Origin: Phenylobacterium sp.
GTDB lineage: Bacteria > Pseudomonadota > Alphaproteobacteria > Caulobacterales > Caulobacteraceae
Direction: 5' to 3'
Length of the DNA: 64,000 nucleotides
NCBI RefSeq assembly: GCF_004299445.1
Contig: NZ_SCTC01000003.1
Span: 62,001 to 126,000 of the forward strand
Shown here: positions 1-64,000 of the stretch, piece after piece
How positions within the stretch are numbered: position 1 is the first letter of the stretch
Layout: every line of letters starts with the position of its first letter
Translations under genes and position numbers: made by a program
Notes under the pieces: model-generated
What the model was told of the DNA's origin: nothing
The model's input: the letters and a program-made list of their open reading frames with translations, nothing else
Database searches by the model: none

Positions 1-217
1 GGCAGGCTTCCAGCGAACCCGCCTGCGCCACCTTGCACTCCAGCAGCACCGCGCCGCCCTTGCCCGCCTGCACCGCGCTGGGCGGATAGACGTTGGCGAT
101 GTCCTGGCCGTTGGGGGTGGCGACCCAGTTCACCTCCAGGAGGTCCGGACCCGGCGCCGCGTTGATCGCAGCTGCAGACGAGACGGCCGCCGTGGCCAGC
201 GCGATCCATTGGAGCAT
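1..217 (-). CDS. Secreted TonB-C-like protein, 5' part only
   Basis: The ATG at 217-215 opens a frame that runs off the left edge with about 72 codons visible. It begins with a short hydrophobic, alanine-rich signal peptide (MLQWIALATAAVSSAAA). The mature part has YPPSAVQAGKGGAVLLECKV, the pattern seen at the start of TonB C-terminal-like domains. The next gene on the same strand carries the equivalent segment (LEPGRANLAGSATLECTV), so the two look like paralogues in tandem. Family members are secreted or periplasmic and not necessarily true TonB energisers. Function is unknown, and the rest of the gene lies outside the window. Confidence 0.65.
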   Translation of the reverse strand, partial: MLQWIALATAAVSSAAAINAAPGPDLLEVNWVATPNGQDIANVYPPSAVQAGKGGAVLLECKVAQAGSLEAC

Positions 218-300
218 TTCGGTCCCTAACGCATTGGTTACCGAACCGTTAAAGCAAGTCCGGCGCCAAAGGCCAAGGCGAGCGGCGCGCGGCGCCCCTG

Positions 301-906
301 TCACCGGCCCTGCGGTTTGACCTCGACCACGACCATCATGCGCGACCCGGGCCGGGCGGACGCCGCCGCCCGGGCGCGCTGCACCGCCTCGCCCGCCACG
401 GAGAACAGGGTGGTCCCGCGCGGCTTCACATCCACGACCACGCAGTTGTCGAAGGTCCGCTCGTCGCGCACCCGGCAGTTGAAGCCGACCGAGCCAGACC
501 GGCCGGCCTCGTCGTAGACCACGAGGAGCTGCGGCTGGCCCTGGACGGGCCGGATCCACTGGATCGGGAAGCGCACGGTCCGCCCGACCGTCGAGGCCCC
601 AGACGGCGCCTGGGTGGGCATCTGGAACTTGCCCGCGACGGCCAGGGACGCCGCGCCGAACCCCGAGCCGACCGGGATCTCGTCGGCGGCGACGCAGGCG
701 GTGAGCTCGCCCGCCGGCCCCACGGTGCATTCCAGCGTCGCCGATCCGGCCAGGTTGGCGCGCCCGGGCTCCAGCGGGTAGGCGCGCATCATGTCCTCGG
801 GCCGGGGCGCCTTGGACCAGCCCGGCATGTCGGTCATGGATGGGGGCGGCCGCTGCGGCGGCGACGCGGCCTGGAACAGCAGGGCCAGGGCGATTGCGAC
901 GCTCAT
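301..906 (-). CDS. Secreted protein with two TonB-C-like repeats
   Basis: This 201-residue protein starts at the ATG at 906-904, chosen because GGAGGAGGGG lies just upstream and because MSVAIALALLFQAA is a signal peptide; the frame stays open further upstream without such support. Two units resemble the TonB C-terminal fold: residues about 30-110 (LAGSATLECTVGPAGEL to VRFPIQW) and about 120-200 (GSVGFNCRVRDERTFDNCVV to VVVEVKP). Each has a Cys pair at the same place, suggesting disulphides in the periplasm. There is no N-terminal anchor or proline-rich linker, so it is unlikely to be an energy transducer itself. It sits 84 bp beyond its truncated paralogue and diverges from the EEP-family gene at 1017. 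Confidence 0.75.
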   Translation of the reverse strand: MSVAIALALLFQAASPPQRPPPSMTDMPGWSKAPRPEDMMRAYPLEPGRANLAGSATLECTVGPAGELTACVAADEIPVGSGFGAASLAVAGKFQMPTQAPSGASTVGRTVRFPIQWIRPVQGQPQLLVVYDEAGRSGSVGFNCRVRDERTFDNCVVVDVKPRGTTLFSVAGEAVQRARAAASARPGSRMMVVVEVKPQGR

Positions 907-1016
907 CTTCCCCTCCTCCGAGGCGTGCTCGGCGTTGGCGGCAGGCAACGGAACGCGGCGGTTACGAGTTGCGCACCTTGCCACTGCGGCGGCCAGCCGC
1001 CAAACGTCGGCCTCAC

Positions 1017-1748
1017 ATGCCCCGCATCGTCACCTACAACGTCCATCGCTGCGTCGGAAACGACCGCCGTCTCGACGTGGCCCGGGTGGCCGCGGTGCTG
1101 GCCGAACTGCAGCCCGACATCGTCGCGCTCCAGGAGCTGGACGTCGGCCGCCGGCGCACCAACCACGTCGACCAGGCCCACGAGATCGCCCGGCGCCTGT
1201 CGATGACCCACCATTTCCACGCCGCCATGCAGGTCGAGGAGGAGCGCTATGGCGACGCCATCCTCACGATTTACCCCGAGCGGCTGGTGAAGGCCGGTCC
1301 CCTGCCCGGCCTGCCCCGCGTCCGCGGGCTCGAGCCGCGCGGCGCGCTGTGGGTCGAGGTCGAGATCGACGGGCGGCCCGTGCAGATCGTCAACACCCAC
1401 CTGGGGCTGGTGCCGCGCGAGCAGCAGCTGCAGGCCGCGCATCTGGCCGGGTCCGCCTGGCTGGATCACCCCGACTGCCGCGCGCCGGCCATCCTGCTGG
1501 GCGACTTCAACGCCACCGCCAGCTCGGTGGTCTACCGCACCCTGGTCAAGCGGCTGCAGCCGGCCCGCCAGCTCGCGCCGCGCAAGTCGCCGACCTCGAC
1601 CTTCCCCTCGCAGCTGCCGGTGCTGCGCATCGACCATCTGTTCGTGAGCGCGGGCGTCGAGGTGCACGACGTCACCGCGCCGTTCACGCCCCTGACCCGG
1701 GTGGCGTCCGACCACCTGCCGCTGGTCATGGACTTCGCGCTGGCCTGA
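1017..1748 (+). CDS. Endonuclease/exonuclease/phosphatase (EEP) family protein
   Basis: A 243-residue metal-dependent phosphodiesterase of the EEP superfamily. The ATG at 1017 directly precedes the first strand of the fold (MPRIVTYNVHRC). Hallmarks are visible: TYNVH with the metal-site Asn near residue 7, VALQELD near 40 with the metal-binding Glu, VNTHLG near 126, LGDFNAT near 164 and the terminal SDHLPL with the catalytic Asp-His. No signal peptide or membrane segment is seen. It converges with the phospholipase D-like gene 9 bp downstream. In E. coli the EEP protein YbhP lies beside cardiolipin synthase ClsB, so the same two families sit together here in a different orientation, which hints at a phospholipid role. 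That role is inference, since the family also includes nucleases. Confidence 0.88.
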   Translation: MPRIVTYNVHRCVGNDRRLDVARVAAVLAELQPDIVALQELDVGRRRTNHVDQAHEIARRLSMTHHFHAAMQVEEERYGDAILTIYPERLVKAGPLPGLPRVRGLEPRGALWVEVEIDGRPVQIVNTHLGLVPREQQLQAAHLAGSAWLDHPDCRAPAILLGDFNATASSVVYRTLVKRLQPARQLAPRKSPTSTFPSQLPVLRIDHLFVSAGVEVHDVTAPFTPLTRVASDHLPLVMDFALA

Positions 1749-1757
1749 GGCCGAAGG

Positions 1758-3227
1758 CTAGGTCGTCGTAGGCGGCCGGGCGTGCAGCGTGCGCGCCTCC
1801 TCGAACAGCCGCTGACGCCGCCGCCAGGGCCGCATCGAGTCCGCCGGGCTGGCGGGATCGCCCAGGTGATAGGCGGCCACGAACTCGGACAGCGGCGTCT
1901 GCCGCGCGGGGTCGATCTCGCGCAGGCGGCCCTCGCGGTTGAGGGCGTCGATGGCCCGCACGAGGCTCCCGCCATGCTCGGCCCGCGCCTTCGCCACGGC
2001 GTCGCCCGTATAACCCAGGAAGTGGCCGACCAGGCGGTCGCGCATGGCCCCAAGGATGATGCGGTGCTCGTCGCTATGGGCTTCCACCGCCAGCTCGATC
2101 TCGCTGTCGAAGCCGAACGAGCGGTTGTTCAGGTTGGCCGAGCCCACCCGCGCCAGCCGGTCGTCGAAGAAGCTGGTCTTGGAATGGACGATGATCGTCG
2201 AGCCGGCCGGCGTCCGCGGATAGAGCGCCCGGAAGCGGTGGAACACGTCGGCCACCCGCAGCCGCCAGACCATCGCCCCGCGCGCGTTGTCCATGGCCAG
2301 CTTGTCGAACCAGCTGGGCGAGAACCCGGTCGAGATCAGCACCACCTCGGGACCGTCGGGCTCATGCAGCCGTCGCGCCAGGGCTTCGGTGATGACCGGC
2401 GAGGTGAAGTACTGGTTCTCGAGATAGATCGTCTCTTTCGCGCCGGCGATGGCCGCCAGCGCCAGGCGCAGCAGTTCGTCCGCCTCGGGCTGCCCGCGCC
2501 ACGCCGGCCGGGTGCGCGCGACGCCGACGTCCAGCTGCGTCAGGTGGGCCGGCACGTGATCGGGCCAGGGGTCTCCGCCGGCGTCCTCGGGCGGCGTCAT
2601 GACCTCTCCGTCGCAGCCCACCTGCCAGCGCTCCCGGAAGTGATCGCCCAGGGCGCGCGCCGCCGCGCCGTCGACCATCATCATCACCTCGTGGCGCGGG
2701 TCATGGTACTCTTGGTCGGGCATGATCCGGCGCAGGTCGATGTCCAGGTGGCCGGGTGTGTCCCAGCGGTCGACCGAGATGTCGCCGCCGCCGCAGAACG
2801 CGAGCCGATCATCGACGACGACGACCTTCTGGTGGTGGCTCGCGCCGAACGGGACCTGGTCGTCGAGGCGGAACCGCACCCGGCTGCCCTCGAACCATTT
2901 GCGCGCCTTGTGCGGGAAGAACTCCTGGGTCGCGGCGATCGGCAGCGACGACTTCCAGATCAGGATCCGGATATCCAGGTCCGGCCGCTCGCGCGCCAGC
3001 CGCAGCAGCACATGGCCCACCTCGTCCGGATCGTCGGGGCCGTCGTAGCCGTCGGGGAACATCCGGGTGCGGGGATCGAACGACCACCCCAGGATCAGGA
3101 TCGAGCGCCGCGCCTTCTGAAACGCTTCGTACAGCGCCGTGAAGTAGGCCTCGTTGTCGATCAGGAACGCGCAGCGATCCGCCGGCTCACGGCGCCAGCA
3201 GGTCTCGCCCGGTATCAGTACGCTCAT
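1758..3227 (-). CDS. Phospholipase D/cardiolipin synthase-like protein
   Basis: This 489-residue member of the phospholipase D superfamily starts at MSVLIPGE (ATG 3227-3225); the upstream open frame is low-complexity and lacks a ribosome site. It carries both HKD motifs: HHQKVVVVDDRLAFCGG in the N-terminal half, and HSKTSFFDDRLARVGSANLN near residue 390. The N-terminal block (ILGWSFDPRTRM) and absence of transmembrane helices resemble soluble bacterial phospholipase D proteins and ClsB-type cardiolipin synthases. The likely reaction is phosphatidyl transfer or phosphodiester hydrolysis at the inner membrane. Its convergent partner is an EEP-family phosphodiesterase. Whether it is a synthase or a lipase cannot be told from sequence alone. 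Confidence 0.88.
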   Translation of the reverse strand: MSVLIPGETCWRREPADRCAFLIDNEAYFTALYEAFQKARRSILILGWSFDPRTRMFPDGYDGPDDPDEVGHVLLRLARERPDLDIRILIWKSSLPIAATQEFFPHKARKWFEGSRVRFRLDDQVPFGASHHQKVVVVDDRLAFCGGGDISVDRWDTPGHLDIDLRRIMPDQEYHDPRHEVMMMVDGAAARALGDHFRERWQVGCDGEVMTPPEDAGGDPWPDHVPAHLTQLDVGVARTRPAWRGQPEADELLRLALAAIAGAKETIYLENQYFTSPVITEALARRLHEPDGPEVVLISTGFSPSWFDKLAMDNARGAMVWRLRVADVFHRFRALYPRTPAGSTIIVHSKTSFFDDRLARVGSANLNNRSFGFDSEIELAVEAHSDEHRIILGAMRDRLVGHFLGYTGDAVAKARAEHGGSLVRAIDALNREGRLREIDPARQTPLSEFVAAYHLGDPASPADSMRPWRRRQRLFEEARTLHARPPTTT

Positions 3228-3309
3228 CGGGCTGGCCCTCACCACAGGGGCCACAACCCTATGGCCAAGCTCGGGTTCCCGCGAGAGTCTGAAATTGGCT
3301 GACGACTCT

Positions 3310-3342
3310 AAAAAAAAGGCGCGCCGACCGGGGCCGGCGCGC
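3310..3342 (-). terminator. Rho-independent terminator of the 3373-3726 gene
   Basis: On the minus strand a GC-only stem (GCGCGCCG pairing with CGGCGCGC, 8 bp, loop about 8 nt) is followed by a run of eight T (positions 3317-3310). It lies 30 bp past the stop of the small secreted protein gene. This is the clearest intrinsic terminator in the window. Confidence 0.88.
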
Positions 3343-3372
3343 TGGCGGGGAGCCAGTTGGGCTTGGGTTGGG

Positions 3373-3726
3373 TTACGGGTTGGCGACGTCCTTGCCTTGC
3401 TTGGCGACGCTGGTCGCTCCACCCAGGTAGGCTTGGCAGGCGCCGGTCAGTTCGGCGGTCAGGCGTTCCTTGCGATCCTGGCTCTTGGCCTCCTTGCGGG
3501 CCCGGTTGAACTCTTCCTCGCCGCGGTCGACGATGTAGGTGGCCCGCGCGCGGCGCTCAGCCTTGATCACGCTCGTCAGGGCCGCGGGGTCGACCACGCC
3601 TTCGATGCTGGTGGCCAAACCCTTGCAGCGGTTCGCCCGCAGGTAGTCGACGTCCGTCATCTTACCGGCGGCGACGGCCGGAGCAGCGAAAGCGGCGATG
3701 GCAACAGCGATGAGCGCGTACTTCAT
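3373..3726 (-). CDS. Small secreted protein of unknown function
   Basis: A 117-residue protein starting at the ATG at 3726-3724, preceded by GGGAGA. MKYALIAVAIAAFAAPAVAA is a typical Sec signal peptide ending in AVAA. The mature 97 residues are charged and probably helical, with two Cys (RANRCKGL and TGACQAYL) that may form one disulphide. I do not recognise the family. The gene is monocistronic, with its own intrinsic terminator and about 170 bp of AT-richer upstream DNA shared with the divergent thioesterase gene, so it may be independently and strongly expressed. Confidence 0.75.
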   Translation of the reverse strand: MKYALIAVAIAAFAAPAVAAGKMTDVDYLRANRCKGLATSIEGVVDPAALTSVIKAERRARATYIVDRGEEEFNRARKEAKSQDRKERLTAELTGACQAYLGGATSVAKQGKDVANP

Positions 3727-3833
3727 GGGGTGTCTCCCTAAAACCTGCACGAATGCTGACGGCCGAGGGCGGTAAACTCAAATGAACAAGCCGCAATGAT
3801 CAGTAGTTGCGGATTAATATTAGGTCAGAAATC

Positions 3834-3844
3834 GTAACTGTTAC
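3834..3844. promoter_or_regulatory. Candidate operator GTAACTGTTAC
   Basis: A perfect 5-1-5 inverted repeat lies 53 bp before the thioesterase start, in the only AT-rich patch of the neighbourhood. A related TGTAAC follows at 3873-3878. It could be a regulator site for either divergent gene, but the motif is short and unassigned. Confidence 0.3.
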
Positions 3845-3897
3845 ATGGATACATAAACGGCTTGTAATGTTCCTGTAACACAGGCCAGAACAGCGGG

Positions 3898-4326
3898 ATG
3901 GCCAAGCTCGAACCCGTCCTGGATGCCGAAGGCGTCAACGCCCTGCTCCGCCGCGCCTTCCCGCAGTCGCCGCAACAGGGCTTTCCGCAGGTGACGTCCG
4001 TGACCCCGGGGCGGGTCCGGCTGGTGTCGCCCTACCGGCCCGACATGCTGCGACCGGGCGGCGTGATCGCGGGGCCCACCCTGATGTCGCTGGCCGACAC
4101 GGCGGCCTACGCCCTCGTCCTGGCCCATATCGGCGATCAGCTCATGACCGTCACGTCCCAGCTCAACATGAGCTTCCTGCGCGGGGCCCAGCCCGGCGAG
4201 TTGCACGCCGAGGCCGAGATGCTGCGCCTGGGTCGCCGGCTGGCGGTGATGGACGTGCGCCTGTGGACCGAGGGGCCGGACCGGCTGGCGGCCCAGGCTG
4301 GCGTCACCTACGCCATTCCAGGGTAG
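3898..4326 (+). CDS. PaaI-family hotdog thioesterase
   Basis: A 142-residue single-domain hotdog protein. The helix and following turn read GGVIAGPTLMSLADTAAYALV (in two overlapping parts near residues 57-77), matching the PaaI-type layout in which an Asp or Gly on the central helix contributes to hydrolysis of acyl-CoA thioesters. The strand TVTSQLNMSFLRGAQPGEL is the conserved second block. There is no signal peptide, so it should act in the cytosol on free or aromatic acyl-CoA. The ATG at 3898 has only a weak AGCGGG upstream. The next gene follows 57 bp later and may be cotranscribed. Substrate cannot be predicted. Confidence 0.85.
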   Translation: MAKLEPVLDAEGVNALLRRAFPQSPQQGFPQVTSVTPGRVRLVSPYRPDMLRPGGVIAGPTLMSLADTAAYALVLAHIGDQLMTVTSQLNMSFLRGAQPGELHAEAEMLRLGRRLAVMDVRLWTEGPDRLAAQAGVTYAIPG

Positions 4327-4383
4327 CCGCCCCTTCCGCTGGGTCGGCTGGCGGCGCGGGCGAACCTCACCTAACTTGTGGGC

Positions 4384-4590
4384 ATGAGCGGCCCCCCTCC
4401 CCCCATCAAGACGCCTTGCATCAAGGTCTGTGTGGTCGACGGCGAGAGCGGGCTATGCATGGGGTGCTACCGCCGCCTCAACGAGGTGGCAGGCTGGGCC
4501 AGGCTCAGCGACGCTGAGCGGGACGCGATCCTGGCCGAACTCCCCGACCGCCGGAGCCTGATCCGCCCCGAAAAGCTGGGGATGTTCTAG
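4384..4590 (+). CDS. DUF1289 cysteine-rich small protein
   Basis: A 68-residue protein with the DUF1289 signature: PCIKVCVVDGESGLCMGCYR provides four Cys in the spacing C-x3-C-x8-C-x2-C, followed by the family's W-x-L-x-DAER helix. The cluster looks suited to bind a metal or iron-sulphur group, but no biochemical role is established for the family. The ATG at 4384 begins MSGPPPPIKTP; a GTG two codons upstream is also possible. It follows the thioesterase on the same strand and is convergent with the small hypothetical gene at 4598-4819. Confidence 0.82.
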   Translation: MSGPPPPIKTPCIKVCVVDGESGLCMGCYRRLNEVAGWARLSDAERDAILAELPDRRSLIRPEKLGMF

Positions 4591-4597
4591 GACACGG

Positions 4598-4819
4598 CTA
4601 ACCCGTTGGCTTTGCGCCGAAGAACGAGGTGACAGCCGGTTGCGGCATGAAGTGGGCCGCAGCGGCGTTCATCGCGTCGGTCACGGCCAGAAGCACCAGG
4701 TAGTCGGCGCTGGACGGCCTGCACTTCATCATCATCCGCACCGTCACATTGTAGGCCGGCCGCAGGGCTTCGAACTCGCGCGCCGGGTCGATAAGGCCTG
4801 TGTACGTCACCTTGGTCAT
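4598..4819 (-). CDS. Hypothetical protein, 73 aa
   Basis: The ATG at 4819-4817 is preceded by GAGGAGTGATCC, a good ribosome-binding site, which is the main reason to accept this short frame. The sequence (MTKVTYTGLIDPAREFEAL, then VRMMMKCRPSSADYLVLLAV) is mixed alpha/beta without signal peptide or membrane helix. I do not recognise a family. It stands alone between two genes on the plus strand and ends 7 bp from the DUF1289 stop, convergent with it. Confidence 0.55.
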   Translation of the reverse strand: MTKVTYTGLIDPAREFEALRPAYNVTVRMMMKCRPSSADYLVLLAVTDAMNAAAAHFMPQPAVTSFFGAKPTG

Positions 4820-4989
4820 GGATCACTCCTCGACCGAACAAAACCAGAACATCGTAGGTTGCGCGAGTCATATCCGCGTGCGGTCAGCGCGCATGGTTTA
4901 AAACCGGAAACCGTGTCGATTCACGGGATGCGAACCCCGTCTGCCTTAGACTGCCGGCAACGAGACAGGCCAGAAGGCCGCTTTCTTTG

Positions 4990-5520
4990 GTGATTGAGGT
5001 GTCTTCACTCGGCAAGCTTGCCGCCGTGGCGGTGGTGTCGGCGCTGTGCAGCGCCTGCGCCGTCCAGGCGATGGCCCCGGAGCCGATGCGCATCGCGCGG
5101 CTCGAGGCTGAAGGGTTCGCGACGGGCCCCAAGGCGCCGGGCACGGGCGCCGTGACCAAGGCGGCGGACGGCCACTTCTGGGCCGACGCCGACGTAGCGG
5201 GCCAGGAAGGCGGCGCCGGCAAGGTGCGCTTCCTCGTCGACACCGGCGCCACCGCCGTGGCGCTCACGCCCGCCGACGCGGCCAAGCTGGGCTTCAAGGC
5301 CACCGATCTCAAGTACGGATACAACGTCACCACCGCCGGCGGCTCGTCGCGCGCCGCCGCGATCACTCTGGAGTCGGTGTCGATCAACGGCGCCCGGCTC
5401 GAGAACGTGCAGGCCCTGGTGGTCGCAGACGGCCTCGACGTCTCGCTGCTGGGGATGAGCTACCTAGGCCGCCTCACCCGCTTCGAGGCCACGCGCGAGA
5501 CGCTGCGCCTCCAGCCCTGA
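4990..5520 (+). CDS. Retropepsin-like aspartyl protease, probable lipoprotein
   Basis: This 176-residue protein has one retroviral-type aspartyl protease domain. VRFLVDTGATAVALTPADA near residue 85 carries the catalytic DTG, and the ALTPADAAKLGF segment is typical of bacterial clan AA single-domain proteases that work as dimers. The N-terminus is hydrophobic and ends LCSAC, a lipobox, so it probably sits on the periplasmic face of a membrane. Start choice is open between GTG 4990 and TTG 4987; AGAAGG lies upstream of both. The last 57 bp overlap the convergent dusA gene. Confidence 0.78.
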   Translation: MIEVSSLGKLAAVAVVSALCSACAVQAMAPEPMRIARLEAEGFATGPKAPGTGAVTKAADGHFWADADVAGQEGGAGKVRFLVDTGATAVALTPADAAKLGFKATDLKYGYNVTTAGGSSRAAAITLESVSINGARLENVQALVVADGLDVSLLGMSYLGRLTRFEATRETLRLQP

Positions 5521-6489
5521 GATCACAGCCAGGGCCTCGTCGATCACGTCGAGGCCCGCCCCGGCCTTCACGCCCTCGACCGTCAGTATCCGCCGCCACG
5601 TCCGGGCCCCCGGCCGGCCGTGGAACAGGCCCAGCATGTGCCGCGTCATGCCCGCCAGGTGCGCGCCCTTGGCCAGTTCGCCCGCCACATAGGCCTTGTA
5701 GCACTCGACCGCCGCATACGGATCGACCGGTGTTCCTTCACCAAAGATCCGAGCATCGACATCGGCCAGGATCGCCGGCGTGTGATAGGCCGCGCGTCCC
5801 AGCATGACGCCGTCCACGTATCGGAGATGCTCTTCCGCCTCGTCCAGCGAGCCGATGCCGCCGTTGATGACGATGGTCAGGTCGGGCCGCTCACGCTTCA
5901 GCCGCCAGACCAGCGGATAGTTCAGCGGCGGGACGTCGCGGTTCTCCTTCGGCGACAGGCCCTTCAGCAGCGCCTTGCGAGCATGCACCACGAACAGCTT
6001 CACCCCCGCCTGCGAGCACAGCTCGACCAGCCGGAACAAGCTTTCCTCAGGGTCCTGGTCGTCGACGCCGATCCGGCACTTCACCGTCACCGGAACCCTC
6101 ACCGCCGCGCCCATGGCCGCCATGCATTCGGCCACCAGCTCGGGCTCGCGCATCAGGCAGGCGCCGAAGCGGCCCGACTGCACCCGGTCGGACGGGCAAC
6201 CGACGTTCAGGTTGATCTCGTCATAGCCCTCGGCCTCGCCGATCCGCGCCGCTGCGGCGAGATCGGCCGGATCGGACCCGCCCAACTGCAGCGCCACCGG
6301 ATGCTCCTGCGGGCTGAACGCCAGCAGCCTGTCCCGATCGCCGTGCAGCACAGCGCCCGTGGTCAGCATCTCGGTATACAGCAGCGCGCGCGACGACAGC
6401 GTCCGATGCAGGACCCGGCAGTGCCGGTCGGTCCAATCCATCATGGGCGCGACGCTGAAGCGGTGCGGCGGGTGGGCGATCTTGGTCAC
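5464..6489 (-). CDS. dusA: tRNA-dihydrouridine synthase A
   Basis: A 341-residue flavoenzyme that reduces uridines in the tRNA D-loop using FMN and NADPH. Family features are in order: FSVAPMMDWTDRHCR at residues 11-25, EMLTTGAV near 40, NLNVGCPSD near 95 with the catalytic Cys, VKCRIGVDD near 137 and INGGIGS near 208 at the phosphate end of the FMN site. MDWTDRHCR and the total length point to the DusA rather than the DusB or DusC class. The gene is alone on its strand and overlaps the convergent protease gene by 57 bp at its 3' end, so the last 19 codons of each are read on both strands. Confidence 0.93.
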   Translation of the reverse strand: MTKIAHPPHRFSVAPMMDWTDRHCRVLHRTLSSRALLYTEMLTTGAVLHGDRDRLLAFSPQEHPVALQLGGSDPADLAAAARIGEAEGYDEINLNVGCPSDRVQSGRFGACLMREPELVAECMAAMGAAVRVPVTVKCRIGVDDQDPEESLFRLVELCSQAGVKLFVVHARKALLKGLSPKENRDVPPLNYPLVWRLKRERPDLTIVINGGIGSLDEAEEHLRYVDGVMLGRAAYHTPAILADVDARIFGEGTPVDPYAAVECYKAYVAGELAKGAHLAGMTRHMLGLFHGRPGARTWRRILTVEGVKAGAGLDVIDEALAVISGLEAQRLARGLEAGEAA

Positions 6490-6561
6490 GAAACCGGCTT
6501 GTCGAAATCCACGGCCGACCCAGTCCAGTCGACGCCTTCGCGCTGCAACATAGGGCCTGCG

Positions 6562-8442
6562 TCAGGCCGCATCCAGCTTCACCAGCACCGTGCCCTCGCT
6601 GACCTGGGCGCCCAGCTCGGCGGCGAGGTCGGCGACAACGCCGTCAAAGGGCGCCGTCAGGGCGTGCTCCATCTTCATGGCCTCTAGGGTCAAAAGGGGC
6701 TGGCCCTTGCTCACCCTGTCGCCGGCCTTGACCGACAGGCCCGTGACCTTGCCGGGCATCGGCGCGCGGATGGCCCCGTCGCCGGCCGTGCCGCCCTCGC
6801 CGTCGGCTGCCGGCGGGTGGTCGCGGAAGGTGAAGGCCTCGCCGCCTTCGAACACCACGATCGCCTCGTCGCTTTCGACATGGATGAAGCGGCTGGGCTC
6901 GGCCGGCATCTCGACTTCGAGGGCCTTGTCGCCGTGGAACAGTCGTGTGGTCGTGACCGGGTCGGCGTTGAGGCGGAAGCCCTTGAGCTCCACCCAGGGT
7001 ATGGCCTCGCCCGCACGGCGTTCGACAGCCTCGCGGAACGCCCAGCCGGCGGTGGCAAGCGCCTCTGCCGAAGGCTCGGCGGGGGCCGTGAGGGTCTCCA
7101 TGTCGCGACCGATCAGGCCGGTGTCGATCGAGCCCGCGATGAAGGCGGGAGTCTCCAGGCAGCGGACCAGGAAGCCGGCGTTGGTCTTGACCGGCCAGAC
7201 CTCGACGTCGGCGCAAGCCTCCGCCAGGTCGGCGATCGCCTGGTCGCGGGTGGGCGCGTGCGCGATCAGCTTGGCGATCATGGGGTCGTAGAAGGGCGTG
7301 ATGTGGTCGCCCTCGTCGACGCCCGAGTCCGCGCGGACGTTGGTGGGCAGGCTGAAGCTGGCCAACCGGCCGATGGACGGCAGGAAGCCGGTGGCCGGGT
7401 TCTCGGCATAGAGCCGCGCCTCGACGGCATGGCCGTTCAGGGTGATCTCGTCCTGGGCCAGCGGCAGCGGCTCCCCCGCGGCGACGCGGAACTGCCACTC
7501 GACCAGATCCAGCCCGGTGACCATTTCGGTGACGGGGTGTTCCACCTGCAGGCGGGTGTTCATCTCCATGAACCAGATGCGGTCGCCCTTCAGGCCGTCC
7601 GAAGCGTCGGCGATGAACTCGACGGTGCCGGCGCCCACATAGCCCACGGCCTTGGCGGCCTTCACGGCCGCGTCGGTGACGGCGGCGCGGGTGGCGTCGC
7701 TCATCCCTGGGGCCGGAGCCTCCTCGATAACCTTCTGGTGGCGGCGCTGTAGCGAGCAGTCGCGCTCGAACAGGTGAACGACGTTGCCCTGGCTGTCGCC
7801 AAACACCTGCACCTCGATATGGCGCGGGCGGGTGACGTAGGTCTCCAGCAGCACCCGGTCATCGCCAAAGCTGGCGGCGGCCTCGCGCTGGCATGAGGCG
7901 AGCGCCGCGTCAAAGGCCTCCGCGCTTTCGACCAGCCGCATGCCCTTGCCGCCGCCGCCGGCCACGGCCTTGATCAGCACCGGGAAGCCGATGGCCTCGG
8001 CCTCCTTCTTCAGCCGCGCGGGCGACTGGTCCTCGCCCAGATAGCCGGGCGTGACCGGCACGCCGGCCTTCTGCATCAGATCCTTGGCGGCGTCCTTCAG
8101 GCCCATGGCGCGGATGGCGCTGGGCGGCGGCCCGATCCAGATCAGCCCCGCTGCCATCACCGCCTCGGCGAACTCGGCGTTCTCGGACAGGAACCCATAG
8201 CCCGGATGGATGGCCTCGGCGCCGGCGGCCTTGGCCGCGGCGATCACGCGATCGCCCTTGAGATAGCTGTCCCGCGCCGCGGCCGGCCCGATCAGCACGG
8301 CCTTGTCCGCATCGCGCACGTGGGCGGCGTCGCGGTCGGCTTCGGAGAAGACGGCGACGGTCTCGATATCGAGCCGCCGCGCCGTGGCGAACACCCGCCG
8401 GGCGATCTCGCCCCTGTTGGCGACCAGGACAGAGCGGAACAT
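6562..8442 (-). CDS. mccA: 3-methylcrotonyl-CoA carboxylase, biotin-carrying alpha subunit
   Basis: A 626-residue biotin-dependent carboxylase subunit. The order is biotin carboxylase N-domain (ANRGEIARRVFATARRL), ATP-grasp domain with the glycine-rich GGGGKGMRLV near residue 165, carboxylase C-domain, a linker and a C-terminal biotinyl domain whose EAMKMEH places the biotinylated Lys at about residue 590. It carboxylates biotin with bicarbonate and ATP; the beta subunit then transfers CO2 to 3-methylcrotonyl-CoA in leucine breakdown. Similar proteins serve propionyl-CoA or geranyl-CoA carboxylases, but the companion isovaleryl-CoA dehydrogenase favours the leucine substrate. It is the third gene of a minus-strand operon, separated from the beta subunit by 178 bp that hold an inverted repeat. 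Confidence 0.92.
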   Translation of the reverse strand: MFRSVLVANRGEIARRVFATARRLDIETVAVFSEADRDAAHVRDADKAVLIGPAAARDSYLKGDRVIAAAKAAGAEAIHPGYGFLSENAEFAEAVMAAGLIWIGPPPSAIRAMGLKDAAKDLMQKAGVPVTPGYLGEDQSPARLKKEAEAIGFPVLIKAVAGGGGKGMRLVESAEAFDAALASCQREAAASFGDDRVLLETYVTRPRHIEVQVFGDSQGNVVHLFERDCSLQRRHQKVIEEAPAPGMSDATRAAVTDAAVKAAKAVGYVGAGTVEFIADASDGLKGDRIWFMEMNTRLQVEHPVTEMVTGLDLVEWQFRVAAGEPLPLAQDEITLNGHAVEARLYAENPATGFLPSIGRLASFSLPTNVRADSGVDEGDHITPFYDPMIAKLIAHAPTRDQAIADLAEACADVEVWPVKTNAGFLVRCLETPAFIAGSIDTGLIGRDMETLTAPAEPSAEALATAGWAFREAVERRAGEAIPWVELKGFRLNADPVTTTRLFHGDKALEVEMPAEPSRFIHVESDEAIVVFEGGEAFTFRDHPPAADGEGGTAGDGAIRAPMPGKVTGLSVKAGDRVSKGQPLLTLEAMKMEHALTAPFDGVVADLAAELGAQVSEGTVLVKLDAA

Positions 8443-8480
8443 CAGGCGACTCCGCGGCGCGTCAGCGCCGCAATTGATTG

Positions 8481-8572
8481 ACCACGAACCACACGAACCG
8501 CATGAACCCGCAATTCTCGGAGAGGGCGGGCCGCTGGCAGGGTGTGTTCGTGTCGTTCGTGTGGTTCGTGGT
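8481..8572. repeat. 18-bp inverted repeat within the mcc operon
   Basis: Arms at 8481-8498 (ACCACGAACCACACGAAC) and 8555-8572 are perfect reverse complements. Each arm is built of roughly 9-bp units (CACGAACCA, CACGAACCG, CATGAACCC), and pairing continues imperfectly inwards for about 11 bp. The transcript between the two carboxylase genes could fold into a long hairpin with a loop of about 30-50 nt. It resembles intergenic REP-like repeats. Whether it recurs in the genome cannot be seen here. Confidence 0.8.
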
Positions 8573-8620
8573 TGAATCGAGCTGCGCCTACGGCGTGCAC
8601 GGCGATGGTCATATCGCGCC

Positions 8621-10209
<1,589 letters not shown>

Positions 10210-10213
<4 letters not shown>

Positions 10214-11376
10214 CCGCCGACCAGCTCCCGTCCGATGAGGAACCGCCGGATCTCGTTGGTGCCGGCGCCGATGTCATACAGCTTGGCGTCGCGCAGCAGG
10301 CGCTCCACCGGATAGTCCTTGGTGTAGCCCGCGCCGCCCAGCGCCTGGATGGCCTCCAGGCTGACCTTCACCGCGTTCTCGCTGGCCATCAGGATCGCGC
10401 CCGCCGCGTCGAACCGGGTGGTCATCCCCGCGTCGCAGGCTCTGGCCACCGCGTAGACGTAGGCGCGGGCCGAATTCAGGGCCACGTACATGTCGGCGAT
10501 CTTGCCCTGCATCAGCTGGAACGACCCGATCGGCTTTCCGAACTGCTTGCGCTCGCGCACGTACGGCAGGGTCACGTCCAGGCAGGCCTGCATGATGCCC
10601 AGCGGTCCCGCCGCCAGCACCGTGCGCTCATAGTCCAGGCCGCTCATGAGGATGCCGGCGCCGCCGCCGACCGGGCCCATGACGTTCTCCTCCGGAACCT
10701 CGCAGTCCTCGAACACCAGCTCGGCGGTGTCGGAGCCGCGCATGCCCATCTTGTCCAGCTTCTGGCTGACGCTGAAGCCCTTGAAGCCCTTCTCGATCAG
10801 GAACGTGGTGATGCCGCGCGAGGCGCCATCGGGATCGGTCTTGGCGTAGACCACCAGGGTGTCGGCGTGCGGCGCGTTGGTGATCCAGAACTTCGTGCCG
10901 TTCAGGATGTAGCGGTCGCCACGCTTTTCCGCCCGCAGGCGCATCGACACCACGTCCGAGCCCGAGCCGGCCTCGCTCATGGCCAGCGACCCCACATGCT
11001 CGCCGCTGATGAGCTTGGGCAGGTAGCGCCGCTTCTGATCGGGGGTGCCCCAGCGCCGCAACTGGTTCACGCAGAGGTTCGAGTGAGCTCCGTAGCTCAG
11101 GCCCACCGCCGCCGAGGCGCGCGAGACCTCCTCCATGGCCACCACGTGTTCGAGATAGCCCAGGCCCAGGCCGCCGAACTCTTCCTCCACCGTGATTCCG
11201 TGCAGGCCCAGCTCGCCCATCTGGGGCCACAGCTCGCGGGGGAAGGTGTTGGTCGCGTCGATCTCGGCCGCCAGCGGAGCGATCCGGTCGGACGCGAACC
11301 GCGCCGTGGTGTCGCGGATCATGTCCGCGCTCTCGCCGAGGCCAAACTCCAGCGTCGGTCCGTGGTTCGGGATCAT
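10210..11376 (-). CDS. ivd: Isovaleryl-CoA dehydrogenase
   Basis: This 388-residue FAD acyl-CoA dehydrogenase starts at [11 protein letters not shown] (ATG 11376-11374), the expected family N-terminus; the open frame extends another 98 codons upstream without similarity. Landmarks are [20 protein letters not shown] near residue 52, [15 protein letters not shown] near 130, [19 protein letters not shown] near 160 and [20 protein letters not shown] at the end. [15 protein letters not shown] near 245 holds the Glu that acts as catalytic base in isovaleryl-CoA dehydrogenases. It oxidises isovaleryl-CoA to 3-methylcrotonyl-CoA, the substrate of the two downstream genes. It is the first gene of the leucine operon, with a divergent LysR regulator 90 bp away. 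Confidence 0.92.
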
Positions 11377-11421
11377 GGGCGTCCTGCCTTGTGGGGCAGC
11401 CAGTCTAGGCTGCGCCGTACA

Positions 11422-11444
11422 TTCGGAAAAATTGTATTGTCGAA
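11422..11444. promoter_or_regulatory. Candidate LysR operator between ivd and its regulator
   Basis: TTCG and CGAA at 11422-11425 and 11441-11444 form an inverted repeat 15 nt apart, in the AT-rich centre (AAAAATTGTATTGT) of the 90-bp divergent promoter region. LysR regulators commonly bind a dyad of T-N11-A type in such places. The arms are short, so this is a suggestion only. Confidence 0.3.
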
Positions 11445-11466
11445 ACGCAGTGAATAGACATGGCCT

Positions 11467-12327
11467 ATGATAGACCGACATCACCTCCGCTATTTCCTGG
11501 CCGTGGTCGACGCCGGCAACTTCTCCAAGGCCGCCCGCCAGGTGAATGTGACCCAGCCGACGCTTTCGGTGGGCATCGCCAAGCTGGAGGCCAGCCTCGG
11601 GACGCGACTGTTCCTCCGGAACAACCAGCGTGTCCAGCTTACCGCCGACGGGGTCGCGTTGCTGGCCCACGCGCGCACCATCGAGGGCGAGTTCAACGCG
11701 CTGGAGACCCGGCTCGCCGATGCACGGCCCGCGCCGCTGCTACGGATCGGCGTCCTGTCCACCCTGCCCGGCCGCATCGCCGGCCTGCTGGTGGAGGCCA
11801 TCCGCGCCTCGGACGCGCCCGAGCCCATCGAGCTGGTGGAAGGCGCCGAACGCGATCTGGTCGCCCGGCTGCAGCGTGACCGTATCGACGTAGCCCTGAC
11901 GATCGTGCGCGACGGCGAGACCCGCTTCGCCACCGAGGTGCTGTTCGAGGAGGGCTATGGCGTCGCGCTGCCGACCTGGCACGAGCTGGCCGGACGCGCC
12001 GAGATCCGCGGCGAGATGCTGGCCGGGGAGACGATGATGGTGCGGCGGCAGTGCGAAGTGCTGGCCGAGACCAGCCGCTACTTCACCGAGCGCGGCGTGC
12101 GCCCGCGCTTCGCCTTCCGATCCACGAACGACGAGCGGGTGATGGCCCTGGTCCGCGCCGGCCTGGGGATCACCGTGGCGGCCGAGAGCTACGCCGACGA
12201 CGGCGTGGCCATTGTCGCTTTGGCCGGCTTCGGCCCCCGGCGCCGGATCGGGCTGGCTTTCCGTTCGCCGGAGGTCGCCGGCCGCGCTTCGACCGCCCTG
12301 ACCGCGCTCAGAGCGGTGACCGGCTAG
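11467..12327 (+). CDS. LysR-family transcriptional regulator
   Basis: A 286-residue LysR protein. The N-terminal winged helix-turn-helix is clear ([20 protein letters not shown], then [18 protein letters not shown]), followed by a periplasmic-binding-protein-like sensor domain from about residue 90. It is transcribed away from isovaleryl-CoA dehydrogenase across a 90-bp gap, the usual layout for a LysR protein that controls its neighbour. By inference it may respond to a leucine breakdown intermediate. Many proteobacteria use a MerR-type LiuR for this operon, so a LysR type here would be a departure if confirmed. Confidence 0.9.
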
Positions 12328-12391
12328 ACCGCCCGCGCAGGCCCTTATCTTGCAGGCGCTTGGGTCAGTTGCGTCGAATGGAGACAGGGCC

Positions 12392-12580
12392 TTGGTCCGC
12401 TGGAAACGATTAGCGCCCTTCTTCCTGTTGGGACCGATCTCCGGCCCGCTCACCGCGGGCGTCGTGTTCAACCTGCGCGAAGGCCGTCCGGTGCTGGCGG
12501 CGATGTACGCGGTGGCGCTGGTCGAGTTGACCCTGCTCCTGCCTGTGATCGTAGCAACGCTGGGCCTGAAACTGATCTGA
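12392..12580 (+). CDS. Small membrane protein, 62 aa
   Basis: The proposed start is TTG at 12392 (MVRWKRLAPFFLLGPISGPL), with GGAGACAGG about 7 nt upstream; an ATG at 12350 in frame has no such site. Two hydrophobic stretches, about residues 8-26 and 34-58, predict a two-helix inner membrane protein with a short charged loop (NLREGRPV). I do not recognise the family. It lies 64 bp after the LysR stop and 51 bp before the CPBP protease start, on the same strand as both. Confidence 0.55.
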   Translation: MVRWKRLAPFFLLGPISGPLTAGVVFNLREGRPVLAAMYAVALVELTLLLPVIVATLGLKLI

Positions 12581-12631
12581 CGCCTCGTCAGTAAGGAAAC
12601 TTGCAGGAAGCCTGCGCTATGGTGGCGCGAC

Positions 12632-13618
12632 ATGGCTGACGCGCTCCCCAGGCCCAAGGGCTTTGCATTCCTGGAAACGACCAGCGCGGTCGAGCGCGGC
12701 CTGCCTCACGCCGTCGTGACGCTGGCGCTGGGCGGGCTGGCCGGCCTGGCCGCCGCCTTCGTCGTCGCCTTACTGGTGACGCTGGTCGGCGCGGGGGTCG
12801 CCTCGGGCTCCGGCGACCTCGGCTACGCCACCGCCGTCGACCTCCTGGCCAAGGGCGAGTGGCCGGCGCGAACCCTGGGCACCTACGCCTACGAACTCGC
12901 CATGGTGGGCGGGGCTTCGATCGCCGCGGCCGCCGCCTTCATCGGCGTCGCCGCGCGGCGGGCCGGACGGCCGATCCGCACCTTCCTCACCACCGCGCCC
13001 CGCTTCCGCTGGCGGCACGCACTCGTGGGCCTCGCCATCTTTCTCCCGGTCGTCGCGGCCGAAATCTGGCTGTCCGGCCTGGTCAATCCCTCCGACGACA
13101 CGGCGCCGCTGGCGGCCCCGGGCGCGTCGTTCCAGGACAGGCTGGTCTACATTGGCGCCGCCGTGGGGTTCCTGTGGTGCGCGGCGCTGGCGGAAGAGAT
13201 CCTGTTCCGCGGCTGGCTGATGCAGCAGACTCGGGCGCTGACCCGCAGCCTGATCGCGGTGCTCGTGATCAACGCCGTCGCCTTCTCCCTGGCGCATGGC
13301 GACCTGACCTTGGGCGGCTTCGTGACCCGTCTGGCCCTGGGCGCCGGCTGGGCCTGGATCGTGCTGCGGCTGGGCGGCGTGGAGTTCACGGCGGGGGCCC
13401 ATCTGGCCAACAACCTGGGCATCGCGCTCCTGGCCCAGCCCGTGCTGTTGACCGTCTCTGAGCCGGAACCCTTCGACCCGCTGTCGGTGGCCCTCCAGAT
13501 CGGCACCACGGGCGCGCTGGTCCTGGGGGTGGAGTGGTGGGTCCGGCGCAAGTCCACGTCTGGCGTCGACCTCGGCGACTGCGGCGCGGCATCTTCGCCG
13601 CCGCCCGCGCGAACCTGA
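12632..13618 (+). CDS. CPBP-family intramembrane glutamic endopeptidase
   Basis: A 328-residue polytopic membrane protein of the CPBP (Abi/CAAX) family. The signature AEEILFRGWLMQQ near residue 188 supplies the conserved EExxxR, and a second motif, AFSLAHGDL near 217, contributes the His of the active site; a further Asn-rich helix (GAHLANNLGIALL) follows. About seven hydrophobic segments can be counted. Members cleave within the membrane or process prenylated substrates, and several bacterial ones serve in bacteriocin immunity or stress. No substrate can be assigned. The N-terminal 30 residues are soluble, and the C-terminal tail after the last helix is polar. Confidence 0.88.
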   Translation: MADALPRPKGFAFLETTSAVERGLPHAVVTLALGGLAGLAAAFVVALLVTLVGAGVASGSGDLGYATAVDLLAKGEWPARTLGTYAYELAMVGGASIAAAAAFIGVAARRAGRPIRTFLTTAPRFRWRHALVGLAIFLPVVAAEIWLSGLVNPSDDTAPLAAPGASFQDRLVYIGAAVGFLWCAALAEEILFRGWLMQQTRALTRSLIAVLVINAVAFSLAHGDLTLGGFVTRLALGAGWAWIVLRLGGVEFTAGAHLANNLGIALLAQPVLLTVSEPEPFDPLSVALQIGTTGALVLGVEWWVRRKSTSGVDLGDCGAASSPPPART

Positions 13619-13637
13619 GCCTCCCGGACCGCACGAC

Positions 13638-14489
13638 CTACGCCAAGTCCAGCCGCATCCACGCAACCGCGGTCTGGTTCGGACCCAGGCTCCAAACGCC
13701 GTTGTTCTCGGGAGCAGCCATATTCAGCGCGTTAGGCGCGTGGCTGACGGGCTCCACACAGAAGTAGGCTTCGCTCGGCGGGGCGTACACATGTAGCCAC
13801 CGTAGAGACTTCGAGGCCGAGAGGCGCAGCATGGGCTTACCGGGCCCCAGATCAATCGCAGCCTCGCGGCTCCAGCCGGTATGGCAGTGGTCGAGCGGCG
13901 CGCCCGAGCGCACCGGCCGGTTCGTCCAGGCGGGCGCTTGGACCTCGTGCGTCGGAAGCAGATCGTCCGAGGTTTCCCAGAGTCCCGAGACGCCCGTGGT
14001 CATCCGCGCTGTGGCGCTATCGGGGAAGTAGGGGTGGAAGCCAAGACCGAACGGCCCCGGCGCGTCGTCCAGGTTGGTCACCGACAACGTCAGGCTCAGA
14101 CCACCAGGACTCAGATGGACGTGCTGCGCGGCGCGATATCGCCACGGCCATGCGCTGGCCTGTGGAGAGAACGCCAGCATCGCCGAGGACTCATCGGTTG
14201 CGTCGATCATCCAGGCCCCGCACCAGCCCTCGCCGTGCAGGGGGTGCCGCTGGTCCTCCCGGCTGAGGGGCAGGTCGCCCGTGCGTCCGCCCCATGTGAA
14301 CCGACCCTCCGCGATGCGGTTGGCGAACGGGACCAGGGGGAAGCAGGCCGCTTGCAGCACGTCCGACGAGCCTGCCGGCGCCGGCCGCAGAAGGTCGATG
14401 TCTCCGAACCTGAGGCTCAGCAGGGCGCCACCCAGACCCGGCGCGAGCGTGGCGCGGAGTGCGCCGTGACGGAGCTCCAAGATGGCCAT
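13638..14489 (-). CDS. Aldose 1-epimerase family protein
   Basis: A 283-residue galactose mutarotase-like beta-sandwich protein. ACFPLVPFANRIAEGRFTWG near residue 50 matches the substrate-pocket Asn-Arg motif of aldose epimerases, QRHPLHGEGW near 82 gives the first catalytic His, and GLGFHPYFPDSA near 150 gives the second. The base is expected to be the Glu in YFCVEPVSHAPN near 253. It interconverts alpha and beta forms of a hexose in the cytosol or periplasm; no signal peptide is evident. It is divergent from the AraC regulator at 14615, which might control sugar metabolism, though nothing else nearby supports this. Confidence 0.9.
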   Translation of the reverse strand: MAILELRHGALRATLAPGLGGALLSLRFGDIDLLRPAPAGSSDVLQAACFPLVPFANRIAEGRFTWGGRTGDLPLSREDQRHPLHGEGWCGAWMIDATDESSAMLAFSPQASAWPWRYRAAQHVHLSPGGLSLTLSVTNLDDAPGPFGLGFHPYFPDSATARMTTGVSGLWETSDDLLPTHEVQAPAWTNRPVRSGAPLDHCHTGWSREAAIDLGPGKPMLRLSASKSLRWLHVYAPPSEAYFCVEPVSHAPNALNMAAPENNGVWSLGPNQTAVAWMRLDLA

Positions 14490-14614
14490 GTCGCCAATCT
14501 TCCCCAGCGCTGAGGAGAACGCCAGCGAGGTTACAAACGATTAATGCAAGCTACCTTGCGTCATACCATAGCTGTGGCTTACCCATTGTCGTGAGGGACC
14601 CTGCAGGCGCCGCC

Positions 14615-15664
14615 ATGCTGATCACCAACATCAAGAACGACGACGCCGTCAGCCGAACGACCGTCGGAGCCGGCTATGCCAGGGGCCTCCTCAACCTCGC
14701 CGTCGCCAAGGGCGCCAACCGCGCGCAGTTGCTGGCCCGGGCCGGCATCCGCGCCGACGACCTTGAAGACCAGGACAATCGCATCCCCATGGGCAACTAC
14801 GTGGCCCTGATGCGCAGCGGCCAAGCGCTTGCCGCCGACCCGGCCCTGGCCCTGCACTATGGCGAGGCGATGGATCTGTCCGAGCTGTCCGTTGTGGGCC
14901 TGATCGCACGGGCCTCCGACAACATGACCGAGGCCCTCGCCCAGCTGAACCGCTATGGCCGATTGGTCGTCGAGGTCGAAGGCATCGGGTTCGAGAACCG
15001 CTTCCAGATGCGCAAGGACGCCGAGGGCCTCTGGCTGGTCGACACCCGCAAGAACGCCAACGAGTTCCCGGAACTCACTGAAAGCACCTTCGCGCGCATG
15101 ATCTGCGGCAGCCGCGAGTTCGGCGACGGCTCGCGGCCCTTCGTGAAGGCGGTCCGCGTCACCCACCCGCGACCGGCGCATGTCGACGCCTACGAGCGCG
15201 TCCTGCGGGCGCCCGTGACCTTCGACGCGCACGAGAACAGCATGCTGGTCGACGAGGTGTGGCAGGACTTCAAGGTCGCCCGCGCCAGCCGCTATGTATT
15301 CGGCATCTTCAGCGAGCACGCCGAGCGGCTGCTGGCCGAACTGGAGACGGCCCGGACGGTGCGCGGCCAGGTCGAGGCCCACGCCATCCCCATGCTGCAC
15401 ACCGGCGAACTGGGCGTCGATGTCATCGCCGGGAAGATGGGGCTGTCGCGCCAGACCCTCTATCGCAAGCTCAAGGCCGAAGGCGTCACCTTCGAAGGTC
15501 TGCTGGACGACCTGCGCCACCGCATGGCGCTCCACTACCTCGACGGTCAGAAGGTGTCCGTGAACGAGACCGCCTACCTGGTGGGCTTCTCCGAACCCAG
15601 CGCCTTCTCGCGCGCCTTCAAACGCTGGACCGGCCGCAGCCCACGCCATCGCGCCGCCGCCTGA
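14615..15664 (+). CDS. AraC-family regulator with Arabinose_bd N-domain
   Basis: This 349-residue regulator starts at MLITNIKNDDAV (ATG 14615); earlier in-frame codons read as non-coding. The N-terminal 200 residues match the Arabinose_bd-type domain found in OruR/ToxR-like AraC proteins (RIPMGNYVALMRSGQALA, then GLIARASDNMTEALAQLNRY). The C-terminal double helix-turn-helix is clear: DVIAGKMGLSRQTLYRKLKA and the terminal AYLVGFSEPSAFSRAFKRW. Such regulators usually activate catabolic genes in response to a small molecule. It diverges from the aldose epimerase gene, with 125 bp between the starts. Its target is unknown. Confidence 0.9.
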   Translation: MLITNIKNDDAVSRTTVGAGYARGLLNLAVAKGANRAQLLARAGIRADDLEDQDNRIPMGNYVALMRSGQALAADPALALHYGEAMDLSELSVVGLIARASDNMTEALAQLNRYGRLVVEVEGIGFENRFQMRKDAEGLWLVDTRKNANEFPELTESTFARMICGSREFGDGSRPFVKAVRVTHPRPAHVDAYERVLRAPVTFDAHENSMLVDEVWQDFKVARASRYVFGIFSEHAERLLAELETARTVRGQVEAHAIPMLHTGELGVDVIAGKMGLSRQTLYRKLKAEGVTFEGLLDDLRHRMALHYLDGQKVSVNETAYLVGFSEPSAFSRAFKRWTGRSPRHRAAA

Positions 15665-15743
15665 TCGCAGAAAAAAATCGCGCCGCTCAACCCTGTTCGT
15701 CGCGCGGCGGCGTAGTTCGTCATGTGAGGCCCAGGAGCCGTGC

Positions 15744-15833
15744 ATGATGAAGAGAGAAAGCCCGGTCGCGCCCGGCCGACCGCGAATGCTCCCCACGGAC
15801 GGTCGCGCGACCGATCCGCCGCGTGGGTCCTAG
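15744..15833 (+). CDS. Possible 29-codon leader peptide upstream of the sigma factor
   Basis: ATG ATG at 15744 is preceded by AGGAG with 6 nt spacing, a better ribosome-binding site than the sigma-factor gene itself shows. The frame (MMKRESPVAPGRPRM, arginine and proline rich) ends at TAG 15831-15833, 35 bp before the sigma-factor start and in a different frame. It may be a translated leader or chance. Nothing else supports it. Confidence 0.2.
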   Translation: MMKRESPVAPGRPRMLPTDGRATDPPRGS

Positions 15834-15868
15834 GACGACAGGCGGTGGGGCAGGTAGGCTCGGCCTTG

Positions 15869-16447
15869 ATGGATCTGGACGAACCGGACGACGGCGCCCT
15901 GCTCCGCGCGCACCGCGCGGGGGATGCGCAGGCGTTCGGTCGCCTCTACGACCGACATGATCGCGCCGGCTTCCATTTCATCCGACGCCTGCTGGGCGCA
16001 GCCCATGTTGACGCCGCCGAGGACCTGCACCAGGAGACCTGGATCGCGGTGGCGCGGAATGCGGCGTCCTTCGACGCCGCCCGATCCGCATTTCCAGCCT
16101 GGCTCTACACGATCGCCCGCAACAAGGTCTGGGACCACTTCCGCCGCCAGAAGGTGGCTGTCCTGTCTTCTGCGCAGGAGGACGCGGCCATGATGGTCCC
16201 CGATCCCGGCCAGTCGCCGCTGGAACAGGTGCAGTCACGGGAGCTCGCCCAGGAGATCGTCTCCGCCGTCGACGCTTTGCCCCTGGAGCAGCGCGGCGTT
16301 TTCATCCTGTTCGCCCAGTCGGGGCTGTCGCTGGAGGAGATCGCCCAGGTGACGGGCGCCACGTTCGAGACCGTGAAGAGCCGCCTGCGCTACGCCCGAT
16401 CGAAGCTTCGCGAATCCCTGGCGGGAGAGAGGTCGGCCCATGTCTGA
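15869..16447 (+). CDS. ECF-type RNA polymerase sigma factor
   Basis: A 192-residue sigma-70 family protein with regions 2 and 4 only. Region 2 includes GDAQAFGRLYDRHDRA, EDLHQETWIAVARN and AFPAWLYTIARNKVWDHFRR; region 4 includes LPLEQRGVFILFAQSGLSLE and GATFETVKSRLRYARSKLR. MDLDEPDDGALL at 15869 is the usual ECF N-terminus; the frame is open 43 codons further to a GTG. The stop overlaps the start of the next gene by 8 bp, the standard ECF plus membrane partner arrangement. That partner is probably the regulator or effector of this sigma factor. Which genes it controls is not visible. Confidence 0.9.
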   Translation: MDLDEPDDGALLRAHRAGDAQAFGRLYDRHDRAGFHFIRRLLGAAHVDAAEDLHQETWIAVARNAASFDAARSAFPAWLYTIARNKVWDHFRRQKVAVLSSAQEDAAMMVPDPGQSPLEQVQSRELAQEIVSAVDALPLEQRGVFILFAQSGLSLEEIAQVTGATFETVKSRLRYARSKLRESLAGERSAHV

Positions 16448-17378
16448 GCGCGACACCGACCCGATGGACACGGCCTACGTCCAGGCCGAGAGCGTGCTTG
16501 AGGACGACGCCGCCCGCGCCGCGCGCCGCGCCAGGGTGCTGGCCGCCGTGGCCGAGACCGCTGTCACGCCAACGGCCGAGCCAGCTCCGTCCCGTACGGG
16601 GTGGCGTCATGGCGGCTGGCTGGTCGCCGCGAGCGTGGCGGCGGTGAGCGTGTTCGTCGCCGTGCAGATCAACCCGCCTCCAGTCTTCGAGCGGCCGATC
16701 ACGCCGACGCCCGCGCCGCCAACCGCCCAGCAGCCTCCGCGGGAGTCGCCGCCGCCTGCGGTCGACCCTACGCCGCAGAGGCTCGCATCGGGGCCGCCCG
16801 CGGTCGTCGCCCCGAAACCTGTGCCCAAGCCGAGCGGACCGTCGCTCAGCACCGCACCCGTGGCCGCGCCCGTTGAAGCTCGCGAGCCCGAAATCGCGGC
16901 TCTGCCGGCGCCCGCGCCGCCGCCGCCTCCCCCGTTGGCCGCTGCGATGGAACGTCGGATGCCCCCAGCCCGGGAGCCTAGGCAGGTCTCGGCGCCCGCC
17001 CGCGCCCGGGGCGGGACACAAGCGTCGGACATGGCAAGCAAGTCAGTGATCGAAGAACTCGTGGTCACGGGAGCCCGGATCGAGTCCGCGAGTTCGCCGG
17101 CCGCGCTGGCCCAGCAACTCCGCGACGCCGCAGCTGCCGGTCAGTCGCGGCAGCTTGCGATCCTGCTGGCTCGCGACGTGCCGATCGACGGCGTGGACGA
17201 CGACGGCGAAACGGCGCTGATGAAGGCCGTCCAGGCCCGTCAGCTCGACGCCGTGGCGTTCCTGCGCCGCCGCGGCGCCGATCTGGACCTCAAGAACAAC
17301 GAGGGCCGATCCGTCCGTGACATGGCCGCCAAGCTGGCCGACCCAGCGTTGGACAAGGCGCTCGGCCTGAACCGCTAG
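16440..17378 (+). CDS. Membrane-anchored proline-rich protein with TonB-box-like motif and ankyrin repeats
   Basis: A 312-residue protein coupled to the ECF sigma factor by an 8-bp overlap. Residues 1-57 are cytoplasmic, acidic then basic, and could hold an anti-sigma segment though no zinc-finger HxxxCxxC is present. Residues about 58-77 form one membrane helix. Residues 79-195 are rich in Pro, Ala and Pro-Lys pairs, the kind of periplasm-spanning linker seen in TonB. Residues 204-214 read IEELVVTGARI, almost the TonB box and plug start of TonB-dependent receptors. Residues about 222-312 form ankyrin-type repeats (DGETALMKAVQARQLDAVAF, RRRGADLDLKNNEGRSV). I infer an anti-sigma or signalling protein in contact with TonB. 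The arrangement is unusual and the function untested. Confidence 0.75.
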   Translation: MSERDTDPMDTAYVQAESVLEDDAARAARRARVLAAVAETAVTPTAEPAPSRTGWRHGGWLVAASVAAVSVFVAVQINPPPVFERPITPTPAPPTAQQPPRESPPPAVDPTPQRLASGPPAVVAPKPVPKPSGPSLSTAPVAAPVEAREPEIAALPAPAPPPPPPLAAAMERRMPPAREPRQVSAPARARGGTQASDMASKSVIEELVVTGARIESASSPAALAQQLRDAAAAGQSRQLAILLARDVPIDGVDDDGETALMKAVQARQLDAVAFLRRRGADLDLKNNEGRSVRDMAAKLADPALDKALGLNR

Positions 17379-17426
17379 CCGCCACATTACGACAGCTTAA
17401 CTGGCCGGCGGCGAAAAGCCGATTCA

Positions 17427-17450
17427 TAGTAGTAGTCATGACTACTATTA
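17427..17450. promoter_or_regulatory. Palindrome spanning the start codon of the TrmB-like gene
   Basis: TAGTAGTCATGACTACTA at 17430-17447 is a perfect 18-bp palindrome, and two more pairs match after one mismatch, giving 24 bp. The ATG of the regulator (17438-17440) sits at its centre. A dimeric regulator bound here would cover the translation start and probably the transcription start. I take it as an autoregulatory operator of the adjacent helix-turn-helix gene. Confidence 0.7.
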
Positions 17451-18253
17451 CACCTGCCGCGGCACTTCTGGACCTTGGCTTCACCGAAATCGAGGCGCTT
17501 GTGTTCTGCGAGCTCACGCGCCTGGGGCCGTCTACCGGCTACCGTTTGGCCAAGGCGGTGGGCAAGGCGGCGGCCAACACCTACCAGGCCCTCGACGCGC
17601 TTTCCCAGAAGGGCGCCGTGTTGGTCGACGAGGGCGAGTCCAAGGTGTGGCGGGCCGTACCGGCCGCCGAACTGATCGCCGCGCTGCAGGCCCGCTTCGA
17701 GCATCGGAGCCAGACGGCGCTGTCGGCGCTGCAGTCCCTCAAAGCCCCTGAGGCCGAGGCGCGGCTCTATGCGCTGAAGACCCCCGACCAGGTGCTGGCC
17801 CGCGCCCGCGCCATGATCGCCGCGGCCCGCGAGGTGATCCTGTTCGACCTGTTCCCCCAACCCTTCGCGGCGCTTGAGCCGGACCTCGCCCGCGCCGCGA
17901 CCCAGGGCGTGCGCGTGGTGGGCCAGATCTATGAGCCCCAGGCGACCACCGTCGCGGCGGTGCTCCAGAAGACGGCGCCCTCGCAACTGGCCGCCTGGCC
18001 CGGCCTGCAGGTGACGATTGTCGCCGACGCACGCGAGCATCTGACGGCCCTCATCTCCCGCGACGGCGAGCGATGTCGCCACGGCGCCTGGAGCGACAGC
18101 GTCTACCTGGCCTGCATCCAGCATTCGGGCCTGGCGGCCGAGATCGTCCTGGGCGCCCAGGGACTGGGCCAGCCCCTGCCCTTCGACCCCACGTTGTTCG
18201 GATCGCGGCCGCCGGGCCTGGACGACCTGACCGGCCCCGTGTTCGCCGACTGA
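17438..18253 (+). CDS. TrmB-like helix-turn-helix transcriptional regulator
   Basis: A 271-residue protein with a TrmB-type winged helix at the N-terminus: LLDLGFTEIEALVFCELTRL, GYRLAKAVGKAAANTYQALD and KGAVLVDEGESKVWRAVPA. The middle is a helical linker (HRSQTALSALQSL), and the C-terminal half begins AREVILFDLFPQPFAALEPD, like the PLD-fold sensor region of many TrmB relatives. No catalytic HKD motif is left. The start ATG is at the centre of a 24-bp palindrome, and the aspartyl protease gene begins 30 bp after its stop, so the two form an operon that is probably self-controlled. Classical TrmB proteins sense sugars; the ligand here is unknown. Confidence 0.82.
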   Translation: MTTITPAAALLDLGFTEIEALVFCELTRLGPSTGYRLAKAVGKAAANTYQALDALSQKGAVLVDEGESKVWRAVPAAELIAALQARFEHRSQTALSALQSLKAPEAEARLYALKTPDQVLARARAMIAAAREVILFDLFPQPFAALEPDLARAATQGVRVVGQIYEPQATTVAAVLQKTAPSQLAAWPGLQVTIVADAREHLTALISRDGERCRHGAWSDSVYLACIQHSGLAAEIVLGAQGLGQPLPFDPTLFGSRPPGLDDLTGPVFAD

Positions 18254-18283
18254 ACCTCCCCCCAGCCTCCCCCGGGATACGCC

Positions 18284-20101
18284 ATGAAGACCCTGCTTCT
18301 CTCCGCGGCCGCGGCCCTGACACTCTCCGCCACCACGGCCTGCGCCGATCCGGCCGGCGACGCCGCCGCTCGCTACGTCGCCTGGCGCGGCGGACCTGCC
18401 TTCGAGAACGCGCGCGGCCTGCTCGTCCGCGGAACGACGGACAACGGTCGCTTCCAGGGCGCCATCGAGCGCCGCATCGAGCCCGGCCGGACACTGGAAC
18501 GCTTCAACATGGGCTCGGCGGCGACACACCGCGCCCTGATCGGCGAGGCGGGCTGGACGGTCAGCCTGAGCGGCCAGGTCGAGACCGCTGACACCGTCAC
18601 TGCCAAGGCCGCCGCCCGCCGCCGCCTGACCACCTTCGACGACGCACTGAAGGGTCAGGGCGGAGCGACGGTCAGCCTGCAACCCGACGAGACCTTCGAC
18701 GGCCAATCCGTTCAGGTGCTGCGCATCACCTTTGACGAGCGCAACGGCCAGGATCTGCTGCTCGACCGCGAGACCGGGGCGCTGATCGCCGACCGGACCA
18801 AGGAGGATGGCAGCGTCACCACCACCCGCTATGCGGACTGGCGCACGGTCGAGGGCGTAAGGGTCGCCTTCAAGGAGGTGCAGCGGATCGCGCAGGACCC
18901 GATCGAGACCTCCATCACGCTGACCTCGGTCGACATCGACCCCCGGCCCGACGCGAAGGCCTTCGCACGACCGGCGTCGCGCAGGATCTACGCCTTCACC
19001 GACGGCAAAGCCACCACCGCGCCACTCCCCTTCGAGCTGTACCTCGGCTCGCGGATCTACATACCGGCCACGCTCAACGGCCACGAGACGCACGTCCTGC
19101 TGGACAGCGGGGCCGAGGCCACGGTTCTGGACAAGGCCTACGCCGAGAGCATCGGGATCAAGCCCACCGCCATCGTGCCGGCTGTCGGCACCGGCGGCCG
19201 AGACGTGGCTGAACTGGCCAGCGGCGTGACCATCCGGCTGGGCGCGGTGGAACTGCGCGACGTTACCGTCGCCCTGATCGACCTGAAGCCAATCAGCGCG
19301 ATGATCGGCAAGCCGCTGCCCGTGATCCTGGGAAAGGAGGTGTTCAACGCCCTGACCGTCGATCTCGACTTCGCCGGCAAGACCATCGCTTTCCAGGATC
19401 CGGCCCGTTTCAGGCCGACGCCCGGCGCCGTGCCCGTGCCGGTCACCAGCGTCGGCGGCATCCACGCCATCCCGGCCGCCATCGAGGGCGGCAAGACCGT
19501 GCTGATGGACTTCGACCTGGGCAACGGCTCGCCGCTGCTGGTCTTCCCGGGCCACTGGAAGGCCCGGCGCATGCTGGAGGGGCGCCCCTCGTCCAAGAGC
19601 CTGTCGGGCGCCGTCGGCGGCCTGAAGACCCGCGACGTGGCGACGGTGAGGTCGCTGACCCTGGCGGGCGTCACCTTCCGCGACATCCCTGCCGTCTTCG
19701 GCGAGGACGACGGGTCTGCGTTCGGCAATACCCGCACCGCCGGCAATATCGGCATGCCCATCCTCAGCCGCTTCCGCCTGACCACCGACTACGCCAACCA
19801 CCGGCTGCTGCTGACCCCCCGGGCGGATATGGTCGGCCTGCCGTTTCCCAAGGACCGCTCGGGCCTGATGACGCGCTTCAACGGCAGCGGCTTCACCCTG
19901 GGCCTCGTCGCGCCTGGCTCCCCCGCCGAAGCGGCGGGGCTGAAGGCCGGTCAGGTGATCACTGCGGTGAACGGCAAGGCGGCCAGCGAGCTGGGGGTTG
20001 CCGGCATGACGGCGCTGCGCACCGCCGCGGCCGGCGCGACCATGGCGCTGACGCTGCAGTCCGGTGAGACGGTTAGCCTGGTCCTGCGGGACTACTACTG
20101 A
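18284..20101 (+). CDS. Secreted retropepsin-like protease with C-terminal PDZ domain
   Basis: A 605-residue exported protein. MKTLLLSAAAALTLSATTAC is a signal peptide that may also serve as a lipobox. Residues about 20-240 form a beta-rich domain resembling outer-membrane lipoprotein sorting proteins (LLLDRETGALIADRTKEDGS). An aspartyl protease fold follows with HVLLDSGAEATVLDKAYAES near residue 270, the DSG holding the catalytic Asp; the second half has DFDLGNGSPLLVFPGHW near 410, where the DTG triad is altered. A PDZ domain closes the protein (GLVAPGSPAEAAGLKAGQVI near 545). It could act as a two-domain, pepsin-like protease with one degenerate site. It is cotranscribed with the TrmB-like regulator. 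Confidence 0.85.
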   Translation: MKTLLLSAAAALTLSATTACADPAGDAAARYVAWRGGPAFENARGLLVRGTTDNGRFQGAIERRIEPGRTLERFNMGSAATHRALIGEAGWTVSLSGQVETADTVTAKAAARRRLTTFDDALKGQGGATVSLQPDETFDGQSVQVLRITFDERNGQDLLLDRETGALIADRTKEDGSVTTTRYADWRTVEGVRVAFKEVQRIAQDPIETSITLTSVDIDPRPDAKAFARPASRRIYAFTDGKATTAPLPFELYLGSRIYIPATLNGHETHVLLDSGAEATVLDKAYAESIGIKPTAIVPAVGTGGRDVAELASGVTIRLGAVELRDVTVALIDLKPISAMIGKPLPVILGKEVFNALTVDLDFAGKTIAFQDPARFRPTPGAVPVPVTSVGGIHAIPAAIEGGKTVLMDFDLGNGSPLLVFPGHWKARRMLEGRPSSKSLSGAVGGLKTRDVATVRSLTLAGVTFRDIPAVFGEDDGSAFGNTRTAGNIGMPILSRFRLTTDYANHRLLLTPRADMVGLPFPKDRSGLMTRFNGSGFTLGLVAPGSPAEAAGLKAGQVITAVNGKAASELGVAGMTALRTAAAGATMALTLQSGETVSLVLRDYY

Positions 20102-20122
20102 GGCGACCCGCGCCGAGCGAGC

Positions 20123-22078
20123 CTACAGGTCCGGGACCTCGACCTGATCGCGCATGGCCCGGCGGCCGCCCATGGCGAGCAGTTCGCCGTTGTCGAGGCC
20201 GCCGTTCTTGTCACGGTCCAACTCGGCGAAGCGGGCCTTCAGCATCGCGACCATCCTGCCGCGCAGCTCGCTGGCCTGGACGAGACCGTCGACGTTGTCG
20301 TCCAGCGCGCCCACCATCAGCGAACCCATCAGCTTCTGCTGCAGATCGTTGCGCAGGTTGGTCACCGTCTCGTCGGCCCAGCGATAGTTCACGCGGAAAT
20401 ACATCATCTCCTCGTGGCTCTGCTCGCCCCAGGTGACGTTGCGCGTCGGGTCCGGATTGGCGGTGTTGTGGACCGAATTGTCGTAGACCCAGGTCGCCAC
20501 CAGCTTCGTGCCGGCCTTCACAAGGATCGGTTTCACCGGGTCGTAGTCGCGCTGCCAGTTGAAGTCGTACTTCGGCAGCGACAGCAGCATCGTCTCCTTG
20601 CCGTCCGGCAGGATGGCCTTCAGCTCGACGTGATAGCCGCGATAGTGCGAGTGCGGGTACAGCGTGTAGAGGTAGGCGTCGGCCGGGAAGGTCAGGTACG
20701 CCGTCTCTCTATGCCGCGCCGCGCCGGCCGGAATCATCAGCGCAAAGTCGCCGATCACCGCCGATCGTTTCACGTACTTGGGCTGCTCTTTCAGGACGTA
20801 GAAGCCCACCTGGCTCCGGTCGGTCGTCTCGGCGCCCATGGTCGTGTAGTGCATCTGGAAGTTCAGCTCGCCGCCCGCCGGCACCGGGGCGCCCGAGTTG
20901 TCGCCCATGATCTGGGGCTGGGCGCCCGGGGTGTATGAGCCCACCGATCCGCCCGGAATCGTCGGCCGCGAGCCCGGCGCAGGCCGGTGGTTGGAGACGA
21001 CGTGGTGCAGCACGCGGCGGTCACCGGGCTTCATCGCGATGGCGCGCAGCCAGGTGTTCTCGCTGAACGGGTTGGCCACCCGCATGTTCTGGTAGTCGAC
21101 GATGCCGCTGGCCGGCACCTTGAAGGCCGGCAGGTCGACGATCACGTCGGGCTTGCCCAGGTTCTCGGGCCACTCGGACGCTACGCGGGTCTTGTTGACC
21201 ACGAGGGGGTCGGCCCCCTCGCCCCGCGGCGCGCCGGCCTCGATCCAATGAACCAGCAGCTTGGTCTGCTGGGCCGTCAGGCCCTGGTCGTTCTTGAACG
21301 CGCCGATGTGGGGGTCGGCGAAATAGGGCGGCATCCGGCGCGTGCGCACCGTCTCGCGGATCATCGGGGCGAAGCCCTTCACCACGTCGTAGCTGTCCAT
21401 CGCGAACGGGCCGATGCCGCCGTTCAGGTGGCAGGTGACGCACTTGTCCTGGAGGATCGGCGCGATCTCCCTGGCGTACGAAATTCTGGCGAACGCCGCA
21501 GCGCGCTCGCGCTCTGGGAAGGCGATGGTGCGGCCCGTTGTCATCGCCACCCGTGACTGCGGCGCCGGCTGGCCCGCGGCCACCGCCGCGATGGCCGCTC
21601 CGGCGCCCGAGATCGGGCCGCGATAGGCCACGGTCCACGTCTTGGGATTGATCACGAAGACCTCGCCCTCGCGGCTCACACCCAGCTGTTCGCCCACCAG
21701 CTGCTGCTCGTCCATCAGGATCGGGATGCTGATCCCCTGCGCCTTGGCCTCCTCGGCGGCGGCGTCGCGGCTGTCGCCCAGCTTGGAGTCCAGCAGGTAG
21801 AACAGGACGCCCTTGCCGCCATGCTGGTCGGCCAGCTTCTGCAGTTCCACCGCGCCGGTCCTGGAGGCGGTCGAGCCATTCTCACGGGTCATCAGCACGA
21901 TCGCGGGCGCATAACCGAAGTAGTAGAGCCGGTGCGCCAGTCGCGTGTGATCGGTGAGCTGGAAGTCGTCGACGATCTGGGGCGCCGGGTCGGCGGCCTG
22001 CAGCGCGCCACCGCCAAAGCCAGCCAGGGCCATGCCGCCCACCGCGAGTGCGAACGCCGTCGCCACGATCCGCCGCAT
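20123..22078 (-). CDS. Exported redoxin-like/cytochrome c/copper monooxygenase-like/EF-hand fusion protein
   Basis: A 651-residue periplasmic protein starting at MRRIVATAFALAVGG (ATG 22078-22076), which has GGGGAGAG upstream; a second ATG five codons earlier lacks one. After the signal peptide comes a thioredoxin-fold redoxin domain (residues 30-160) whose usual active Cys is replaced by Ser at ENGSTAS near 70. CVTCH at 213-217 binds one haem c. Residues about 320-565 resemble copper type II ascorbate-dependent monooxygenases: HH 358-359, H410, the pair in YPHSHYRGYH (476, 478) and a Met near 558 could bind two coppers. Two EF-hand loops follow (593-604 and 621-632). It probably performs a copper-dependent oxidation fed by its own haem. 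Substrate is unknown. Confidence 0.82.
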   Translation of the reverse strand: MRRIVATAFALAVGGMALAGFGGGALQAADPAPQIVDDFQLTDHTRLAHRLYYFGYAPAIVLMTRENGSTASRTGAVELQKLADQHGGKGVLFYLLDSKLGDSRDAAAEEAKAQGISIPILMDEQQLVGEQLGVSREGEVFVINPKTWTVAYRGPISGAGAAIAAVAAGQPAPQSRVAMTTGRTIAFPERERAAAFARISYAREIAPILQDKCVTCHLNGGIGPFAMDSYDVVKGFAPMIRETVRTRRMPPYFADPHIGAFKNDQGLTAQQTKLLVHWIEAGAPRGEGADPLVVNKTRVASEWPENLGKPDVIVDLPAFKVPASGIVDYQNMRVANPFSENTWLRAIAMKPGDRRVLHHVVSNHRPAPGSRPTIPGGSVGSYTPGAQPQIMGDNSGAPVPAGGELNFQMHYTTMGAETTDRSQVGFYVLKEQPKYVKRSAVIGDFALMIPAGAARHRETAYLTFPADAYLYTLYPHSHYRGYHVELKAILPDGKETMLLSLPKYDFNWQRDYDPVKPILVKAGTKLVATWVYDNSVHNTANPDPTRNVTWGEQSHEEMMYFRVNYRWADETVTNLRNDLQQKLMGSLMVGALDDNVDGLVQASELRGRMVAMLKARFAELDRDKNGGLDNGELLAMGGRRAMRDQVEVPDL

Positions 22079-22156
22079 ACCGTCTCTCCCCATCCCCGAC
22101 GCACAGATAACAAGGGTTCTGTTCGCGAATATTGCAGCCCCGCCGCCGCAAGGGCC

Positions 22157-22429
22157 TCAGACGCGACGGTCGGCCAACCAGCGTCCGACCGAGAAGATGA
22201 TCGCCAGGTTCAGCGTCATGGCCGCGGCGCCCAACACCACCTCGCCGACCGCCCCCGGGTCCGACATCTGCGCCACCAGCAGGCTCCAAGGCATGCTCAG
22301 AAGGTCCGCGACGGTGGCCGCCCAGCCTTGCGACAGGCTCAGCCACCCCAAGGCGCCGGCGCCGATCGAAAGCAGGACGGCAAGGCAGGTCGCGGCATAG
22401 GCGACGCAGACGACGCGCGTCACCCTCAC
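22157..22429 (-). CDS. Small two-helix membrane protein, 90 aa
   Basis: The proposed start is GTG at 22429-22427 with AGGGA nine nt upstream; earlier in-frame codons look non-coding. Two hydrophobic segments, about residues 5-28 (VCVAYAATCLAVLLSIGAGA) and 57-82 (VVLGAAAMTLNLAIIFSVG), flank a loop with SMPWSLLVAQMSDPG. The C-terminus is RWLADRRV, giving a positive cytoplasmic end. I do not recognise a family. It lies upstream of the copper monooxygenase-like gene on the same strand, 78 bp away, and may be cotranscribed with it. Confidence 0.5.
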   Translation of the reverse strand: MRVTRVVCVAYAATCLAVLLSIGAGALGWLSLSQGWAATVADLLSMPWSLLVAQMSDPGAVGEVVLGAAAMTLNLAIIFSVGRWLADRRV

Positions 22430-22744
22430 GCGGTCACATCCCTGGCTGAGGCGCCGATCCGGGGCTTGAACTCTCGGGCGAGACACATGAGAGAAACTCC
22501 CACAGGTTGTGCCCCCAAGGTGCACCTGCGGCGTAACATTCGCCAGCATTTGTTGCATCAGGCAGAGATCCACGCCGCTCCATAGCGCGCCCGCACGACA
22601 CAGCCCGTCCAGCACACGGTCGTCGGCGATGTGCCCGTGCTCCGGCGCCCCAGCGCCTGCGGCCCAGCATCAGCGGTCGCGGGACGGATATCAGACCGCA
22701 GTCAGCCTCATGTGGCGCGTAGCCGCGCGGCTCTGATGCCAGCG
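22430..22744. other. Intergenic stretch without a recognised gene
   Basis: About 315 bp lie between the stop of the potassium channel gene and the start of the small membrane protein gene, both on the minus strand. Open frames here are short, lack ribosome-binding sites and have no recognisable protein character. I see no tRNA, strong hairpin or repeat. Confidence 0.5.
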
Positions 22745-23599
22745 TCATTCTTCATTCGGTATGTTCAGAAGAAGCCCGCACGCCTTGCAGTGAACGGCAT
22801 CGGGGTCGTGCCGCAGCAATCCACAGTCAGGGCATATGAACCTGACCTTGTAGGGACGGATCAGGGTCTGCGCGAAGCGAACGAAGAGGGTGATCCCGCT
22901 GATCATGATCACGATCGTCAGTAGCTTGCCGTAGGTCCCGGGCAGCGTGATGTCGCCGAATCCCGTGGTCGTGAGTGTGGTGACCGTGAAGTAGAGCGCG
23001 TCCACATAGCCGCCCAGGCCGGGATGCGAACGGGCGAAGCTGGCGTAGACGAACCCGGTCGCGATGAAGACGAAGGTGATGAGGGTCGCCAGCGACTTGG
23101 AGACATCCTCCACGCGCGTGTCGTCATAGCGCCGTCCGATCGTGGCCCAGAAGATCTCGCTGTGGAACAGCGACCACAGCCGCAGCACCCGCAGGAACGC
23201 CAGGTTGAACAGGGTCAGCGGGAACAGCAGCGTCACCAGCACGAACAGGTCGATCCAGACGCTGAACCGCCGGAAGAACGCTTTGAGGCTCGTGTCGGCC
23301 AACGCACGCGCGCCCAGCTCGGTGGCCAGCACCAGCGCCACCGCGTAGTCGACAACCAGATAGGCCGGATAGTCGCGCAGGAACGGCGCGGCCACGAAGA
23401 AGGCGATCAACAGCAGGTCTATGGCGATCACCCACAGGCGGAACCGCACCGCGCCCGGGCTGTCGCCATGATAGAGCTCGCGCAGACGCACCCGCAGCCG
23501 CGCGATCTGCGCCCGCTTGCCTGCCGTATCCGCCGGATCGGCCAATCTCGTCTCCCCGCAGCCTGCGCCATGAACCCGCGCGCCAGTGTGGGGGTTCAT
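22745..23599 (-). CDS. Voltage-gated-type potassium channel with C-terminal zinc ribbon
   Basis: A 284-residue ion channel. Hydrophobic segments S1 to S4 fall between residues about 55 and 148, with spaced Arg in LAFLRVLRLWSLF for S4. The pore helix and selectivity filter are LYFTVTTLTTTGFGD, filter TTGFGD at 211-216, followed by the last helix (LLTIVIMISGITLFVRFAQ). The cytoplasmic tail ends with CPDCG and CKACG (Cys 256, 259, 271, 274), a zinc ribbon rather than the usual RCK or cyclic-nucleotide domain. The start is MNPHTGAR at 23599; another ATG lies five codons upstream. It should conduct K+ across the inner membrane as a tetramer, and the ribbon may gate or assemble it. Confidence 0.88.
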   Translation of the reverse strand: MNPHTGARVHGAGCGETRLADPADTAGKRAQIARLRVRLRELYHGDSPGAVRFRLWVIAIDLLLIAFFVAAPFLRDYPAYLVVDYAVALVLATELGARALADTSLKAFFRRFSVWIDLFVLVTLLFPLTLFNLAFLRVLRLWSLFHSEIFWATIGRRYDDTRVEDVSKSLATLITFVFIATGFVYASFARSHPGLGGYVDALYFTVTTLTTTGFGDITLPGTYGKLLTIVIMISGITLFVRFAQTLIRPYKVRFICPDCGLLRHDPDAVHCKACGLLLNIPNEE

Positions 23600-23629
23600 C
23601 GGGCGTCCCCACAATCAAGGAATGCTCCG

Positions 23630-23812
23630 ATGCCCGCCAAATCCGCCGCCCAGCAGAAGGCCGCCGGCGCCGCGCTCTCAGCCAAGCGCGGCGACACGCC
23701 CAAGCGCCGGCTGAAGGGCGCGTCGAGGTCGATGATGTCGATGTCCGAGAAGGAACTCGAGGAAATGGCTTCGACCAAGCACAGGGGTAAGCCTGAGCAC
23801 GTGAAGCCGTAG
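23630..23812 (+). CDS. DUF3008 small basic protein
   Basis: A 60-residue highly charged protein. MPAKSAAQQKAAGAALSAKR is the DUF3008 N-terminus, and MSEKELEEMASTKHRGKPEH is its conserved C-terminal block. AAGGA lies 8 nt before the ATG at 23630. Members are short, lysine-rich and widespread in alphaproteobacteria, with no established role; some are reported near stress genes. The gene diverges from the potassium channel with 30 bp between starts and converges on the acyl-CoA dehydrogenase gene, whose stop is 6 bp away. Confidence 0.88.
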   Translation: MPAKSAAQQKAAGAALSAKRGDTPKRRLKGASRSMMSMSEKELEEMASTKHRGKPEHVKP

Positions 23813-23818
23813 TTCGCG

Positions 23819-24892
23819 CTACGCCGCCAGCCCCTGCATCCGCGCCGCCAGTTCACGCACGCGTTCTGGGCCGCCCAGCAACTGGCGGTTCTGACCGATG
23901 CGCTTGAACCAGTAGTGCAGGCCCAAGAGGTCGGTCATGCCGATGCCGCCATGCACCTCGGTGGCCGTGCGCGCGATGAAGCGGCCGATCTCCGAGGTAT
24001 GGGCCTTGGCGTGGGCCGCCATCAGCGAGGCCTCCTCCGGGGCATTGTCGAAGGCGTAGGCGGCGTACCAGACCAGCGCGCGGGCGGGCTCGAGTTCGGC
24101 GGCCATCTCGGCGCAAAGGTGCTTCACGGCCTGGAAGCTGCCGATCGTGCGGCCGAACTGCTTGCGCTCCTTCGCGTACTCGACGGCCCTGTCGAGCATC
24201 GTCTGGCAGGCGCCCAGTGTATCGGCGGCGATCATCACCCAAGCCGCGTCACGCAGGCGGTCCAGCGCCTGGTTGGACGACAGCGCCTCGGCCGGCGCCC
24301 CTCTGAACGTGAGTTCGGTGAGCCGCCGCGTGGCGTCGATGCTGGGCAGGATCTCGCTCGCGTCGGCCTTCGCCGCCAGGTGCAGCACGCCCGAGCGGTC
24401 CGCCACGACCAGCAGGTCGGCCGCCATCGCGTCCAAGGCAAATAGCGCCTTGCCAGTCAGCTTCCCGCCTTCCGCCGTCACGCCCGCGCCGTCGCGAGCG
24501 CCGGCGATGGGTTCGGAGATCGCGGCGCCCGCCGTCGCCCCGCCGTCCGCCAGCTTTGGCAACCAGGCGCGCTTCTGCTCATCGCTCCCGCCCAGCCGCA
24601 GCGCCAGCGGCGCCAGGACGGCCGAGCCCAGGAAGGGCGTCGGCGCAACGACGCGACCCAGCGCCTCGGCCGCCAGCGCGGCCTCCAGCAGCCCCAGGCC
24701 CAGCCCCCCATGCTCCTCGGGAACCAACAGGCCCGGCAGCCCCAGCTCGGAGAGGCCCGCCCAGATGTCGGGCGCGGTCGCTTCGCCGCCGTCGGCGAAC
24801 CTGCGCACGCGATCCAGGGACGACAGGTCGGCCAGGGCCTTGGTCAGGCTGTCCTGCAGCAGGGTCTGATCTTCCGACAGCGCAAACCGCAT
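23819..24892 (-). CDS. Acyl-CoA dehydrogenase, shorter partner of a pair
   Basis: A 357-residue acyl-CoA dehydrogenase family protein. Typical segments are present: LPGLLVPEEHGGLGLGLLEA near residue 52, AISEPIAGARDGAGV near 123, YAKERKQFGRTIGSFQAVKH near 238 and the end ATEVHGGIGMTDLLGLHYW. The N-terminal FAD-contact block AISEP is less standard than in the partner gene. It begins directly after the TAG of the upstream acyl-CoA dehydrogenase gene with no gap, so the two are translationally coupled and probably form an alpha2beta2 heterotetramer like the FadE pairs known from actinobacterial steroid side-chain degradation. The substrate is not deducible. Confidence 0.88.
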   Translation of the reverse strand: MRFALSEDQTLLQDSLTKALADLSSLDRVRRFADGGEATAPDIWAGLSELGLPGLLVPEEHGGLGLGLLEAALAAEALGRVVAPTPFLGSAVLAPLALRLGGSDEQKRAWLPKLADGGATAGAAISEPIAGARDGAGVTAEGGKLTGKALFALDAMAADLLVVADRSGVLHLAAKADASEILPSIDATRRLTELTFRGAPAEALSSNQALDRLRDAAWVMIAADTLGACQTMLDRAVEYAKERKQFGRTIGSFQAVKHLCAEMAAELEPARALVWYAAYAFDNAPEEASLMAAHAKAHTSEIGRFIARTATEVHGGIGMTDLLGLHYWFKRIGQNRQLLGGPERVRELAARMQGLAA

Positions 24893-26059
24893 CTACGCCC
24901 CCACCGTCTTGGGTTCGCGCGGCATGCCCAGCCCACGTTCCGAAATGATGTTCTTCTGGATCTGCGCCGTCCCGCCGCCAATGATCAGGCCCAGGTCGAA
25001 CATGTAGTTCCGCTGCCAGCCGCCCTTCGCACGCAGGTGGGGTCCGTCATGGTAGAGGATCCCCAGCTCGCCCAGGGCGTCGATCGCCAGCGCCGCCACC
25101 TGGTGGTTCAGCTCGCAGCCCTGCAGCTTCACAACCAGCCGGGCCAGGCCCGCCGTATCATCGGTCAGCGTGCGCAGGCCGTTGAACTTCATCGAGAATA
25201 CACGCGCCTGCAGCTGCATCAGCCGGTCGCGGAAGATCGGATTGTCGATGATCCGATGACCATCCACCGTCTCGGATTTCATCAGTTCAATCAGGGCCTT
25301 GAGCCGAGCTTCTGTAGCGTTCGGATCGCCCAGCATCCCGCGCTCATGCTTGAGCGTCGTATTCGCGACGAACCAACCTCGCCCGCGACCGCCGACGACG
25401 TTCTTCTGCGGCACCCGCACGTCGGTGAAGAACACCTCGTTGAATTCGGCGTGCCCGGTCATGGTCTTGAGCGGCCGGACGTCGATCCCCGGCGTGTTCA
25501 TCGGGAACAGGATGTAGCTGATCCCCTCGTGCTTGGCGGCGTCAGGCTCCGTGCGCACCAGGCAGAAGATCATGTCGGCCTGAGCAGCCGTACTTGTCCA
25601 TATTTTTTGGCCACTTATGAGAAAATCCTCACCATCCTCGACCGCCTTGGTCTGCAGGTTGGCAAGGTCCGAGCCGGCGCCCGGTTCGGAGTAGCCCTGG
25701 CACCAGATCACCTCTCCGCGCAGGGTGGGGCCGATCCACTGCCGCTTCTGGTCCTCGGACCCCACCTCCAGCAGCGTCGGCACCAGCATCGATATGCCTT
25801 GCCCGGCCATGCCTCGGGGCGCGCCAGCGGCGATGAACTCTTCGGCGATGATGCGGCCCTTCAGGATGTCGGGCTCGGCGCCGTAGCCGCCGTATTCCTT
25901 CGGGATGGTGCGGGCCGCATATCCGGCCTCGATCAGCGTCCGCTGCCAGGCTTTAGGATCGTTGGGCGCGCCGTCCTTGTGGTGGTCCTTGTGCGCCTCC
26001 AGGAAGGCCCGCACCTCGTCGCGGAAGGCCGCCAGTTCTGGCGTCAGCGTCAGGTCCAT
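24893..26059 (-). CDS. Acyl-CoA dehydrogenase, longer partner of a pair
   Basis: This 388-residue FAD enzyme starts at MDLTLTPELAAF (ATG 26059-26057), with AAGGGGAG upstream; the 71 codons before it are not protein-like. Family signatures are WCQGYSEPGAGSDLANLQTK near residue 122, SGQKIWTSTAAQADMIFCLV near 152 and the C-terminal FDLGLIIGGGTAQIQKNIIS with the helix that contacts FAD across the dimer. SEPGAGSDLA is intact, so FAD binding should be normal. GHAEFNEVFFTDVRVP near 215 resembles the FadE17 type. It is the first gene of a two-gene unit and diverges from the sorbosone dehydrogenase-like gene. Confidence 0.9.
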   Translation of the reverse strand: MDLTLTPELAAFRDEVRAFLEAHKDHHKDGAPNDPKAWQRTLIEAGYAARTIPKEYGGYGAEPDILKGRIIAEEFIAAGAPRGMAGQGISMLVPTLLEVGSEDQKRQWIGPTLRGEVIWCQGYSEPGAGSDLANLQTKAVEDGEDFLISGQKIWTSTAAQADMIFCLVRTEPDAAKHEGISYILFPMNTPGIDVRPLKTMTGHAEFNEVFFTDVRVPQKNVVGGRGRGWFVANTTLKHERGMLGDPNATEARLKALIELMKSETVDGHRIIDNPIFRDRLMQLQARVFSMKFNGLRTLTDDTAGLARLVVKLQGCELNHQVAALAIDALGELGILYHDGPHLRAKGGWQRNYMFDLGLIIGGGTAQIQKNIISERGLGMPREPKTVGA

Positions 26060-26157
26060 GTCACTCCCCTTTCCGCCCACTGCACCACCCTTTCGCCGCG
26101 TGAGGCAACGGCGCCGTGGCGTAAGCGTTTGCCCCTGACCGATTCCTGGAGACGCCG

Positions 26158-27468
26158 ATGCAAAACCCCTGGCCGGCCGCGGCCCTGGCGCTGAGCCTGA
26201 CCGCCTGCACCGCCCCCGGATCGGATGACCCGTTTGTCGGATTCGGCCCGAATCCCAAGCTGCCCCCGCCAAAGACCAGCCTGATCCCGTCCATCGGCGT
26301 TCCCGACGTGGTGCGCTGGCCCGCGGGCGCGGCGCCCAAGGCGCCGGACGGATTCACGGTCACCCGCTATGCCGAAGGGCTGGATCATCCCCGCTGGCTG
26401 CTGGTCCTGCCCAATGGCGACGTGCTGGCCGCCGAAGCCGCGGCGCCGCCGAAGCCGCCCGGGACCGAAGAGAAGGGTGTCCGCGCCTTCTTCCAGAAGA
26501 TGCTGATGAAGAAGGTGGGCTCGATCGTCCCCAGCGCTGACCGCATCACCCTGCTGCGTGACGCCGACGGGGATGGAGTCGCGGAGACAGAGTCGGTTTT
26601 CGCCACCGGCCTGAAGAGTCCGTTCGGGATGACCGTGGTGGGCGCAACACTCTATGTCGCCAATGCCGACGGCGTCGTGAGCTTCCCCTACCGGCCAGGC
26701 CAGACCTCGGTGGCCGGCCCGGGAACCGCCGTCTTCGCCCTGCCGGCCGGGATCAATCACCACTGGACCAAGAACGTCGTGGCCAGCCCCGACGGCTCGA
26801 CGCTGTTCGCCACCGTCGGTTCCAACTCCAACATCGCCGAGAAGGGAATGGCCATCGAGGAAGGCCGCGCCGCGATCTGGGCCTATGACATCGCAAGCCG
26901 CACCACCCGCGTCTTCGCCAGCGGCCTCCGCAACCCCAACGGTCTCGATTTCGACCCGGCCACCGGCGTCATGTGGACCGTCTCCAACGAGCGCGATGAG
27001 ATCGGCCCGGACGTGCCGCCCGATTACCTCACCAGCGTGAAGGATGGCGGCTTCTACGGCTGGCCCTGGAGCTATTGGGGCCGGAATGTCGACAAGCGTG
27101 TTCAGCCGCAGCGGCCCGAGATGGTGGCGCGTGCGATCCAGCCCGACTATGCGCTGGGCCCGCACACAGCCTCTCTGGGCCTGGCATTCTATCGCGGCGA
27201 CACATTCCCGGCGGCCTATCGCGGGGGCGCCTTCATCGGTCAGCACGGTTCGTGGAACCGCCAGCCGTTGAACGGGTATCGCGTCGTCTTCGTACCGTTC
27301 GCGGGCGGCCGGCCTCAGATGCCGGCGCAGGCCTTCCTGACCAGCTTCCTCAACGCCGACAACAAGATCCAGGGTCGCCCCGTCGGCGTGGCTGTCGATG
27401 GGCGCGGCGCCCTTCTGGTGGCGGACGACGTGGGCGGGATCGTCTGGCGAGTGGCGGCCGCGCGCTAG
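26158..27468 (+). CDS. L-sorbosone/PQQ-dependent sugar dehydrogenase-like lipoprotein
   Basis: A 436-residue exported protein. The N-terminus ends LSLTAC, a lipobox with Cys near residue 18. The rest is a six-bladed propeller of the soluble glucose/sorbosone dehydrogenase type: HPRWLLVLPNGDVLAAEAAA near 77, GLKSPFGMTVVGATLYVANA near 153, GLRNPNGLDFDPATGVMWTV near 262, DNKIQGRPVGVAVDGRGALL at the end. NERDEIGPDVPPD near 283 matches the cofactor/calcium loop. It probably oxidises a sugar or aldehyde in the periplasm with PQQ. Its stop codon overlaps that of the convergent acetyltransferase gene by 4 bp. Confidence 0.85.
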   Translation: MQNPWPAAALALSLTACTAPGSDDPFVGFGPNPKLPPPKTSLIPSIGVPDVVRWPAGAAPKAPDGFTVTRYAEGLDHPRWLLVLPNGDVLAAEAAAPPKPPGTEEKGVRAFFQKMLMKKVGSIVPSADRITLLRDADGDGVAETESVFATGLKSPFGMTVVGATLYVANADGVVSFPYRPGQTSVAGPGTAVFALPAGINHHWTKNVVASPDGSTLFATVGSNSNIAEKGMAIEEGRAAIWAYDIASRTTRVFASGLRNPNGLDFDPATGVMWTVSNERDEIGPDVPPDYLTSVKDGGFYGWPWSYWGRNVDKRVQPQRPEMVARAIQPDYALGPHTASLGLAFYRGDTFPAAYRGGAFIGQHGSWNRQPLNGYRVVFVPFAGGRPQMPAQAFLTSFLNADNKIQGRPVGVAVDGRGALLVADDVGGIVWRVAAAR

Positions 27469-28028
27469 AGCGCGATCCGATAGCGCAGCTTCTGGCCTTC
27501 GCCATAGGCCTTCGGCATCTCGAAGGCCTCGACCAACGCGCCCCCGTTGTTGCGGATCACCCTCTGCGACGGGATGTTGTCAGGGTCGGTGGTCAGCTCC
27601 ACATAAGTCAGGCCCTGGGCTCGGCACTCCGGCAGCAATTGCCGCACCGCCTCGGATGCGTAACCGCGCCCCCGCTTCCAGGGCACGACTGCGTAGCCCA
27701 CATGTCCGAACACGTGCTCGGGCAGCAGGGACGTGCCGGGTTCCCAGCGCAATCCGATCGAACCACAGAATTCGCCGTCCCATAGCCAGCGGTTGTAGCC
27801 CGGCAGGCGCCTGGCCATCGTCCCGTCCGGCAACTCGATGGGCGCGCCCCGGGCCTCGACGTCATCCAGCGAGGCCACGAACGCCGCCGCATCCTCGTCG
27901 ATGCGCCGCAGGTCCGAGGCGATCGTCTTCTCCAGGCCCACATTGTCCCGCGACCATCCCCGCCGCAGAGCCTCCACAAACCCGGGCAACAGCTCAAGCG
28001 ACGGGGGCTTCAGCTCCAGCGCGGCCAT
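27465..28028 (-). CDS. GNAT-family N-acetyltransferase
   Basis: A 187-residue acetyltransferase starting at MAALELKPPSLE (ATG 28028-28026). HVGYAVVPWKRGRGYASEAV near residue 116 is the acetyl-CoA-binding motif A of the fold, with the pyrophosphate loop as KRGRGYA, and YVELTTDPDNIPSQRVIRNN gives motif B. The N-terminal part (GFVEALRRGWSRDN) matches predicted acetyltransferases related to YesJ-like proteins. It follows the VOC gene with one base between stop and start, so it belongs to a three-gene minus-strand unit. The substrate is unknown. Confidence 0.85.
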   Translation of the reverse strand: MAALELKPPSLELLPGFVEALRRGWSRDNVGLEKTIASDLRRIDEDAAAFVASLDDVEARGAPIELPDGTMARRLPGYNRWLWDGEFCGSIGLRWEPGTSLLPEHVFGHVGYAVVPWKRGRGYASEAVRQLLPECRAQGLTYVELTTDPDNIPSQRVIRNNGGALVEAFEMPKAYGEGQKLRYRIAL

Positions 28029-28029
28029 G

Positions 28030-28398
28030 TCACCCCATCTTGAAGACGCAGAGCTTGTTGCCGTCGAGATCGCGGAAGTAGGCCCCGTAGAAGCCGCCGC
28101 CCCGGTCGCCGGGCGGCCCTTCACAGATCGCTCCCGCCGCCATCGCCGCGGCGTGGGTGGCGTGGATCTGCTCAGGCGTGTCGGCGGACAGCGCCACCAT
28201 CACGCCGTTGCCGACGCTCTGCGGCGCGCCGTCGAACGGCAGGGTGATCCCCAGCATCGCGCCCCGACCCGGGCCGCCGTAGTACTGGGAGCGCTCGTAC
28301 GTGAGTGTCCTGCGTCCCCCGAGCGGGGCCAGCACGGCGTCGTAGAACGCCCGCGCCCGCTCGAGGTCCGAGACACCGAGAGTGGTGTAGCCGATCAC
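28030..28398 (-). CDS. VOC-family (glyoxalase-like) protein, copy A
   Basis: A 122-residue single-module VOC protein with one beta-alpha-beta-beta-beta repeat pair: MIGYTTLGVSDLERARAFYD at the start and FRDLDGNKLCVFKMG at the end, where the family's metal Glu position is taken by Cys (KLCVF). Without the Glu it may bind a small ligand rather than a catalytic metal. It is about as long as, and closely similar to, the protein of the gene just upstream, from which it is separated by 3 bp, so the two arose by tandem duplication. Confidence 0.88.
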   Translation of the reverse strand: MIGYTTLGVSDLERARAFYDAVLAPLGGRRTLTYERSQYYGGPGRGAMLGITLPFDGAPQSVGNGVMVALSADTPEQIHATHAAAMAAGAICEGPPGDRGGGFYGAYFRDLDGNKLCVFKMG

Positions 28399-28401
28399 GC
28401 G

Positions 28402-28773
28402 TCAGCCCATCTTGAAGACGCAGATCTTGTTTCCGTCCGGGTCGCGGAAGTACGCGCCGTAGAACGTCGGCAGCCGCTGCCCGGGCGGGCCATCGCACGT
28501 GCCGCCGGCCGCGAGCGCGGCGGCGTGGGCCGCATCAACCTGCTCCTTCGAGGCCGCCGGCAGGCCGAACATCGAGCCGTTGCCCGCCGTCGCCGGCTTC
28601 TCGTCGTAAGGCTTGCTCACGGCGATCATGCCGGGCGTGTCCTTGCTGCCGTAGAATTGCATGCGGTCGCCGTTGGCGAAGGTGCGGGCGCCGCCCAGTG
28701 TGGCGAGCACCGCGTCGTAGAACTTGGTCGCCCGTTCCAGGTCGTTCGTGCCGATAGTGGCGTAGCCGATCAT
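28402..28773 (-). CDS. VOC-family (glyoxalase-like) protein, copy B
   Basis: A 123-residue VOC protein starting at MIGYATIGTNDLERATKFYD (ATG 28773-28771), with AGGAAT upstream. It shares the opening, the DAVLA-LGG turn and the closing FRDPDGNKICVFKMG with its neighbour, but has diverged in the middle (TFANGDRMQFYGSKDTPG). It is the first gene of the unit VOC-VOC-acetyltransferase. The family includes lactoylglutathione lyases and drug-binding proteins; the Cys at the last metal position argues against glyoxalase I activity. It diverges from the penicillin acylase gene. Confidence 0.88.
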   Translation of the reverse strand: MIGYATIGTNDLERATKFYDAVLATLGGARTFANGDRMQFYGSKDTPGMIAVSKPYDEKPATAGNGSMFGLPAASKEQVDAAHAAALAAGGTCDGPPGQRLPTFYGAYFRDPDGNKICVFKMG

Positions 28774-28928
28774 GGGTATTCCTTCCTGATGAGGCGGGAA
28801 CCCTAGCGGATGACCCGCGCGGCAACGCAAGGGCCAGCTTGAGCATCAGGGCCTTTCGACGCGAGACCCATTGGACGGATGCGCCCGGCCCGGTCCACAA
28901 TCGCGGCAACGAACAGGGGAGTTTGGGG

Positions 28929-31301
28929 ATGTTGAAGGGTCTGGTCGCGGGTGCGGCCGTGTTGCTGGGCGCCAGCGCGGCGCATGCCGAGGTCACCACC
29001 GCTGTCCGCCAGGAAGCCGCGCCGGTCCGCGGTCTCTCCCAGCCCGCCGAGATCATCGTCGACCGCTGGGGCGTGCCGCACATCTATGCGGCGAACACCC
29101 GCGACGCCTTCTTCCTGCAAGGCTGGAACGCCGCACGCGACCGGCTCTGGCAGATCGACTTGTGGCGCAAGCGCGGACTGGGCCGTCTTTCCGCCAGCCT
29201 GGGCCCCGCCTACGTCGCTCAGGACCGCGCGGCGCGCCTCTTCCTGTATCGCGGCGACATGGCGGCTGAATGGGCGTCGTACGATCCGATCGGCCGCGAG
29301 GCGGTCGAGGCCTTCGCCGCCGGCGTGAATGCTTATGTGGGCGAGGTCCGCGCCGGCCAGCGGCCGCTGCCCGTCGAGTTCAAGCTGACCAAGAGCCAGC
29401 CCGAGGACTGGAACCCGGAAGACATTCTGCGCATCCGCAGCCACGCGCTGGTCAGCAACGTCACCTCCGAGGTCGCCCGGGCCCTGACCGTCTGCGCCGG
29501 CGGTCCCGAGGCCGACGCCTTGCGCCGCAAGCTGGAGCCCGCGCGCAAGCTTGTCATGCCAAAAGGCCTCGACCCGTGCTCGGTCCCGGCCAACGTGCTG
29601 AACGACTACGTCCTGGCCACCGACCCCGTCAGCTTCGGCCCGCTCATCAAGAGCGCCGAGACAGAGGCGCCCAAGCCGCTGGCGCAGGTCATCGACGAGC
29701 GCGCCGCCGAGGGCTCTAACAACTGGACGATCGCCGCGTCGCGCAGCGCCACCGGCCGCCCGATCCTGGCCAACGATCCACACCGCCCGGTGGGCGCGCC
29801 GGCTCTGCGCTACATCGCCCACCTGGACGCGCCGGGCCTGTCGATCATAGGCGCCGGCGAGCCCGCGCTGCCGGGCGTTTCGTTCGGCCACAACGGGACC
29901 ACTGCGTTCGGCATCACCATCAACTACGTCGACCAGGAGGACCTGTACGCCTACGAGGTCCGCGGGAACGCCTACCGCTACAAGGGCGGCTTCGAGCCCA
30001 TGAGGACGGTCAGCGAGACCATCGAAGTCAAGGGCGGCGCACCTCAGACGGTCGAACTCCGCTTCACCCGCCATGGCCCCGTGATCTGGCAGGACGCCAC
30101 GCGCGCCTTCGCGATCCGCACCGTCTGGAACGAGCCTGGTCTGGCCGGCTACTTCGGCTCGTCGCGGATGTGGCGGGCCAAGGACTGGAACGATTTCCAG
30201 ACCGCCCGCGACAAGTGGGGCGCCCCGCCGCTGAACCTGGTCTATGCCGACACGAAGGGCGACATCGGGTGGGCCGTCGCGGCCCGCACGCCGGTCCGGC
30301 CCAACTGGGATGGCCTGACGCCCGTGCCCGGTGACGGACGCTACGAGTGGGCCGGTTTCCGCAAGGACGGCGAATTGCCCGTCGTGAAGAACCCCGCCGC
30401 GGGCTTCTTCGCCACCGCCAACGCCATGAACATCCCGGCCGAGCCCGAGTACCCCCGCGCCGAGCGCAAACTGGGCTTCGAATGGGCCGACCCCAGCCGT
30501 TCGATCCGAATCCATGAGGTGCTGAACGGCCTGCCGAAGATCAGCCTGGGCGACTCCATGGCGTTGCAGACCGACAGCGTCAGTCCGCAGGCCCGCCGCG
30601 GCGTGGCGCTGCTACAGTCGTTGACGTCCACCGATCCCGACGTGGCGAAGGCGCTGACCTATCTCAAGTCCTGGAACGGCGACGAAGCCACCGACAGTGT
30701 CGCGGCCAGCCTCTACGAGACCTGGGCGGTGAAGCACCTGGGCGCCGCGGTCTCGGCCGTCGCCGCGAAGGAGGCCGCCCGGCCGCTGATCGGCGCCAGC
30801 TCGCCCGACCCGTTGCTCACCTGGCTGGAAGGCCAGTCGCCGGATGCACGCACGCCCGTTCTGCAGGCGAGCCTGAAGGCCGCAATCGTTGAGCTGAAGG
30901 GGCGCCTCGGGCCCGACATGTCCACGTGGACCTGGGGCCGCCTGCACCACGCCCGGTTCGTTCCCGCCGCGGCCGGTCTGGCCGATCCCCAGCTGGCGGC
31001 CCAGATGAGCGTGGGGCCGCAACAGGTTCCCGGCTCATCCTCGACACCGCGAGCGGCCACCTGGAACCCGAGCGATTTCCGCCAGACATCTGGCGCCTCG
31101 GTGCGGCTGGTGCTGGACGTCGGAGCCTGGGACAACTCGATGGCCATCAACACCCCCGGCCAGTCGGGCGACCCGATGAGCGTCCACTACCGCGACCTGT
31201 TCCCGCTCTGGGCTTCCGGCGCCTACGTGCCGCTGCGCTTCAGCCGTGGGGCCGTCGAGGGTGACGCGGGTGTCGTGATGAAGCTGACGCCGGCGCCCTA
31301 G
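28929..31301 (+). CDS. Penicillin acylase family amidohydrolase
   Basis: A 790-residue Ntn-hydrolase precursor starting at MLKGLVAGAAVLLG (ATG 28929), preceded by AGGGGAG. A signal peptide ends at AHA near residue 20. The alpha chain has DRWGVPHIYAANTRDAFFLQ. Self-cleavage is expected before Ser263 in AAEGSNNWTIAAS, which becomes the catalytic N-terminal Ser of the beta chain. FGHNGTTAFGITINYVDQED near residue 320 gives the substrate-pocket strands, and an Asn near the end (DNSMAINTPGQSGDPMS) completes the active site. Relatives act on penicillins, glutaryl-cephalosporins or acyl-homoserine lactones in the periplasm; quorum quenching is possible but unproved. Confidence 0.92.
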   Translation: MLKGLVAGAAVLLGASAAHAEVTTAVRQEAAPVRGLSQPAEIIVDRWGVPHIYAANTRDAFFLQGWNAARDRLWQIDLWRKRGLGRLSASLGPAYVAQDRAARLFLYRGDMAAEWASYDPIGREAVEAFAAGVNAYVGEVRAGQRPLPVEFKLTKSQPEDWNPEDILRIRSHALVSNVTSEVARALTVCAGGPEADALRRKLEPARKLVMPKGLDPCSVPANVLNDYVLATDPVSFGPLIKSAETEAPKPLAQVIDERAAEGSNNWTIAASRSATGRPILANDPHRPVGAPALRYIAHLDAPGLSIIGAGEPALPGVSFGHNGTTAFGITINYVDQEDLYAYEVRGNAYRYKGGFEPMRTVSETIEVKGGAPQTVELRFTRHGPVIWQDATRAFAIRTVWNEPGLAGYFGSSRMWRAKDWNDFQTARDKWGAPPLNLVYADTKGDIGWAVAARTPVRPNWDGLTPVPGDGRYEWAGFRKDGELPVVKNPAAGFFATANAMNIPAEPEYPRAERKLGFEWADPSRSIRIHEVLNGLPKISLGDSMALQTDSVSPQARRGVALLQSLTSTDPDVAKALTYLKSWNGDEATDSVAASLYETWAVKHLGAAVSAVAAKEAARPLIGASSPDPLLTWLEGQSPDARTPVLQASLKAAIVELKGRLGPDMSTWTWGRLHHARFVPAAAGLADPQLAAQMSVGPQQVPGSSSTPRAATWNPSDFRQTSGASVRLVLDVGAWDNSMAINTPGQSGDPMSVHYRDLFPLWASGAYVPLRFSRGAVEGDAGVVMKLTPAP

Positions 31302-31309
31302 GAACCTCC

Positions 31310-31830
31310 ATGCGATCCCTGGTCCCCCAAGCGTCTTCGCTCCGCCGATGGGCGGCGACCCTGGTCGCGTCGATCGGCGCTCTGCTCGCCGGCGTCGCGC
31401 ACGCCGCCTCCCCCGCCGCTCCCATCGCCGGCAGCGGCGGCATGGTGGTGAGCGCCCAGCACCTCGCCTCGGATGTCGGCGCCGACATTCTGAGGCGTGG
31501 CCGCAACCCCGTCGACGCCGCCGTCGCCGTGGGCTACGCCCTGGCGGTGGTCTACCCGCAGGCCGGCAACATCGGCGGCGGCGGTTTCATGACGCTGCGC
31601 CTCGCCGACGGCCCGACACGCGTCGCCTCCTGGAAGCCCGTGGCCACCGGCTGAGCGACGAGGGGCCGTGGGGAATCGCGGAAGGCATTGTCACCGGCGC
31701 GCCAACGCAGGCGCCGGGTCAGACGCGCGATCGGGTGCTGTCGCTGGGCGGAAGCCCCCTGGCGGGGGCGACGATGTTCGGAGGCCACGACGCCCGCCAG
31801 ACCGGCGGATCGGCCGCGCCGGTGCGATAG
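31310..31830 (+). pseudogene. Gamma-glutamyltransferase remnant (ggt, internally deleted)
   Basis: The first 114 codons (31310-31654) match the start of gamma-glutamyltranspeptidase: signal peptide, then GGMVVSAQHLASDVGADILR, NPVDAAVAVGYALAVVYPQA and GNIGGGGFMTLRLADG. The frame ends abruptly at TGA where about 400 further residues are expected. Immediately after, in another frame to 31830, the sequence reads WGIAEGIVTGAPTQAPGQ and GHDARQTGGSAAPVR, which resembles the enzyme's C-terminus. The catalytic Thr region is missing. I read this as a gene that lost its middle and shifted frame. It starts 8 bp after the acylase stop, so the two were probably an operon. Confidence 0.7.
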
Positions 31831-31833
31831 CGG

Positions 31834-32556
31834 CTAACGCACGTACCAGTCGTCGGCGCGCGACAGCGCCGCGAACTTGCGCCGGAAGCCGTGGCCCGTC
31901 AGCAGTTCATGCAGCGCGTCGCGGCGGGCGGTGTAGTTGTGCTCCACGGTGATCAGCCGCACGTCCCACGCGGCAAAGTCGAAGGCGCTCAGGATGTCGA
32001 ACTCGGAGCCCTCGGTATCGACCGACAGGTAGTCGATGCGGCGCGGCGCCTGCCAGTGGCGCAGCAGATCGTCCAGCGACACCGTCTCGACCTCGTAACG
32101 CGTTCCGCCGCGGCGGCTGTCGGCGTGCAGGTCGCCGTCCGAGTAGCTGTCGATGGTGGAATGATCCACCGGTCGACACTCGTTGAACAACAGCCGCTGG
32201 CCGCTCTCCACCCAGACGCATCGCTGATCCACATGGGCGGACCGGCGCGCCAGATACGGGTGCGCCGCCCGCGCCGGCTCTGCCAGGATGCCGGACCATC
32301 CCAGCGCCTCTTCGAGGTAGAGCGTGTTGGACGAGGTCCTCCCGTCCAGCGCCCCGAACTCCACGAAGTACCCGTCGCGCTGCTCGGCAAGCTCCCAGGC
32401 GACCCAGAGATCCTGCAGCAGCTGGCTGTGGCTGCCCGTCAGGCGCTCCAGGCAGAACCGCACGAACCGCATCTGCTCGTCGGCGTCCGGCGACGCCGAC
32501 AGCTCGCGCAGCAGCACCAGGACGTCCAGGGCTTCGGCGAAGGTCAGGCGGGCCAT
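31834..32556 (-). CDS. FkbM-family methyltransferase
   Basis: A 240-residue S-adenosylmethionine-dependent methyltransferase. YFVEFGALDGRTSSNTLYLE near residue 62 is the FkbM motif I, GWSGILAEPARAAHPYL near 87 is the Asp/Glu ribose-binding turn, and RIDYLSVDTEGSEFDILSAF near 173 is the post-III block with DTEGxE. The N-terminal 50 residues are a helical extension (MARLTFAEALDVLVLLREL). Members O-methylate sugars or secondary metabolites, often in surface glycan loci; no such locus is seen here. It converges on the acylase/ggt remnant unit, 3 bp from the last remnant frame. Confidence 0.9.
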   Translation of the reverse strand: MARLTFAEALDVLVLLRELSASPDADEQMRFVRFCLERLTGSHSQLLQDLWVAWELAEQRDGYFVEFGALDGRTSSNTLYLEEALGWSGILAEPARAAHPYLARRSAHVDQRCVWVESGQRLLFNECRPVDHSTIDSYSDGDLHADSRRGGTRYEVETVSLDDLLRHWQAPRRIDYLSVDTEGSEFDILSAFDFAAWDVRLITVEHNYTARRDALHELLTGHGFRRKFAALSRADDWYVR

Positions 32557-32573
32557 GCGAGAGGCTTAGCGCC

Positions 32574-34622
32574 TCAGCGCCCGAACGTCTTGCGCAGCCG
32601 CACCATCAGGTTGCCGCCCCACTCCAGGTCCCGATAGTCGGTGTAGGTCAGGCGGCCCAGGCTGCGAGGTCCGGCGTAGACTTCGCGGATGCGCTTGGCG
32701 GCGCGCATGTTGATGCCGTTGGCCTCGACGCGCAGCGTCAGGTCCGGCGCCAGACGATGCTCGGTGAACAGGATCAGATAGGGCGAAACCTTCTTCGTCT
32801 CGATCTCGGTCAACCGGAACACCCGCTCGCGGAACCCGCCCAGCAAATCCAGGCCCCAAGTCATCTTCCAGTCCGGCAGCGCCTGGCTGAAGTGGAGCTC
32901 CCAGTCCACCGGGTGCAGCGTCGAAATCTGCCGGTTCGACGAGGTCAGCGGGTCCAGCACCTTGGTGTCGCGCCAGGTCACCTGGCCCTTCAGTTGAGCG
33001 GCCCCGATGCCCAGGCGGTCCAGCGGCGCGGTCAGGCCGATGGCGATCTCGTTCTTCGTCCCGGAGTCGATGTTGCCCGGCGCGTCGGCCAAGACGACGC
33101 CGGCAGAGTTCACGATGGGCAGGCGATCCACCACGTCCGACAAGTCGAACCGGCGATATGTCAGGACGATCGAACCGTCCTTCCAGAAGCGCCGCTCGAG
33201 CGTCGCTTCATAGACCCACGCCTGCTGCGGCGTCAGGTCGGGATTTCCAGCCACGACCACGCCCGTCGAAGCCACGTTCGGGGAGGCGACGAAGTCGTCG
33301 AAGTTGAGCTGGCCCACCTCGCGCTCGACGCGCATGCGCACTTGCATCAGCGCATTCGGGTTCCAGGTCACGGCCGCCCGAGGCTTCAGGAAATGCAGCG
33401 ACTTCTCCAGGGTCACGTCGCCCTCGGACGTCACACGCGAGACCTCCTGACGCCCACCGGCCTCCAGGGTCAGCTGCGGCGTCGCCTGCCAGGTTCCCCG
33501 CAGGATCGCGTTGGCGCGCAGTTCCTCGACCAAGACGTCGCCCGCGGGCAGCGCCACCGCCCGGCCGTTGATGCTGAGCCGTGTCTGGCTGTCCAGCCGG
33601 TTGTAGGCGCCTTCGCTGCCGACCTCGATCTTCATGCCCGGCCGGGGCGTGACGTTGAACTGGACCCGCCCGACCGTCTCGTAGTTCTTGCGGTCGAGGG
33701 CGAAGTCGCGCGTCAGGGTCGGCGCTTCGAAGTGCGAACGCTGGTCCTGGATGAACACCTGCTGGAAGAGGACGGCCTCCAGTCCGACGGTGTCGCTCAG
33801 CCGGCGGCTGAAACGCATGCCCGCCTCGTGCTGGCCCCGCTTGTTAGGTGACTTCTCGTACTCCACGCCGCCCGAGATCCGGTCGGTGTCGTAGAGCTCG
33901 AGCGCGCCATAGTTGAACTGGAGCGCGCCGTTGAGACTGAGGAGCCCGCCCAGGAAGGGCGTCGTGAAGGCGCCCGTGGTCTGGACGCGGTGGCCGTGCT
34001 GGTCGGCGTCGACTTCGGAATCGATCAGCCGGGTCCGACCGTCGGGCGCATAGCGGATGCGGTCGCCGTCGCCGTTCTCGTCGTTCGGGAAATGGCCGGT
34101 GCTGAAAGTCTGGCTGAGTTCCGCCGTCCGCCCGCCCGGAAGGGTCCACTGTCCCTCAAAGCGGACGCCGGGCAGGAACCGGCCATCGTAGACCGCGTCG
34201 AAGTAGGGCTGCACCGAGCCCCGGAAGCCGGCCACCTGCTTGCGCACCACGTTGGCCAGCACCGAGCGGCCTTCCATGTCGATGCCCGGCGCGCCGCCGC
34301 GGATCACCTCCACGCGCGCGACCGAGTCGGCCGGAATGCGGCGCAGGATGTCCTCCAGCGGGTCGTTCTTGGCCAACGGCGGGCGACCGTCGATCAGCAC
34401 GTTGCCACCGGAGCCTTCCAGGCCGCGCACCGTCGAGCCCTTGTCGAAGGTGAAGCCAGGCAGGCGAATGACCATGTCGTAGGCTGTGACCGGTCGGATG
34501 TCGGCGAAGAAGGCCGGCGGATAGGCGATCACGCCTCGCTCGGGCGGCGCAGCCACCGGCGCAGATTGAGCTTCGGCCGCCTGCGGCGCGGCCGCGGCGA
34601 CGATCATAAGCCAAGCACCCAT
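32574..34622 (-). CDS. TonB-dependent outer membrane receptor
   Basis: A 682-residue receptor starting at MGAWLMIVAAAAPQAAEAQ (ATG 34622-34620), with GGGAGG upstream; a GTG nine codons earlier is open but unsupported. The plug domain is residues about 45-140: YDMVIRLPGFTFDKGSTVRG, NVLIDGRPPLAKNDPLEDIL, RVEVIRGGAPGIDMEGRSVL. The remainder is a 22-stranded barrel ending in KTFGR, with a C-terminal aromatic-rich strand. The usual EEVVVTG TonB box is not recognisable near the N-terminus. It imports a siderophore, vitamin or saccharide with TonB energy. It is the gene downstream of an SDR and a thiolase on this strand but has its own 110-bp upstream region. Confidence 0.9.
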   Translation of the reverse strand: MGAWLMIVAAAAPQAAEAQSAPVAAPPERGVIAYPPAFFADIRPVTAYDMVIRLPGFTFDKGSTVRGLEGSGGNVLIDGRPPLAKNDPLEDILRRIPADSVARVEVIRGGAPGIDMEGRSVLANVVRKQVAGFRGSVQPYFDAVYDGRFLPGVRFEGQWTLPGGRTAELSQTFSTGHFPNDENGDGDRIRYAPDGRTRLIDSEVDADQHGHRVQTTGAFTTPFLGGLLSLNGALQFNYGALELYDTDRISGGVEYEKSPNKRGQHEAGMRFSRRLSDTVGLEAVLFQQVFIQDQRSHFEAPTLTRDFALDRKNYETVGRVQFNVTPRPGMKIEVGSEGAYNRLDSQTRLSINGRAVALPAGDVLVEELRANAILRGTWQATPQLTLEAGGRQEVSRVTSEGDVTLEKSLHFLKPRAAVTWNPNALMQVRMRVEREVGQLNFDDFVASPNVASTGVVVAGNPDLTPQQAWVYEATLERRFWKDGSIVLTYRRFDLSDVVDRLPIVNSAGVVLADAPGNIDSGTKNEIAIGLTAPLDRLGIGAAQLKGQVTWRDTKVLDPLTSSNRQISTLHPVDWELHFSQALPDWKMTWGLDLLGGFRERVFRLTEIETKKVSPYLILFTEHRLAPDLTLRVEANGINMRAAKRIREVYAGPRSLGRLTYTDYRDLEWGGNLMVRLRKTFGR

Positions 34623-34759
34623 CTTCGGGGTCGCCTCCCTGAGCGACACTTTTTCAGGGTTCGCAGGCTCAAGCTACCGGCGTTCACTTACGCGCGGGAT
34701 TTCGAAACTCGGGTGCGGCTTTCGCGTAACAGGCTCTCCCTGCGTGACGTCAGCGCGCC

Positions 34760-35458
34760 TCAGACCCGCCCCGTCACCGGCACCAGCGCACCGGTCACCG
34801 CCACCGCCGCCTCGCTGGCCAGGAACAGCATCACAGAGGCCAGATCGTCGGGGGCGACCCAGGCGGCGAAGTCGGCGGCGGGCATGTCGGCGCGGTTCGT
34901 GGGCGTGTCGATGATCGAGGGCAGCACGGCGTTGACGGTGACCCCGTCGCCCTTCAGTTCCTCGGCCAGGGCCTGCGTCAGGCTGTGGACGCCCGCCTTG
35001 GCGGCGGCATAGGCGCCCATGCCCATCGCCGCCTTCAGCGCCGCCGCCGAGCCCACGTTGACGATCCGCCCCGCGGCGCTGCGCTTCAGGTGCGGGACGG
35101 CGGCGCGACAGGCGTTGGCCGCGGTCAGCACGTTCAGCCGGTACATCGCCGGCCAGCTTGCGATCGAGCCGTCCTGCAGGGTCTCCCAGGTGAACCCGCC
35201 GGCGATGTTGAGCAGCGCGTCGACCCCGCCAAACCGATCGGCCACGGCGTCCATCGCGGCGCCAGATTGCACAGCGTCGGTCAGGTCAACGCCGCCGAGC
35301 ACCAGCACGTCCGGGCCGCTCGGCAAGCCCACCGGCGCATCCTTGGCGAAGTCGATCAGCGCCAGCCTGGCGCCCTGCCCGGCCGCGGCTTTCGCCGCCG
35401 CCTGACCCAACACCCCGAAGGCGCCTGTGATCGCGATCACCCGTCCGGCCATATCCAA
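34760..35458 (-). CDS. SDR-family oxidoreductase
   Basis: A 232-residue Rossmann-fold reductase. VIAITGAFGVLGQAAAKAAA at residues 7-26 is the NAD(P) loop in TGxxxGxG form, LLNIAGGFTWETL near 85 the NxAG strand, and VNVGSAAALKAAMGMGAYAA contains the catalytic Ser and Tyr with YAAAK near 145. Lys and Asn positions are as in classical SDRs. The substrate is unknown. It sits between a thiolase with an intrinsic terminator and the receptor gene, so it is probably transcribed from its own promoter in the 68-bp gap. PVTGRV at the end matches the family C-terminus. Confidence 0.88.
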   Translation of the reverse strand: MDMAGRVIAITGAFGVLGQAAAKAAAGQGARLALIDFAKDAPVGLPSGPDVLVLGGVDLTDAVQSGAAMDAVADRFGGVDALLNIAGGFTWETLQDGSIASWPAMYRLNVLTAANACRAAVPHLKRSAAGRIVNVGSAAALKAAMGMGAYAAAKAGVHSLTQALAEELKGDGVTVNAVLPSIIDTPTNRADMPAADFAAWVAPDDLASVMLFLASEAAVAVTGALVPVTGRV

Positions 35459-35474
35459 CCCCTGAAAACGGAAA

Positions 35475-35496
35475 CGGCCGGGGTCTCCCCCGGCCG
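35475..35496 (-). terminator. Intrinsic terminator of the thiolase gene
   Basis: A 9-bp perfect GC stem (CGGCCGGGG with CCCCGGCCG, loop TCTC) lies 30 bp past the thiolase stop on the minus strand. In that direction it is followed by TTTCCGTTTT at positions 35474-35465. It separates the thiolase from the SDR gene. Confidence 0.75.
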
Positions 35497-35526
35497 CTCC
35501 TCAGAACCGCAATTCCGCGCGGAACG

Positions 35527-36699
35527 CTAGAGGCGCTCGACGATCGTGACGTTGGCCATGCCGCCGCCTTCGCACATGGTCTGCAGGCCATACTTCTTGC
35601 CGCGGGCCTTCAGGGCGTAGAGCAGCGTGGTCATCAGCTTGGTGCCCGACGCGCCCAGCGGGTGGCCCAGCGCGATCGCGCCGCCGTTGACGTTGACCCG
35701 CTCGGGGTCGGCGCCCAGCTTCTGGATGAAGGCCACCGGCACCGAGGCGAAGGCCTCGTTCACTTCGAACAGGTCGATGTCGTCGATCGACATGCCGGCC
35801 TTCTTCAGCGCCCGCTCGGTCGCAGGGATCGGCGCTTCCAGCATGATCACCGGGTCGTGGCCCAGCAGCGACAGGTGGTGGATGCGGGCCAGCGGCGTCA
35901 GGTTGTGTTCCTTAAGCGCCTTTTCCGACACGACCATCACGCCCGAAGCGCCGTCGCAGATCTGTGAAGAGGTGGCCGCCGTGATCCGGCCACCCTCACG
36001 CAGCAGCTTCACGCCGCGCATGCCCTCCAGGCTGACGTCATAGCGGATGCCCTCGTCGCTATCGTGACGGATGGTGTTGCCCTCGGCGTCCAGGCCGTCG
36101 ATGGCCAGGATCTCATCCTTGAAGGCGCCGCCCTGGGTGGCCGCGATGGCGCGCTGGTGGCTGGTGTAGCCGTACTCGTCCAGCTGGTCCTTGGTCAGGC
36201 CATACTTCTCGGCGACCATCTCGGCGCCCATGAACTGGCTGAACTGGATGTTCGGATAGCGCTCTTCCTGGCGCGGGCTCTTCGGAATGCCGAAGCCTTC
36301 CTTGGCCGGCAGCGAAACCGACAGGCCCATCGGCACGCGGGTCATGCTCTCGACGCCCGAGGCGATCACCACGTCCATCGTGCCGCTCATGACCGCCTGG
36401 GCGGCGAAGTGCAGCGCCTGCTGCGACGAGCCACACTGGCGGTCCACCGAGGTGCCGGGCACGCTTTCCGGCAGGCGCGAGCTCAGCACCGAGTTGCGCG
36501 CGACGTTGGTCGACTGCTCGCCCACCTGCATCACGCAGCCCATGACCACGTCCTCGATCACGTTCGGGTCGATGCCCGTGCGGTCCAGCAGGTCGTTCAG
36601 GACGACGCCGCCGAGGTCAGAGGGGTGCCAGCCACGAACGCGGCCGCCCTTGCGGCCACCGGCGGTGCGGGTTGCGGCGACGATATAAGCCTCGGCCAT
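35527..36699 (-). CDS. Acetyl-CoA acetyltransferase (thiolase)
   Basis: A 390-residue thiolase starting at MAEAYIVAATRT (ATG 36699-36697), with GGGAG upstream. Active-site residues are all seen: the nucleophilic Cys near 90 in SVDRQCGSSQQALHFAAQ, the His near 347 in GGAIALGHPLGASGTK and the second Cys near 377 in TMCEGGGMAN. It condenses or cleaves acyl-CoA and acetyl-CoA in fatty-acid or other acyl breakdown. The neighbouring SDR and the acyl-CoA dehydrogenase pairs elsewhere fit a catabolic role, but biosynthetic acetoacetyl-CoA formation cannot be excluded. It has its own terminator. Confidence 0.92.
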   Translation of the reverse strand: MAEAYIVAATRTAGGRKGGRVRGWHPSDLGGVVLNDLLDRTGIDPNVIEDVVMGCVMQVGEQSTNVARNSVLSSRLPESVPGTSVDRQCGSSQQALHFAAQAVMSGTMDVVIASGVESMTRVPMGLSVSLPAKEGFGIPKSPRQEERYPNIQFSQFMGAEMVAEKYGLTKDQLDEYGYTSHQRAIAATQGGAFKDEILAIDGLDAEGNTIRHDSDEGIRYDVSLEGMRGVKLLREGGRITAATSSQICDGASGVMVVSEKALKEHNLTPLARIHHLSLLGHDPVIMLEAPIPATERALKKAGMSIDDIDLFEVNEAFASVPVAFIQKLGADPERVNVNGGAIALGHPLGASGTKLMTTLLYALKARGKKYGLQTMCEGGGMANVTIVERL

Positions 36700-36798
36700 T
36701 TTGAAACTCCCAATCAGACTTGCGCCGTCCCGGCGCTTCGCCGGGAGTTGTAAGAGGGGCGCCGCTGCGGAAGACAACGTGGGTGACGCGGGCGTCAC

Positions 36799-37299
36799 CT
36801 AACCTTGGGAGAAGGTCGCCGCCATGATGCGCTCCAGCCACGCCTGGTCGGTCTCGTCGAACGCCGCCGGACGGTCGGAGTCGACATCGAACACAGCGAT
36901 CAGCTTGCCCCCCGCATCGAAGACCGGGACCACGATCTCGCTGGCCGATCGGCCGTCGCAGGCGATGTGGCCGGGGAAGGCGTGAACATCGGGCACCAAC
37001 TGGGTCTGCCGCGTCGCCGCCGCCGTCCCGCAGACGCCCCGCCCAAAGGCGATTCGCATGCAGCCCAGGGTTCCCTGGTAGGGACCGACCACCAACTCGG
37101 CCTCCTTCGTGGGGTCGACCACGTAGAAGCCGGTCCAGAAATAGCTGTCGAAGCTGTTGGCAAGCATGGAGCTGACCGTGGCCATTCGCGCCGTCAGGTT
37201 CGGCTCCCCGTCCAGAACGGACGCGATCTCCTCGGCCACGGCGGCATAGCGCTGAGCCTTGTCGGCGGGCAGGACGACATCGTTGAAGGCTTCGGCCAT
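36799..37299 (-). CDS. Free methionine-(R)-sulfoxide reductase (GAF domain)
   Basis: A 166-residue GAF-domain enzyme. The three Cys of fRMsr are present at about 80, 90 and 114 (GCMRI, GVCGTAAATRQ, HIACD), and WTGFYVVDP near 55 and IVVPVFDAGGKLIAVFDVDS near 122 match the pocket. It reduces free methionine-R-sulfoxide in the cytosol by Cys disulphide exchange with thioredoxin or glutaredoxin. The gene diverges from the VOC gene at 37404 and is followed by the thiolase gene on the same strand, 99 bp away. Oxidative-stress control is plausible but not visible. Confidence 0.9.
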   Translation of the reverse strand: MAEAFNDVVLPADKAQRYAAVAEEIASVLDGEPNLTARMATVSSMLANSFDSYFWTGFYVVDPTKEAELVVGPYQGTLGCMRIAFGRGVCGTAAATRQTQLVPDVHAFPGHIACDGRSASEIVVPVFDAGGKLIAVFDVDSDRPAAFDETDQAWLERIMAATFSQG

Positions 37300-37403
37300 G
37301 GCGCTGATGTAGCGATGCCCCGACCTGCGGGCCAGTCCTGGCCGCTTGATCTCGGCGCCGACGGCGTAGAAGGTGCCCCCAGACTTCGAAAGGGGAGTAT
37401 GCC

Positions 37404-37811
37404 ATGAGCGTCGCCGCCACCGACCGTCCCGCCAAGGCGGCCGAAGTCCTAGCCGCCGTCGGCATCGGCGTCGCCGACCTGGCGCGCGCAGAGGACTTCT
37501 ACGTCCGCGTCCTGGGCATGTCGGTGCAACAGCGCATCAAGCTGCCGCACATGGACGAGGTCATCGTGGGCCATCCCGGCCGCACGTCGGTGGTGCTGAT
37601 GCACTGGACCGACGGCTCGGACCGGAACTACCGAGCGAACCCGGTGAAGATCGTCTTCTACGTGCCGGACGCGAAGGGCGTGATGGACAAGATCCGCGCC
37701 GAGGGCCTGCCGATCAGCCGCGACGCGGTCGCCTCGCCCGATTTCGGCGACCGCATCATCGGCCTGGCCGAAGACCCCGACGGCTACGTCATCGAGCTGA
37801 TCCAACGCTAG
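37404..37811 (+). CDS. VOC-family (glyoxalase/dioxygenase-like) protein
   Basis: A 135-residue VOC protein with good AGGGGAG before the ATG at 37404. The two modules read VGIGVADLARAEDFYVRVLG near residue 17 and KIVFYVPDAKGVMDKIRAEG near 80, with GDRIIGLAEDPDGYVIELIQ at the end. ELIQ provides the last metal-ligand Glu that the tandem VOC pair at 28 kb lacks, so this one may be an active metalloenzyme of glyoxalase type. Neighbours give no further clue. Confidence 0.88.
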   Translation: MSVAATDRPAKAAEVLAAVGIGVADLARAEDFYVRVLGMSVQQRIKLPHMDEVIVGHPGRTSVVLMHWTDGSDRNYRANPVKIVFYVPDAKGVMDKIRAEGLPISRDAVASPDFGDRIIGLAEDPDGYVIELIQR

Positions 37812-37826
37812 GCGGACCCGGCGCCG

Positions 37827-38999
37827 CTAGTCGGCGCCGGACTTCGCCTTGCCCTTGGCGGTCGGCTGGGCCTTCTCCGCAGCGGCGGCCGCGTCGGCGG
37901 CGGCCTTGGCCTTGGCTTCGGCCTCTTCCTTTTCCTTCTGCCGCGCGCCGGCCAGGATGCCCGGCAGGGCGTAGTTGCCCTCGTGGCAGGCGTACTCATA
38001 GACGCGGCCGTTCAGGGTGCTGAAGGTGTACTCGCCGCCCCAGGGCTTGTCCCACATCTCGGGATCTTCCAGCTGGAACCGGTAGAGGATCTTGGTCGGC
38101 GACAGCCGGGTGAACCACTCGGTGACCTTGAGGTTCTTCCACGAGCCCATGAACTGCTGGCTCTCGGGCAGATTGGTGGTCTCGACCACAAGAGTGTCAC
38201 CCTCGTATCGACCGATGGAGTCCCCCATCGTCGGCCGCAGCCCGTCGGTGCGATGCGTCCCGTTCAGCCGGATGATGCGGGCGTCGTGGATCATCTCCAC
38301 CTCGATCACCACGGCGTCCGGCGTCTGCACGATCTGATAGTTGTTGTTGTAATAGCCGTTTGGCAGCATGGGCGGGCCCGTGTTGCGGCCGAAGCCCGAG
38401 ATGCAGCGCTCGCCCAGCGAGCGGTTCTCATAGCTGTCGTAGATGTCGCGGAATCCGCCGCCCCGCGGCGCAGGCGCGCCGGCCTTGCGCGGGGGCGGCA
38501 GGCCGTTTTCGGTCGTGAGGATCGAGGTCCGGTAGACGCCGTTGATCTCGACCATGTGCATGCCCGGATCGATCCAGAAGGTGTTGTAGCCTCCCGTGTC
38601 GCCACCGGCGGCGATGAAGTCGGGCCGAATCTCCACCAGCTTCGAGCTGCTCAGCTTGGCCTGCACCTCGGCGGTGGACTCGCTCTGGTCGGTCGGCGCA
38701 TCGGACTCGGCCAGCGCCTGGGCCCAGATCTTCTCGAACGCCCTGGCCTCTTCGGCGGTGAGCGTCGCCTTGTCCGAGATGCGGCGGTTGCGCGTGAGCG
38801 GCGTCAATGTGGCGTTTGACCAATAGCCGGACAGGTCGGGCTGGCCCATGGCGTTCCTGGGCCGCTTCCAGCCGGCCGGCGGGATTGAGGAGTCGGCGGC
38901 GGCCGAAACAGGCGGGCCCTTGGTCTGGGCGGCCGCGGTGAATCCCATGCCGGTGGTGACGAGCGCGGTTCCTAACGCGAGGACGAGGGCATAGCGCAT
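37827..38999 (-). CDS. Secreted protein of unknown function with charged C-terminal tail
   Basis: A 390-residue protein starting at MRYALVLALGTALVTTG (ATG 38999-38997), signal peptide to about residue 24. Recurrent sequence features are GQPDLSGYWSNATLTPLTRN near 52, YNTFWIDPGMHMVEINGVYR near 140, an aromatic and Asn-rich NGYYNNNYQIVQTPDAVVIE near 215 and HDARIIRLNGTHRTDG near 240. Similar secreted proteins occur in many copies in Caulobacteraceae and sphingomonads, with no established function. The last 40 residues are Lys, Glu and Ala rich (EKEEAEAKAKAAADAAAAAE), possibly a coiled or cell-wall-facing tail. No catalytic motif is recognised. Confidence 0.78.
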   Translation of the reverse strand: MRYALVLALGTALVTTGMGFTAAAQTKGPPVSAAADSSIPPAGWKRPRNAMGQPDLSGYWSNATLTPLTRNRRISDKATLTAEEARAFEKIWAQALAESDAPTDQSESTAEVQAKLSSSKLVEIRPDFIAAGGDTGGYNTFWIDPGMHMVEINGVYRTSILTTENGLPPPRKAGAPAPRGGGFRDIYDSYENRSLGERCISGFGRNTGPPMLPNGYYNNNYQIVQTPDAVVIEVEMIHDARIIRLNGTHRTDGLRPTMGDSIGRYEGDTLVVETTNLPESQQFMGSWKNLKVTEWFTRLSPTKILYRFQLEDPEMWDKPWGGEYTFSTLNGRVYEYACHEGNYALPGILAGARQKEKEEAEAKAKAAADAAAAAEKAQPTAKGKAKSGAD

Positions 39000-39079
39000 G
39001 GTGAAGCTCCGGAGCGTTTCCACATACTTGTTTTCGGAATCATACACCGGCCGTCCGCGAACGCACGGGAAAGTCGACC

Positions 39080-39466
39080 TCAGCGCTTGCGCGCCGCCGC
39101 ATTGGCGGTCGCGGCGGCCCGGACCAGGTCCTGTAACGCGCCCGCATCGATCGCGGCGCCCTCGGGCACGTCGATGGCGCGGCGGACATTCCCATCCAGG
39201 CTGGCGTTGAACAAACCCTTTGGGTCGTCCAGCGACGCGCCCTTCGCGAAGGTGAGCTTCACCGCCTTCTTGTAGACCTCGCCCGTGCAGATGATGCCAT
39301 CCTTCGACCAGACCGGCACGCCCCACTTCCATTCCTCAAGGATTCCCGGGTCCGCCGCGCGGATCAGTTCGCGCAGTTCCGCCAGGGTCTCGCCGCGCCA
39401 GTCGCCAAGCTCTGCGATACGTCCGTCGAGCTGGTTGGGCCTGTTCGCTCTCGTTCCCCTGATCAT
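39080..39466 (-). CDS. DUF1801-domain protein
   Basis: A 128-residue protein. ELRELIRAADPGILEEWKWG near residue 31 and VPVWSKDGIICTGEVYKKAV near 51 match the DUF1801 (YdhG-like) fold, and FAKGASLDDPKGLFNASLDG follows. The family is small, cytosolic and uncharacterised; some members are linked to iron metabolism. The ATG at 39466 has no clear ribosome site, and the first 12 residues (MIRGTRANRPNQ) do not look like the family's start. They lie opposite a hydrophobic frame on the other strand, which suggests a rearranged 5' end. Confidence 0.75.
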   Translation of the reverse strand: MIRGTRANRPNQLDGRIAELGDWRGETLAELRELIRAADPGILEEWKWGVPVWSKDGIICTGEVYKKAVKLTFAKGASLDDPKGLFNASLDGNVRRAIDVPEGAAIDAGALQDLVRAAATANAAARKR

Positions 39467-39545
39467 GCTGCTGGTGAGCGGGCTCTACCTGTTCGCCCTG
39501 CCCTATTTGTTGAAGGCGTCGAGACCCGGTTCAAAGCATAGGTAA
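39430..39545 (+). pseudogene. Possible 3' remnant of a membrane-protein gene
   Basis: In one plus-strand frame the sequence reads WLGLFALVPLIMLLVSGLYL followed by FALPYLLKASRPGSKH and a stop. This looks like the last helix of a PepSY-type or similar inner-membrane protein. No start or upstream coding sequence accompanies it, and it runs opposite the 5' end of the DUF1801 gene. It may equally be chance. Confidence 0.2.
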
Positions 39546-39756
39546 CGCTGGCAGCTTCGATCATGAGCGAGCGGACGTGCGCCCGGCCCTGGACGACGCC
39601 TCCGCCGTCCACGTCGGCGGGGGTCTGCCCGAGGATGTCGCCGGCGACCCGTCGAAGATCACGTCGCTCCGGCGGGGAAGTCGCCGTCCCTTCGGTTGAC
39701 CCTGGTCCAGCCCCCCTCCATCGTCGCCATGACGGCTCTGGAGGGGGACCAACGCC

Positions 39757-41037
39757 ATGAGAAGAACGCTCGCGCTCATCCTGTCGGGCGCGCTCGTCGC
39801 GACCCCGCTCGCCGCGCCCAGCGTCGCCGCAGCCCAGGCGACGTCCACCGCCAAGTCCGCCATCTCGGCGCAGCGCATCGCCCGGGTCGGGGCCATGCTG
39901 CAGAGCTACGTCGACCAGGGTCGCATCGCCGGCGCCGTCATCGACATCCGCCAGGACGGCCGGGACGTCTACTCCGAGGCGTTCGGCTGGCGCGACAAGG
40001 AAGCCCGCGCCCCGATGCGCGAGGACACCATCTTTCGCATCGCCTCGCAGACCAAGGCGCTGACCAGCGTGGCGGTCATGATGCTGATGGAGGACGGTCG
40101 GCTGCTGCTGGACGATCCGATCGGCAAGCACCTGCCCGAGTGGTCCAAGACCACCGTCGCGGTCCCCAGGACGGGCGGCGGCTACGACGTGGTGCCAGTG
40201 AAGCGGCCGATCACGATCCGAGACCTCCTTACCCACACGGCCGGAATTTCCTACGGCCCAGGCCCGGCCGAGCAGGCGTGGCGTGATGCCGGGATCACAG
40301 GCTGGTACTTCGCGGACCGCACCGAGCCCGTCTCGGCCGTGGTGGCGCGCATGCCCGCCCTGCCGATGGCGGCCCAGCCCGGCGAGCGGTTCGTCTACGG
40401 CTACAACACCGACATCCTGGGCGTGCTGGTCGAGAAAATCAGCGGCCAGACCCTCGGCGCCTTCCTGGACGAGCGCCTGATCAAGCCCCTGGGCATGAAG
40501 GACACTTCCTTCTTCCTGCCACCCGAGAAGGCCGACCGCCTGGCCGTGGTCTATTCGGCCGACGGCGCCGGCATCAAGCGCGCCCCGGATCCCGGCGGGT
40601 GGCAGGGCTCGGCTCACGTGGGCCAGGGCCATTACCTGAACGGGCCTCGCATCGCCCAGGCCGGCGGCGCGGGCCTGCTCTCCACCGCCGCCGACTACAG
40701 CCGCTTCCTCGAGATGCTCCGCCGCGGCGGCGAGATCGGCGGCAAACGCTATTTGAGTCGCAAGTCGGTCGAGCTGATGACCGCGAACCACCTGGTCGAG
40801 GCGCCCTACCCGCCCGGCACCGGGTTCGGCCTCGGCTTCCGCATCCGCACCGACCTCGGCAAGAACGGGCTGCCGGGCACGGTCGGCGAGTACGGCTGGG
40901 GCGGCGCCTACCACAGTCAGTACTGGGTCGATCCCGTCGAACGCCTGACGGTCTCATACATGATCCAGCTTATTCCCGCCGGCGACATCGACGACGTGGG
41001 CAAGCTGCGCGCCCTGATCTACCAGGCGCTGGAGTAG
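39757..41037 (+). CDS. Serine hydrolase of the beta-lactamase (class C-like) family
   Basis: A 426-residue exported enzyme with GGAGGGGGA before the ATG at 39757 and a signal peptide ending AAAQA near residue 27. IFRIASQTKALTSVAVMMLM near residue 92 holds the SxxK nucleophile motif (SQTK), and RFVYGYNTDILGVLVEKISG near 213 the YxN motif. The third motif is replaced by EYGWGGAYHSQYWVDP near residue 375, as in esterases and D-aminopeptidases of family S12. It hydrolyses an ester or peptide in the periplasm; true beta-lactamase activity is unlikely. The S9 peptidase gene lies 139 bp downstream on the same strand. Confidence 0.9.
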   Translation: MRRTLALILSGALVATPLAAPSVAAAQATSTAKSAISAQRIARVGAMLQSYVDQGRIAGAVIDIRQDGRDVYSEAFGWRDKEARAPMREDTIFRIASQTKALTSVAVMMLMEDGRLLLDDPIGKHLPEWSKTTVAVPRTGGGYDVVPVKRPITIRDLLTHTAGISYGPGPAEQAWRDAGITGWYFADRTEPVSAVVARMPALPMAAQPGERFVYGYNTDILGVLVEKISGQTLGAFLDERLIKPLGMKDTSFFLPPEKADRLAVVYSADGAGIKRAPDPGGWQGSAHVGQGHYLNGPRIAQAGGAGLLSTAADYSRFLEMLRRGGEIGGKRYLSRKSVELMTANHLVEAPYPPGTGFGLGFRIRTDLGKNGLPGTVGEYGWGGAYHSQYWVDPVERLTVSYMIQLIPAGDIDDVGKLRALIYQALE

Positions 41038-41176
41038 CCGCTCGCCGCGCCTAGGCGGCGGCTCCCATCCGGAGTTCGCCTGCCGCGCGCACAGCATCAC
41101 CCGTTCGTCGCACTGGCTGGACAAACCCACCCCCAGCCCTTCAAGTCTCGCGCCTGATCTTCCGGGGAGTTTCTGC

Positions 41177-43216
41177 ATGCGTCTGGCTGTTCTGGCGGCG
41201 GCGATCGTGTTGTCCGCGGCAGGTGGGGCGCTGGCGCAAGGCGGCGACGGCCCTTCACGCACCTTCAGCGCCCGCGATCTGTTCGGCCTGCAGCAGGCCG
41301 GCGACCCGCAGGTGCGGCCCGATGGCGGGGCCATCGCCTACGTCCGCGCCGCCAACGACATCATGACAGACCGCGCCCGGCGCTCGATCTGGCTGGCGGA
41401 CTCGAACACCGGCGCGCAGACACCGCTGGTCGTCGACGACAATACGAACCTGGCGCCGCGCTGGTCACCCGACGGATCGCGGCTGGCCTATGTCTCGGCC
41501 GGTCCCAACGGCGCGCAGATCTACGTCCGCTGGATCGCGTCTGGCCGCTCGGCGCGGGTCGCGAACCTGGAGCAGGCGCCCAACGACATCGCCTGGTCGC
41601 CCGACGGCAAGACGCTCGCCTTTACGATGCTGACCTTGGACGAGGGCCGCTCGCTGGCCCCGCCGATCAAGCGCCCCGAAGGCGCCAAGTGGGCGGAGCC
41701 GCTGAAGGTCATCGACAAGATCACCTACCGCGCTGACGGCGAGGGCTTCCTGAAGCCCGGCTACCGGCACCTCTTCATCGTGTCGGCCGACGGCGGCCAG
41801 CCGCGCCAGATCACGTTCGGGAAATTCGACGACGCCGGCCCGATCGAGTTCACCCGCGACGGCAAAGCGGTCCTGTTCGCGACCAACCGCGCCGACAATT
41901 GGGAGCGCGACCCGCAAGAGTCCGAAATCTACGCTGTCGACATCGCCACGGGCGGGTTGACCCGGCTCACCAATCGCGTGGGCCCGGACGCAGGCGCCAC
42001 CGTCTCGCCCGACGGCTCGCGGATCGCCTACGTCGGCTACGACGACGCGCGCCGCCGCGGCTACGAGAACGTGCGCCTTTACGTCATGGACCGCGACGGC
42101 AAGAACGTCCGCGCGCTGACCGCCGACCTCGACCGCAGCGTCAGCGCACCCCAGTGGGGCCCAGACGGAAAGAGCCTCTACGTCTCGTACGATGACCAGG
42201 GCGTCGTCCAGCTGGCCCGTATCAGCCTGGACGGAAAGCGTCAGGTCCTGTTCTCGGGCCTTGGCGGCGGCGGCCTGGACCGACCCTACACCGGCGGCCA
42301 GTTCTCGGTGGGCAAGGGTGGCCTGGTGGCCTTCACCGACGCCAATCCCGAGCGACCTTCCGACCTCGCGATCTGGCGCGGCGGCAAGACCCAGCGGCTG
42401 ACCGACCTCAACGCCGATCTGCTGGCCGGCAAGCAGATGGCCAGGGTCGAAGCGCTGCCCGTCGTGTCCAGCTACGACAAGAAGCCGATCGGCGCCTGGA
42501 TCGCATACCCGCCGGGCTTCGACCCGTCGAAGAAATACCCGCTGATCCTGGAGATCCACGGCGGCCCGTTCAGCGCCTACGGCCCCAGCTTCGCGACCGA
42601 CATCCAGCTCTACGCCGCGGCCGGCTACATCGTGGTCTACTCGAACCCGCGGGGCTCTACATCGTACGGCGAGGCTTTCGCCAACGAGATCGACCGCAAT
42701 TATCCCAGCCACGACTACGACGACCTGATGAGCGTGGTGGACGCCGCCATCGCCAAGGGGGTGATCGACGACAAGCGCCTCTATGTGACCGGCGGCTCCG
42801 GCGGCGGGGCGCTGACCGCCTGGATCGTCGGCAAGACCGATCGCTTCCGCGCGGCGGCCACACAGAAGCCAGTGATCAACTGGACCAGCCAGGTGCTGAC
42901 CACCGACGCCTACACCTTCATGGCCAGCTACTGGTTCGGGAAAATGCCGTGGGAGGACCCGCAAGGATACTGGGCCCGCTCGCCGCTCTCGCTGGTGGGC
43001 AACGTGAAGACCCCGACCCTGGTGGTGGTGGGCGAGAACGACGACCGCACGCCGCCGTCCGAGGCGGACCAGTATTTCGCCGCCTTGCAGTTGCGAGGGG
43101 TGCCGACGGCCCTGGTTCGGGTTCCTGGCGCCAGCCACGGCGGCATCGCCGCGCGGCCGTCGCAATCGGCGTCCAAGGCCGGCGCGATCCTCGCCTGGTT
43201 CGAACGGCACCGGTAG
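41177..43216 (+). CDS. S9-family prolyl oligopeptidase-like peptidase
   Basis: A 679-residue exported serine peptidase; GGGGAG precedes the ATG at 41177, and a signal peptide ends at ALA near 18. Residues about 20-400 form a WD/TolB-like propeller with repeats such as RWSPDGSRLAYVS and DIAWSPDGKTLAFTM. The C-terminal alpha/beta hydrolase has LILEIHGGPFSAYGPSF near 455, the nucleophile in YVTGGSGGGALTAWIVG near 538, Asp in GENDDRTPPSEAD near 620 and His in PGASHGG near 652. It cleaves dipeptides or oligopeptides in the periplasm or outside. A weak hairpin follows the stop. Confidence 0.92.
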   Translation: MRLAVLAAAIVLSAAGGALAQGGDGPSRTFSARDLFGLQQAGDPQVRPDGGAIAYVRAANDIMTDRARRSIWLADSNTGAQTPLVVDDNTNLAPRWSPDGSRLAYVSAGPNGAQIYVRWIASGRSARVANLEQAPNDIAWSPDGKTLAFTMLTLDEGRSLAPPIKRPEGAKWAEPLKVIDKITYRADGEGFLKPGYRHLFIVSADGGQPRQITFGKFDDAGPIEFTRDGKAVLFATNRADNWERDPQESEIYAVDIATGGLTRLTNRVGPDAGATVSPDGSRIAYVGYDDARRRGYENVRLYVMDRDGKNVRALTADLDRSVSAPQWGPDGKSLYVSYDDQGVVQLARISLDGKRQVLFSGLGGGGLDRPYTGGQFSVGKGGLVAFTDANPERPSDLAIWRGGKTQRLTDLNADLLAGKQMARVEALPVVSSYDKKPIGAWIAYPPGFDPSKKYPLILEIHGGPFSAYGPSFATDIQLYAAAGYIVVYSNPRGSTSYGEAFANEIDRNYPSHDYDDLMSVVDAAIAKGVIDDKRLYVTGGSGGGALTAWIVGKTDRFRAAATQKPVINWTSQVLTTDAYTFMASYWFGKMPWEDPQGYWARSPLSLVGNVKTPTLVVVGENDDRTPPSEADQYFAALQLRGVPTALVRVPGASHGGIAARPSQSASKAGAILAWFERHR

Positions 43217-43220
43217 CTGA

Positions 43221-43240
43221 ACCGCCGCCGCCACGGCGGT
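43221..43240 (+). terminator. Weak terminator-like hairpin after the S9 peptidase gene
   Basis: ACCGCCG pairs with CGGCGGT (7 bp, loop of 6), 4 bp past the peptidase stop, followed by AGTGGCTTTGTTT. The T-rich tail is broken, so termination would be partial. Confidence 0.4.
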
Positions 43241-43255
43241 AGTGGCTTTGTTTAC

Positions 43256-43267
43256 AGAACGTGTTCT
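43256..43267. promoter_or_regulatory. Inverted repeat AGAAC-GT-GTTCT before the double helix-turn-helix gene
   Basis: The arms AGAAC (43256-43260) and GTTCT (43263-43267) are exact inverse complements, 34 bp upstream of the ATG at 43302. TTGTTT just before it could serve as a -35. A related half (GAGAACACGT) lies just past the gene's stop. The site could bind the gene's own product. Confidence 0.4.
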
Positions 43268-43301
43268 AGTTTCGAGCATAGAGCAGCCGCTGGGAGTCGG
43301 C

Positions 43302-44264
43302 ATGTTGCGCGACGCTCCGCCTTCAAGACTTCGGGTCGCCGCCCGGCTCGCGAACGGCTTCGCCCTGGATCTCGTCAAGCTGGGCGGCTTTGGCCGCGAC
43401 GTCATCGACGCCCTGCTCCTGTGCGCCATCAGTCAGGCCAACGTGGCCCAGATCACGCGCAATCCCGAATTCCAAACCCGCTACGCCACCCTGGACCAGC
43501 CGCCGCCTGACGACCTGCGCCGGCCGGTCAGCATCAGCGCCACCGCCAACTCTCTGCGCATTCCATTCGAGACCGCGCGACGCCGGATCGCCGCTATGGC
43601 CGAGCTGGGGATCGTCATCATCCACCCGCGCGGCGTGACCATCCCGACGGCGCCCATGAATTCCCCCTTCTACAGAATGGCGTCAGCCGCCCACTACGAA
43701 CTGGTCCGCAAGCTGTACCTGCGCCTGCGTGGGATCGGTCTGCTCGACGATCTGGCCCGCCCGCAGACCTCGATCTACGACCCCGAAAACCCGCCGGTGA
43801 GACTGGTGACCCGGCTGTCGGCCGACTACGTCCTGCGGCTGGCCGAGCCGATCAACCAGCATATCGGCGACCTGGTGACGGGCATCGTCCTCATGGCGGT
43901 CATTCAGGCCAACACCGAGCATCTGCCGGACCACGAGGGCGAGGCGGCCGACGAAGATCCGGCCGCTGCGGCCCTGGCGATAGACGCGCTGCGCCGGCCC
44001 GTACGCGCGTCGGCGGTCGCCGAGCGGCTGGGCATGCCCCATGAAACCATTCGCCGTCACCTGGTCCGGTTGCACGACGCCGACCGATGTGAACGAAACG
44101 GGGACGGATACGTGGTCACGAGCCGGATTCTGGCGCGCGAGCCGTTCTTCCGGCACATGGTGGACAATCAGTCGCACCTGCATCGGCTTTACGCTCAACT
44201 CTCGGATTATGGCGTTCTTTTCGAGTGGGAGCGTGAGGTCCAGGCGTTCCGCGGCGCGGCCTGA
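43302..44264 (+). CDS. Internally duplicated winged-helix protein, putative regulator
   Basis: A 320-residue protein starting at MLRDAPPSRLRVAARL (ATG 43302, GGGAG upstream); a GTG 20 codons earlier is possible. Two homologous halves are evident. The first has DALLLCAISQANVAQI, LRRPVSISATANSLRIPFET and RRRIAAMAELGIVIIHPRGV; the second has TGIVLMAVIQANTEHL, LRRPVRASAVAERLGMPHET and RRHLVRLHDADRCERNGDGY. Each ends with a winged helix and a helical tail (PFYRMASAAHYELVRKLYLR; PFFRHMVDNQSHLHRLYAQL). I infer a transcriptional regulator acting as a pseudo-dimer. No named family is recognised. An inverted repeat precedes the gene. Confidence 0.72.
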   Translation: MLRDAPPSRLRVAARLANGFALDLVKLGGFGRDVIDALLLCAISQANVAQITRNPEFQTRYATLDQPPPDDLRRPVSISATANSLRIPFETARRRIAAMAELGIVIIHPRGVTIPTAPMNSPFYRMASAAHYELVRKLYLRLRGIGLLDDLARPQTSIYDPENPPVRLVTRLSADYVLRLAEPINQHIGDLVTGIVLMAVIQANTEHLPDHEGEAADEDPAAAALAIDALRRPVRASAVAERLGMPHETIRRHLVRLHDADRCERNGDGYVVTSRILAREPFFRHMVDNQSHLHRLYAQLSDYGVLFEWEREVQAFRGAA

Positions 44265-44422
44265 CCGAAACGAGAACACGTCCCGCCCCCAAAATGGGTA
44301 GGCATCGATTTTCAAACCGTGCCACGCTGCCTCAACTTATGGACGTACCTCGGGGGAGGTACAGGCGCGGGGGCCGCTCCATCGGGGGGTGGCGTGGCTC
44401 CCGCCTCACCTGGTCGGGGGCA

Positions 44423-44863
44423 ATGGCGAACATTCTGGAACGAGAGACCGAAGGCGCACCGATGGTGGCCGCCGAAATAGGTCGGGGCGACGGCCCTCAC
44501 CCGGTCGACCGCCACGTCGGCGTGCGGATTCGCATGCGCCGCAAGGAGATGGGCGTCAGCCAGGAGCGACTGGCCGAAGCCCTGGGCATCACCTTCCAGC
44601 AGGTCCAGAAGTACGAGCGTGGCGCCAACCGCGTGAGCGCGTCCAAGCTGTGGGAAATCGCCGCGGCGCTGAAGACGCCCGTGGCCTACTTCTACGATGG
44701 TCTGGGAGACCAGGAAGCGCTGGCCGCACAACGCGACGCCGCGCAGGAATTCATGCTGTCGGCCGAAGGCATCGAGCTGATGTCGGCGTTCCCGCGCATC
44801 AGCGAACCGGCCGTGCGCCGCAAGATCGTGGAACTGGTCCGCGTGGTCGCAGACGAGATCTAA
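44423..44863 (+). CDS. XRE-family helix-turn-helix regulator
   Basis: A 146-residue regulator with start assigned to MANILERETEGAP (ATG 44423); earlier in-frame codons read as low-complexity. The helix-turn-helix of Cro/C1 type is VGVRIRMRRKEMGVSQERLA near residue 36 plus LGITFQQVQKYERGANRVSA near 57, with a family-typical LWEIAAALKTPVAYFYDG. The C-terminal helix pair (RISEPAVRRKIVELVRVVAD) matches alphaproteobacterial relatives that control stress, motility or symbiosis genes. It lies downstream of the double winged-helix gene on the same strand, 158 bp away. Its targets are unknown. Confidence 0.88.
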   Translation: MANILERETEGAPMVAAEIGRGDGPHPVDRHVGVRIRMRRKEMGVSQERLAEALGITFQQVQKYERGANRVSASKLWEIAAALKTPVAYFYDGLGDQEALAAQRDAAQEFMLSAEGIELMSAFPRISEPAVRRKIVELVRVVADEI

Positions 44864-44871
44864 ACCCCAGT

Positions 44872-44890
44872 CCCTCCCGGCCCGGGAGGG
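44872..44890 (+). terminator. Hairpin after the XRE gene
   Basis: CCCTCCCG pairs with CGGGAGGG (8 bp, loop of 3 nt), 8 bp after the stop. There is no T-run, so it may stabilise the 3' end rather than terminate. Confidence 0.35.
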
Positions 44891-45096
44891 CGGCTGTCGC
44901 AGCCGGCTGGATGGGGAAGACCGGCCACTTTGCACCCGTGGCTACGCTTTCTCATCCAGCTCGCGGCACCCTCCCCTCCTGCAACGCTGCTGGAAGGCCG
45001 TGTTCCACTACGAGCTACGCGTGCTTGTTCTCCGAACCTGTGTCGGATCACAAACACCCGGTGCGTCCTCCGGATCTCGAAGCTCCGGAGCGCCTC

Positions 45097-45786
45097 ATGT
45101 CCCGCGTCCTGCCCCTTGTCCTCGTCCTCGCCGCGCTGAGCGCATGTTCGCCGCCGCCCCGGGGCATCGCCAAGACCGGGTCCGCCGCGGCGCCTGCCAA
45201 TTCGACGGCAATGGGCGCCCAGGCTCCGTCCGACGCACCCGCGGGCCAGTACAAGATGGACCTCAGCCACACGAGCGTGAACTTCCGCATTTCCCACATG
45301 GGCCTGTCGTTCTACACGGCGCGCTTCACGCGGATGGATGGCGTGCTGCACTTCAATCCGGCGAACCCGGCGGCGCAGAGCGTCTCGGCGACGATCGACG
45401 TCCGCTCGTTCCAGACCAACTACCCTGACCCCCAGCAGCTCGACTTCGACACCAAGATCGAGAACGACTTCCTGGGCGCGACCGCCCATCCGCAGATCAC
45501 CTTCAAGTCCACCAAGGTCGAACCCACGGGTCCGCGCACGGCCCGCGTGACCGGCGACCTTACCCTCAAGGGTGTCACCAAGCCCGTGGTGCTCGAGACC
45601 ACCTACAATGGCGGCTACAAGCCCAGCGCGATGGATCCGGGCTCGCGGGTCGGCTTCTCGGCGCACGGCAGGTTCAAGCGCTCGGACTTCGGGCTCACGG
45701 CCGGACTGCCCGCGCCAGGCACGACGCTGGGCGTCGGCGACGAGATCGAGGTGATCATCGAAACCGAGTTCACCAGGGCGCCCTGA
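45097..45786 (+). CDS. YceI-family lipid-binding-like lipoprotein
   Basis: A 229-residue protein starting at MSRVLPLVLVLAALSACSPP, where LSAC forms a lipobox (Cys 17); GGAG lies upstream of the ATG at 45097. After a Pro/Ala linker the YceI barrel begins YKMDLSHTSVNFRISHMGLS near residue 52, with SVSATIDVRSFQTNYP near 95, ENDFLGATAHPQITFKSTKV near 121 and KRSDFGLTAG near the end. YceI proteins bind isoprenoid or quinone lipids in the periplasm. The family is often induced by stress. No partner is evident in this window. Confidence 0.88.
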   Translation: MSRVLPLVLVLAALSACSPPPRGIAKTGSAAAPANSTAMGAQAPSDAPAGQYKMDLSHTSVNFRISHMGLSFYTARFTRMDGVLHFNPANPAAQSVSATIDVRSFQTNYPDPQQLDFDTKIENDFLGATAHPQITFKSTKVEPTGPRTARVTGDLTLKGVTKPVVLETTYNGGYKPSAMDPGSRVGFSAHGRFKRSDFGLTAGLPAPGTTLGVGDEIEVIIETEFTRAP

Positions 45787-45851
45787 CGCCGTCCCTGGTC
45801 TGGACGCGCGCGGTCGCTACTCTGCCCCGGCAGAATCGAGGGACCGACGCG

Positions 45852-46562
45852 ATGTCACGGATCAAGCGCAGGCTGGCGCTGGCGCATGCGGCGCTGATCG
45901 ACCTGCTGCATGCCCCGCTATGGCGACGTCGGCCCGACCCTTACGACGCGGTCTTCCCACAGTTCATTCAGCAGGTGGCCGCGATGTCGGCGCCCACGGT
46001 CGTCGAGTTGGGATCGCGCAACGTGACCGGCGTCACCCGCCGTGGTCTCTTTCCCGGCGCGGGGCGCTATGTCGGATGCGACGTCCATCCGGGCGAAGGC
46101 GTGGATCAGGTCCTCGACGTCCACCGTCTCTCGGAGGCCTTCGCGCCGAACTCGGTGGACGCGATCTTCTCGATCTCGGTCTTCGAGCACCTGGTCTTCC
46201 CGTGGAAGGTTGCGCTGGAGATCAACAAGGTGCTGAAGCCCGGCGGCCTGGTGTTCGTCGGCACCCATCCCGCCTGGCCGCCGCACGAGCTGCCTTGGGA
46301 TTTCTGGCGCTTCCCCGAGGCGGGCCTGGCCCACCTCTTCGCGCCGATCGCGGGCTTCGAGGTGCTGTCGGTCAGCGAGGGCGCACCGGCCAAGATGTAT
46401 GCGCTGAAAGCGGATGCGCGGACCCGCGAGATCCGGCGGTTCCACGCCAACCTGGGCGTCGGCCTGCTGGCGCGGAAGACCCACGACTACGACGCCGACA
46501 AGCTGCGCTGGGACGTGGACATGGACCAGGCCGTGCGGACCGAATACCCGCGCCCGCTTTAG
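45852..46562 (+). CDS. Class I SAM-dependent methyltransferase
   Basis: A 236-residue methyltransferase of the Methyltransf_11 type. APTVVELGSRNVTGVTRRGL near residue 47 is motif I with an unusual SRN in place of the common GxG, GCDVHPGEGVDQVLDVHRL near 75 is the acidic loop, SVDAIFSISVFEHLVFPWKV near 101 and VLKPGGLVFVG near 128 are motifs II and III. The substrate is unknown; the N-terminal helix (KRRLALAHAALIDLLHAPL) may contact a membrane or glycan. Its stop overlaps the stop of the convergent HxlR gene by 4 bp. Confidence 0.85.
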   Translation: MSRIKRRLALAHAALIDLLHAPLWRRRPDPYDAVFPQFIQQVAAMSAPTVVELGSRNVTGVTRRGLFPGAGRYVGCDVHPGEGVDQVLDVHRLSEAFAPNSVDAIFSISVFEHLVFPWKVALEINKVLKPGGLVFVGTHPAWPPHELPWDFWRFPEAGLAHLFAPIAGFEVLSVSEGAPAKMYALKADARTREIRRFHANLGVGLLARKTHDYDADKLRWDVDMDQAVRTEYPRPL

Positions 46563-47074
46563 GCTTCGCGGTTGCGCGCGCAGACCTCCTCATAGGCGGC
46601 CTGCAGCTCGGCCAGCACCGATCGGCCCTCACCCGGCAGACCCAGGTGGCGACGGCGCAGCTCGTCCATGAAGGCGTCCCACATGGCCGGCCCACCCTCC
46701 TCCAACAGCTGGGCGCGGATCGAAAGCTCCTCGGTGACCGCCAGGTGCCGCCGCCCCCAGCCGCCCACCATGGCCATGATCGGGACCAGCTGGATGGCCT
46801 TCTCGGTCAGGCTGTAGATGGCCTTCTGCTTGTGACTGGGATCGTCGGCCCGGGTGATCATCCCCTGGACCTGCAGCTTCTTCAGCCGGTCGGCCAGGAT
46901 GTTGGAGGCGATCCCTTCCTCGGACTTCCCCAGCAGCTCGCGGAAATGGCGGCGATCGCCGAACATCATGTCGCGCAGCACAAGGAGGCTCCACCGGTCG
47001 CCGAGGATCTCGAGCGTCAGGTTGATCGGGCACCCGGAACGGAAGGCATGTGACTCGGCCATGACTGATTGCAT
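46559..47074 (-). CDS. HxlR-family helix-turn-helix regulator
   Basis: A 171-residue regulator. CPINLTLEILGDRWSLLVLR at residues 15-34 is the HxlR signature with its redox-candidate Cys, followed by GDRRHFRELLGKSEEGIASN and ILADRLKKLQVQGMITRADD for the winged helix. The C-terminal 70 residues are a helical extension beyond the typical 110-residue family length (MWDAFMDELRRRHLGLPGEG). Start could be ATG 47074 or ATG 47062. HxlR proteins often respond to aldehydes or quinones and control divergent genes; here the divergent neighbour is phoD, 121 bp away. Confidence 0.88.
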   Translation of the reverse strand: MQSVMAESHAFRSGCPINLTLEILGDRWSLLVLRDMMFGDRRHFRELLGKSEEGIASNILADRLKKLQVQGMITRADDPSHKQKAIYSLTEKAIQLVPIMAMVGGWGRRHLAVTEELSIRAQLLEEGGPAMWDAFMDELRRRHLGLPGEGRSVLAELQAAYEEVCARNREA

Positions 47075-47195
47075 GGTCGCACCGGCTCGCCTGAATACAA
47101 GTCACCGGACCCATGGCCCCCGCCCGGCGGCGCTCGCGGGCCGCTCGCCGCAAGATCGCTGACCTGGGCGCGGATTCGGATCAGTCTGCCGCCCC

Positions 47196-49253
47196 ATGAC
47201 ACGCACCGACCGCCGCCGATTCATCCTCTCCGCCGCCGCCATGGGCGCGTCCGCCGCCTGGAGCGCGAAGGCCGCGCCGTCAAAGGTCGCCTGGACCGAG
47301 CGGCGAGACCTCTACCCGCAGGGCGTGGCGTCCGGCGATCCCGGGCCCGATAGCGTGATCCTCTGGACGCGCCGCCCGGCCGAGGGCTCTTCGATCCCGC
47401 TCACCCTCGAGGTGGCCGAGGACCGTGACTTCCAGCGCGTGGTGGCCACGACCCAAACCGAGGCGAACGCGGCGCTGGGCTGGACCACGCGGGTGCTGGC
47501 GGGCGGTCTCAAGCCATCCACCGAATACTGGTACCGCTTTACGGACCCTCAAGGCGCCGGCAGCCGGATCGGCCGAACGCTGACTGCGCCCGCAGCGAAC
47601 GATCCGCGCCCGGTCCGGTTCACCTTCGTATCCTGCCAGAACGTCCAGCAGGGCGCCCAGAACGCCTATCGCCGGATGACCTGGGAGGACGAGCGCGCGC
47701 CGGCGGGCGAGCGCCTCGACTTCGTCCTGCACCTCGGGGACTACATCTACGAGCTGGTCTTCGATCCGGCGATCTCGCCCACCAACTACGACCGCACCAA
47801 CAAGGACCTCGTCCGCTACAAGACCGGCCGAAAGATCGCGAACTTCACCATCCCGGTGACCGTCGAGGACTATCGCCAGGTCTACGAGGCCTACCTGCTC
47901 GACCCGGACCTGCAGGACGCCCGCGCCCGCTGGCCTTTCGTCACGATGGGCGACAACCACGAGTTCAGCTGGCAAGGCTGGCAGAGCATCGCGGTCTTCG
48001 GGGGCGAGAGCATGCCGGCGCAAACGATCCGCGCCGCCGCCAACCAGGCCTGGTTCGAGTTCCAGCCCGCCCGCGTGACCAAGCCCGGCGCGGGCCTTAA
48101 CGCCTTCGATGCGCCGAAGGTGACGGACACGCCGGTCACCGCCTTCGACGACCACGGACTGGGGACCGAGCCCAACAACCTGACGGCGCTGGCCACCCTC
48201 ACCGCCTATCGGAGCCTACGCTTCGGCCGCCACCTCGACCTGATCCTCACCGACCTGCACAGCTATCGCTCGGAGGAGCCGACGGGCCGCAAGGGGACCG
48301 AGCCCTTCTCGCCACGGCCCTACCAGCAGTTCATGCCCGAGAACGTGCAGAAGGTGTTGGACGCCGGACGCACCGCCAACGGCGGCAAGCCCCCCGCCAC
48401 CCTCCGCTTTGGCGATCAGGACGTGCCCAATGTCTGCAAGGACGCCCCGCCCCAGACGATCCTCGGCGCGACCCAGAAGGCGTGGTTCCTGAAGCGGCTC
48501 AAGGCCTCGACCGCCACCTGGAAGGTCTGGGGGGCCACCCAGGGCGTGCTCGACCGGCGGGCCGATCTGCAGAACCTCCCGGCCTCGTTCCCGAAATGGC
48601 CAGGCGCCGGCTACGCGGGCTTCGGCGGCGGCGACCATGGCGCGGCCTATGTCGAACGCGGCGAGATCTACGACTTCGTGCGCGACCACAAGATCACGGG
48701 CTTCGCGGCCGTCTCGGGCGACCGCCACAGCTTCTGGGCCGGGCGCGCGGCCAAGGCCCTGCCGCCCGAACGGTTCGAGCCCGTGGGCGTGGCCTTCATC
48801 ACCGGCTCGATCTCGGCCCCCGGCATGGCTGAAGCGCTGCAATACAACATGAAGAAGGACGACCCGCTCCGCCCCCTGTTCCTCGTCGATCGTCCCGACG
48901 GCGGACGGCCCGACGTGACGGCGAACATGCTGATGCGGCACGGGGTGGCGTCCTGCCTGGAGTACGCCAAGAGCCGCGACGTTCAGAAGGCCCGCGCCGT
49001 CCGCAACCCCGACAACGCCCCGCACCTCGACTTCCTGGACGTGGGCGGCCACGGCTACGCCCACGTCACGGTGACCAACAAGGCGATGACCTGCGACTTC
49101 GTCTGCATTCCGCGCCCCGTGACCCGTAGCGCCACGCCCGACGGTGGCCCGCTGCGCTACCGCGTCCGCCACGAGGCGACGCTGTGGGCCCCCGGCGCTG
49201 AGCCCACGCTGAGGCAGACGGTGCTGGAGGGCGATCCGGAGCTCTCGATTTGA
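47196..49253 (+). CDS. phoD: PhoD-like alkaline phosphatase/phosphodiesterase
   Basis: A 685-residue enzyme with a twin-arginine signal peptide (TDRRRFILSAAAMGASAAW). The N-terminal beta domain has YPQGVASGDPGPDSVILWTR near residue 40 and GLKPSTEYWYRFTDPQG near 108. The metallophosphatase core has RFTFVSCQNVQQG near 144, FVLHLGDYIYE near 176, PFVTMGDNHEFSWQGWQS near 247 and SGDRHSFWAG near 505, supplying ligands for Fe and Ca. It hydrolyses phosphomonoesters or diesters after folded export by Tat. C-terminal ELSI overlaps the TTG start of the acetyltransferase gene, so the two are coupled. A Pho box was not identified upstream. Confidence 0.92.
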   Translation: MTRTDRRRFILSAAAMGASAAWSAKAAPSKVAWTERRDLYPQGVASGDPGPDSVILWTRRPAEGSSIPLTLEVAEDRDFQRVVATTQTEANAALGWTTRVLAGGLKPSTEYWYRFTDPQGAGSRIGRTLTAPAANDPRPVRFTFVSCQNVQQGAQNAYRRMTWEDERAPAGERLDFVLHLGDYIYELVFDPAISPTNYDRTNKDLVRYKTGRKIANFTIPVTVEDYRQVYEAYLLDPDLQDARARWPFVTMGDNHEFSWQGWQSIAVFGGESMPAQTIRAAANQAWFEFQPARVTKPGAGLNAFDAPKVTDTPVTAFDDHGLGTEPNNLTALATLTAYRSLRFGRHLDLILTDLHSYRSEEPTGRKGTEPFSPRPYQQFMPENVQKVLDAGRTANGGKPPATLRFGDQDVPNVCKDAPPQTILGATQKAWFLKRLKASTATWKVWGATQGVLDRRADLQNLPASFPKWPGAGYAGFGGGDHGAAYVERGEIYDFVRDHKITGFAAVSGDRHSFWAGRAAKALPPERFEPVGVAFITGSISAPGMAEALQYNMKKDDPLRPLFLVDRPDGGRPDVTANMLMRHGVASCLEYAKSRDVQKARAVRNPDNAPHLDFLDVGGHGYAHVTVTNKAMTCDFVCIPRPVTRSATPDGGPLRYRVRHEATLWAPGAEPTLRQTVLEGDPELSI

Positions 49254-49969
49254 GAGAGGGCTTGGCCGCGTTCGCTTTGCAGGCCGAAACCATCTTCCGC
49301 CTCGACGCCCGGCTGCGGATCGTGGGCGAGAACGATCCCGATAGCTCACGGGGGCCCCTGGCCTTCGTCGGCGGCTGCCCAGGCGGCGTTCTTGTCCGGC
49401 TGCACGTGGACGTGTCGGCCGCCGACGCGGCCGAAGCCGAACGGCTCGCCGGATCGACGCCATGGTCTGACACCGCAGCCGATCCCCCCTGGCTAGACCC
49501 GTTGATGGCCGGCTTGCGCGCCACCGCCGTGGAACGCTCGCAAACCTATGCCCTCGACCAGCGCGCCATGCCCGTGGCGGCTGGCCTGATCCGCAGCGAC
49601 GCCCCCGAGGGCGCGGCTCTCGTTCGAAAGCTCGAACGCGACGGTATGCCCACCCATCTCGTCGAAGCCGGGTTCGTCAGCGTCGGCGACTTCTGGGCGC
49701 CGTGGTGCGCGATGGAGGAGGACGGCGAGATCGCCGCGATCGCGTTCGCCGCCCGACAGACGGTGTCCGGCGCCGAGGTGGGCGTCTACACCTTCCCGCC
49801 GTGGCGCGGGCGGGGCCTGGCGGCGACCGTCACCGCCGCATGGTCGGCCCTGCCCGAGCTAGCGGACCGGACGCTGTTCTACAGCACCACCATCGACAAC
49901 CTGGCGTCCCAGCGGGTCGCAGCGCGGCTGGGGCTCACGCAGATCGGCGCGAGCCTTCGGCTCACATAG
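49250..49969 (+). CDS. GNAT-like acetyltransferase with long N-terminal domain
   Basis: A 239-residue protein whose TTG start (49250) overlaps the phoD stop as TTGA; GGAG lies 10 nt upstream, so initiation by coupled reading is likely. The C-terminal third has the acetyl-CoA motif GVYTFPPWRGRGLAATVTAA near residue 182 and TIDNLASQRVAARLGLTQIG near 213. The N-terminal 150 residues form a second half resembling two-domain GNAT proteins (RLDARLRIVGENDPDSSRGP). The substrate is unknown. Pairing with PhoD may be only transcriptional. Confidence 0.78.
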   Translation: MREGLAAFALQAETIFRLDARLRIVGENDPDSSRGPLAFVGGCPGGVLVRLHVDVSAADAAEAERLAGSTPWSDTAADPPWLDPLMAGLRATAVERSQTYALDQRAMPVAAGLIRSDAPEGAALVRKLERDGMPTHLVEAGFVSVGDFWAPWCAMEEDGEIAAIAFAARQTVSGAEVGVYTFPPWRGRGLAATVTAAWSALPELADRTLFYSTTIDNLASQRVAARLGLTQIGASLRLT

Positions 49970-50023
49970 CCCACACCGGACACGCCACTTGGGTCCTGAC
50001 GCGAACGCGCCCTGGGTTCCCGA

Positions 50024-51292
50024 TCAGCGCGCCGCGGGCGAGGCCAGGCCTTCGAACACTGGCCGCACATAGTGCTGCACCACCGTTTCGGGCGACATGC
50101 CGGGGGTCCAGTAGTGCAGCTCAGCCGCGGCGTTGATCGCCGCCGAGATCATCTGGGACGCCACGTTCACATCCACCGGCGCGCAGCTGCCATCGGCCAC
50201 GCCATCGCACAGGATCGAGGCGAAGCGGTACGAGATCCGGTTGAACCGCTGCATCAGTCCGGCCCGCAACGCCTCGGGCACCGCCGTGAGCGCGGAGGTG
50301 CGCAACAGGGGCGCCTCGCCGCTCATCTGGTGCTCGATCAGGGCCGAGACCGTCGAGACCAGCACCTCCAGCCCCGTGCCACCGGCCTGCTCGGCCGCGT
50401 GGATCGCCCGCCACATGGTCTCGAATGTGCGCTCGAAGCAGGCCACCACCAGCTCATCCTTGGTCTGGTTGTGGTGGTAGAAGGCGCCCTTGCTGACATT
50501 GAGCCGCGCAGAAATCCGCTCGACGGAGGCGCCGTGATAGCCCTCCTCGTTGATCAGACAGGTGGCCGCCCGCAGGAACAGCTCAGACGATGAGACGGCG
50601 CCTTCGCAGCGGCGGGCCAGGTCCAGCGGCCGGGGCTCGGGCCAGGGCGATCCCTTGCGGACGACGCCGTGGGTCAGGATCACGGCCATGCGCTCGGCTG
50701 TCCGGGCATAGTCCCCCGGCTCGACCTGATAGTGCCAGGCCGCGATCCAGAACACCTGGCTGAGCAGCAGGTGGGCGCGCGCGTTGCCATGCGGCCGGGG
50801 CAGCGCGTCCGGCCCCGCCAGCAGGCCCCGGAAGCGCCGGAACATGTCGACGTAGGCGGTGTTCACCACCGCGCTGTTCAGCGCGCGCACATCATTGAAC
50901 ACCGGCAGCGGATCGGCGCCGCCCTCGGCCACCCGGCGGGCGTGCTCGAAGTAGGCATGGATAAACGCCGTGAGCCGCGCCACGTCGGTCGGAGCGTCGG
51001 CATGGGCCGCGATCATCGCGTGATAGGCGTCTAGACCTTTCAGGAAGGCGGCGGCGGCCAGCTCTTCCTTGTTCTTGAAGTAGTAGATCACCGCGGTCGG
51101 CACGAGATCGAGGCGGGCGGCCACATCGCCCAGGGTCATGCCCCGCACGCCCTTGCGGTTCATCTCCTCGACGGCGGAGCGGACGATCGCGTTGCGCTTG
51201 GCTTCGTAGCGGCGCGTCGGCGGCCGCCGCGCGGCGTCCGCATCCTCCGCTTGGCTTCCCGACGAAGCCCCATCGCCGACGGCCATTGTCAT
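50024..51292 (-). CDS. Tandem TetR-family regulator (two TetR units in one chain)
   Basis: A 422-residue protein with two complete TetR modules. Residues about 30-205 have NAIVRSAVEEMNRKGVRGMT and DVAARLDLVPTAVIYYFKNK; residues about 235-420 have AATCLINEEGYHGASVERIS and ARLNVSKGAFYHHNQTKDEL. Each module has its own ligand-binding helices. A TetR dimer normally needs two chains, so this protein is probably a single-chain pseudo-dimer able to read an asymmetric operator. It diverges from the CaiB/BaiF CoA transferase gene with 113 bp between starts and probably controls it, by inference from position. Confidence 0.88.
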   Translation of the reverse strand: MTMAVGDGASSGSQAEDADAARRPPTRRYEAKRNAIVRSAVEEMNRKGVRGMTLGDVAARLDLVPTAVIYYFKNKEELAAAAFLKGLDAYHAMIAAHADAPTDVARLTAFIHAYFEHARRVAEGGADPLPVFNDVRALNSAVVNTAYVDMFRRFRGLLAGPDALPRPHGNARAHLLLSQVFWIAAWHYQVEPGDYARTAERMAVILTHGVVRKGSPWPEPRPLDLARRCEGAVSSSELFLRAATCLINEEGYHGASVERISARLNVSKGAFYHHNQTKDELVVACFERTFETMWRAIHAAEQAGGTGLEVLVSTVSALIEHQMSGEAPLLRTSALTAVPEALRAGLMQRFNRISYRFASILCDGVADGSCAPVDVNVASQMISAAINAAAELHYWTPGMSPETVVQHYVRPVFEGLASPAAR

Positions 51293-51405
51293 GCAATCGT
51301 CTTAGCGCGGTTCGCTGTCTGCCTCCATGGCCCCTTCCGTTGGGTCAGTTGTGGCGAGCCCAGTGGGCGGCTAGGTGTCGAACAACAAGTACGGGAAGGA
51401 TCGCC

Positions 51406-52575
51406 ATGCTGCTCCAGGGTCTGAAGGTGGTGGAAATGTCCACCTGGGTGGCGGGCCCCAGCTGCGCGGCGGTGCTGGCCGACTGGGGCGCCGAGGTCAT
51501 CAAGGTCGAAAGCCCGATGGGCGACGTCACCCGCGCCTTCTTCGCCAATCCCGAGAACGGCCAGAGCCCGATCTACGCCAACGAGAACCGCGGCAAGAAG
51601 GGCGTGGTGCTCGACACTACCAAGCCCGAGGGCAGGGCCGCGCTGAAGAAGCTGCTGAAGGACGCCGACATCTTCGTCACCAACACGCGACCCGGGTCTC
51701 TAAAGAAGATCGGCCTCGACTATGAGACGCTGAAGCCCGAGTTCCCCAAGCTGATCTACGCCGCCGTCACCGGCTTCGGCCTGACCGGCCCCTGGGCCAA
51801 CGAAGGCGGCTTCGACATCACCGCCTTCTGGGCGCGCAGCGGCGTGGCCCGCGCCATGATCCCCACCGACCAGGAGCCGTTCGCGTCCAGGCCAGGCTTC
51901 GGCGACCACGTGACCGCGATAACCACCGTCGCCGGCATCCTGGCGGCGGTGCATGAGCGGCATTCGACCGGGAAGGGCCGCCTCGTGGAGACCAGCCTGC
52001 TGCGCGCCGGCAGCTATGCGATCAGCTGGGACCTGTCGCTCCAGCTCTACTATGGCGAGGTGCAGACCAACGGGCCGCGCGACGAGCGGCCGGTCGCGAT
52101 CTCGGGCTTCTTCCGCACCAAGGACGACCGACACCTCGTCATCGTGCCCAAGAACGTGAACTGCTTCACGAACGTGATGATCGCTATCGATCGGCCGGAG
52201 GTGGTCGCCGACCCACGCTTCGAGATTCCCATGCTCGATATGGACGTGGTGCGCGAGGCTCGCGCCATCTGCGACGAGGGCTTTGCCCGGTTCACGCTGG
52301 AGGAGATCGGCGAGCGCCTGAACGAACTGGACGTCGCCTGGGGCCCGCTGGGCACGCTGGCCGAACACGCCGCGTCCGAGCGGGCCGAGCTCGCGGGCTG
52401 CTTTGTCGAGCTGGAAGACGGCCTGGGCGGCCGCTTCCGGGCCCCCGCAACGCCCGTGCGTTTCCCCGAGGGCGCGCCGCCCGTGGGCGCCGCCGCCCCG
52501 CAACTGGGCCAGCACACGCGTGAGGTCCTCGAAGCGGCCGGTCTGACCCCCGAGGAGATCGCCGCCGTTATCTAG
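51406..52575 (+). CDS. CaiB/BaiF-family (class III) CoA transferase
   Basis: A 389-residue enzyme starting at MLLQGLKVVEMSTWVAGPSC (ATG 51406, GGAAGGA upstream). Class III hallmarks are LADWGAEVIKVESPMGDVTR near residue 27, ANENRGKKGVVLDTTKPEGR near 58 and GLTGPWANEGGFDITAFWAR near 125, where the Asp of GFD is the catalytic residue that forms an acyl-aspartyl intermediate. The C-terminus (LGQHTREVLEAAGLTPEEIA) is typical. It moves CoA between carboxylic acids such as bile, carnitine or dicarboxylic types; the substrate is not deducible. Its neighbour on the other side of a terminator is the convergent uracil phosphoribosyltransferase. Confidence 0.92.
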   Translation: MLLQGLKVVEMSTWVAGPSCAAVLADWGAEVIKVESPMGDVTRAFFANPENGQSPIYANENRGKKGVVLDTTKPEGRAALKKLLKDADIFVTNTRPGSLKKIGLDYETLKPEFPKLIYAAVTGFGLTGPWANEGGFDITAFWARSGVARAMIPTDQEPFASRPGFGDHVTAITTVAGILAAVHERHSTGKGRLVETSLLRAGSYAISWDLSLQLYYGEVQTNGPRDERPVAISGFFRTKDDRHLVIVPKNVNCFTNVMIAIDRPEVVADPRFEIPMLDMDVVREARAICDEGFARFTLEEIGERLNELDVAWGPLGTLAEHAASERAELAGCFVELEDGLGGRFRAPATPVRFPEGAPPVGAAAPQLGQHTREVLEAAGLTPEEIAAVI

Positions 52576-52592
52576 CGGGCCTGAAAACAAAT

Positions 52593-52620
52593 GGGCCGCG
52601 CAGGTTTCGCCGCGCGGCCC
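52593..52620 (+). terminator. Hairpin after the CoA transferase gene
   Basis: GGGCCGCGC pairs perfectly with GCGCGGCCC (9 bp, loop of 10), 17 bp past the stop. No U-run follows on the plus strand; CTGAAAACAAAT precedes it, so it could serve read-through from the opposite strand (TTTGTTTT) as well. It separates convergent transcription units. Confidence 0.6.
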
Positions 52621-52794
52621 GAAGTTCGAGGAAGGAGAACGCCCCGAGAGGGCTTCACCATCTGAGACCCACTCCCTTGGCGAGGAAATGGCGCGCCGCG
52701 CCGCGACTGCGATTTGCCGCACAACGCTCAGGTTCGAAGCACGGTTTGCTCCCGGCGCCCGGTTTCCCGGCAAATGATCCCGGCGAAACCGATC

Positions 52795-53436
52795 TCATCG
52801 GGTGCCGTACATCCGGTCGCCCGCGTCTCCCAGCCCAGGCAGGATGTAGCCGTGGTCGTTCAACCGCTCATCCACCGCCGCGGTCCAGACCGGGACGTCG
52901 GGGTGATGGCCGTGGAATTTGGACACGCCCTCGGGCGAGGCCAGCAGGCAGGCCATACGGATCTGCCTGGCGCCGGCCTCCAGCAGCCGGTCGACGGCGG
53001 CGATAGCCGTGTTGCCGGTGGCCAGCATCGGATCCACCACAACGACGACCCGCTCGGCCAGGTCGGCGGGGGCCTTGAAGTAGTATTCCACGCAGTTCAG
53101 CGTCGCCGGGTCACGGTAGAGGCCGATGTGGGCGACGCGGGCGGCGGGCGCCAGTTCCAGCATCCCGTCCAGCATGCCCATGCCCGAGCGCAACACCGGG
53201 GCGAACACCAGCTTCTTCCCGGCCAGCTGCGGCGCCTGCATCACCTGCAGCGGGGTCTCGATCTCGACCAGCTCCACCGGCAGGTCGCGGGTGACCTCGT
53301 AGCAGAGCAGCGCGCCGATCTCGCGCAGCAGCTCGCGGAAGCTCTTGGTGGACGTGTCCTTCTTCCGCATCAGCGTCAGCTTGTGCTGCACCAGCGGGTG
53401 GTCGACGACCGTGACGCCCTTCATGGCTCGAGCCAT
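52795..53436 (-). CDS. upp: Uracil phosphoribosyltransferase (URC6-type context)
   Basis: A 213-residue PRTase starting at [14 protein letters not shown] (ATG 53436-53434, GAGGG upstream). Signatures are [20 protein letters not shown] near residue 8, [20 protein letters not shown] near 78, the PRPP loop [20 protein letters not shown] near 126 and the uracil-binding end [17 protein letters not shown]. It converts uracil and PRPP to UMP. It is the last gene of a three-gene unit with DUF1688 and GTP cyclohydrolase II-like genes, as in URC uracil-degradation loci, where this activity feeds ring opening rather than salvage. Only 13 bp separate it from the upstream gene. Confidence 0.95.
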
Positions 53437-53449
53437 CCTGCGTATCCCT

Positions 53450-54616
53450 CTAGAAAACCGTTCCGTCCGAGATGACGGCGATGGGCGGACCACCGTCCGC
53501 CCGCTTCTGCTTCGCGATCCGCCGGCCCGCGGCCCAGGAGCCGCCCTCCAGCACCCGCGCCAGCGGGAACTCGGCCGCGGTGAGGCCCAGCCGCTCGCGC
53601 ACCATCGGCGCCAACCTGTCCAGCAAGGCCACTGTCAGCGACCGCCAGCCCACGACCAGCGGACTGTCGACAGCGTGCGCCCGATCGGCGTCCGCCGGGT
53701 CCTTCACCGTGAGCACGCCCATGTCCACGAACAGACCGCCGTTGCGGTACTCGGCCAGGCCCGTGAGCCCGTCGATGTCGGTGACCTCGACGCCGGCCCA
53801 CTGCAGCGGCTCGATCAGCGAGTAGCTCATCCACTGGCTCAGCTTGTGCAGCGGCACGTAGCCATCGACGGCCGGATGCTTCCAGCAGTCGCCCAGCGGC
53901 TGACCGTCCAGCGACAGGCGCCCAGGCCAGATCGGCCCCAGCGCTTCCAGCAGCACGCGCAGAATCGTCGGCGCCGGCAACTTTCCGCCCTCGGCGTGCT
54001 TCACCATGATGTCGAACAGCGCCGCCGGCCGGCCCACCGCGCGGCCCAGGCTGCGCAGCAGCTCGGCGCGCCCCTCAAGGCCCACCATCGGGTTGTCGTC
54101 GCGGACCTGGAAGTGCTGGGCCACGCCCGCCGCCGTCACCTGCTCCAGCGCATCGGCCTTCATCGGATCGCCGGGATCGGACGACATCGCGCCAGCCTCG
54201 AACATCCGCAGCGAGGCGATGCCCAGGCCCTCGGATCGGCCGACGGTGACGCCGGTGGCCGCGTCCGCGTAGCGCCAGGTCGGCCCTGCGCCCGCGTCCA
54301 GCAGCACCGACGGGATCACGAGGTCGAACGCGGCACGACCCAATTCCATAGGATCGGATGGCTTGTCCGCCTCGGCCCACAGATCGCGCCCGTCCGCCAC
54401 GAACATCCGCCAGCGGGCATGGAACGGGACCTTGAGGTCGGGGTAGTTCGCGCACACCGTCTCGGCCGTCAGGTCCGCCGCCGCCTCCAGCCGTGACAGG
54501 TCCACCGCCCATTCGGCCAATCCGCCCGCCTCGGCCAGCGCCAGCATCTGGTGGGCGCGCTCGCGCACTGCGGCGGCGGAGAGAAGCCGGCGCGCCGTCT
54601 CAACGTGGGTCGACAA
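53450..54616 (-). CDS. URC4/Urg3-family protein (DUF1688), uracil catabolism
   Basis: A 388-residue DUF1688 protein. Its start is TTG (54616-54614), directly after the TAG of the upstream gene, with AAGGA 8 nt before it. Conserved stretches include [20 protein letters not shown] near residue 58, [20 protein letters not shown] near 103, [16 protein letters not shown] near 127 and [20 protein letters not shown] near 290. The family is required in the fungal URC pathway of uracil breakdown and is found next to GTP cyclohydrolase II-like and uracil phosphoribosyltransferase genes in bacteria, as here. The exact reaction is not settled. DAGAGPTW and RSEG are likely parts of its active site. Confidence 0.9.
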
Positions 54617-55873
54617 CTAGAATTCCTTCAGATCCCGGCCCACGACCTTCTTCAGGTCGTCCTCGGAGGGCGCGCCCTCGGGCGTGAAGTAGCCGGCGGC
54701 CTTCTTGGCTTCCATCTCGACGCTGGCGTCGTCCGGCACCAGCTCGTCGGGGATCGGCACCCGCTCGCCGATCTCGATGCCGCCGGTCACCAGGGCGTCG
54801 TACTTCATGTTGGACATCGAGACGAAGCGGTCGATCCGGCGGATGCCCAGCCAGTGGATCACGTCGGGCATCAGCTGCTGGAAGCGCGCGTCCTGGACAC
54901 CCGCCACGCACTCGGTGCGTTCGAAATAGGTGGCCGCCTGGTCGCCGCCCGGCTGACGCTTGCGGGCGTTATAGACCAGGAACTTGGTCACCTCGCCCAG
55001 CGCGCGGCCTTCCTTGCGGTTGTAGGCGATGAGGCCCGTGCCGCCGGCCTGGGCCGAACGCGTCGCCTCCTCGATCCCGTGGGTCAGGTAGGGCCGGCAG
55101 GTGCAGATGTCGGAGCCGAAGACGTCCGAGCCGTTGCACTCGTCGTGCACCCGGCAGGTCAGCGGCACGCGAGTATCGCCCAGCTTCGTGGCGTCGCCGA
55201 AGATGTAGAGCGTGATGCCCCCGATCGGCGGCAGGAACACCTGGATGTCGGGGCGGGTGACCAGTTCGGGGTACATGCCGCCCGTCTGTTCGAACAGCAC
55301 GCGGCGCAGCTGCTGCTCCTCCACGCCGAACCGGGCGGCGACGCCCGGCAGATGCCAGACGGGATCGATCGCGGCCTTCGTCACGGCCACGTCGCCGGTT
55401 TCGTACAGCACCTTGCCGTCGGGCTTCAGCCGGCCGGCGCGGATGGCCTCGGCGATCTCGGGCAGGGTGATGCGGGCCTTGGTCACCGCGATGGTCGGGC
55501 GGATATCGACGCCCTCGGCGATCTCGGCGGCGAAGTCCTCGGCGATGCGCGCGCCCCAGGGATCGAGCGAGACGATCTTGCCGGGCTCGCTCCACTGGGG
55601 GTGCGGGCCCACCGGCACCACCGGATGGGTGTTCACCAGTTCGGGCCGGACCATCGGGTCCATGGCGCCGGAGGCGACGGCCAGTGCGCGGTAGACCGAA
55701 TAGGCGCCGCCGTGGGCGCCGATGGCGTTGCGGTCGCTGCCCGCGTTGGCGGTGGCCACGACAGGGCCGCGCTCGCGGGCGGTCTTGGCGTCCCAGTTCA
55801 GCGGGAACCGGCTGGGCGTTCCCGCCCCCGGATGCGACGTGAGGCGGATGTGGGATGTCCTGTTCCCGGACAT
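54617..55873 (-). CDS. URC1-type GTP cyclohydrolase II-like protein, uracil catabolism
   Basis: A 418-residue protein starting at MSGNRTSHIR (ATG 55873-55871, GGAGG 13 nt upstream); a TTG four codons earlier is too close to that site. The C-terminal half is the GTP cyclohydrolase II fold: RVHDECNGSDVFGSDICTC gives the zinc motif C-x10-C-x-C, and TGLIAYNRKEGRALGEVTKF near residue 275 the catalytic region. The N-terminal 200 residues are specific to the URC1-type family (GAHGGAYSVYRALAVASGAM). In the URC route this enzyme opens the uracil-derived ring, so the product is not riboflavin precursor. It heads the unit URC1-URC4-upp. Confidence 0.92.
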   Translation of the reverse strand: MSGNRTSHIRLTSHPGAGTPSRFPLNWDAKTARERGPVVATANAGSDRNAIGAHGGAYSVYRALAVASGAMDPMVRPELVNTHPVVPVGPHPQWSEPGKIVSLDPWGARIAEDFAAEIAEGVDIRPTIAVTKARITLPEIAEAIRAGRLKPDGKVLYETGDVAVTKAAIDPVWHLPGVAARFGVEEQQLRRVLFEQTGGMYPELVTRPDIQVFLPPIGGITLYIFGDATKLGDTRVPLTCRVHDECNGSDVFGSDICTCRPYLTHGIEEATRSAQAGGTGLIAYNRKEGRALGEVTKFLVYNARKRQPGGDQAATYFERTECVAGVQDARFQQLMPDVIHWLGIRRIDRFVSMSNMKYDALVTGGIEIGERVPIPDELVPDDASVEMEAKKAAGYFTPEGAPSEDDLKKVVGRDLKEF

Positions 55874-55902
55874 AGGCGTGAACAAACCTCCAGAGTCGAA
55901 AA

Positions 55903-55940
55903 GGCCCCGCCCGGGTCTTCGCCGGCGCAGGGCCTTTGAG
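55903..55940. other. Stem-loop in the 5' leader of the URC1 gene
   Basis: AAAGGCCC (55903-55910) pairs with GGGCCTTT (55933-55940), and inner GC-rich bases (CGCCCGGG, CCGGCG) can pair further. It lies 30-67 bp upstream of the URC1 start in the transcribed direction, and on the minus strand the stem ends CCTTTTCG. It might act as an attenuator or as the end of upstream transcription. Confidence 0.4.
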
Positions 55941-56077
55941 GGCGAACACTGATCCTAGTCCGCGGAATTGGCAACATTTCCTGAACCCGCGAGGTCCCAG
56001 AGACGCGCGGCGTCTGGACTGCGCCCTTGCCCTGAGCTCCGCCATGGTCGCCAATGGACGCGGCAGAGGAGACGGGC

Positions 56078-56464
56078 ATGCAAAGCCACCTGAAGGACCT
56101 GGAAGAGGTCCGCGAGCTCATCCAGCTCTACATCGACGGGTCCAACGGCGACGTCGCCAAGCTGCAGGCCGCATTCCATCCGGATGCCCGGATGATGGGC
56201 CATGTGGGTCCGATGGACACCTACATCCCGATCACCGATTTCTTCAAAATGGTCGAGCGCCAGCCGGGCCTGGCCGGGCCGAACTACAACGCCTACGTCC
56301 GCAACATCGACCTGGCGGGCGACGCCGGCGTCGCGGTGCTGGTCGAGACCGACTACATGGGCTGCGATTTCGTCGACTACTTCTCCGTCGCGAAGATCGG
56401 CGGGCGCTGGCAGATCACCAACAAGACCTACGCCCATACAGGCGGAACGCCGCCCGGAGCCTGA
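56078..56464 (+). CDS. NTF2-like protein, putative lumazine-binding type
   Basis: A 128-residue protein starting at MQSHLKDLEEVRELIQLYID (ATG 56078, GAGGAG upstream); the frame opens earlier at 56054. The NTF2-like cone is seen in GSNGDVAKLQAAFHPDARMM near residue 21, VGPMDTYIPITDFFKMVERQ near 43 and FVDYFSVAKIGGRWQITNKT near 98. This pattern fits the putative lumazine-binding family (PF12893). No catalytic Asp-His dyad is obvious. It stands between the URC unit and the urease operon, transcribed towards urease. A link to the ring-opening chemistry next door is possible but only positional. Confidence 0.78.
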   Translation: MQSHLKDLEEVRELIQLYIDGSNGDVAKLQAAFHPDARMMGHVGPMDTYIPITDFFKMVERQPGLAGPNYNAYVRNIDLAGDAGVAVLVETDYMGCDFVDYFSVAKIGGRWQITNKTYAHTGGTPPGA

Positions 56465-56466
56465 AA

Positions 56467-56512
56467 GGCGGCGGCGCCCAAAAAACCGGCGCCCGCGATT
56501 GACGCCGCCGCC
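56467..56512 (+). other. Stem-loop between the NTF2-like gene and ureD
   Basis: GGCGGCGGCG (56467-56476) and CGCCGCCGCC (56503-56512) are exact inverse complements around a 26-nt loop, starting 2 bp after the NTF2-like stop. TTGACGC inside the right flank (56499-56505) matches a Caulobacter-type -35, so the site may combine a transcript end with the urease promoter. Confidence 0.4.
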
Positions 56513-56561
56513 GGGGCCGTCGTTGTCTGGACACCTCCGGGGACCACCGCAGGGTGTGTCG

Positions 56562-57395
56562 ATGATTCAGGGTCCTGCTTCGCTGCCCGACCTGCCCGTC
56601 CTGCAAAGGGCGCGCGGCTGTGCGCGGATCGCCGTGCGGGGCGAAGCCGGTCGCACGCGGCTCTCACGGCTGTACCAGGAGGGCTGCGGCAAGATCCGCC
56701 TGCCCAAGGACGCCCGCGCCGAAGGACTCGAAGCGGTGCTTATCAACACCTCCGGCGGCCTGACGGGCGGCGACCGGATGGACTGGGCTGCCGAGGCCGT
56801 CGACGGCGCGCGCCTCACCCTCACCACCCAGGCCTGCGAGAAGATCTACCGCGCCCGCGACGGTGTGGCCGAGGTCGCCACCCGCCTGGACGTGGGCCAG
56901 GGCGGCCGGGTCGACTGGCTGCCACAGGAGACGATCCTGTTCGACGGCGGCGCGTTGTCTCGCCGCCTCGAGGCCGACCTGGCGCCGGGCGCACGCCTGC
57001 TGGCGTTGGAAGCCGTCGTCCTGGGCCGCACGGCCATGGCCGAGACGGTCCGGGTGGGCGCGCTGCGCGACCGCTGGCGGGTCCGCACTGAAGGCCGCCT
57101 GATCTTCGCCGACGACCTTCGCCTCGACGGCCCGATCGCCGACCGCGCCGCCATGGCGCCCATGCTGGCCGGCGCCCGGGCCTTCGCCTCCCTGCTGCTG
57201 GTGGACGCCGAGGCCGGCCGCCTCCTGGAGCCCCTGCGGGCCGCACTGGGCCCCGCGGGCGGCGCCAGCGCCTTCGACGGCAAACTGTTCGCCCGCGTGA
57301 CCGCTGCCGACGGGTTCGCGCTCCGCCATGTGCTGCTGCCGGCGCTCAGCGTCCTGCGCAACGGCGCGCCACTGCCCCGGGTCTGGAGCACCTGA
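56562..57395 (+). CDS. ureD: Urease accessory protein UreD
   Basis: A 277-residue urease chaperone (UreH/UreD family) starting at [14 protein letters not shown] (ATG 56562). Conserved blocks are [20 protein letters not shown] near residue 35, [20 protein letters not shown] near 57, [14 protein letters not shown] near 90 and [20 protein letters not shown] near 120. It docks on the urease apoenzyme with UreF and UreG and passes nickel through an internal tunnel. It is the first gene of the operon; its TGA overlaps the ureA ATG by one base. Confidence 0.93.
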
Positions 57396-57697
57396 TGAAC
57401 CTGACCCCGCGCGAGAAAGACAAGTTGCTGGTGGCCATGGCCGCCGAGGTCGCGCGCAAGCGCCTGGCCCGCGGCGTGAAACTGAACCATCCCGAGGCCA
57501 TCGCCCTGATCACCGACTTCGTCGTCGAGGGCGCTAGAGACGGCCGCACGGTGGCCGAGCTGATGGAAGCCGGGGCCCACGTGATCAGCCGCGCCCAGGT
57601 CATGGAAGGCATCGCCGAGATGATCCACGACGTGCAGGTCGAGGCCACATTTCCCGACGGCACCAAACTGGTGACCGTCCACCACCCGATCAGATGA
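57395..57697 (+). CDS. ureA: Urease gamma subunit
   Basis: A 100-residue subunit, the normal length. [20 protein letters not shown] and [20 protein letters not shown] open the protein; [20 protein letters not shown] and [10 protein letters not shown] close it, as in all UreA proteins. It forms part of the (UreABC)3 core that hydrolyses urea to ammonia and carbamate in the cytosol. Its final TGA overlaps the ATG of the small HupE/UreJ-like gene (ATGA), rather than ureB as in most operons. Confidence 0.97.
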
Positions 57698-57915
57698 GGA
57701 GACTCCGGTTGCGCAGACTTTTGCCTGCCCTGATGGCCCTTACGGCCACCCCCGCCCTGGCCCACGAGGGCCACCACGAGACGCTGACGCTGGCCGAACA
57801 GGCGCGGCACCTGCTGACCGAGCCCGACCACATCCTGGCCTTTGCAGGCCTCGTCGTGCTGGCTGTCGCGGGCGCCTGGCAGTGGCGGCGGGCTCGCGCG
57901 AAGGCGCGCAAGTGA
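57694..57915 (+). CDS. Miniature HupE/UreJ-like protein inside the urease operon
   Basis: A 73-residue protein whose ATG overlaps the ureA stop and whose TGA overlaps the ureB start; an in-frame TTG at 57709 with AGGAGA upstream is an alternative start. A signal peptide ends at ALA (residue 23), leaving the mature N-terminus [15 protein letters not shown] at 39-46 is H-x5-D-H, the signature of HupE/UreJ nickel permeases, and continues into one membrane helix ([18 protein letters not shown]) with a basic tail (RRARAKARK). Full HupE/UreJ proteins have about 190 residues and six helices, so this would be only the first unit. I infer a periplasmic nickel-binding or assembly component of the urease system. 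Confidence 0.8.
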
Positions 57916-58216
57916 TCCCCGGCGAGGTCATCCCGGCCGATGGCGACATCGAGCTGAACGCCGGCGCGCCGGTCACGGTGCTGCGCGTAGCCAACACGGG
58001 TGACCGGCCCATCCAGGTGGGCAGCCACTACCATTTCTTCGAGACCAACCCGGCGCTGCGGTTCGACCGGGCCGCAGCCCGCGGCCAGCGCCTCGATATC
58101 GCCGCCGGCACGGCCGTCCGCTTCGAGCCTGGACAGGAGCGCGAGGTGTCGCTCGTGCCGCTGGCGGGCCGCCGCGAGGTCTACGGCTTCCGCCAGGACG
58201 TGATGGGCAAGGTCTG

Positions 58217-58217
<1 letters not shown>
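57912..58217 (+). CDS. ureB: Urease beta subunit
   Basis: A 101-residue subunit. The GTG at 57912 overlaps the preceding TGA (GTGA) and begins [18 protein letters not shown], the normal N-terminus; the upstream open frame is not used. [20 protein letters not shown] near residue 32 and [15 protein letters not shown]-like ending ([14 protein letters not shown]) are invariant features. It packs against UreA and UreC in the urease core. Its stop overlaps the ureC ATG by one base. Confidence 0.97.
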
Positions 58218-59916
<1,699 letters not shown>

Positions 59917-59920
<4 letters not shown>

Positions 59921-60372
59921 CCACCATCACCGACATCCTGCCCGCGGGGGCCTGGACAGGCGACGCCGCCGACAGCGTGACGCTGGACTACGACGGGCGT
60001 CACCGCCGCCGCATCATGCTCACCGGGGCCTCGGGCTCGGAGTATCTGCTGGACCTGGCGGAGGCGACGCATCTCCGCCACGGCGATGGCCTGCAGCTTC
60101 CCGGAGGCGGCGTGATCCAGGTTGTGGCCAAGGCCGAGCCGCTGCTGGAAGTCACCGCCCATTCGCCGGCAGATCTCCTGCGCCTGGCCTGGCACATCGG
60201 CAACCGCCATCTGGCCGCCCAGGTGTTCCCCGACCGTATCCTGATCCGCCGCGACCACGTGATCGCCCAGATGCTCGAGCACCAGGGCGCGCACGTCCGC
60301 GAAATCGAGGCGCCGTTCGACCCAGAAGGCGGCGCCTATCAAGAGCATGGAGGGCATTCACATGCCCACTGA
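59917..60372 (+). CDS. ureE: Urease accessory protein UreE
   Basis: A 151-residue nickel metallochaperone; the TTG start (59917) overlaps the ureC stop as TTGA. The N-terminal peptide-binding domain is followed by the metal-binding domain, with [20 protein letters not shown] near residue 87 providing the conserved His and [17 protein letters not shown] near 115. The tail [13 protein letters not shown] is His-rich, adding nickel capacity. It delivers Ni2+ to UreG. Its 3' end overlaps ureF by 11 bp. Confidence 0.93.
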
Positions 60373-61018
60373 AGCGCGCCTGCTGCGCCTTCTGACCTGG
60401 CTGTCGCCGGCGTTCCCAACCGGCGCATTCGGTTTCTCGCACGGACTGGAGACGGCGATCCGCGAAGGGACCGTCAGCGACGTCCGCTCGCTCACCGGCT
60501 GGATCGCAGGGCTGATGGAGCACGGCTCGGCCTGGAGCGACGCGGTGCTGGCCAAGGCCGCCTGGACCGCCGTCACCGCCGAGGACCACGTGGCGCTGGA
60601 TGACGTGGCCGAGCTGGCCGAGGCCCTCTGTCCATCGCTGGAACGGCGCAAGGAGACGATGAGCCAGGGTGAGGCGTTCCTGAAGGCGGTCGCCGCCTGG
60701 AACCCGCCGCCGATCCTGAGCGCGCCCTATCCGGTGGCGCTGGGCGCGGCGGCCGGCGCAGCAGGGTTGCCACTCGAGCCGGCGCTGACCGCGTGGCTGC
60801 ACGCCTTCGGCGCGAACCTCGTGAGCGTCGCCGTCCGCGCCGTGCCGCTGGGCCAGTCCGACGCCCTGCAGGTGTTGGCCGCCCTCGAGCCCGTGATCAT
60901 CCGCACCGCCAAGCGCGCGGCCGCCTCCACGCTGGACGAGCTCGGCTCGGCCAGTCTTGTTTCCGACATCGCCAGCATGCGCCACGAGACCCTGGACGGA
61001 AGGTTGTTCGGCTCATGA
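60362..61018 (+). CDS. ureF: Urease accessory protein UreF
   Basis: A 218-residue helical protein starting at [20 protein letters not shown] (ATG 60362, GAGGG upstream), with the family motif [20 protein letters not shown] near residue 15. The C-terminal [17 protein letters not shown] contains the Arg-rich end that contacts UreG. It acts as a gate between UreD and UreG during nickel loading. The coding sequence overlaps ureE by 11 bp at its start and ureG by 4 bp (ATGA) at its end. Confidence 0.93.
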
Positions 61019-61650
61019 GCACCTCCTCCAGCAATGGGCCTCTGCGCGTCGGCATCGGCGGCCCGGTCGGCTCGGGCAAGACCACGCTGGTGGAGAAGCT
61101 CTGCAAGGCCATGCGCGACCGCTGGTCGATCGCGGTCGTCACCAACGACATCTACACCCAGGAAGACGCCCTGATCCTGGCCCGCCTCCAGGCCCTCCCA
61201 GAGGACCGCATCCTGGGCGTCGAGACGGGCGGCTGCCCGCATACCGCCATCCGCGAGGACGCCTCGCTGAACCTGGCGGCTATCGCCGACATGAACCGCC
61301 GCCACCCCGGCCTGGACGTGATCTTCATCGAGAGCGGCGGCGACAACCTGGCGGCCACCTTCAGCCCAGACCTGGCCGACCTGACGCTCTATGTGGTCAG
61401 CGTCTGCCAGGGCGAAAAGATTCCCCGCAAGGGCGGCCCGGCCATCACCCGCTCGGACCTCCTGATCATCAACAAAACCGACCTGGCCCCGCACGTCGGC
61501 GCGGACCTGTCGGTGATGGACTCCGACGCGAGGAAGCAGCGTGGCGAGCGCCCGTTCGTGTTCACCGACCTGACGCGGCAGTCGGGGCTGGATGAGGTGA
61601 TCGCGTTCCTCGCGAAGGCGGGCGGCTTGCCGACGGCGCGGGCGGCCTAG
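61015..61650 (+). CDS. ureG: Urease accessory GTPase UreG
   Basis: A 211-residue SIMIBI-class GTPase. [20 protein letters not shown] near residue 14 is the P-loop, [18 protein letters not shown] near 69 contains the Cys-Pro-His nickel site, [20 protein letters not shown] near 102 is the switch region, and [14 protein letters not shown] near 150 is the guanine-specificity motif NKTD. GTP hydrolysis drives nickel insertion into urease. The stop codon overlaps that of the convergent allantoicase gene by 4 bp (CTAG). Confidence 0.97.
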
Positions 61651-62633
61651 CGCACCACCTTGCCCATCAGCCGCAGCCGGCTGACGCCGCCGTCGGGAAA
61701 GATGTTCAGGCGTACAAACCGCACCGGGCCCAGCGCGGCGAGCTCGTCGCGGAAGGTGTGCACGTGGTCGGCCTGCAGCTTCACCTCGGGCAGCAGCACC
61801 GGCCAGCTGTGGGCCTGCTCTGCGATCTCCGCCGGCGACCCGTGCGCCCGCCGCGTCGCCTGGATCGAGCAGCGGTCGGGGTAGTTGCCTTTGAAGTGGG
61901 CCGTGTCGACGATGACCTCTTCGATCGTCCCGAAGGTTCCCAGTTCCAGCACCGCCCAGTCGTGACCCGGCTCGCGCCGCCGCCGCGTCTCCCAGCCGTC
62001 GCCCATGTTCACGCCGCGGCCCGGCACCGTCAGATTGCCGACCGCGCCATAGTGCTCGTCGTTGGCGATGATGCCGCGGCCGCCGCGCGCGACAGCCAGC
62101 AGGTCCACGACCTCGTCGAGGCCCACCTTCGTCCAGTCGGGATCGACCCGGCCCCAGACCCGCAACCGCGCCACGCCGCCGTCCGGATGGATATGCAGCC
62201 GTACATGGGTGATCGGGGTGTCGTGCTCCACAGGGAAGTAGATCCGATCGTCGCCCTTCAGCGACAGGCGGCCGGTGACGTTGACCCAGCCGGCCTCCGG
62301 GTTCACCTCGTCCGAACGGCACACCTCGATTTCGGCGCCGGGCGGGTAGTTGCCGGTGAAGTGGCTGGTGTCGATCTCGAAGCCGGCGACCACGCCCGCG
62401 ACGCCCAGGCGGATGACGCACCAGTCGTGGCCAGGCGTGCGCTTTCGGCGGCTCTCCCAGCCGTCCATCCACTTGCCGTTGTCGTCGTACTTGCCGGGGA
62501 TGAACACCGGCGGCGCGGGGTCGATGAGCCGGCTCTTGTCGGCGAAGAAATCGTCGGTGGCGTAGACGACTTCGCTGCCCAGGCGCGGCTGGGCGAGGTC
62601 CACATATTGGCGGCGCAGGTCGTCGAAGATCAT
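61647..62633 (-). CDS. alc: Allantoicase
   Basis: A 328-residue enzyme with two similar jelly-roll halves: [20 protein letters not shown] near residue 103 and [20 protein letters not shown] near 247, each preceded by a GHDW-type segment ([24 protein letters not shown]). It hydrolyses allantoate to ureidoglycolate and urea. The N-terminus ([20 protein letters not shown]) and the C-terminal [15 protein letters not shown] are standard. Its urea product would be taken by the urease encoded right beside it. It is in a run with OHCU decarboxylase and allantoinase genes, the last gene of that unit. Confidence 0.94.
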
Positions 62634-62642
62634 GAGCCCACT

Positions 62643-63092
62643 CTACAACAGGTCTGCGAGACGAAAGCCTGCGATCCGGTGGATCTGGGCGATCGCCGTC
62701 TCGAATTCGGTCTCGGGATCGTTCGTCAGCCGCGCCTCGAAGGCGGCCAGGATTTCGGCGCGCGTGGCGCCCTTCACGGCATAGATGAAGGGGAACCCGA
62801 AGCGGGCGTTGTAGGCGGCGTTCAGGCGCTGGAAAGCGTCGAACTCTGCGGGCGTGCACTGGTCGAGACCAACGCCCGCCTGCTCCTTCACGGACGCCTC
62901 CGCCATCTTGGCGCGGGTGGCCAGTTCCGGGTGCGCCCGGATCAGCGCCAGCTTCCGTTCGCGGGGCGCAGCGTCGACCGCTGCGCGCATGGCGCCCGCC
63001 AGATCCTCCGGCGGCGGCCAGCAGGCCTCCGCGACCCACTGGGAATGCTCGTAGACGCCGCCATACCGGCTCAGGAATTCGTCGCGGGTCAC
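62643..63092 (-). CDS. uraD: OHCU decarboxylase
   Basis: A 149-residue all-helical enzyme. FLSRYGGVYEHSQWVAEACW near residue 6 contains the catalytic His within the family's first block, LALIRAHPELATRAKM near 49 is the AHP motif, and ARFGFPFIYAVKGATRAEIL near 95 is the FPFI substrate motif. It converts 2-oxo-4-hydroxy-4-carboxy-5-ureidoimidazoline to S-allantoin in uric-acid breakdown. Its start overlaps the preceding hydrolase gene's stop by 4 bp, and alc follows 9 bp later. The urate oxidase and HIU hydrolase are not in the window. Confidence 0.93.
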   Translation of the reverse strand: MTRDEFLSRYGGVYEHSQWVAEACWPPPEDLAGAMRAAVDAAPRERKLALIRAHPELATRAKMAEASVKEQAGVGLDQCTPAEFDAFQRLNAAYNARFGFPFIYAVKGATRAEILAAFEARLTNDPETEFETAIAQIHRIAGFRLADLL

Positions 63093-63892
63093 GACGACGC
63101 CTTCGCGAAAGCGCCCCGGAACACCTCGACCACCCGCGTACTGGCCGCCGCCGCCGCTCGCGGATCGAATTCGAACCGCACCGGACCGCCCTTGCCATTG
63201 TGAGCGTAGGGGTCGTGGATCGTCTTGGACGGCATGTCGCGGTCGAAGGCGTGGGTGGCCCCCGGATGGACCACCAGCTCCACATGCGCCCGGTCGGCCG
63301 CCGCCAATCCGCCCAGGAACGCGTCGCAGACCTCCGGCGTGTCGTAGGCGTCCGCGGCCCCAGCGTGGATCAGCAGCGGCGCGCCGGTCAGGTCGCGCAG
63401 CTCATGGCCCGGCGCGCGATTATAGCTCCACAGCACGGGATAGAAGGCCGCGTGGGCCGCGAACCGCAGGCCCGGCGGGGCCAGGGCGTCCGCGTAGCGC
63501 CGCGTGGCGCTGAGCACGCTGACCACCCCGCCCCACGAGAAGCCCATGATCGCGATGCGGGCGGCATCGACCTCGGGCTGGCGCGCCAGAAACGCCAGCG
63601 CGGCAAAGGCGTCCGGCAGGGTCTCCGGCACGGTCTTCGGCCGCCCCGCCGCGCCGCGCGTCGTCCCGCGGGCCGCCCACATGTCCAGCTCCAGCGTCGC
63701 GAAGCCCGCCGCGTGCAGCGCCCGTGCGTGGTAGCGGCCCCGCGCGTCGACCCCGTCCGACCCATGGCAGATCACCACCGCCGGCACGGGCGCGATCGCC
63801 TCATCCGATGTCGGCACGTCCAGCCGCGCGGCCACCGTCAGCGGCGGCTCGGCCCCGGTTTCGAACGCCACGTAGCAGGTGCGGAAGTCCAT
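63089..63892 (-). CDS. Dienelactone hydrolase family protein
   Basis: A 267-residue alpha/beta hydrolase. VVICHGSDGVDARGRYHARA near residue 40 forms the oxyanion loop, AIMGFSWGGVVSVLSA near 118 the nucleophile elbow with Ser in place of the Cys of classical dienelactone hydrolases, GAPLLIHAGAADAYDTPEVC near 172 the acid, and VVHPGATHAFDRD near 213 the His. No signal peptide is seen. It lies between the allantoinase fragment and uraD, with overlapping or nearly overlapping ends, so it belongs to the uric-acid unit. Whether it acts on a ureide or lactone intermediate is unknown; its placement in purine loci makes that plausible. Confidence 0.85.
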   Translation of the reverse strand: MDFRTCYVAFETGAEPPLTVAARLDVPTSDEAIAPVPAVVICHGSDGVDARGRYHARALHAAGFATLELDMWAARGTTRGAAGRPKTVPETLPDAFAALAFLARQPEVDAARIAIMGFSWGGVVSVLSATRRYADALAPPGLRFAAHAAFYPVLWSYNRAPGHELRDLTGAPLLIHAGAADAYDTPEVCDAFLGGLAAADRAHVELVVHPGATHAFDRDMPSKTIHDPYAHNGKGGPVRFEFDPRAAAAASTRVVEVFRGAFAKASS

Positions 63893-63895
63893 GAT

Positions 63896-64000
63896 CTAGG
63901 CCTCGTACGGATGCGTGGCGCGCCAGTGCCGCGCGATGTCGATGCGGCGGCAGAACCAGACGTCCTGATGACTCAGCGCGTGGCGGATGAACCGCTCCAG
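63896..64000 (-). CDS. puuE: Allantoinase (PuuE-type polysaccharide deacetylase family), 3' end only
   Basis: Thirty-four final codons are visible before the stop at 63898-63896. They read RFIRHALSHQDVWFCRRIDI followed by ARHWRATHPYEA, which matches the C-terminus of PuuE-type allantoinases, where the segment after the last helix reads similarly (DVWFARRxDIARHW). The downstream hydrolase ATG lies 3 bp after it. Allantoinase makes allantoate, the substrate of the nearby allantoicase. The rest is outside the window, so the assignment rests on the tail and context. Confidence 0.75.
   Translation of the reverse strand: MERFIRHALSHQDVWFCRRIDIARHWRATHPYEA

What the first reader, a model, noticed from the sequence alone, without database searches (positions are those of the whole stretch)
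52795..64000. Nucleobase-to-urea-to-ammonia island: URC uracil pathway, urease and uric-acid genes side by side
Seen: URC1-type GTP cyclohydrolase II-like protein, DUF1688 (URC4) and uracil phosphoribosyltransferase form one minus-strand unit; a complete urease operon runs divergently; allantoicase, OHCU decarboxylase, a hydrolase and an allantoinase tail converge on it. Known: the URC route described in the yeast Lachancea kluyveri yields urea, and there urea amidolyase removes it; allantoicase also yields urea. Inferred: both ring systems feed one urease here, replacing urea amidolyase. Genes for urate oxidation and for the three-carbon product of uracil are not in view, so some steps lie elsewhere.
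Basis: partly seen in the sequence, partly recalled or inferred. Interest (0 to 1): 0.8.

Follow-up and report, generated by a model that had tools for sequence, protein, structure and literature searches.

The report
Purine-and-uracil breakdown island around urease
A Phenylobacterium-type bacterium keeps genes that break purines and uracil down to urea on either side of the genes for the enzyme that splits urea, an arrangement seen so far in one small branch of its genus.

Summary
Urc1, DUF1688 (Urc4) and UPRT form a minus-strand unit; ureDABCEFG runs divergently; allantoicase, OHCU decarboxylase, a DLH-type hydrolase and PuuE converge on it. Beyond the window the purine route is complete, and RutA/RutB lie about 25 kb from URC. 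The own genome has one convincing ureC and no urea carboxylase or allophanate hydrolase over cut-off: 'one urease for both rings' fits but is untested.

It is no general rule. Among the loci examined, urease beside URC was seen only in one Phenylobacterium clade (10 of 12 members), probably because a ready-made purine-urease block came to lie between guaD and urc1. Two clade members lack urease there, and six of 36 URC genomes show neither urea sink.

The parts
52578..52660 (-). suhB/MmgR-type small RNA (RF00519) just downstream of upp
   Evidence: Rfam, 42.9 bits against gathering 41; also in 3 of 7 clade loci scanned
52795..53493 (-). upp, uracil phosphoribosyltransferase (Urc6 role); the true start may be near 53424 (my reading)
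   Evidence: PF14681, TIGR01091 over cut-off
53450..54616 (-). urc4, DUF1688; predicted Qng1/DUF2419-like N-glycosylase
54617..55873 (-). urc1, GTP-cyclohydrolase-II-like uracil-nucleotide ring opener
   Evidence: NF005536 over cut-off; PDB 7ej3/7eev E 7e-187; C250, C261, C263 (numbering of the 422-aa ORF) invariant in 14 sequences
55888..55939 (-). terminator-like leader hairpin of urc1, between a promoter-like box and the Shine-Dalgarno
56054..56464 (+). NTF2/lumazine-binding-like ORF, not a constant part
   Evidence: PF12893; found here in L078 and L080 only among the other 11 distinct clade loci
56562..57395 (+). ureD
   Evidence: PF01774; start
57395..57697 (+). ureA
   Evidence: PF00547
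57882..58217 (+). ureB
   Evidence: PF00699
58217..59920 (+). ureC
   Evidence: PF00449, PF01979
59917..60372 (+). ureE
   Evidence: PF05194, PF02814
60347..61018 (+). ureF
   Evidence: PF01730
61015..61650 (+). ureG
   Evidence: PF02492; start
61647..62633 (-). alc, allantoicase (releases urea)
   Evidence: TIGR02961 over cut-off
62643..63092 (-). OHCU decarboxylase
   Evidence: TIGR03164 over cut-off
63089..63892 (-). DLH-family hydrolase, accessory and not constant
   Evidence: PF01738; not found by tblastn in the blocks of G408 and G424
63896..64000 (-). 3' end of puuE allantoinase; the gene runs to C7:126807 outside the window
   Evidence: TIGR03212 over cut-off

Best explanation
It is a nucleobase-to-ammonia island of a Phenylobacterium-clade bacterium. 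Uracil is charged by UPRT to UMP (and on to UTP); Urc1 opens the pyrimidine ring of the nucleotide; Urc4, a protein of the Qng1/DUF2419 glycosylase fold, cuts the N-glycosidic bond and frees urea. In parallel guanine deaminase, XdhABC, PuuD, HIU hydrolase, OHCU decarboxylase, PuuE, allantoicase and ureidoglycolate lyase take purines to glyoxylate and urea. The urease between the two blocks turns both urea streams into ammonia and carbon dioxide. Shown here: the genes by profile, their completeness for purines, one convincing ureC, no urea carboxylase or allophanate hydrolase over cut-off, the recurrence of the layout in one clade, the predicted fold of Urc4. Inferred: activities, flux, co-regulation, and that the layout arose when a purine-urease block came to lie between guaD and urc1.
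Against: Without the linked clade the genus association falls to 2 of 5 against 1 of 26 (p = 0.06); 7 of the 26 URC- genomes are under 90% complete or over 5% contaminated; the phylum figure (23 of 26 against 122 of 372) is not corrected for kinship. Six of 36 URC+ genomes show neither urease nor urea carboxylase over cut-off, so URC does not seem to need a known urea sink to persist. RutAB nearby offers a second route for uracil. No gene for the three-carbon product was identified. The layout is confined to one clade, so its persistence may be plain synteny.
Confidence: 0.75

Rival explanations
1. The URC genes and the purine-urease block are functionally separate neighbours brought together by one rearrangement; their closeness in this clade is inherited synteny.
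For: One clade only among the loci examined; 0 of 24 URC loci outside the genus have urease in the fetched DNA; caiB and the double-TetR gene, with no evident link, are kept beside upp in most of the same loci.
Against: Both blocks make the same product, urea, and the only convincing ureC lies between them; in G408, G412 and G424 URC also sits beside a nucleobase gene, guaD.
Confidence: 0.3
2. In this genome uracil is degraded mainly by the Rut route; URC serves another purpose, such as removal of excess UTP or of pyrimidine analogues, with urea excreted or recycled as a side effect.
For: RutA and RutB over cut-off at C7:140912-142754; RutA in 10 of 12 URC+ genus members, and on the same contig about 17-27 kb from urc4 in six island-clade genomes; URC kept without a urea sink found in six of 36 genomes.
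Against: Other rut genes were not found among the neighbouring ORFs scanned and were not searched genome-wide; URC persists together with Rut in most of the genus members that have URC, so neither replaces the other.
Confidence: 0.2

Closest known systems
URC pathway of Lachancea kluyveri and urg cluster of Schizosaccharomyces pombe
   Same: Urc1, Urc4 and UPRT together; urea as the nitrogen-bearing product (passages of PMC7530994 and PMC3869809)
   Different: Yeast removes urea by urea amidolyase; here a urease operon adjoins, with purine catabolism in the same island
UTP cyclohydrolase / bacterial Urc1 (PDB 7ej3, 7eev)
   Same: phmmer E 7e-187 over residues 10-419
   Different: No difference was tested beyond sequence. 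The PDB name is GTP cyclohydrolase II; that these entries belong to the UTP cyclohydrolase paper (Zhang et al. 2021, seen only as a reference in PMC12507026) is recalled
Queuosine-5'-monophosphate N-glycosylase Qng1 (DUF2419)
   Different: 16-18% identity; the Urc4 profile matches no PDB sequence and Pfam gives only DUF1688
Aerobic purine ureide route with PuuD, PuuE, allantoicase and urease
   Same: Complete gene set by profile
   Different: Joined to URC in this clade
Rut pathway
   Same: RutA and RutB over cut-off
   Different: Other rut genes not seen among the neighbouring ORFs scanned

Membership tests
URC uracil catabolism | Urc1, Urc4 (DUF1688) and UPRT genes together | tested here: met
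URC uracil catabolism | urea removed by urea amidolyase, as in yeast | tested here: not met
   no urea carboxylase or allophanate hydrolase over cut-off in the own genome; urease instead
URC uracil catabolism | growth on uracil as nitrogen source that needs urc1 | not testable with these tools
   needs mutants
UTP cyclohydrolase / Urc1 | full-length similarity to the solved enzyme and conserved cysteines | tested here: met
UTP cyclohydrolase / Urc1 | activity on UTP | not testable with these tools
   needs purified enzyme
Nickel urease | ureABC with accessory D, E, F, G | tested here: met
Purine ureide route | every enzyme from guanine to glyoxylate plus urea | tested here: met
   identity by profile only
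Rut pathway | RutA and RutB | tested here: met
Rut pathway | RutC-RutG | not tested
Qng1/DUF2419 (for Urc4) | fold | tested here: met
   on a predicted model
Qng1/DUF2419 (for Urc4) | sequence profile membership | tested here: not met
   only DUF1688 in Pfam at E 0.001; no PDB sequence matched by the Urc4 profile at E up to 10; single-sequence search best E 0.09, to unrelated chains
Qng1/DUF2419 (for Urc4) | catalytic residues (K199 and D231 are the mutated positions in the PDB titles) | not tested
   no residue-level alignment was available
Intrinsic terminator / attenuator leader | GC-rich hairpin followed by a U run, between promoter and start | tested here: inconclusive
   hairpin and position conserved in part of the lineages; U run clear in some lineages only; no readout of termination

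The most novel reading that the evidence does not exclude
Urc4 is a nucleotide-level N-glycosylase, a sister of the queuosine-phosphate glycosylase with a DNA-glycosylase-like core, that frees urea from the ring-opened uracil nucleotide; and the urc operon of many Alphaproteobacteria is switched by a 5' leader terminator that reads through when UTP, the presumed Urc1 substrate, is plentiful.
Probability: 0.25. Interest if true: 0.75.

Novelty: new variant of a known kind. Interest (0 to 1): 0.55.

Why it matters
It shows a bacterial form of the URC pathway placed beside urease and complete purine breakdown, so that nitrogen of both ring systems could leave by one enzyme. It gives natural contrasts for testing the pathway: clade members with urease, two without it at this place, and relatives with URC and no urea sink found. 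The fold match gives a concrete, testable chemistry for Urc4, still labelled 'protein of unknown function' in Pfam, and the leader hairpin gives a candidate switch.

Tried and rejected
NTF2-like ORF as a missing URC step: rejected, found there in only 2 of the other 11 distinct clade loci. DLH hydrolase as a replacement for HIU hydrolase or ureidoglycolate lyase: rejected, both ordinary enzymes are present in the island. Urc1 in viral contigs: nothing. A conserved extra gene beside URC across lineages: none general; ABC-transporter parts and a metalloenzyme-superfamily gene (phosphopentomutase-like, my reading) recur in Microvirga and relatives, an adenosine-deaminase-family gene in five Caulobacteraceae loci. 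Rfam name for the leader hairpin: none at gathering score; DUF3800-VIII at 21.7 bits, E 0.43, taken as chance. The full leader of the window folded against shuffles gives z of only -1.7, with 10 of 200 shuffles as good. Literature: the held library gave no paper on URC beside urease (searches; listings and, for three papers, passages); most subscription papers are not held, so this does not show absence from print. DUF2419 and UTP-attenuation searches were seen as listings only. The DUF2419 structure paper, looked up by a recalled DOI, is not held.

Rows dropped: L076, L077 and L084 as duplicates of L072, L070 and L067 in the tree and the leader set; L075 (G408) missing from the tree because its Urc1 hit was split by tblastn; L071 and L079 left out of the 18-row leader alignment because their 3' arm is repeated in tandem; leaders running off a contig left out (113 leaders kept); 50 representatives below 88% Urc1 identity used. 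Covariance-model searches covered 97 sources: the window, L003, L004 and 94 of 115 URC loci. Named loci are the best 80 of at least 579, so distant taxa were not examined there, and other phyla were not examined at all.

Full report
What is there. The window is G000:C7:62001-126000 of a 4.9 Mb genome in 95 contigs. The seven named loci with 91-94% identical Urc1 are five Phenylobacterium, one Caulobacteraceae and one Alphaproteobacteria record; contigs of the same-genus genomes G409, G429 and G428 have the lengths of named Phenylobacterium contigs, so the genus is taken as Phenylobacterium. Past the window edge (L003, L004) follow puuE, HIU hydrolase (C7:126928-127254), xdhA, xdhB, xdhC, a PuuD-type urate oxidase (Urate_ox_N), ureidoglycolate lyase (C7:133145-133606), guanine deaminase, a xanthine/uracil-family permease and an adenosine-deaminase-family gene that is below the NCBIfam cut-off. 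So the purine route from guanine to glyoxylate and urea is complete in one stretch. RutA begins 25 kb from urc4; RutB and RutA are both over their curated cut-offs and lie in a run with a LOG-type gene, a GST-like gene, a weakly matched hydrolase and a TonB receptor.

Is urease the only sink. Own genome: one full ureC hit (E 6e-58); a second, 45-position hit elsewhere (25.7 bits, E 4e-5, nominally over the 23-bit cut-off) is discounted as a distant amidohydrolase (my reading). TIGR02712 (urea carboxylase) and TIGR02713 (allophanate hydrolase) hit only below cut-off, as they also do in most of the 14 control genomes. Of 36 URC+ genomes 29 have ureC at E below 1e-40; of the seven without (G399, G412, G417, G428, G119, G256, G373) only G428 has urea carboxylase over cut-off, so six show neither. 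Allophanate hydrolase, looked for in 10 of the 36, is over cut-off in G424 and G428 only. Among 17 genomes behind named loci ureC was found in 7; P. kunshanense and nine others gave none (completeness not told). For those lineages no urea sink was found (urea carboxylase was not searched in these 17).

Association. In the genus 8 of 12 URC+ and 1 of 26 URC- genomes have ureC, Fisher 8e-5; without the linked clade 2 of 5 against 1 of 26, p 0.06. In the phylum sample 23 of 26 URC+ against 122 of 372 URC- (p 2e-8). Kinship is not controlled in either.

How widespread. DUF1688 is in 26 of 398 phylum-sample genomes and 11 of 60 relatives, all 11 of the own genus (both counts include the own genome). 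Gene order around 35 URC loci: urc1, urc4 and upp are neighbours in nearly all; urease genes stand beside urc1 in G259, G429, G406, G409 and G410, all same genus, and in 0 of 24 loci outside the genus within the DNA fetched (one of these only 5 kb long). Of the 80 best named loci 6 have urease genes beside urc1 (L076-L079, L081, L082) and L080 only ureF; two of the six repeat G409 and G429, and many contigs are short. On a Urc1 tree (112 rows, quick method) these form one 12-row clade, SH-aLRT 99: ten linked, plus G399 and P. kunshanense.

How it arose. G408 and G424, same genus but outside the set of linked loci, carry the block with the same inner order and orientation (xdh, hiu, puuE, ohcu, alc, ureG to ureD; in G408 also puuD and allA; the G424 contig ends in xdhB), without URC; there, and in G412, urc1 stands divergent beside guaD. 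In the window's genome guaD flanks the allA end and urc1 the ureD end of that block, as if the block had been set between guaD and urc1. The reverse, loss from an ancestral island with the block ending up elsewhere, is not excluded. G399 has alc about 0.55 kb from urc1 and no full ureC hit anywhere (its assembly has 270 contigs, 96% complete). P. kunshanense (L080) keeps only a 60%-identical ureF with two glycosyltransferase genes beside it, and no ureC was found. Both lie inside the clade, so urease was probably lost twice while URC stayed.

Leader hairpin. Upstream of urc1 all 12 clade members have TTGCCA, 11 of 12 (not L071) then GGATCA (a promoter reading is recalled, not tested), then AAAGGCCCTG...CAGGGCCTTTT or a close variant, then the Shine-Dalgarno. 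Complementary arms of other sequence stand at the same place in Caulobacter, Bosea, Methylobacterium, Methylocystis, a Xanthobacteraceae record and others, with loops of varied length. On 18 aligned Phenylobacterium/Caulobacter leaders (15 distinct) 94% of cells pair, covariation 0.190 against 0.126 shuffled (0 of 500 as high), but only 3 pairs change on both sides (23 of 500 shuffles as high). A model from these 18 found L067 (P. aquaticum), not in the model, at E 2e-8 just before urc1. In 44 further loci, none in the model, 12 of 63 hits up to E 5 lie within 100 bases before urc1 on its strand, in 12 of the 44 loci, where 0.3% of hits would by chance. Single E-values there are weak: best 0.002 before urc1, while hits elsewhere reach 0.009. 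Among 50 representative leaders 19 have z below -2 against 3 for the stretch further upstream, Wilcoxon p 2e-5; 31 of 50 do not reach -2. It was not evident in Brevundimonas or Roseomonas-type leaders. Varied loop length and G-U pairs favour RNA over a protein operator. A simple attenuator that reads through at high UTP would suit an operon whose enzyme is thought to consume UTP; this is a proposal. In the window the predicted fold also pairs the Shine-Dalgarno with CCUC before the hairpin, so control of translation is an alternative.

Verdict. Real, complete for purines and sensible, made of known pathways; new as an arrangement as far as the searches reach; apparently of one origin in one clade. 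The wider value lies in the Urc4 fold and the leader element.

Noticed in passing
G000:C7:140912-142754 (L004:912-2754): RutB and RutA over cut-off in a run with LOG-type, GST-like, hydrolase and TonB-receptor genes; a second uracil route in the same neighbourhood, on the same contig about 17-27 kb from urc4 in six island-clade genomes.
   Followed up: partly
window 52578-52660 (-): suhB/MmgR-type small RNA directly downstream of upp; also in L065, L082 and L071 of seven clade loci scanned.
   Followed up: partly
window 58368-58653 (-): Rfam 5_ureB_sRNA match antisense to the 5' part of ureC, also in five of seven clade loci scanned; may only reflect conserved coding sequence.
   Followed up: no
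window 50024-52575: A double-TetR protein (two TetR_N stretches) and a CaiB-type CoA-transferase kept beside upp in most clade loci.
   Followed up: no
L003:14301-14894 (-): Pycsar-effector-type protein (PF18967) near the adenosine-deaminase-family gene.
   Followed up: no
window 6682-6731 (-): Weak match to the urc1 leader model, 16.5 bits, E 0.07.
   Followed up: no
L087, L089, L090, L092, L094, L101: Brevundimonas-named genomes with URC and no ureC found; what becomes of the urea is unknown.
   Followed up: partly
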